Shown here: one piece after another, positions 1-22,246 of the stretch
Position numbering within the stretch: position 1 is the first letter of the stretch
Layout: each line of letters begins with the position of its first letter
DNA from: Candidatus Dadabacteria bacterium
Lineage (GTDB): Bacteria; Desulfobacterota_D; UBA1144; Nemesobacterales; JADFKM01
NCBI GenBank assembly: GCA_022564935.1
Contig: JADFKM010000034.1
Location: forward strand, 1-22,246
Length of the DNA: 22,246 nucleotides
Direction: 5' to 3'
The notes under the pieces: model-generated
Databases searched by the model: none
Told to the model about the DNA's origin: nothing
Seen by the model: the letters and a program-made list of their open reading frames with translations, nothing else
Translations under genes and position numbers: made by a program

Positions 1-148
1 GGAAGAGGTGATCATTACCGACACAATACCCCCGAAAGACTCGACGCTGGCATCCTCGAAGGTAACCGTGCTCACCATAGCCGACCTGCTCGGCGAAACC
101 ATAAGGAGGATAGTGTCGGGAGAGTCGATAAGCACGCTTTTTTCGTAG
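1..148 (+). CDS. prs: Ribose-phosphate pyrophosphokinase (PRPP synthase), C-terminal end only
   Basis: Reading from base 2, the frame stays open for 48 codons to a TAG at 146-148 and gives EEVIITDTIPP...LASSKVTVLTIADLLGE...ESISTLFS. The TDTIPP stretch (the usual TDTIPL-type motif near the PRPP synthase C-terminus), the LLGE helix and the terminal SISTLF are family hallmarks. The enzyme makes phosphoribosyl pyrophosphate from ribose 5-phosphate and ATP in the cytoplasm, for nucleotide, histidine and tryptophan synthesis. The 5' part lies outside the window. rplY follows 31 bases later on the same strand, the common prs-rplY-pth order, so the genes are probably co-transcribed. Recognition is firm although only the tail is visible. 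Confidence 0.9.
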   Translation, partial: EEVIITDTIPPKDSTLASSKVTVLTIADLLGETIRRIVSGESISTLFS

Positions 149-179
149 AACTTAAAGGTACTAACACCAGGAGTTAATC

Positions 180-851
180 ATGGCGCAAAGCAAACTCGAA
201 CTTAAAAAAAGGGACAGAGTCGGAAAGGGCGGGGCAAGGGAAGCCAGAAGGGAGGGTTTTATACCCGCCGTGCTTTACGGAAGGAACACCGAGCCAATAG
301 CGCTTGCCGTAGACCCCCACCTGCTTAAGGAAGCCCTTTCAACCCAGGCCGGCAACAACACGCTGCTCGAGCTTAAGATCGAGAAAGACAAGAAAACAAA
401 GGCCAGGTTCGCATTGATAAAGGAAGTGCAGTACGATTTTCTTACCAGCAAGCCCATCCACTTCGACTTCTATCAGGTGGAGATGGACCAGGAAATTACC
501 ATCAACATCCCGACAAAGATTACAGGACGCTCCCGTGGGGTGCAGGAAGGGGGGATACTGGAAGAAATCATGAGGGAAGTAGAAGTGGAGTGCGTACCCA
601 CAACAATTCCTAACTTCATAGAGATAGACGTAACGGAGCTCGATGTCGGCAAATCCATCCACATCGAGCAGCTGGAGTTCCCCGAGGGCGTAATCCCGAC
701 ACAGCCCCCGACGGCCACTGTGGTTGCAATAGTGGCTCCGAGCGCTCTTGTGGCCGAGGTATCGGAGGAAGAGGAGGCCATGGAGGTGGTGGAGGGAGCA
801 GAAGAATTAGAGGAAACAACTGAAGCGCAGGAGCCTGAAGCTGAAGAGTAG
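180..851 (+). CDS. rplY: 50S ribosomal protein L25 / general stress protein Ctc (long form)
   Basis: This 223-residue protein has the two-domain Ctc-type L25 architecture. An N-terminal 5S rRNA-binding domain (about residues 4-93) contains GKGGAREARREGFIPAVLYG and the FDFYQVEM strand. A C-terminal TL5-like beta domain (about 100-185) contains ITINIPTKITG, GILEEIMREVEVECVP and IEIDVTELDVGKSI. It binds 5S rRNA in the central protuberance of the large subunit. The last 35 residues are a low-complexity Glu-rich tail, usual in long L25 proteins. The ATG is preceded by AGGAG at a good distance (about 167-171). It lies between prs and pth, and pth starts within 15 bases of its stop, so one transcript is likely. 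Confidence 0.95.
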   Translation: MAQSKLELKKRDRVGKGGAREARREGFIPAVLYGRNTEPIALAVDPHLLKEALSTQAGNNTLLELKIEKDKKTKARFALIKEVQYDFLTSKPIHFDFYQVEMDQEITINIPTKITGRSRGVQEGGILEEIMREVEVECVPTTIPNFIEIDVTELDVGKSIHIEQLEFPEGVIPTQPPTATVVAIVAPSALVAEVSEEEEAMEVVEGAEELEETTEAQEPEAEE

Positions 852-866
852 GGCTTGCAGAGCAAT

Positions 867-1499
867 ATGTATTTAGTCGCGGGTCTGGGGAATCCCGGCA
901 CAAAATACTCAGGATCCAGACACAATATCGGTTTTATGTCCGCCGATGGGCTTGCCGGAAGGCTAGAAGGGGGCGAATGGAAAAAGGGGTTCGCAGCGCT
1001 GTATACCGAGATTTATTATGAGAGAGAGAAGCTTTTAGTTTTGAAACCCCAAACATACATGAACAGAAGCGGAGAAGCGGTTCGGGAAGCGGCTAGGTAT
1101 TATAATATCCCTGCCGACAACGTCATTGTACTCCATGATGAAATGGATTTGCCCCTCGGCGCTTTGAAGGTGAAGCAGGGAGGGGGGAGCGCCGGACACA
1201 AGGGCATAATCTCGGTAACCGAGCATCTGGGAACCCCTGAGTTCAAGAGGGTGAGAATAGGGATAGGAAGACCGAAAGGGGGCCTGGACTCCACTGCCCA
1301 TGTGCTAGGGACCTTCGAGAAGAGCCAGACCGACGAGGTCGCCCGGGTAGTCGAAATCTCGGCAGACGCCGTTTGCGAAATCATCAAAAACGGGATTGAA
1401 ATCGCATCAAACAAATACAACAAAAGGAACAAAGAATGCCCGTTAGAATCAAACCAAAGGGACTCACGAATCAAACAACCAAAGAAGGAGGAAGTGTGA
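867..1499 (+). CDS. pth: Peptidyl-tRNA hydrolase
   Basis: Pth releases tRNA from peptidyl-tRNAs that drop off the ribosome. The protein opens with [11 protein letters not shown], carries the catalytic His in the SRHNIGF motif, and has YMNRSGEAV and the HDEMDLPLG loop. The glycine-rich segment reads [10 protein letters not shown]; the position that is Asn114 in E. coli Pth is Lys here, a change in a substrate-contact residue. The ATG at 867 matches the family N-terminus. A TTG at 855 is in frame, would add four residues, and has purine-rich bases before it, so it is a real alternative. The C-terminal 30 or so residues form a basic tail beyond the usual end. hppA starts one base after the stop, which indicates tight coupling. 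Confidence 0.94.
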
Positions 1500-1500
1500 G

Positions 1501-3549
1501 ATGAGCATGTATATAGCCGCTTTTGGAGGCCCAATCCTCGGATTGGCGGGCCTTGTGTACGCCTTTTACGTCTATAGAGAAGTCGTTTCTCTTCCGGAAG
1601 GTACCGAGAAAATGAGAGAAATCGCAGGACACATACACAGAGGAGCCATGGTATTCCTCAAACGTGAATACAGAATAATTTTTGTTTTCGTCCTTATCGT
1701 GTTCGCACTGCTTGCAATTTTCATAAACCTCCCGACGGCAATAGCCTACATCGGCGGCGCGCTGTGCTCAGGAATGGCGGGGTTTTGGGGTATGAACGCA
1801 GCCACCAAGGCCAATGTGCGCACCGCGCAGGCGGCCGCCACTGAGGGACAGGGAAGCGCGCTCGTGGTTGCCTTCAAAGGCGGGAGCGTAATGGGCCTTT
1901 CCGTCGCGAGCCTGGGCCTTCTGGGTCTGTCTGTAGCCTTCGCCCTGGGCATTGGATTGGAGGCCACACCCACAGAGCCCGCGGCTCTGAGCGCATTCGT
2001 TAAACAGTTTGCCGGAATCATAGGCGGGTTCGCGATGGGAGCGAGCTCCGTGGCGCTTTTTGCCAGGATAGGAGGAGGCATATTCACGAAGGCCGCAGAC
2101 GTGGGGGCCGACCTTGTGGGTAAAGTGGAAGCCGGCATCCCGGAGGACGACCCGAGAAACCCTGCCACAATAGCCGACAACGTGGGGGACAACGTGGGGG
2201 ACGTGGCGGGGATGGGCGCCGACCTTTTCGAGTCGTATGTGGGCTCGGTGGTGGCGACCATAGTCATAGCCGCCTCCATGGAGGAAAAACAGATTACGCT
2301 TATGGCACTGCCTATCGTGCTGATAATGCTTGGCACCATCGCATCGATTATCGGAGGGAAATGCGTGGACTGGTTCAAGCACCTTGAGCCTCAGGTCGTA
2401 CTCAGGCGCGCCACACTCTACTCAGGAGCCATATATGTGGCAATCTCTCTTCTGTTCATTCTAGTCATGTCACTGGGGGACAAAATCAGGCCGATGATGG
2501 CCTTCGGAATTTGGGGGGCTTCTGTGATGGGACTTCTCACCGGGGTTCTAATCGGAAGGGTCACCGAGTACTACACCTCGGGCTCTCCCATACGAAAGAT
2601 CGCCAAAGCCTCCGAAACGGGCGTCGGAACTAACATCATTTCGGGTCTTTCGGTGGGAATGATGAGCACGGCGCTGCCGGTGGTGTTTATCGTTTTCGCT
2701 ATAATTATTTCATACAAATTTGCCGGGCTCTACGGGATAGGCATCGCGGCGGTAAGCATGCTCGCCACCATAGGTATTACCATGTCGGTGGACGCCTACG
2801 GCCCCGTGGCCGACAACGCCGGGGGCATTACCGAGATGAGTGGGCTTGGCCCCGACGTAAGAAAGATCACCGACAAGCTTGACTCCCTGGGCAACACCAC
2901 CGCGGCGATAGGGAAAGGATTCGCCATAGGCTCCGCCGCCTTGACCGCACTTGCTCTGTTTGCCGCATATACAAACGCCGTGGGGCTCGAGAGTATAAAC
3001 CTCACCAACAGCAACGTCATAGCCGGCTTGCTGCTCGGAGGCACTGTGCCGTTCATCATAGCTGCCCTCACCATGGGCTCGGTCGGTAAAACGGCAGCGC
3101 AAATGGTCGAAGAAGTGAGGCGTCAGTTCAGGGAGATACCCGGCATTCTGGAAGGGGAAGGCAAGCCCGACTACGAAAAGTGCGTCAGCATATCGACCGA
3201 CTCTTCCCTGAAAGAGATGATAATCCCCGGTGTCACAGCCGTCGTCTCCCCACTAGCTGTGGGATTCATCGGGGGGCCTGAAGCCCTAGGAGGCTTCCTC
3301 GCCGGGGCGTTAGTCACCGGAGTCATGCTGGCGCTCATGATGGCCAACTCGGGCGGTGCCTGGGACAATGCCAAAAAATACATCGAGGAGGGAAACCTAG
3401 GTGGTAAGGGCTCGGACGCCCACAAGGCTGCGGTTGTGGGTGACACCGTGGGAGACCCTTTCAAAGACACTTCGGGTCCCGCGATGAACATACTCATCAA
3501 GCTCATGTCCATTGTGTCTCTGGTGGTAGCTCCGCTGCTCATCCTCTGA
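1501..3549 (+). CDS. hppA: Membrane-bound ion-pumping pyrophosphatase, predicted K+-dependent
   Basis: This 682-residue polytopic protein of about 16 membrane segments hydrolyses cytoplasmic PPi and pumps Na+ and/or H+ outward. The substrate-binding loop [20 protein letters not shown] is present, followed by the Asp series [20 protein letters not shown] (D226, D230, D234, D241, E244 here). A second acidic cluster lies near the C-terminus ([14 protein letters not shown]). In GNTTAAIG the residue that sets K+ dependence is Ala468, with Gly471 after it; K+-independent enzymes have Lys at the first site. E244 sits at the ion-gate position of Na+-pumping enzymes such as that of Thermotoga (E246), whereas plant H+-PPases carry this Glu further along the helix. 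Pump specificity is therefore inferred, not shown. AGGAGG-like bases lie just before the ATG, overlapping the end of pth. Confidence 0.96.
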
Positions 3550-3629
3550 TAAAATGCGGGAGCGAAATCGACATTGAACGAGAGCTAAGACACCATGGCG
3601 ATAACGAACGCTTATGGAGAAAACAAACG

Positions 3630-3658
3630 GTAACAAATTCCAATTATTGAGGTATAAT
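3630..3658 (+). promoter_or_regulatory. Sigma-70-type promoter for the S6-S18/L9 operon
   Basis: GTAACA at 3630-3635 (4 of 6 matches to TTGACA), a 17-base spacer and a perfect TATAAT at 3653-3658. It is followed by about 60 bases of leader before the ATG at 3725. It would let rpsF-rpsR-rplI be expressed separately from the upstream hppA transcript. The call rests on consensus match and position only. Confidence 0.6.
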
Positions 3659-3665
3659 CACTCCT

Positions 3666-3716
3666 GTTGCTCTGAGCCTCCACACTCTCAGGGTCGTTAA
3701 GTCCGAAACGGAGGAA
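3666..3716 (+). promoter_or_regulatory. Structured leader of rpsF: candidate S6:S18 autoregulatory element
   Basis: Between the predicted start of transcription and the S6 start codon are two hairpins. CTGAG (3672-3676) pairs with CTCAG (3687-3691). TCCG (3702-3705) pairs with CGGA (3709-3712) around an AAA loop, and this second stem overlaps the Shine-Dalgarno GGAGGA (3710-3715). Many bacteria control rpsF through a leader that binds the S6:S18 complex at a conserved CCG element resembling its 16S rRNA site. A CCGAAA is present here, but I cannot confirm that the fold matches the known motif. Confidence 0.45.
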
Positions 3717-3724
3717 ATGAATTT

Positions 3725-4336
3725 ATGGTTGAGCCCAAATACTACGAAACGCTCTACGTTACACGCCCGGATATAGGCGAAGATGAGTTGAATAAGACCC
3801 GGGACAAGCTAAAGGCCGCGATCGACAAATGTGAAGGGGAGATAGTTAAATCGAAGAAGTGGGCTGAAAGGAAGCTCTCCTATTCGATAGACAACTACTC
3901 TGAGGGCGTTTACTACATCATGATTTACAAAGCCCTTCCCGGCGTGGTCGGCGAAATGGAGAAGGTACTCACGGGGCCCATGGCCGACGTGCTCAGGTTC
4001 ATCACGGTTGCCATCGACCAAGAGAGGGCGCTCAGCAGCACTGAGCAGACGCCGCCCGAAGAGGTGATTGGAGGTGCGCCACAGCCTAAAAAGAAGAAAA
4101 AGAAAAACCTCATAGCAAAGAAGAAGTACGGCAGGTTCCAGCTGGACAAACTGAAGCCATCGGACCTGGATTACAAAAACGTCGACCTTCTGTCCAAATT
4201 CATCACTGAGAGAAAGAAAATAGTTCCGAAACGCACCTCCGGACTCAGCGCACACGGACAGAGGCTTCTTGCAAGAGCTATAAAGAGGGCGCGCAACGTT
4301 TCGCTTCTGCCATATACGGTGCTCCACGGCAGATAA
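3725..4336 (+). CDS. rpsF-rpsR: In-frame fusion of 30S ribosomal proteins S6 and S18
   Basis: One uninterrupted 203-codon frame encodes both small-subunit proteins. Residues 1 to about 103 are a complete S6 ([51 protein letters not shown]). A 20-residue Pro/Glu/Gly linker follows (about 104-124, [15 protein letters not shown]), then residues 125-203 are a complete S18 (basic Lys tract, [49 protein letters not shown]). S6 and S18 normally come from separate genes and bind 16S rRNA as a heterodimer, so a covalent pair is structurally plausible. The cysteines of zinc-type S18 (YCRFC) are replaced (YGRFQ, residues 135-139). No stop or well-spaced internal Shine-Dalgarno/start pair separates the domains; a GTG in the linker has its purines too close. 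The S6 ATG has GGAGGA about nine bases upstream. A lost base near the junction could mimic a fusion. Confidence 0.9.
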
Positions 4337-4388
4337 GCGCCGCCCCCGGCGCCTAGGGAGCCTTAATCCATCCGGGGAGGGATAACCG

Positions 4389-4841
4389 ATGAAAGTGATT
4401 CTAACAGACGACGTCGAGTTTCTGGGGATCAAGGGAGAGATAAAAGAGGTAAAAGGGGGCTATGCCCGCAACTACCTTTTCCCCAAGCAGCTGGCAATCG
4501 AAGCCAACGATGGGAATATGAAGGTCTGGGAAGACCTGCACAGACGGATAATTAAAAAAGAGGCTAAAGTCGCCGATGACACACGAGTCCTGGCGGCCGA
4601 GCTCGAGGCCCTCACCATCACAATCAGCGCCAAGGTTGGCGAAGATAAAAAGCTGTTCGGCTCGGTTACATCTCAGAACATAGCGGATATGCTCGAGGAA
4701 AAGGGCTACAAAATATCGAGAAAGGATATAGATATCGATACGGGTATAAAATCTCTAGGCACCTATAACGTCTCCGTTAAGCTTCACTCCAAAGTGGCAT
4801 CGACCATTAAGGTCGAAGTGGTAGAGGAAGAAGAAGCTTAA
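4389..4841 (+). CDS. rplI: 50S ribosomal protein L9
   Basis: This 150-residue protein is of normal L9 length. The N-terminal rRNA-binding domain (1-50) reads MKVILTDDVEFLGIKGE and contains the GYARNYLFPKQLAI signature. A long connecting helix (about 45-80) leads to the C-terminal domain (about 83-146, with KKLFGSVTSQNIADML and IKSLGTYNVSVKLH). L9 binds domain V of 23S rRNA near the L1 stalk and supports translational fidelity. The ATG is preceded by GGGAGGG at correct spacing. It lies 52 bases after the S6-S18 frame and is the last gene of the plus-strand operon. Confidence 0.97.
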   Translation: MKVILTDDVEFLGIKGEIKEVKGGYARNYLFPKQLAIEANDGNMKVWEDLHRRIIKKEAKVADDTRVLAAELEALTITISAKVGEDKKLFGSVTSQNIADMLEEKGYKISRKDIDIDTGIKSLGTYNVSVKLHSKVASTIKVEVVEEEEA

Positions 4842-4864
4842 AGACCCTGGAGCACTTTTGCATC

Positions 4865-4899
4865 TAGCGCCCCGGCCAAGCAAAGGGGCGGGAGCGCTA
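4865..4899. terminator. GC-rich hairpin between convergent genes
   Basis: TAGCGC (4865-4870) pairs with GCGCTA (4894-4899), and inner C-run and G-run segments add imperfect pairing. It lies 23 bases after the L9 stop. Its right arm contains the stop codon of the minus-strand gene that ends at 4897. There is no U-tract on either strand, so it may act as a bidirectional transcript-end hairpin rather than a classical intrinsic terminator. Confidence 0.45.
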
Positions 4900-5721
4900 C
4901 CTTCCCAGACCCCCCATCATCTGTTCCATCGGCACCCTTCTATATCCCTTAGGTGGGAGGAACTCGCTTTCTGCCAACCCGGCTTTTGTAATTTTACTAA
5001 CCTCTTCAACCATCACACCTCCCATAGGCATGTAGGTGACGGTTTTCAAGGGAAACCCGGAACCGTAAACATCGTCCAGCATCTTATCACCCTCGGTTTG
5101 CGGACGGCCGGTCCCTAATCTTCTAAAATCCTTGAAAAAACCGGAAAGCTTCTTCATATCGAACTCTTTTTTGAACACATCTTCCCTGGATATCCACAGC
5201 TCCTCATGGAGCTTGCCGTCCTCATAAATCTCAAACTTTTGCGCCTTGTACCCGGCTATCGTATCTGTTACTCCCGTATCCTTCACTTTTATATTAATCG
5301 GTTGGAACTCCGAGCCCGGAAGTGACTGTCCCTGGGCCTTCATCATTTCTTCTATCTGAGCCCGCTTCTCAGGCGGCAGCTGACTCAATTGAGCCTCAAG
5401 CTCTTTTCCTATCTTGCCGGTTCTCTCCTTCATGTATTTAACGAAATCCACGAGCCTAACCTGAGTGTAGGTCTTTCCGGCTACATCAACATAAATGATT
5501 TCTCCCGTGTTTAGATTAAAGATAGTCTCGACACCGCCGCCCTGCTCATCGAACTTGAGCTTGTTCTCAGACATTAGGATCCTGAACTTTTCACGCTTGG
5601 CGCTTCCCTTCGTATACCTCACCATCTCCGCCACAACTCCAGCGTCGGCAACCCAGGCAGAGCACAGCACAAATACACAGACCGCTAAAAACCACCCAGC
5701 GCTACGGCTTAACCCAATCAT
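4897..5721 (-). CDS. Exported DUF4412-like protein of unknown function
   Basis: This 274-residue protein starts with a Sec-type signal peptide (residues about 1-27: MIGLSR, a hydrophobic core, then WVADAG). The mature part begins VVAEMVRYTKGSAKREKFRI and runs through short strands with the pattern 'phrase of residue properties, then hydrophobic pairs' (FDEQGGGVETIFNLNTGEIIY; GYKAQKFEIYEDGKLHEELWI). This matches DUF4412-type periplasmic proteins whose function is unknown. A Gln/Glu/Met-rich central segment (about 105-135) looks helical. The ATG has AGGAGG nine bases upstream. The gene is the last of the minus-strand block. The family assignment is by fold-like pattern and is moderate; export is well supported. 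Confidence 0.7.
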   Translation of the reverse strand: MIGLSRSAGWFLAVCVFVLCSAWVADAGVVAEMVRYTKGSAKREKFRILMSENKLKFDEQGGGVETIFNLNTGEIIYVDVAGKTYTQVRLVDFVKYMKERTGKIGKELEAQLSQLPPEKRAQIEEMMKAQGQSLPGSEFQPINIKVKDTGVTDTIAGYKAQKFEIYEDGKLHEELWISREDVFKKEFDMKKLSGFFKDFRRLGTGRPQTEGDKMLDDVYGSGFPLKTVTYMPMGGVMVEEVSKITKAGLAESEFLPPKGYRRVPMEQMMGGLGR

Positions 5722-5856
5722 ATGAAATCGCCTCCTGATTCATTTATATCCGCTCTCAAACAGTTTACCTTTAAGTGCGGAAAAACCACCCATTTATAAC
5801 CCCCGGCCGCGCTCTCCCGGGTTCCCCCTTGGGGACGCGCCTCCCCCCCAAAACCA

Positions 5857-6474
5857 CTACAGGCCACCTGTGCCTATGTAGAGGAGGTTTGAGAGGAAGT
5901 GGAACAATATGCTCGGCCAGAGGGTCTTCAGCCTCACATACATATAACCCATCACTATGGAGGGGAAAAACGTAAGAAGACCCTTCAACGAAAACCCCAC
6001 TACCGCTCCGGCGCCCAGAACAGCGACGATAAAATGGGCGGCTGCAAACATTGCGCTCACTATAATAACGCCCCGGATGTTCATGCCGATCTTATTCTGC
6101 AGGTAGCCCCTGAAAAACACCTCCTCAGAGAAAGCCACGACGAACATGTTCAAAACGATCAGAGCCACGATCTCCGGATGTTTCAATACCCTGTCGAGCC
6201 AATGCCACCCTTCTCCTTCCAAAACTCTCAACACAAAAACCAGGTAAACGACGAGAATCAGAGCCGATATGCAGAGCCCCACGAGAAAGCTCCCGGAGTC
6301 CCAGTGGAGACCCTTCAACCCTCCCTCCATAATAAGGGGCGCAGCGACCATTAATAAAACGGAGCCAGGGTATAAAAGGGGCGGATATAGCCTCCCCAGG
6401 AGAGCTACGGCCGTTATGATAAGCAGGTAGGCAAAGAAGTGTCCGTAGCGTTTCAGTATAGGGTGTATTTCCAT
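5857..6474 (-). CDS. CPBP-family intramembrane metalloprotease (CAAX protease/bacteriocin-processing type)
   Basis: This is a polytopic protein of 205 residues if started at the ATG 6472-6474. It carries the three CPBP motifs in order: EEVFFRGYL (E117, E118, R122), FAAAH (H147) and HFLSN (H192, N196). These form the metal site of Rce1-like glutamate/histidine intramembrane proteases. Bacterial members are tied to bacteriocin immunity, surface-protein maturation or unknown roles. An in-frame TTG at 6564 would add 30 residues of poor family character, so I prefer the ATG, although no clear Shine-Dalgarno is visible for it. It lies on the strand of the glycosylation genes, about 200 bases after gtrA; a direct link to them is only suggested by position. 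Confidence 0.85.
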   Translation of the reverse strand: MEIHPILKRYGHFFAYLLIITAVALLGRLYPPLLYPGSVLLMVAAPLIMEGGLKGLHWDSGSFLVGLCISALILVVYLVFVLRVLEGEGWHWLDRVLKHPEIVALIVLNMFVVAFSEEVFFRGYLQNKIGMNIRGVIIVSAMFAAAHFIVAVLGAGAVVGFSLKGLLTFFPSIVMGYMYVRLKTLWPSILFHFLSNLLYIGTGGL

Positions 6475-6640
6475 CGGCAAGACGGCAGGAGCACCGGATG
6501 GGGCAAATGGCCGCAGTTCAAAAAGATGCGGGATTACAATACATGCGGGCAGCCCCACAGTCAATTATGCGCAGGGGGCGTATTGGGCGACCCCGGTTTA
6601 ACGCGTCGGCTATTATTGAACGGAAATCCCTCGGTCGATC

Positions 6641-6678
6641 CCCCCAGGCGAAGCTCCGGCAGCCGGGGCCGAAGGGGG
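6641..6678. other. GC-rich inverted repeat downstream of the gtrA-like gene
   Basis: CCCCC at 6641-6645 pairs with GGGGG at 6674-6678, and an inner CCGG...CCGG dyad (6656-6666) lies in the loop. It lies six bases past the gtrA stop on the minus strand. Neither side has a T-tract, so it may be a transcript-stabilising or pausing hairpin rather than an intrinsic terminator. Confidence 0.35.
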
Positions 6679-6683
6679 TCAAG

Positions 6684-7313
6684 TTAATTTTTAAAAACCA
6701 GGAATTTGTAGCCCAGGAAATTCCAAAATACCGTGATGGCGAGGGCGCTTACGGCCCCGAGGTTGGCCCACACCCCGGGGGTAAAACCCTTGAGGGAAGG
6801 GCCGACAAATTCCACTACTATCGAAGCCGATATGACGTTGATTACTAGAGCCGTCCCGCTCACCCCTGCGAAGAGGATAAACTGCCTGCCTGCCTGCCCC
6901 CCTCCTCCGGCCTCAAATGTCCAGAACCTGTTCCAGGTGTAGCTGTGCAGGAGTGCGACGGAGAACGAAAGGGCCTTGAAGACCGCATAGTAAGCCCCCC
7001 TGTGCGCCCCGGTCTCCAGAATCATCAGGTTCAGCAAACCGATGTCAATGGCCATGTTGGCCGCACCGATGACGGTGAACTTGGCGAACTGATAGAGCAC
7101 ATTGCGGCCCTGCCCCAAGCTGAACGCCGAATACACCACGCCGACCACAACCGCGGGCAGGATAAAGAATGCATACAGCTTATAGCGGAAAAAGGCATCA
7201 AAAAAGGCAATGTCTTCCCTCAGATTGAGGGAGATAAAGATCAAAAAAAACCACATGATAAAACCAAGCGTCAAACACGACAGCCCGTCTGATTTTCGAA
7301 AAGATCTTTTCAT
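6684..7313 (-). CDS. GtrA-like multi-pass membrane protein, candidate lipid-linked sugar translocase
   Basis: The C-terminal 140 residues match the GtrA family: FAKFTVIGAANMAIDIGLLN, then HSYTWNRFWTF, and a last FWNFLGYKFLVFKN, over four membrane segments. GtrA proteins are thought to flip undecaprenyl-phosphate-linked sugars across the inner membrane or to assist glycosyl transfer. At 209 residues it is longer than the usual 120-150, because two extra hydrophobic segments (about 13-30 and 44-66) precede the core. A run of four CTGC repeats (6882-6897) codes for the Gly/Gln loop before the third core helix. No clear Shine-Dalgarno precedes the ATG, so the N-terminus is less certain. The GT2 gene directly upstream on the same strand is its probable partner. 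Confidence 0.85.
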   Translation of the reverse strand: MKRSFRKSDGLSCLTLGFIMWFFLIFISLNLREDIAFFDAFFRYKLYAFFILPAVVVGVVYSAFSLGQGRNVLYQFAKFTVIGAANMAIDIGLLNLMILETGAHRGAYYAVFKALSFSVALLHSYTWNRFWTFEAGGGGQAGRQFILFAGVSGTALVINVISASIVVEFVGPSLKGFTPGVWANLGAVSALAITVFWNFLGYKFLVFKN

Positions 7314-7381
7314 ATACTAAATCCAGGCCCGCACAGAAGCCTAATAAAAACAAACCATCTCTGCCAAAGCGCTCAGCTCTC

Positions 7382-8155
7382 CTAACACCCGCTACGGCCC
7401 GTACCGTCGCTACGCCGTTTGTAAACCCCCATGAACATATTCACCCTCACCTTAATGACGTCAAAGAGCATCCTAATCATTCCTCCCGGTTTCACCTGTG
7501 TGATAGGGTCGTTCCTCCACGTGATCGGCACCTCGCGAACCCGGATACCGAGCAATCCGGCAATAACGAGAATCTCTATATCGAACGCCCAACGCCGGAT
7601 AGTCTGCATTGGGAATATCGCCCTGGCGGCCTCCGAGGTGAAGGCCTTGAACCCCGCCTGGGTATCCCTGGTGGAAAACCCGTATAGTAGACGCACGAGG
7701 AGGTTGAAAACCTGCCCCAGCGTTTCCCTGAGCCGGGACTGATGCACCTCAATCAAGGCGCCCTCAACACGGCGCGAGCCTATGACAACACCGGCGCCGG
7801 CTTCGAAATGCGGGATCATCCTCTCAAACTGATCCACGGTGGTGGAATTGTCCGCATCCATAAATAGCCTGTACCGCCCCCCGGAGTTGAGCATCCCCTG
7901 AGCTACGGCATAGCCCTTGCCGCCGTTCTCCACGCATGAGTGGAGCCTGAGAGCGGGGAACTCCGAGGCCAGCCTCCTCACTACGGCCGCAGTGCCGTCG
8001 GTAGAGCCGTCATCAACCACAACGACCTCACTTGTGTATGGACGCCCCGAAAGGTATGACTCGATGCTTCTCACGGTACTCTCTATCCTGCTCTGCTCGT
8101 TATAGGCAGGCACTATTACCGACAGATATATGCCATCGGAGGTCTTGCTCTCCAT
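7382..8155 (-). CDS. Family 2 glycosyltransferase, polyprenyl-phosphate sugar synthase (Alg5/Dpm1-like)
   Basis: This 257-residue GT-A fold enzyme reads LSVIVPAYNEQSRI, then the nucleotide-binding DDGSTDGT (48-55), ENGGKGYAVAQGML, and the metal-binding DAD (100-102) in LFMDADNST. The acceptor part FSTRDTQAGFKAFTSEAA...RRWAFDIEILVIA...REVPITWRN is typical of dolichyl-phosphate glucosyl- or mannosyltransferases. Such enzymes move a sugar from UDP-Glc or GDP-Man to a polyprenyl phosphate on the cytoplasmic face, producing the donor for membrane C-type transferases. Downstream on the same strand is the GtrA-like protein and upstream the PMT-like enzyme, which together form a plausible pathway. 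There are no C-terminal membrane helices. The sugar cannot be read from sequence. Confidence 0.9.
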   Translation of the reverse strand: MESKTSDGIYLSVIVPAYNEQSRIESTVRSIESYLSGRPYTSEVVVVDDGSTDGTAAVVRRLASEFPALRLHSCVENGGKGYAVAQGMLNSGGRYRLFMDADNSTTVDQFERMIPHFEAGAGVVIGSRRVEGALIEVHQSRLRETLGQVFNLLVRLLYGFSTRDTQAGFKAFTSEAARAIFPMQTIRRWAFDIEILVIAGLLGIRVREVPITWRNDPITQVKPGGMIRMLFDVIKVRVNMFMGVYKRRSDGTGRSGC

Positions 8156-8317
8156 AGCTGTTTACATACGTCCCGGTTTTGATACCGAATTTTCCCGCCT
8201 CCCTCAAGACCCACGGGCACTGCGCAGCCGCTTGTAACGGGGCCGAAAGCTCCTAATATACAGTACCACCTATTGCGAAACGTTACTGAGCCGCCCGTCT
8301 CAATTTGCAGCACAGCC

Positions 8318-9718
8318 TCACATCCAGCCCTTGAACCATATTCTCCACAAAAACTGTTTCTCGCTCAGGGGAAAACCGTAAGTAAGCGGGGCAAAAAATA
8401 TAAATCCCAGATAAAACAACGCCACAAGCGCCACGAAAAGGGCCGTCCTGTACTTCCTGTAGTCATCCAGGGCGTCGGAGAAGTACATGCCCATTATCAC
8501 AATCGAAAAAATGAGGGCCGGAAAGTAGTGATACTGAAACATCACTCTTTCAATGTTGTAAAAAGGGAGCACATTCATTACCCATCCGAAATATAGGATC
8601 CACTTCGTCTCAGCCCGGGACGGCCACCACAGGAAAAGCCCCGCGGCCGTCATACCTAGGGCGAGCCACCACACCATGGGGTTTCCCGTGAGATAAACCC
8701 TGGACTGCCCGTCGCTGGACTGCGGGTCGTTCCAATAATACACACTGCGGGCCATGACGGGCCAGGTGTAGAACGGGCTTGCATACGGGTGCTTCTTTCC
8801 CAAAGAGACGTTGGAAGTAAACATGGTCTTGTTAAGCTCCTGGAATTTAGCCGCGAAGCCAAGGGGCTCTATATTCGGGTCGTGTTCCGTATTGGAGCCA
8901 ACAAGGGTTTTGTTAAAACGCTCGGACATGAAAGCATTGCCGGGGCCGCTCTTATCAAGCAAATAGAAATGAACGGTAAACACAGAGAAGTTTATAAGTA
9001 TTGGTAGGACAACAAGAGCCAGGGCGCTCGAAACAACCTCACGCATACGGTATTTGCCCTGCGTCAAATCCCACAGGGCCACCGCAAGCCCGAGGCCCAA
9101 AAACGAAAGTCCCGTCCACTTCACAGAAAACGCACAGCCCAGAAACACTCCGGCTCCGATAAGATAAACCGTTCTTCGTGGATAGTTACGGTAGAAAAAA
9201 AACAGCGCAAGACCCCCAAACCCGAAAAACAAAAAAGCCGAATCGAGAAGGATGAAATGGGATTGAACCAGGAGCGCGTTCTCAAGCGCAACGGCCAGCC
9301 CGGCAAGCATTGCCGCCATTCGAGAGCCCTTCAAAGAAAGCACAAAAAGGTAAACGCACGGCACCAGCATCGCACCGAAGAGATTAGGCACCACCCTGAG
9401 CGCAATGTAAGCGCCGTCGGGATAAGGCTCGCCTATGGCTTCGAAGCCAAAGCCGGGCTCAAACCCTCCGATATACCCTGCAAGGGCTATGAGCAGCTTG
9501 CCGAGCGGGGGGTGGATATCGAAGAAATACTCTCCCGTAAAGTAGGCGTTTATGAATTTGCCGAAATGCGTCTCATCGAAGACCACTTCGCGGGGATGCC
9601 AGATGAAAGCAAACCGGCTCACGAGTCCGAGCACAAGCAGGACTAATGGGAGAGCATATTTGCTTCTCGCTAATCGGTACATTGCAAATCGAGGATTTGT
9701 GATTTTGTGGATTCTCAC
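8318..9718 (-). CDS. GT39 protein O-mannosyltransferase-like integral membrane enzyme
   Basis: This 466-residue multi-spanning protein has the PMT hallmarks: an early extracytoplasmic acidic motif FDETHF (D48, E49) and DIHPPLGKLLIAL (67-79), followed by many hydrophobic helices. The C-terminal third holds the four-helix PMT-type region (WPVMARSVYYWND, YLTGNPMVWW, FQYHYFPALIF). PMTs transfer mannose from a polyprenyl phosphate to Ser/Thr of exported proteins. The bacterial members known best are actinobacterial. The start codon at 9716-9718 is GTG. An ATG at 9682 would drop 12 residues, and neither has a strong Shine-Dalgarno. The gene begins 13 bases after the end of the broken GT2 upstream and shares its strand, so they were probably one operon. 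The sugar and acceptors are inferred. Confidence 0.88.
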   Translation of the reverse strand: MRIHKITNPRFAMYRLARSKYALPLVLLVLGLVSRFAFIWHPREVVFDETHFGKFINAYFTGEYFFDIHPPLGKLLIALAGYIGGFEPGFGFEAIGEPYPDGAYIALRVVPNLFGAMLVPCVYLFVLSLKGSRMAAMLAGLAVALENALLVQSHFILLDSAFLFFGFGGLALFFFYRNYPRRTVYLIGAGVFLGCAFSVKWTGLSFLGLGLAVALWDLTQGKYRMREVVSSALALVVLPILINFSVFTVHFYLLDKSGPGNAFMSERFNKTLVGSNTEHDPNIEPLGFAAKFQELNKTMFTSNVSLGKKHPYASPFYTWPVMARSVYYWNDPQSSDGQSRVYLTGNPMVWWLALGMTAAGLFLWWPSRAETKWILYFGWVMNVLPFYNIERVMFQYHYFPALIFSIVIMGMYFSDALDDYRKYRTALFVALVALFYLGFIFFAPLTYGFPLSEKQFLWRIWFKGWM

Positions 9719-9731
9719 TATCCGTTAAAAA

Positions 9732-10435
9732 CTACTCACTCCGTTTAAAAAGCAAAACAAAAAGCTCCTTAACCGCCTTTAGAATCACCTTAACGCTGCC
9801 TCCGATCTGAGCTCCGAATCTGCGGGGCAAATGCCTCACGGGAACCTCCCCTATGGAACAACCCCCGCGCTTTAGCTTCCAAAGCAGCTGCGCGCTTGAG
9901 GAGCGCTCCATCCGAGCGCAGGGGGCTTCACCGATGTATATGCAGCTCTCGGAAGCAGCTTGAAGGCGCAGTCGACGTCCCTTACATCAAGACCCATACT
10001 GAGCATCAAAACTATGCGGTAACACCAGGCGTAAACGGACCGAATCAAGGGGTCTGCTCTCCTGCTTCGATAACCGATGACCACATCGAATCTGCCGGTG
10101 TGCTTAAGGAGTTTTCAATGTCTCGGATATCGAACTGGCCGTTCGCTGTCAATTAAAAATATGTAGTCCTTGCCAGCTGCTTCAAAACCGCTCTTCAGGG
10201 CCGAGCCGTAGCCTCGATTGAGTCTGTGACTTACAAGCCTTACTTTAGGGTTGACCTCCGCTATACGATTGACGAGGGCGCCGGTTCTGTCCGTGGAGCC
10301 GTCATCTACCACTATGATCTCGTAATCGGGGAGCTTTCCACCCGCGAATTCAATGCAGCCCTTTACCGTATCTGCTATATTTCCCCGCTCGTTATAGGCA
10401 GGAAGCACTACTGAGATAGACTGGCTTGAATTCAT
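9732..10435 (-). pseudogene. Second family 2 glycosyltransferase, interrupted by four single-base indels
   Basis: The protein starts MNSSQSISVVLPAYNERGNI and keeps VVDDGSTDRT, SHRLNRGYGSALKSGF and YIFLIDSD. It then needs frame changes to continue: an extra base near 10139-10147, a lost A near 10112-10115, an extra C in the C-run (G-run on plus) at 9921-9925, and an extra base near 9890-9893. With these corrected the protein is about 233 residues, with GQFDIRDIEKLL, DVVIGYRSRRADPLIRSVYA, a DCAFKLLPR segment, the SDGALL acceptor motif, GEVPVRH, and a basic amphipathic tail ending at the TAG 9732-9734. The total length (704 bases) agrees with these net changes. All key motifs survive, so either the gene died recently or the sequence contains errors. 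If functional it would be another polyprenyl-phosphate sugar synthase feeding the adjacent PMT-like enzyme. Confidence 0.85.
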
Positions 10436-10702
10436 TTATATTTCCCTTTCCATACGGGCCCGAATCATCATTGAGCGACACCAGAATCCGTACCCCTTAA
10501 ACGAGGTCGTGATCCATTCATGGCACGGGGCCGGTCACCCGATATTACCAATACGAAGACGATGCCTCATTTAAAGTATCAACCGGTATATTTCCTCTAT
10601 GATTGATCCCCAGATAACCTCAGATAGCCTCGGCATTTCCTCTCACCCGCGCGCTCCAGCCCTCCACCGTTATGAACAATTAGATACTCCTCGAGGGCGA
10701 TG
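10436..10702. other. Intergenic stretch between thiI and the broken GT2
   Basis: 267 bases. On the minus strand one frame stays open for 35 codons just after the thiI stop but resembles nothing I know. No convincing promoter, hairpin with T-tract or RNA gene is visible. Confidence 0.5.
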
Positions 10703-11869
10703 CTAAGAAACACTCCCGGAGCTCTTACGCTCCCCATGGTCTGTGCCGGTACCGAGCTCAAGCGTCGTTACACGGGCAAGGGTTTGCTCCAACACGGACT
10801 CAATATCCAGCTTCTTCTCGATTGCCCTCACCACTTCCGGCTTGGCCTTCGTCTTCGGGTGGGCCACGATTATGGAGCAGCAGTCTTTGTAAGGCTCTAT
10901 CGAAGTCTCATAGGCGCCGATAACTTTCGACAGCTCGACTATCTCGGTCTTGTTAAAAGAGATTAAGGGCTGGAGCATCGGGATCCGAGAGACCTCGTAT
11001 ACAGCCGTGATGTTCTCTATAGTCTGCGAGGCAACCTGCCCCAGGCTGTCTCCCGTGACGAGGGCGCCGTGGCCCCGCTCCTGCGCAACCATCTGAGAGA
11101 GCCTTACCATGAAACGGCGGAACAAGACCATCTCGTAACCGGCCCCTATTCCCGCTGTGAGCAGGCCGAGCTGAAACGGGAAATACGGCACGACAAACAG
11201 CTTCGAGGAGCACTGGAACCTGTTGAGACTCTCAACGAGCCTTATTATCTTCGAGCCTTCGATCTGCTCGTTTGAGGGGAACGCGTGGAAGTGGATAAAA
11301 TCCACCCGGCAGCCCCTTTTCATCATCGAATATGCGGATACTGGGGAATCGATGCCGCCGGATAGAAGGCACAGCACCTGTCCGCTGCTCCCGACGGGAA
11401 GCCCCCCCACTCCGTTTATGCGCTCGAAGTGGATGTAGCACCGCTCGGCGATCTCAATGTAGATCGGCAGGTCGGGATTTTTGAGATTCACGCTAAGACC
11501 ATATTGTCGCACTACCTTTTCGCCGACCGTCTTAGCAAGCTCCATCGACCCCGGACGGAACATTTTATCGGCCCTCTTCACGAACACCCCGAAGCTGGGG
11601 CCGCCCGAGACCTTCGGCTCTATCAAACCGAGCACAGCGCCACAGATTTCATCCACGTCCTTGTGCACAACGAAGGCCCTCGCAAACCACGCGACCCCCG
11701 GCACAGTCCTAAGCAGCTCCGGACTGCCGCCCTCTACGACCATACGGCCGTCGAGCACCTTCACACTGCCCCCTACGGCCCTGGATATGTTGCCTTTGAG
11801 CTTCTCCTCAAACGATCTCCTGTTCTTTCCCTTCAGAAAGAGTTCCCCATAATGTACGAGGGTGAGCAT
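10703..11869 (-). CDS. thiI: tRNA 4-thiouridine synthase ThiI, short form without rhodanese domain
   Basis: ThiI adenylates and thiolates U8 of tRNA; long forms also serve thiazole synthesis. The 388-residue protein has an N-terminal ferredoxin-like part starting MLTLVHYGELFLKGKNRRSF, a THUMP domain (about 55-150, VFVKRADKMFRP), and a PP-loop pyrophosphatase domain with LLSGGIDSPVSAYSMMKRG (SGGIDS 170-175), VTGDSLGQVASQT and PLISFNKTEIV. A Cys pair (C330-C331, YKDCCSII) occupies the place of the catalytic Cys344 of E. coli. There is no C-terminal rhodanese domain, so persulfide must come from elsewhere, as in other short ThiI proteins. The ATG has GAGAGGA upstream. It is the only gene of its transcript that I can link to the promoter at 11902-11930. 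Confidence 0.95.
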   Translation of the reverse strand: MLTLVHYGELFLKGKNRRSFEEKLKGNISRAVGGSVKVLDGRMVVEGGSPELLRTVPGVAWFARAFVVHKDVDEICGAVLGLIEPKVSGGPSFGVFVKRADKMFRPGSMELAKTVGEKVVRQYGLSVNLKNPDLPIYIEIAERCYIHFERINGVGGLPVGSSGQVLCLLSGGIDSPVSAYSMMKRGCRVDFIHFHAFPSNEQIEGSKIIRLVESLNRFQCSSKLFVVPYFPFQLGLLTAGIGAGYEMVLFRRFMVRLSQMVAQERGHGALVTGDSLGQVASQTIENITAVYEVSRIPMLQPLISFNKTEIVELSKVIGAYETSIEPYKDCCSIIVAHPKTKAKPEVVRAIEKKLDIESVLEQTLARVTTLELGTGTDHGERKSSGSVS

Positions 11870-11901
11870 CGGTTTCCTCTCAGGGTTTATGTATTAGAAA
11901 A

Positions 11902-11930
11902 ATATTAAATAACGGCTTTAAGTTATGCAA
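11902..11930 (-). promoter_or_regulatory. Sigma-70-type promoter for thiI
   Basis: On the minus strand, TTGCAT (11930-11925) is followed by a 17-base spacer and TAATAT (11907-11902), both 4 of 6 consensus matches. It lies about 33 bases ahead of the thiI ATG, at the right place and in an AT-rich patch. Confidence 0.45.
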
Positions 11931-12196
11931 TGGAGCCCGGAATTTAGCCCTGGAAAATCAAGGGCCATTTAGACCTAAAGTATACGCCGAAAAATTGATT
12001 GTAAAGAAAGAAAACGTGCTTCGGGACTCGAGCATGCCGCAAGATTTCTCAAAGCGTCTTCAGAAAAGCACAGGATCGGGACAACTGTTATTCCCACGTC
12101 CTGCGTGACGGGCATAGTTTTATCACTGGAAAAAAGGTCACGGGAAACCGACACCCGCTCACAACATAAGCACGGCAGATACGCACCGGAAAGTTG
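11931..12196. other. Intergenic stretch between thiI promoter and rpmB
   Basis: About 266 bases with no recognisable gene on either strand. The gap from the thiI start to the rpmB stop is 327 bases and contains the thiI promoter at its left end. I see no tRNA, no clear terminator and no known riboswitch core. Confidence 0.5.
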
Positions 12197-12439
12197 TTAT
12201 GTAACGTCTTTTAAGCTGAGTCCCTCATGCCTTAGAAACTTTAAGAGTCCGCCCTTCTTTGTAACCGTGCGCAGGGCGCTTATAGACAACTTGACCCTAA
12301 CCCATCTCCCAAGCTCAGGGACATACAGCCTCTTGCTTTTCAAGTTGGGCAATTGACGCCTTTTGGTACGGTTATTTGCATGTGAAACGTTGTTGCCAAC
12401 TAACGGGCCTTTGCCTGTGAGCACACACCTTCGAGCCAT
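12197..12439 (-). CDS. rpmB: 50S ribosomal protein L28
   Basis: This 80-residue protein has the L28 pattern [33 protein letters not shown], then [26 protein letters not shown], and is close to the usual length. L28 binds 23S rRNA near the E site of the large subunit. A single Cys (C5) is kept, but the four-cysteine zinc motif of some L28 proteins is absent. TGGAG lies eight bases before the ATG. The gene stands alone behind its own strong promoter (12478-12505), with the pentapeptide-repeat gene upstream on the same strand separated by a hairpin. Confidence 0.95.
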
Positions 12440-12477
12440 TTTGATCTCCAGTCGCAGCGTAATCGTGAAGAAATATA

Positions 12478-12505
12478 ATTATAAGGAAACTTCAGGCGTT
12501 GGCAA
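12478..12505 (-). promoter_or_regulatory. Strong sigma-70-type promoter for rpmB
   Basis: On the minus strand, TTGCCA (12505-12500, 5 of 6), a 16-base spacer and a perfect TATAAT (12483-12478) give a leader of about 30 bases before the L28 ATG. This is the best-matching housekeeping promoter in the window. Confidence 0.7.
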
Positions 12506-12533
12506 TAGCTTAAGCGCAAAAACACACGGCCGC

Positions 12534-12560
12534 AAACCTCTATCCGTCGTCCGTTAGAGG
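12534..12560 (-). terminator. Weak intrinsic terminator after the pentapeptide-repeat gene
   Basis: On the minus strand CCTCTA (12560-12555) and TAGAGG (12542-12537) form a six-pair stem with a 12-base loop, followed by TTT. It lies about 18 bases beyond the stop of the pentapeptide-repeat gene. The T-tract is short, so the call is tentative. Confidence 0.4.
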
Positions 12561-12577
12561 AATCTTGGGGCACGTGC

Positions 12578-13330
12578 CTATCGTGCGAAGCCCGGCCGGG
12601 TGGCCTCTCTGAGCAAATGGGCGCATTCGGCTTCGACGAGCTGCTTGATGGCGGGGTGGAATTTCGTATCGAAAAGCGATTTCGTGTCCTTTAACTGATC
12701 TATCGTGATCTTAAACGTGTCTTCCAGATTCGACCCTTCAAGAATTGCACCTTTAAGGGTAGCCCCGGAGAAATCCGTATTTCTCAAATCGGCGCCGCTG
12801 AGGTCAGCGGTACTGAGGTCGGCTGAAGAGAAATTAACCTCCCTGAAGTCGGAGTATTTCAAGTTGGCTCCCAAGAGATAGGCGCCAGATAGGTTTGTAT
12901 GCTGGAAGTTGGCACCCATGAAATCAGCTTCTATAAGGACAGACTTGGTCATGTCCGCACCGCTAAGGTTTGAGCCCCCAAGAAGTGCTTCGGTAAAGTC
13001 CGCACCACAGAGGTTTGCTCCGAAAAGGTCGACATCGCCCATCTTGGCTCTACAAAAGGTCGCTCCGCTCAAGTCTGCGAACCTGAGATCGGCATTCCTC
13101 AGCTCAGCGCCCGTAAAGTCACACCCCGCAAGGTTGGCCCCTTTCATATGAGCTCCGATCAGACTTGCGCCCTTCAAATTCCCCCCCGACAAATCGGTGT
13201 TTGCTCCACTCAAGTTGGCCCCGTTGAGATTGGCTTTTTTGGCCTCGACAACTTTCAGCAAAGACTCCGCCTCTCCTTCGGCAACCGTTTCACCCGTATG
13301 CCAGTTCGTTATTATGTACAACTTCTTCAT
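12578..13330 (-). CDS. Pentapeptide-repeat protein
   Basis: This 250-residue protein has a short N-terminal lead (MKKLYIITNWHTGETVAEGE, about 1-30), then roughly 34 tandem pentapeptides of the A(D/N)LXX type from about residue 33 to 205 (GANLSGAN, LRNADLRFADLSGATF, LSTADLSGADLRNTDF). The tail of about 40 residues holds no repeats. Such repeats fold as a right-handed quadrilateral beta-helix. Functions in the family range from DNA-mimic gyrase protection to unknown roles, and nothing here selects among them. No signal peptide or membrane helix is present, so it is probably cytoplasmic. GAGGT lies upstream of the ATG, and a sigma-70-type promoter lies at 13361-13389. Confidence 0.92.
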   Translation of the reverse strand: MKKLYIITNWHTGETVAEGEAESLLKVVEAKKANLNGANLSGANTDLSGGNLKGASLIGAHMKGANLAGCDFTGAELRNADLRFADLSGATFCRAKMGDVDLFGANLCGADFTEALLGGSNLSGADMTKSVLIEADFMGANFQHTNLSGAYLLGANLKYSDFREVNFSSADLSTADLSGADLRNTDFSGATLKGAILEGSNLEDTFKITIDQLKDTKSLFDTKFHPAIKQLVEAECAHLLREATRPGFAR

Positions 13331-13360
13331 CTCGTTACCTCAAATGAACCACCCATATCT

Positions 13361-13389
13361 ATTATAGGAAATTATAATCCCAATTTGAA
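13361..13389 (-). promoter_or_regulatory. Sigma-70-type promoter for the pentapeptide-repeat gene
   Basis: On the minus strand TTCAAA (13389-13384, 4 of 6), a 17-base spacer and a perfect TATAAT (13366-13361) lie 30 bases ahead of the ATG. A second TATAAT copy overlaps the spacer. Confidence 0.5.
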
Positions 13390-13836
13390 ATTTAGATAAC
13401 CCTTTTTAATATATTTAATACGGTCTGGGACAAACCCTATAAACAGAATGGATTTTTTAATAGAACTGGACTTTGATAAAATGCCGTTGAGGCCGGAGTT
13501 CAATTTTCACACCCGATACAGCTAACTTGTTTCCAGGGGTTGAAATAAATCATAAAATGAAGTGTAGCTAAATATTAGGAGTGTTTATCATTAAAACTGC
13601 ATTACTATAGTCCCTTTTTTCAAAATAAAGACCTTCCATGACACATTGGTTCCTGTTATCTGGAGAAGGGGATGTGCTCAAGAGCATAGAATATAAGTAA
13701 GGTATAATAAACTCACCATGACTGCCTCAATCTCTCTAAGAGCCGCTGCACACTATGTTTTTGCTGCCGGCTCCGCTTGGCCGATTCCTCGGGCACTTCT
13801 AAAGAGTAAACTTAGAATATCGTTTTAGATTTATAG
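13390..13836. other. AT-rich intergenic region ahead of the NtrC-type gene
   Basis: About 450 bases, clearly richer in A and T than the flanking genes. It holds one candidate plus-strand -10 (TATAAT, 13703-13708) and a short dyad at 13675-13686, listed separately. I found no gene, RNA or mobile-element remnant. No sensor kinase gene accompanies the regulator. Confidence 0.55.
13675..13708 (+). promoter_or_regulatory. Possible regulated promoter of the NtrC-type gene with overlapping dyad
   Basis: TATAAT (13703-13708) has no good -35 hexamer, but a perfect dyad TGCTC-AA-GAGCA (13675-13686) covers that position. A poor -35 overlapped by a palindrome suggests control by a regulator. The leader to the first start codon would be about 120 bases. 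Confidence 0.3.
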
Positions 13837-15197
13837 GTGGGCGGCAAGTTGAAAAATTTTAACGTTCTTTCGGTCGACGACCACACCAGCATATTGATAG
13901 CACTCCGTGCCGTCCTAGAAGATTCGGGGTACGAAGTGTTGACGGCGTCTTCCGGGGAAGAAGTTAATCTGGCTTCCACAGTCCCTAGTATGCTCACAGC
14001 GCTCCTAGACCTCGCGATGCCGAAATGGGGACGGGTTCACCCTCATCAGCAAGCTGAAGGAGGCTCACCCGGAAACGGATCTTATCATAATGACGGGACA
14101 GGGCACCATTCCCACCGCCGTTGAAGCTATAAAACGGGGGGCGTCCGATTTCATTCCCAAGCCTTTCGACAAAGACGTGCTGCTCAAGAAGCTGGAGGCC
14201 ATAAAAACCCGTGCCTACCTGGAGAACAGAGTCACGAATTTACGGGAATTGGTTTCCGACAAGTACGGGTTTGAAAACATCATAAGCTCCTCTCAGGCAA
14301 TGATGGACGTGTTCGAAGTGGCTTCGGCAGCTGTAAGCAGCGACGCCCCGGCGCTGATAGTAGGCGAAACCGGCACCGGCAAGGAGCTGATCGCAAAGGC
14401 GATACACGTCAAAAGCAAACGAGGGAACGAGCCTTTTATAGGCGTAAACTGCGAGGCAATCCCCAAAGAGCTCCTGGAATCGGAGCTGTTCGGGTACAAA
14501 AAGGGCTCGTTTACGGGTGCGCTAAAAGATCACGAAGGACTTTTCATGGCCGCCGATATAAGGAACGATTTTTCTCGACGAGATCGGTGAGATGCCCAAG
14601 GAATTCCAGGTTCGACTGCTTAGGGCGCTGCAGGAGAGAAAAGTAAGACCAATAGGTAGCGCGACCGAGCTACCGGTAGATATACGAATCATCTCAGCCA
14701 CCAACAGAACCCTCGATGAGCTTAAAAACACGTATTTAAGGGAAGACATGTTCTTCCATCTGGCAGTGATTTTGATCGACCTCCCCCCCTTGAGAAAGAG
14801 AAGAGAGGACATACCCCTCCTTGTCGAGCATTTCATACGCGCCTTTAACAATGCGTATTCGAAAAACATAATGGGGATTACGGAAAGCGGCCTTATAACT
14901 CTGTATCGCTACGGTTTCCCGGGGAATATAAGGGAGCTTGAAAATTTGATCGAACGTATTATCGCCGTAATGCCTCCTAATAGAACCGAAATCACGGAAA
15001 AAGACATAAAAAGCCATCTCCTGCTCTCCGTAGCTAAAGCCCAGGAGACAAGCCTTTCCCTCGTGGAGCTTGAAAGGGTGGCGATAGAGCAGGCCATCAG
15101 GGAATGCAAGGGGAATAAATCAAAAGCGGCAAAGGTGCTCGGCATCTCGAGAGACACTTTTTATAAAAAGACCAAACTGTTCGAAATCGAAGCCTAG
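13837..15197 (+). pseudogene. NtrC-family sigma-54-dependent response regulator, interrupted by two frameshifts
   Basis: Three domains can be followed across two one-base gains. The receiver (FNVLSVDDHTSILIALRAVLEDSGYEVLTA, phospho-acceptor Asp in LLDLAMPK) shifts frame near 14022-14030 and continues from MTGQGTIPTAVEAIKRGA. The AAA+ domain has Walker A GETGTGKE, the sigma-54 contact loop GSFTGA (usually GAFTGA) and a Walker B FLDEIGE, which is split from the preceding part by a shift near 14556-14562. It continues through RIISATNR, LPPLRKRREDIPLL and FPGNIRELENLIERI. A Fis-type HTH ends the protein (ECKGNKSKAAKVLGISRDTFYKK). With both changes corrected the length is 452 residues. The start is a GTG at 13837 or a TTG at 13849. 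The function would be to activate sigma-54 promoters; as written it gives no intact protein. Confidence 0.88.
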
Positions 15198-15261
15198 GTG
15201 CCCAACCTCGCTGTTTTCCCGCCTTCTCAATGAATGAACATATGCACAAAAGAGCTCAGGC

Positions 15262-17508
15262 TCATCTAGGCCGGGGTAGAACGCTGCGCGCCGACCATCC
15301 GCCGGGATGCTGGACGTTGAAGAACAGGGTTTCCATGTTGGAGCTGAATGTCTGTCCGGTCGGCTCCGAGCCTCCGGGGACGGCGATTACCCTGAACGGC
15401 AGGCCGTAAGCGGGGTTGACGACCCCCGTTCGGCCGGCCCTGTGGAGTGAGTCCATGTCGAGGTAATAGATTGCGTCTGCCGTACCGTTTATGCTAAAGT
15501 TCCCATCGGTCTCGAACCAGAGGCCGCCGTCTGCATCGATTGCCAGGTTGTCGGGGTTCGCTGCGTCGAAGGGCCCCGTACCATGTTTGCCGATGAACAC
15601 CGTGTAGAAATTAAAGGTGTCCGATTCCCACGGGCTTTGGGGGTCGTGCTCCTCGACGGCGAATATGGAGCCGGTGCGGTCGCTCCGGACGGGCGGCGGC
15701 CCCTGCTTGGAGCCGTGCCCGATCAGCACCCCGTCCTGGTCGAGCGCAGCAGGCGCGGTGTTTCCTGTAAACGCAACGTATAACGTCGGCCTCCCGGAGG
15801 GGTCCCGGGGGTTCCATTCGACGTCTTCAGGTCGGTTTAGCTCCATGACCCCAATCTTGCTCGAAGCCGTGAACAGCGCTGAAAGAACGTCATTCTGCGT
15901 GGGGAAACCGCCGATACCGTTCCAGTTGATGTCCGCGAGGGCCTCTCCCACCGTTTTTCGCGTCGAGCCGAGAGCCGAGGCGTTGGGCGCTATATCACCC
16001 GAGTCCACGCTGAGCTCTATCCACCTGCCCGTGCCCGGGTACTCGGGTACCGGGGGCTCCCCCGTGGCATGGAGGATCAGTCCCGTGGCGTTATCGAGTC
16101 CTTCGAAATGGGCGACGAAAAGCGTCCCGCTGTCGAGCAGCGCCCTAACCTCCGCTCTTGACATCCCTTTCGTATAGGGACGGGTGCTGACAAATTTGTA
16201 TATTCTTCCCCCGGGACGGTCGTTGGCCCCGTAAATCACCACCTGCTTACCGGGGAATAACCGGAAATTTTTGTCCGTCACAATGGCGGCGTTCTCCCAC
16301 CTGGCCCTGCCCATCGAGCCTATCTTCCTGTGGCCCGTGCCGTCCCCGCCGTCCCTCATGCTCTTATAGTAAGTGTCTGGAGGAATGCCCGGGTCTATCT
16401 CGACGAGAAACCCGTACATATCCCTGTTATGGCGCTCGGCCGGACTTGAGGAGGCTCCGAAGTGGGACGCGCGGCTCGGCGCCGTCGGGAGATTGATGTT
16501 TGCCCCGGGGCCGCACCCCATGCCGGGAGTGAAACGACGCTTTCGGTTCCAGCAGGCTTCGAAGTCGCCGTAGTAGCCCTGGGCGTTCTCCTCGGCGCTG
16601 ATTACCGTCCCCCACGGGGTCTGAGCGCCGGAGCAGTTCGCCAGTGTCCCGGAAACCACGTTCTCAGGAAGGGGCTTTCCGGTGTCGTCATGGTCGAGGG
16701 CGCTTACGCCGTATCCGGTGACCCTAACGAGGGTGCGGCTTGTGGCGTCGTACCTGAGATTCGTAGCTGTGCGGTCGACTACCCACCTCCCCCTGCCGTC
16801 TTTCATTACCCTGAGCCATGAGCCCCCGAGCTGACGCTTGTAGTATTTTACGTAGGTGTCCAGGGCGTCCTGCGGCCACCGGGCCGATGAGACGTCGTTT
16901 GTTAAGATGCCCATGCGCCGGAGGAACCGGGCGAGGATAAGGTGTTCTCCGGTGGGCGCGCTTCCGGGGGACGGAGGAATGCCCGAGACGTATTCGTGGT
17001 TCGACCATATCCATCCTGAGTCCCCGCTGCCGCTTAGCTGCGGCGGGCTTCCCACCACACCGTCCTTCCAATCTGCGTCCCAGCCGTCGCCGAAGTATGC
17101 GAGGTAGTCGCCCTTTGCCCCGAACCGGGGGGCGTCGGCCGAGGTGTCTAGTGTTATCGGGTCGAGCCACCTGATTACTACCTGGTGACCAAGGCCCGTT
17201 ATCTGCCTTACCTCATCACCGGTCGAGTTGGCGAGCGGGAACTCGATGTGGGCGGGCAGCTTACCTGAGGCGTACATCTCGACAAGAGCCTTTACGTAGT
17301 CGGTGATGTTCGCCGCGCCGTTGCCGTTGCCCTCAGTGAGCCTTACCGCCACCATAGACGACAGCGGCGGAGTAGGCTCGACCCCCACTCTGGGAACGGG
17401 GCCTGTTATCAACTCACCCCTCTCATCTATTCCCTTATACAAAAGGAGCAAGAACGCAATCAGGGCCAAAGAAATCAGCAATATAGCAGCAGTACTTTTA
17501 GTCGACAT
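15262..17508 (-). CDS. PhoX-like phosphatase (DUF839 family), membrane-anchored
   Basis: This 748-residue protein has an N-terminal hydrophobic anchor (about 7-24) and a large extracytoplasmic part. Motifs of PhoX/DUF839 appear in order: WSNHEYV (168-174), NCSGAQTPWGTVISAEE (291-307, with the Cys and the metal-ligand Glu pair), RWENAA (403-408), YGANDRPGGRIYKFVS, DNLAIDADGGLWFETDG and NVQHPGG near the C-terminus. Known PhoX enzymes bind Ca and Fe and release phosphate from phosphoesters in the periplasm, usually exported by Tat. Here no twin-arginine motif precedes the anchor, so Sec export is more likely. GGGAG lies before the ATG, and no Pho-box-like repeats are evident upstream. Family membership is clear; the substrate, and even phosphatase activity, is inferred. 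Confidence 0.88.
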   Translation of the reverse strand: MSTKSTAAILLISLALIAFLLLLYKGIDERGELITGPVPRVGVEPTPPLSSMVAVRLTEGNGNGAANITDYVKALVEMYASGKLPAHIEFPLANSTGDEVRQITGLGHQVVIRWLDPITLDTSADAPRFGAKGDYLAYFGDGWDADWKDGVVGSPPQLSGSGDSGWIWSNHEYVSGIPPSPGSAPTGEHLILARFLRRMGILTNDVSSARWPQDALDTYVKYYKRQLGGSWLRVMKDGRGRWVVDRTATNLRYDATSRTLVRVTGYGVSALDHDDTGKPLPENVVSGTLANCSGAQTPWGTVISAEENAQGYYGDFEACWNRKRRFTPGMGCGPGANINLPTAPSRASHFGASSSPAERHNRDMYGFLVEIDPGIPPDTYYKSMRDGGDGTGHRKIGSMGRARWENAAIVTDKNFRLFPGKQVVIYGANDRPGGRIYKFVSTRPYTKGMSRAEVRALLDSGTLFVAHFEGLDNATGLILHATGEPPVPEYPGTGRWIELSVDSGDIAPNASALGSTRKTVGEALADINWNGIGGFPTQNDVLSALFTASSKIGVMELNRPEDVEWNPRDPSGRPTLYVAFTGNTAPAALDQDGVLIGHGSKQGPPPVRSDRTGSIFAVEEHDPQSPWESDTFNFYTVFIGKHGTGPFDAANPDNLAIDADGGLWFETDGNFSINGTADAIYYLDMDSLHRAGRTGVVNPAYGLPFRVIAVPGGSEPTGQTFSSNMETLFFNVQHPGGWSARSVLPRPR

Positions 17509-17713
17509 ACGCCACTACTCCCAAAGAGTCGGTCTTTAGCGTTTTGTGTGAGGTTATTTTAATACCACAGAACAAGATGTATAGAGGTCTCTATCCAGGA
17601 AGCACTGTGGGGAGAAGGAGATTTCTCGCAGTAGACAACCTACGTCCCTTAATCGAGCCGTAGAGAGTTAGCGGTGAAGCCTCGCAATCATCAGGCTGAA
17701 AGAACCGGACCCG

Positions 17714-18214
17714 CTACTTCGGTGAGTTGAGCTCCCGGGCCTTTTCAAACGCCACTATCTCCTCTTCATACCTTCCAAGCTCACCAAGCACAGTAGCCTT
17801 GTTGAACCACGCGTCGGCATATCCGGGCTTGATAGTAATCGACCTGTCGATGGCCTCCAATGCCTCGTCTCCCCTGCCCATAAGGCTAAGAACAAGGCCC
17901 TTATCGTTCCAGGCTATGGGGTCGCTGCCGTTAATTTGCAGGGAACGGTTATAAACACCCAAAGCTTCCTCAAACCTGCCGAGCCTCGTGAGGGCCGCTC
18001 CCTTTCCATGAAGCGCTCCCATTTCCCACGGGCTTTCCTCAAGTGCCTTGTCAAAATACAGGGTAGCCTCCTCGTACCTCTCGGCACGAAGCATAGACAT
18101 GCCTTCATTCATCAAACCCCCGACCGTATCCACATTGTCCACTCCCTTTTGAGCGCAATGGGTAAGAAGAACCACAGTCGACAATGCAGCAAAAAATAAA
18201 AGAACCGTTTTCAT
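17714..18214 (-). CDS. TPR-repeat protein, probably exported or membrane-tethered
   Basis: This 166-residue protein starts at the ATG 18212-18214, where AGGAGGGGG lies six bases upstream; a longer frame to 18319 lacks such a site. A signal sequence (MKTVLLFFAALSTVVLLTHC) ends at Cys20. Its lipobox LTHC has His where Gly/Ala/Ser is usual, so lipidation is uncertain. Four or five TPR units follow from about residue 36 to 160 (MNEGMSMLRAERYEEATLYFDKAL, GKGAALTRLGRFEEAL, NDKGLVLSLMGRGDEAL, FNKATVLGELGRYEEEI). TPRs mediate protein contacts, and no catalytic domain is attached. It stands alone between the PhoX-like gene and the eroded region. Confidence 0.85.
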   Translation of the reverse strand: MKTVLLFFAALSTVVLLTHCAQKGVDNVDTVGGLMNEGMSMLRAERYEEATLYFDKALEESPWEMGALHGKGAALTRLGRFEEALGVYNRSLQINGSDPIAWNDKGLVLSLMGRGDEALEAIDRSITIKPGYADAWFNKATVLGELGRYEEEIVAFEKARELNSPK

Positions 18215-18236
18215 GAGCCCCCTCCTAATAACATCA

Positions 18237-18254
18237 GCGCCTATAATCAGGCGC
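18237..18254. promoter_or_regulatory. Inverted repeat in the leader of the TPR gene (possible operator)
   Basis: GCGCCT (18237-18242) and AGGCGC (18249-18254) form a perfect dyad around six bases. It lies between the Shine-Dalgarno and the candidate promoter of the TPR gene, where it could be an operator or an mRNA hairpin. Confidence 0.4.
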
Positions 18255-18263
18255 CAAGCTGCT

Positions 18264-18291
18264 ATATTACTTAGAAACAGAAAATGCTCAA
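18264..18291 (-). promoter_or_regulatory. Possible sigma-70-type promoter for the TPR gene
   Basis: On the minus strand TTGAGC (18291-18286), a 16-base spacer and TAATAT (18269-18264) give 4 of 6 matches at each box, about 50 bases ahead of the ATG. This is a tentative call. Confidence 0.35.
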
Positions 18292-18433
18292 AAGATGCTA
18301 CGGCCCGACAAAATCCCATCCGACCGACAATTTCTCGACGCCGGACGCTCGATAAAACGTAATCAGCCGGTTGCAGGAATCAGCACCGGACTGATAAAGC
18401 TACGTCAGGAATTTACCCCGTCAATCCAATGGC

Positions 18434-18663
18434 TTAACCAGCGTTCACCTCGCAGTATTCGTTGTTGCTCGTCCCGGCGAATGAGCTTACCAAAAACCCC
18501 TTCACTTCATCAATAGAACCGGCTCCCAAAGACAGTTCATCTTCGAGCAGTCGGCGCCGGGAAGTGTTGAATGGAGCTTCAAGCCATCCGGGATACTGAC
18601 GGATTTTGATATTCCCCAGAATTTCGCAATATCTGCGATCTCGTATCCGACAGCTATAAACAT
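18434..18663 (-). pseudogene. Small soluble protein of unknown function, interrupted by one lost base
   Basis: An ATG at 18661-18663 with AGGAGGAG upstream opens MFIAVGYEIADIAKFWGIS, continuing KLHSTLPGADCSKMNCLWE. This frame stops after 53 codons at 18502-18504. If one base is restored near 18519-18526, the frame continues AGSIDEVKGFLVSSFAG and ends in TSNNEYCEVNAG at a TAA (18434-18436), giving 76 residues. The 230-base length fits exactly one missing base. The pattern (short beta strand, CLWEAxS, V...FL, SxNEYxEVN) resembles small ferredoxin-fold proteins seen in many genomes without known function; I recall the type but not a named family. The good Shine-Dalgarno and intact motifs argue it was a working gene until recently, or is misread. 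Confidence 0.7.
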
Positions 18664-18686
18664 CGACGCTCCTCCTTATTATAACG

Positions 18687-18836
18687 CCCGCGCAAATAAC
18701 CCTGAATTACGCGAAAGGCGACCCTTGCGCCGTTGTTAGGGAACACAAGCAGGCGGGGATAGAGTTTACAATGCATGTCGTCGGGTTCGACGTGACTCCG
18801 GAAGACCATGACTCTTTCTACTTTATTGAGTCTTAA
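18687..18836 (+). pseudogene. Fragment of a von Willebrand factor A domain protein
   Basis: A 49-codon frame without its own start reads AQITLNYAKGDPCAVV, then REHKQAGIEFTMHVVGFDVT, and ends PEDHDSFYFIES at a TAA (18834-18836). The segment GDPCAV...AGIEFTMHVVGFDV is typical of the second half of bacterial vWA domains (CGGDPC, then the VVGF strand). The MIDAS part and everything downstream are absent. It begins 24 bases from the start of the divergent small pseudogene, so this stretch appears to be scrambled or deleted remnant DNA. Confidence 0.65.
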
Positions 18837-19014
18837 CCTGTAAACACTTTTAGTGACTAGTGCATCGGCTTGTAGGAAGTTTCTTTCACAGTTTTGCCAT
18901 TAAATGTCCATACATTTCACATTTTGTTACAATCTGTGTCAATACCCAATCAATGATATGTACAGTGGACGGCAGAGGTTATGGAGGGAAATTCAATGTG
19001 GGTGGGCAGTTATA
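18837..19014. other. Upstream region of the subtilase gene
   Basis: About 180 bases with no gene. It holds a perfect dyad at 18902-18917, listed separately, and leads into two overlapping promoter candidates. Confidence 0.5.
18902..18917. promoter_or_regulatory. Palindrome upstream of sigma-54 promoter (candidate activator site)
   Basis: AAATGT-CCAT-ACATTT is a perfect 16-base dyad. It lies about 136-151 bases upstream of the sigma-54 core at 19053, within the usual range of enhancer sites for NtrC-type activators. Confidence 0.45.
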
Positions 19015-19043
19015 TTGCTACTTTTCCTTCTTTACGTTAAAAT
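19015..19043 (+). promoter_or_regulatory. Possible sigma-70-type promoter for the subtilase gene
   Basis: TTGCTA (19015-19020), a 17-base spacer and TAAAAT (19038-19043) match 4 of 6 and 5 of 6 consensus bases. It overlaps the approach to the sigma-54 core and would give a leader of about 60 bases. Confidence 0.4.
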
Positions 19044-19052
19044 CAATAGGGG

Positions 19053-19068
19053 TGGCATGGTTATTGCC
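19053..19068 (+). promoter_or_regulatory. Sigma-54 (-24/-12) promoter core for the subtilase gene
   Basis: TGGCATGGTTATTGCC fits the TGGCAY-N5-TTGCW consensus in all positions except the last, with the invariant GG and GC spaced by exactly ten bases. Transcription would start near 19080, 30 bases before the ATG of the protease gene. No similarly good core was noticed elsewhere in the window. Confidence 0.7.
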
Positions 19069-19109
19069 TTTCTCTAATTAGCAAGGATGGACTTTACCCC
19101 GGGAGACCA

Positions 19110-21440
19110 ATGAGCATGAGAAAAATCACATTCAGCTTAAGTATTTTAATTTTCGCTTTCTTTTCCTTTATTAATCCCGTCGTCACTACCCCCGCAGCCG
19201 CTCAGTTTCGAACCGGCTCGACGGATTTCGACTCAGACGGCTCATCCAACCCTCCCTTTCCCTCTTTACCGGACGAAATAGAGGCTTTTATTGGAAATGT
19301 GCTTGCAAAATTCAAGTCAAACGAAATCATCGTAAAGTTCAAAGGTGACAGAAGATTCACGAGAATAGGCATTCCCTCAGGTATCAGCTTACTTGGCGAG
19401 GTAGCACGCTTCTCCGCAAGAAGCGACGTTGAATACGCAGAGCCGAACTTCATCGCCAAAACCCTTGAAGTTCCGAACGACGAGTTCTACCCGTTTCAGT
19501 GGCACTTCGACAACGACATCAACGGCGGCATAGGAATGGAGGAGGCCTGGGACTTTAGTAACGGCTCCGGCGTGATAATCGCCGTTATCGACACGGGGGT
19601 AGCGTACGAGTACTATCGCCAAAGCTGGTGGAGAAGGTATTACCAAGCTCCCGACCTGGCCGACACATCCTTCGTTCCGGGGTGGGACTTCGTAAACGGC
19701 GACTCGCATCCAAATGACGATAACAGCCACGGCACACATGTCGCGGGAACCCTGGCTCAGTCTACAAATAACTTCATCGGAGTCGCAGGAGTGGCACATG
19801 GAGCAAGCCTTATGCCCCTAAAGGTGCTTAATAGATACGGCAGCGGGAGCTACGCCGACATCGCCGACGCTATAATATGGGCCGCTGATAACGGAGCCGA
19901 CGTGATCAATATGTCTCTCGGAGGCCCCTCCCCTTCAATCACGCTTGAGCAGGCCCTTGCGTACGCCTACAATCAGGGGGTAACCATCGTGGCCGCAGCC
20001 GGTAACGACGAGGCGAATATCGTTTCTTATCCAGCCGCCTATGACAACTACGTTATTGCGGTTGGCGCCACGGACTTTAACAAAAACCTTGCCTACTATT
20101 CAAACTACGGCCCGAGCCTCGACATAGTCGCGCCGGGCGGAGACAACACTGCGGACAGCAACAACGACGGCTATGTCGACGGCGTTCTCCAGCAGACGTT
20201 CGGAAGCAGCACCAACGACTGGGCATACTACTTCTTCCAGGGCACATCGATGGCATCACCGCATGTGGCCGGAGTCGCAGCGCTCATAATCTCCAGCGGC
20301 GCCGCCTCAACCCCCGATGAAGTCAGAACTGCCCTGGAATCCACAGCAGACGACCTTGGAGCTGCAGGCAGGGACGATGTTTTCGGCTACGGATTAGTGA
20401 ATGCAGCGGCCGCCTTGGGGTGGACTGCCGGGCCGGTGGACAATCCCCCCACAGTATCCATCACAAGCCCGCTGGACGGCTCCCTACTCGACGGAGTCTT
20501 AAACATTACCGCTACAGCAAACGACGACTATGCCGTGACAAACGTGGAGTTCTATGTCAACGACGTGCTTGTGGGCTCCGATGGCACCGCGCCGTATGAA
20601 TTCTCATGGAACTCGGCAACCGTCCCGGACGGCGGCCCCTACACCATCAAAGCAAGAGCAACGGACACGGCGCTTCAGACTGCAAACGACACCATCTCTG
20701 TAACTGTCGACAACATAAACGAACAGCCGCAAATCACCACTTCACCCGTAACATCCGCAACGGTCGACGTGCTCTATTCATATGACGTGGATGCCACCGA
20801 CTTAGACCCGGGTGACAATTTGACCTATTTCCTGAACTCTCCCCCCGCTGGCATGACTATCGACCCCCTTACAGGGCTTATCGAATGGACGCCTTCAAGC
20901 TCCCAGGTGGGAGACAACTTCGTGAGCGTCTCGGTCGAGGACGACCTAGGCCTATCGGACACGCAGGAGTTCATTGTGAATGTCGCCGACGTGCCTCTGG
21001 AGGCAGTCGTATTCGAGGACAGCTTCGAGGGCGGGCTTGGCAGCTGGACGCAGGATTTCCAGAACGACTGGAGACGCTCGAGCCAGCGCTCCGTGGATGG
21101 GAACTACTCGGCAGAGGTCGATGGAAGGGCTAGGGACTCCACCCTCACCTCTCTGCTAATAGACCTTCAGGGAAGGACGAACGCCACGGTCGATTTTTCC
21201 TGGCTCATAGAAAGGGGTCTCGACAGCGGTGAGTACCTCGCCTTCGACGTCTCTATTGACGGCGGAGCTTCGTGGTCTGAGGTCACCAGGCTGCGCGGCA
21301 ACGTTGACACGGAGAACGTGTGGTTCGCCGAGAGCTTTGAGTTTACCGGCATCGACTCCCTTATGCTCCGCTTCAGGGGCAAGATGTCCAACTCACGCGA
21401 AGACGCCGATGTGGATATGGTGAGCGTGACTGCGTGGTAG
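19110..21440 (+). CDS. Secreted subtilisin-like serine protease (S8) with C-terminal Ig-like and jelly-roll-like domains
   Basis: This 776-residue protein has a Sec signal peptide (about 1-31, ending PAAA). A short inhibitor-like prodomain (about 66-118, NEIIVKFKG...DVEYAEPNF) follows. The S8 catalytic domain (about 130-435) has all active residues: D161 (VIDTGVA), H207 (NSHGTHVAGT), oxyanion-hole N299 (AAAGND) and S380 (GTSMASPHVAG). Two Ig/cadherin-like domains follow (about 445-534, PPTVSITSPLDGS...SVTVDN; and 539-635, PAGMTIDPLTGLIEWTP). A final domain (about 640-776, FEDSFEGGLGSWTQD...VDFSWLIERG...DVSIDGGASW) resembles MAM or carbohydrate-binding jelly rolls. Fervidolysin-like extracellular proteolysis or surface-protein trimming is likely. 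A second ATG at 19116 is equally well spaced from GGGAG. Control may be sigma-54-dependent. Confidence 0.93.
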   Translation: MSMRKITFSLSILIFAFFSFINPVVTTPAAAQFRTGSTDFDSDGSSNPPFPSLPDEIEAFIGNVLAKFKSNEIIVKFKGDRRFTRIGIPSGISLLGEVARFSARSDVEYAEPNFIAKTLEVPNDEFYPFQWHFDNDINGGIGMEEAWDFSNGSGVIIAVIDTGVAYEYYRQSWWRRYYQAPDLADTSFVPGWDFVNGDSHPNDDNSHGTHVAGTLAQSTNNFIGVAGVAHGASLMPLKVLNRYGSGSYADIADAIIWAADNGADVINMSLGGPSPSITLEQALAYAYNQGVTIVAAAGNDEANIVSYPAAYDNYVIAVGATDFNKNLAYYSNYGPSLDIVAPGGDNTADSNNDGYVDGVLQQTFGSSTNDWAYYFFQGTSMASPHVAGVAALIISSGAASTPDEVRTALESTADDLGAAGRDDVFGYGLVNAAAALGWTAGPVDNPPTVSITSPLDGSLLDGVLNITATANDDYAVTNVEFYVNDVLVGSDGTAPYEFSWNSATVPDGGPYTIKARATDTALQTANDTISVTVDNINEQPQITTSPVTSATVDVLYSYDVDATDLDPGDNLTYFLNSPPAGMTIDPLTGLIEWTPSSSQVGDNFVSVSVEDDLGLSDTQEFIVNVADVPLEAVVFEDSFEGGLGSWTQDFQNDWRRSSQRSVDGNYSAEVDGRARDSTLTSLLIDLQGRTNATVDFSWLIERGLDSGEYLAFDVSIDGGASWSEVTRLRGNVDTENVWFAESFEFTGIDSLMLRFRGKMSNSREDADVDMVSVTAW

Positions 21441-21473
21441 GTCATACAACCCAAGCACCCTCCATAGAACACC

Positions 21474-21501
21474 CGACTATTTCTCTGCAGTCGCTTTTTT
21501 T
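21474..21501 (+). terminator. Intrinsic terminator after the subtilase gene
   Basis: CGACT (21474-21478) and AGTCG (21489-21493) form a five-pair stem with a ten-base loop, followed by C and seven T (21495-21501). It lies 34 bases after the protease stop. Confidence 0.65.
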
Positions 21502-21729
21502 ACAACAGCCGATTATGGGAGTAGAGACGGCGTAGTCCGTTCACCAAAGGCCCCGGAAAAGAGTAACACAGTTATGGGGCTACACGGTTAAAGTGGCGTA
21601 ACTGAGGCACCCACACGGCGAAGATTCGTTATTATATTATCTTTAGGCGTCTATGTATAGAATTAAACGGGCTTGAAATCTATATATATTGCGAAAAAGA
21701 GCAAGAAATAATCGGCAGGAACTCAGGTT
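21502..21729. other. Intergenic stretch ahead of the radical SAM gene
   Basis: About 230 bases without a gene. The right half is AT-rich, including TATATATATT runs, and probably contains the promoter of the next gene, but no pair of boxes is convincing. Confidence 0.5.
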
Positions 21730-22246
21730 ATGAAGGAAGCGCTATTCTATGAAAGGCTGGATGGGAACAGGGTGCTGTGCACGCTCTGCAGCCAGTGGTG
21801 CAAGATAAAAGAGGGGAAACCAGGGGTGTGCGGGGTGAGGATAAACCTGTGCGGGACATTATACACGCTCGTAGACTCTAGAGTTATAGCGCGCCACATC
21901 GACCCTATCGAGAAGAAGCCGCTGTTTCATTTCTATCCCGGCTCAAGGGCTTATTCCATAGCCACCGTGGGATGCAACTTCAGGTGTTTTTTCTGTCAGA
22001 ACTGGGACATTGCGCAATATCCGAAAAGGGCTCGTCTGCACACCTCAGAAGTCAAGAAGGAAGAGCCGGAGGTGCTATCCACGCTGCTGGATGAGACTGT
22101 TCCCGGAGAAAGGCTAACCCCCTCCCAAATCGTAGAATCGGCCGTGGCTTCCGGCAGCAAGACAATCGCATACACATATACTGAGCCTACCGTTTTTTAT
22201 GAGCTGGCTTATGAGACGGCAAAACTTGCCGTGCGGAAGGGCCTTA
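21730..22246 (+). CDS. amrS: AmmeMemoRadiSam system radical SAM enzyme, N-terminal part
   Basis: The frame is open from ATG 21730 (AGGAA upstream) to the window edge, 172 codons. It starts MKEALFYERLDGNRVLCTLC and has a cysteine-rich lead (CTLCSQWCKIKEGKPGVCGV). Then come LFHFYPGSRAYSIATVGCNF and the radical SAM cluster motif CNFRCFFCQNWDIAQ (C-x3-C-x2-C), followed by TIAYTYTEPTVFYE. This is the pattern of the AmmeMemoRadiSam radical SAM protein, usually beside AMMECR1 and Memo-like genes; those would be expected beyond the right edge. The enzyme would bind a [4Fe-4S] cluster and S-adenosylmethionine; its substrate is unknown to me. It is separated from the protease by a terminator, so it forms its own unit. 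Confidence 0.9.
   Translation, partial: MKEALFYERLDGNRVLCTLCSQWCKIKEGKPGVCGVRINLCGTLYTLVDSRVIARHIDPIEKKPLFHFYPGSRAYSIATVGCNFRCFFCQNWDIAQYPKRARLHTSEVKKEEPEVLSTLLDETVPGERLTPSQIVESAVASGSKTIAYTYTEPTVFYELAYETAKLAVRKGL

Follow-up and report, generated by a model that had tools for sequence, protein, structure and literature searches.

A probable in-frame fusion of the genes for ribosomal proteins S6 and S18 in a Candidatus Dadabacteria genome

The 22,246-nucleotide stretch of DNA analysed here (the window) contains an open frame that runs from a complete ribosomal protein S6 (bS6) into a complete ribosomal protein S18 (bS18). We consider rpsF and rpsR to be genuinely fused in frame here, with a probability of roughly three in four; the sequence comes from one assembly. 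Relatives in which the two genes are separate indicate how the fusion would have arisen, which was apparently by loss of the stop codon between rpsF and rpsR. Translation of the gene most likely yields a single S6-S18 protein.

The fusion gene and its joining segment

The window is contig C30 of a metagenome-type assembly of 1.99 Mb (104 contigs, 88.6% complete, 0.9% contamination). The fusion gene, its parts and its neighbours are located as follows.

1501-3549: hppA, intact, upstream of the fusion gene
3725-4336, forward strand: rpsF-rpsR fusion gene, ATG to TAA, 203 codons plus TAA, defined by the open reading frame and profile matches
3725-4009, forward strand: S6 (bS6) part, residues 1-95, defined by Pfam and NCBIfam and by comparison of the S6 region of the AlphaFold model with solved S6 chains
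4010-4114, forward strand: joining segment, residues 96-130, between the S6 and S18 profile boundaries, of low model confidence
4115-4333, forward strand: S18 (bS18) part, residues 131-203, defined by Pfam, NCBIfam and alignment
4389-4841, forward strand: next gene of the operon, intact, rplI (L9)

Read with genetic code table 11, the frame at 3725-4336 encodes 203 amino acids and has zero internal stops. Both parts belong to their expected families. The S6 part is matched by the bS6 profiles PF01250 (residues 7-95, E 2.7e-19, 69.6 bits against a cut-off of 27, profile positions 2-89 of 90) and TIGR00166 of NCBIfam (residues 6-96, 44.3 bits against 42.9), and the S18 part by the bS18 profiles PF01084 (residues 147-195, E 3.1e-20, 72.5 bits against 21, profile positions 4-52 of 52) and TIGR00165 of NCBIfam (residues 131-198, 78 bits against 38.75). 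As assembled, GGAGGTGCGCCACAGCCTAAA is in frame with both domains. The original prediction of an open frame from a full S6 into a full S18 without a stop is thus borne out by the frame and by both profile collections, and the gene has the make-up of a natural S6-S18 fusion, namely both domains in one frame with neither a stop nor a usable internal start. No second copy of S6 or S18 was detected by a genome-wide search of the 88.6% complete assembly. The gene at 4389-4841 was taken to be rplI by recognition of its sequence, and the presence of rplI as a neighbour also at locus L020, in another family of the class, supports this identification.

The joining segment was originally put at 20 residues, a length that the domain boundaries revise to about 35 (residues 96-130). 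It begins with an acidic S6-like tail (...EEVIGG), which is followed by a Lys-rich S18-like head, and the GC contents of its codon positions (0.56/0.41/0.62) are coding-like. The other two frames are closed by TGA at 4042, TGA at 4065, TAA at 4087 and TAG at 4113. A run of 35 codons is free of stops by chance with a probability of (61/64)^35, or ~0.19, so that such a run is not rare alone; the absence of a stop is significant here because relatives with the same frame and spacing always carry one. The sole in-frame ATG, GTG or TTG of the segment is GTG 4064, for which pairing with a generic anti-Shine-Dalgarno sequence amounts to -2.1 kcal/mol versus -11.8 for rpsF and -11.7 for rplI. The expected lack of a well-placed internal start was therefore confirmed.

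Comparison with relatives and origin of the open frame

The comparison set had 60 rows, comprising 42 from the same order, 14 from the same class and 4 others including the row of the query genome, which is the sole member of its genus and family in the set. Matches were obtained in 58 of the 60, and the open S6-S18 frame was present only in the query. The best matches, which are 49-55% identical, come from one sister family (genomes G013, G022, G019, G016 and G003; loci L004-L008), and at these five of the seven nearest relatives rpsF and rpsR lie in the same frame. The two genes are in different frames at L009 and L010 of the same sister family, indicating that the same-frame layout is common there and not fixed. 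Outside the sister family, the small genomes of a different family of the class (L013, L020 and others) share this layout, likewise with a stop.

The original prediction described rpsF and rpsR as generally separate and often having ssb or priB between them. The first part applies to the relatives, but at the junctions read in the sister family nothing lies between the two genes. It had also regarded separate genes in all close relatives as grounds against a fusion; this is literally what was found, but in relatives that are only ~50% identical, belong to other families and reveal how the fusion came about.

The junctions at L004-L008 follow the pattern GG(A/G)GG-NNN-TAA-NNN-ATG in a single frame, in which the S6-terminal Gly-Gly codons also serve as the rpsR Shine-Dalgarno sequence (GGAGG at L004, L005, L006 and L008, and GGGGG at L007). 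The junction reads GGA GGC ATA TAA GCA ATG at L004 and GGA GGA ATC TAA ATT ATG at L008. The corresponding site of the window was located by a gapless alignment to these loci.

4070-4087, forward strand: fossil junction, GGAGGT-GCG-CCA-CAG-CCT

In this alignment, CCA takes the place of TAA and CCT that of ATG. L004, L008 and the window do not differ in the distance from the junction to the conserved Lys-Lys-x-x-(K/R)-Phe sequence of S18. Frame, spacing and Shine-Dalgarno sequence have thus been kept and the length is unchanged, while TAA and ATG are gone. Furthermore, the acidic Gly-Gly ends of S6 at L005 (EEGGS*) and L008 (SEGGI*) match EEVIGG of the window in frame 0, which supports the continuity of the frame up to the junction. 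In the relatives, the Shine-Dalgarno sequence of S18 lies within the last S6 codons, ahead of TAA and of an in-frame ATG three bases further on; the lineage of the window has a sense codon at the stop position and has lost the ATG, with no change in length.

The window and L004-L008 share the same proteins, gene order, neighbouring leader, frame and junction spacing. The five loci differ from the window in having separate genes with TAA and ATG kept between them, and in an S18 with CxxC zinc ligands. The zinc-ribbon cysteines carried by S18 of these relatives are lacking in the S18 part of the fusion, which is the only S18 of the genome: in the alignment, YGRFQ stands in place of CKFC and SAHG in place of CAYH, making this S18 a C- form and not the zinc-binding C+ form with its CxxC motif. 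A short insertion of two to three residues within 4115-4333 adjoins the former zinc site.

These comparisons bear on the reading of the open frame as an assembly artefact, in which one false base at ~4019-4063 would have joined an S6 gene ending at TGA 4065-4067 to an S18 gene starting at GTG 4064. The sequence does contain a GTGA overlap in the required frames, and one-base shifts occur in two other genes of the same contig (13837-15197 and 9718-10435). However, since both genes are in the same frame in relatives and the Gly-Gly end of S6 is in frame 0 in the window too, this reading would call for two events, a genuine frameshift and a false base by which the ancestral frame happened to be restored exactly. 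It would also place the start of S18 at a GTG with the weak pairing given above, and the neighbouring hppA and rplI are intact. We therefore regard an artefact as extremely unlikely. The concern that other genes of the window have one-base indels is correct for those two genes, but is weakened as regards the fusion: contig indels explain it poorly because no indel is needed relative to the same-frame relatives. A genuine fusion, as originally favoured, is supported as the best reading by the same frame and the same junction length in relatives.

Two further candidates were dismissed. An error of multiple substitutions that made sense codons of both TAA and ATG is not plausible, and an unusual genetic code was dropped because table 11 suffices to read through the frame and the release-factor-family genes that are present have no stops within them.

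The two shifted genes have features of their own. The gene at 13837-15197 encodes a sigma-54-type response regulator with two one-base shifts (near 14025 and 14560), after which coding sense goes on in the new frame; it represents either a pseudogene or an assembly error. On the minus strand, the glycosyltransferase gene at 9718-10435 contains approximately three one-base shifts, one pair of which cancel each other out over a stretch of a few tens of bases, and this looks more like sequence error than decay. The remaining contig genes that were inspected appear intact.

Within the coding sequence between the two domains, a perfect Shine-Dalgarno-like GGAGGTG at 4070-4076 is followed by no start codon; translation might be slowed there, between S6 and S18. 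Anti-Shine-Dalgarno pairing of this relic before the former ATG position amounts to -15.3 kcal/mol. Its strength, together with the in-frame position of GTG 4064, could suggest that a separate S18 is made from this GTG or another weak start in addition to the full fusion. The Shine-Dalgarno-like sequence lies downstream of GTG 4064, however, and the codons after it (GCG CCA CAG CCT AAA AAG) provide no usable frame-0 start, making two products very unlikely.

The predicted protein and its leader RNA

In an AlphaFold2 model based on a 22-row alignment (mean pLDDT 78.6, pTM 0.72), both domains of the fusion protein form. Confidence is high for the S6 fold, moderate for the S18 core and low for the joining segment, with the lowest values at residues 108-117. 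The S6 part matches solved S6 chains with a TMt of about 0.8-0.9, and S6 chains were the only ones among the matches listed. The model was used for domain formation only, and binding geometry on the ribosome is outside its reach. The ~35-residue joining segment could bridge a distance well beyond the dimensions of the two domains, and would thus be long enough for S6 to pair with S18 within one chain.

Ribosomes that enter at the rpsF start would make a single chain of about 23 kDa, in which the S6 and S18 domains, connected by a flexible linker, would fold and associate with one another. The tethered S6-S18 would then join the 30S platform as one unit, the two-step formation of a heterodimer being replaced by an intramolecular one and the ratio being fixed at 1:1. 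Alternatively, the fusion may be a precursor, and cleavage within its Lys-rich linker would leave separate S6 and S18 in the mature ribosome. Given its length, its Lys-rich composition and its low model confidence, the joining segment is probably exposed, and the ubiquitin-ribosomal protein fusions of eukaryotes (eS31 and eL40) are cut by proteases in a like manner. These fusions resemble that of the window in that a ribosomal protein is made within a fusion, but their partner, ubiquitin, is not ribosomal and is removed. A processing signal or dedicated protease for the S6-S18 protein was not identified, and we regard cleavage as unlikely.

The region upstream of the fusion gene contains a structured leader and a promoter-like site.

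3630-3658, forward strand: promoter-like site GTAACA-17-TATAAT just upstream of the leader, 10 of 12 matches
3663-3712, forward strand: rpsF leader, defined by a common fold in 18 sequences of the order and class

Helix P1 of the leader is formed by 3663-3668 and 3707-3712 (CCTGTT/AACGGA) and helix P2 by 3669-3676 and 3687-3694 (GCTCTGAG/CTCAGGGT), and the internal loop at 3695-3706 contains a conserved CC at 3703-3704. The 3' side of P1 overlaps the Shine-Dalgarno sequence GGAGG at 3710-3714. The leader therefore possesses the hallmarks of an rpsF leader, namely two helices, a Shine-Dalgarno sequence within a stem and a conserved CC in a loop. The same two-helix element is formed by the ~60 bases that precede rpsF in 18 genomes of the class, with a loop of 10-12 bases and CC in all 18 loops. 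Standard pairs occupy 177 of the 180 P1/P2 cells in the 18 sequences, a count biased towards the structure by manual placement of the pairs. Two-sided changes that preserve pairing (for example, T-A to C-G and C-G to A-T) indicate covariation. This covarying leader is present upstream of rpsF in the window and at L004-L032, class-wide, and had no Rfam match even at E 10; Rfam 15 may, however, lack an rpsF-leader family. The promoter-like site is weak on its own, approximately 0.9 such sites being expected in the region by chance.

The known rpsF leader has its Shine-Dalgarno sequence within the structure, and its CC pair mimics C719-C720 of 16S rRNA, which are contacted by Lys60 and Arg63 of S18 (PMC4647458). 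The S18 part of the fusion retains AIKRAR, whose Lys and Arg are the residues in contact with the CC of the rRNA and the leader (alignment; PMC4647458). The leader of the window is therefore similar to that of Escherichia coli and Bacillus subtilis (Babina et al. 2015, PMC4647458) in its SD-bearing stem and CC loop, and the Lys and Arg of S18 that read the CC are also common to both. In contrast, the effector of the E. coli/B. subtilis system is a two-protein complex encoded by separate genes, with priB between rpsF and rpsR in E. coli (PMC4647458), whereas the window, with its fused genes, would use one tethered chain. Neither S6 nor S18 brings about repression by itself (PMC4647458). Because the leader keeps an S6:S18-type fold and the CC and covaries, feedback control probably persists in the fused lineage. 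The tethered S6-S18 would bind the leader as the heterodimer does elsewhere, and would thereby repress its own mRNA. A change of autoregulation by the fusion, which had been raised as a possibility, is not indicated, the S6:S18-type leader being retained.

Rarity and implications of the fusion

Six phylum-level samples (297, 199, 101, 195, 17 and 98 genomes) were searched with a profile in which S6 and S18 are joined. They yielded 83, 54, 18, 31, 1 and 18 single-frame matches spanning both domains, respectively, all of which contain at least one internal stop. With 14 further same-frame pairs with a stop in the class of the window itself, about 219 such pairs compare with one without a stop, that of the window. 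The fused arrangement was shared by none of the ~970 other genomes; the six samples come from outside several large phyla, for example Bacteroidota, Actinomycetota and most Bacillota. Thus, the suggested search of related genomes for a fused protein yielded same-frame separate pairs and no second fusion. In a GTDB-based scan of contigs (80 loci), the 8 loci that span both domains and were read all had a stop or different frames. Viral contigs gave no fused S6-S18 match, and the PDB matches listed included no sequence covering both domains. No description of an S6-S18 or rpsF-rpsR fusion was found in open-licence full texts, and the use of 'rpsF-rpsR' examined there refers to a dicistronic mRNA.

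Few genes are as conserved as those for ribosomal proteins. S6 and S18 serve as a standard case of two proteins that form a heterodimer before they bind the 30S subunit, and of a protein complex that regulates its own synthesis. Fusions of two ribosomal proteins seem to be very rare, with none among the ~219 comparable pairs or in the open literature searched. The S6-S18 fusion, which rests on one assembly, is very unusual for these genes. It also shows a route by which such a fusion can arise, as adjoining genes in the same frame need only the loss of a stop. It is fairly probable that there is a lineage whose 30S subunits carry covalently linked S6-S18 and in which the fusion acts as a single-chain effector of its own leader RNA. 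If true, a natural single-chain S6-S18 would provide a ready-made test of the importance of separate synthesis for assembly order, stoichiometry and feedback.
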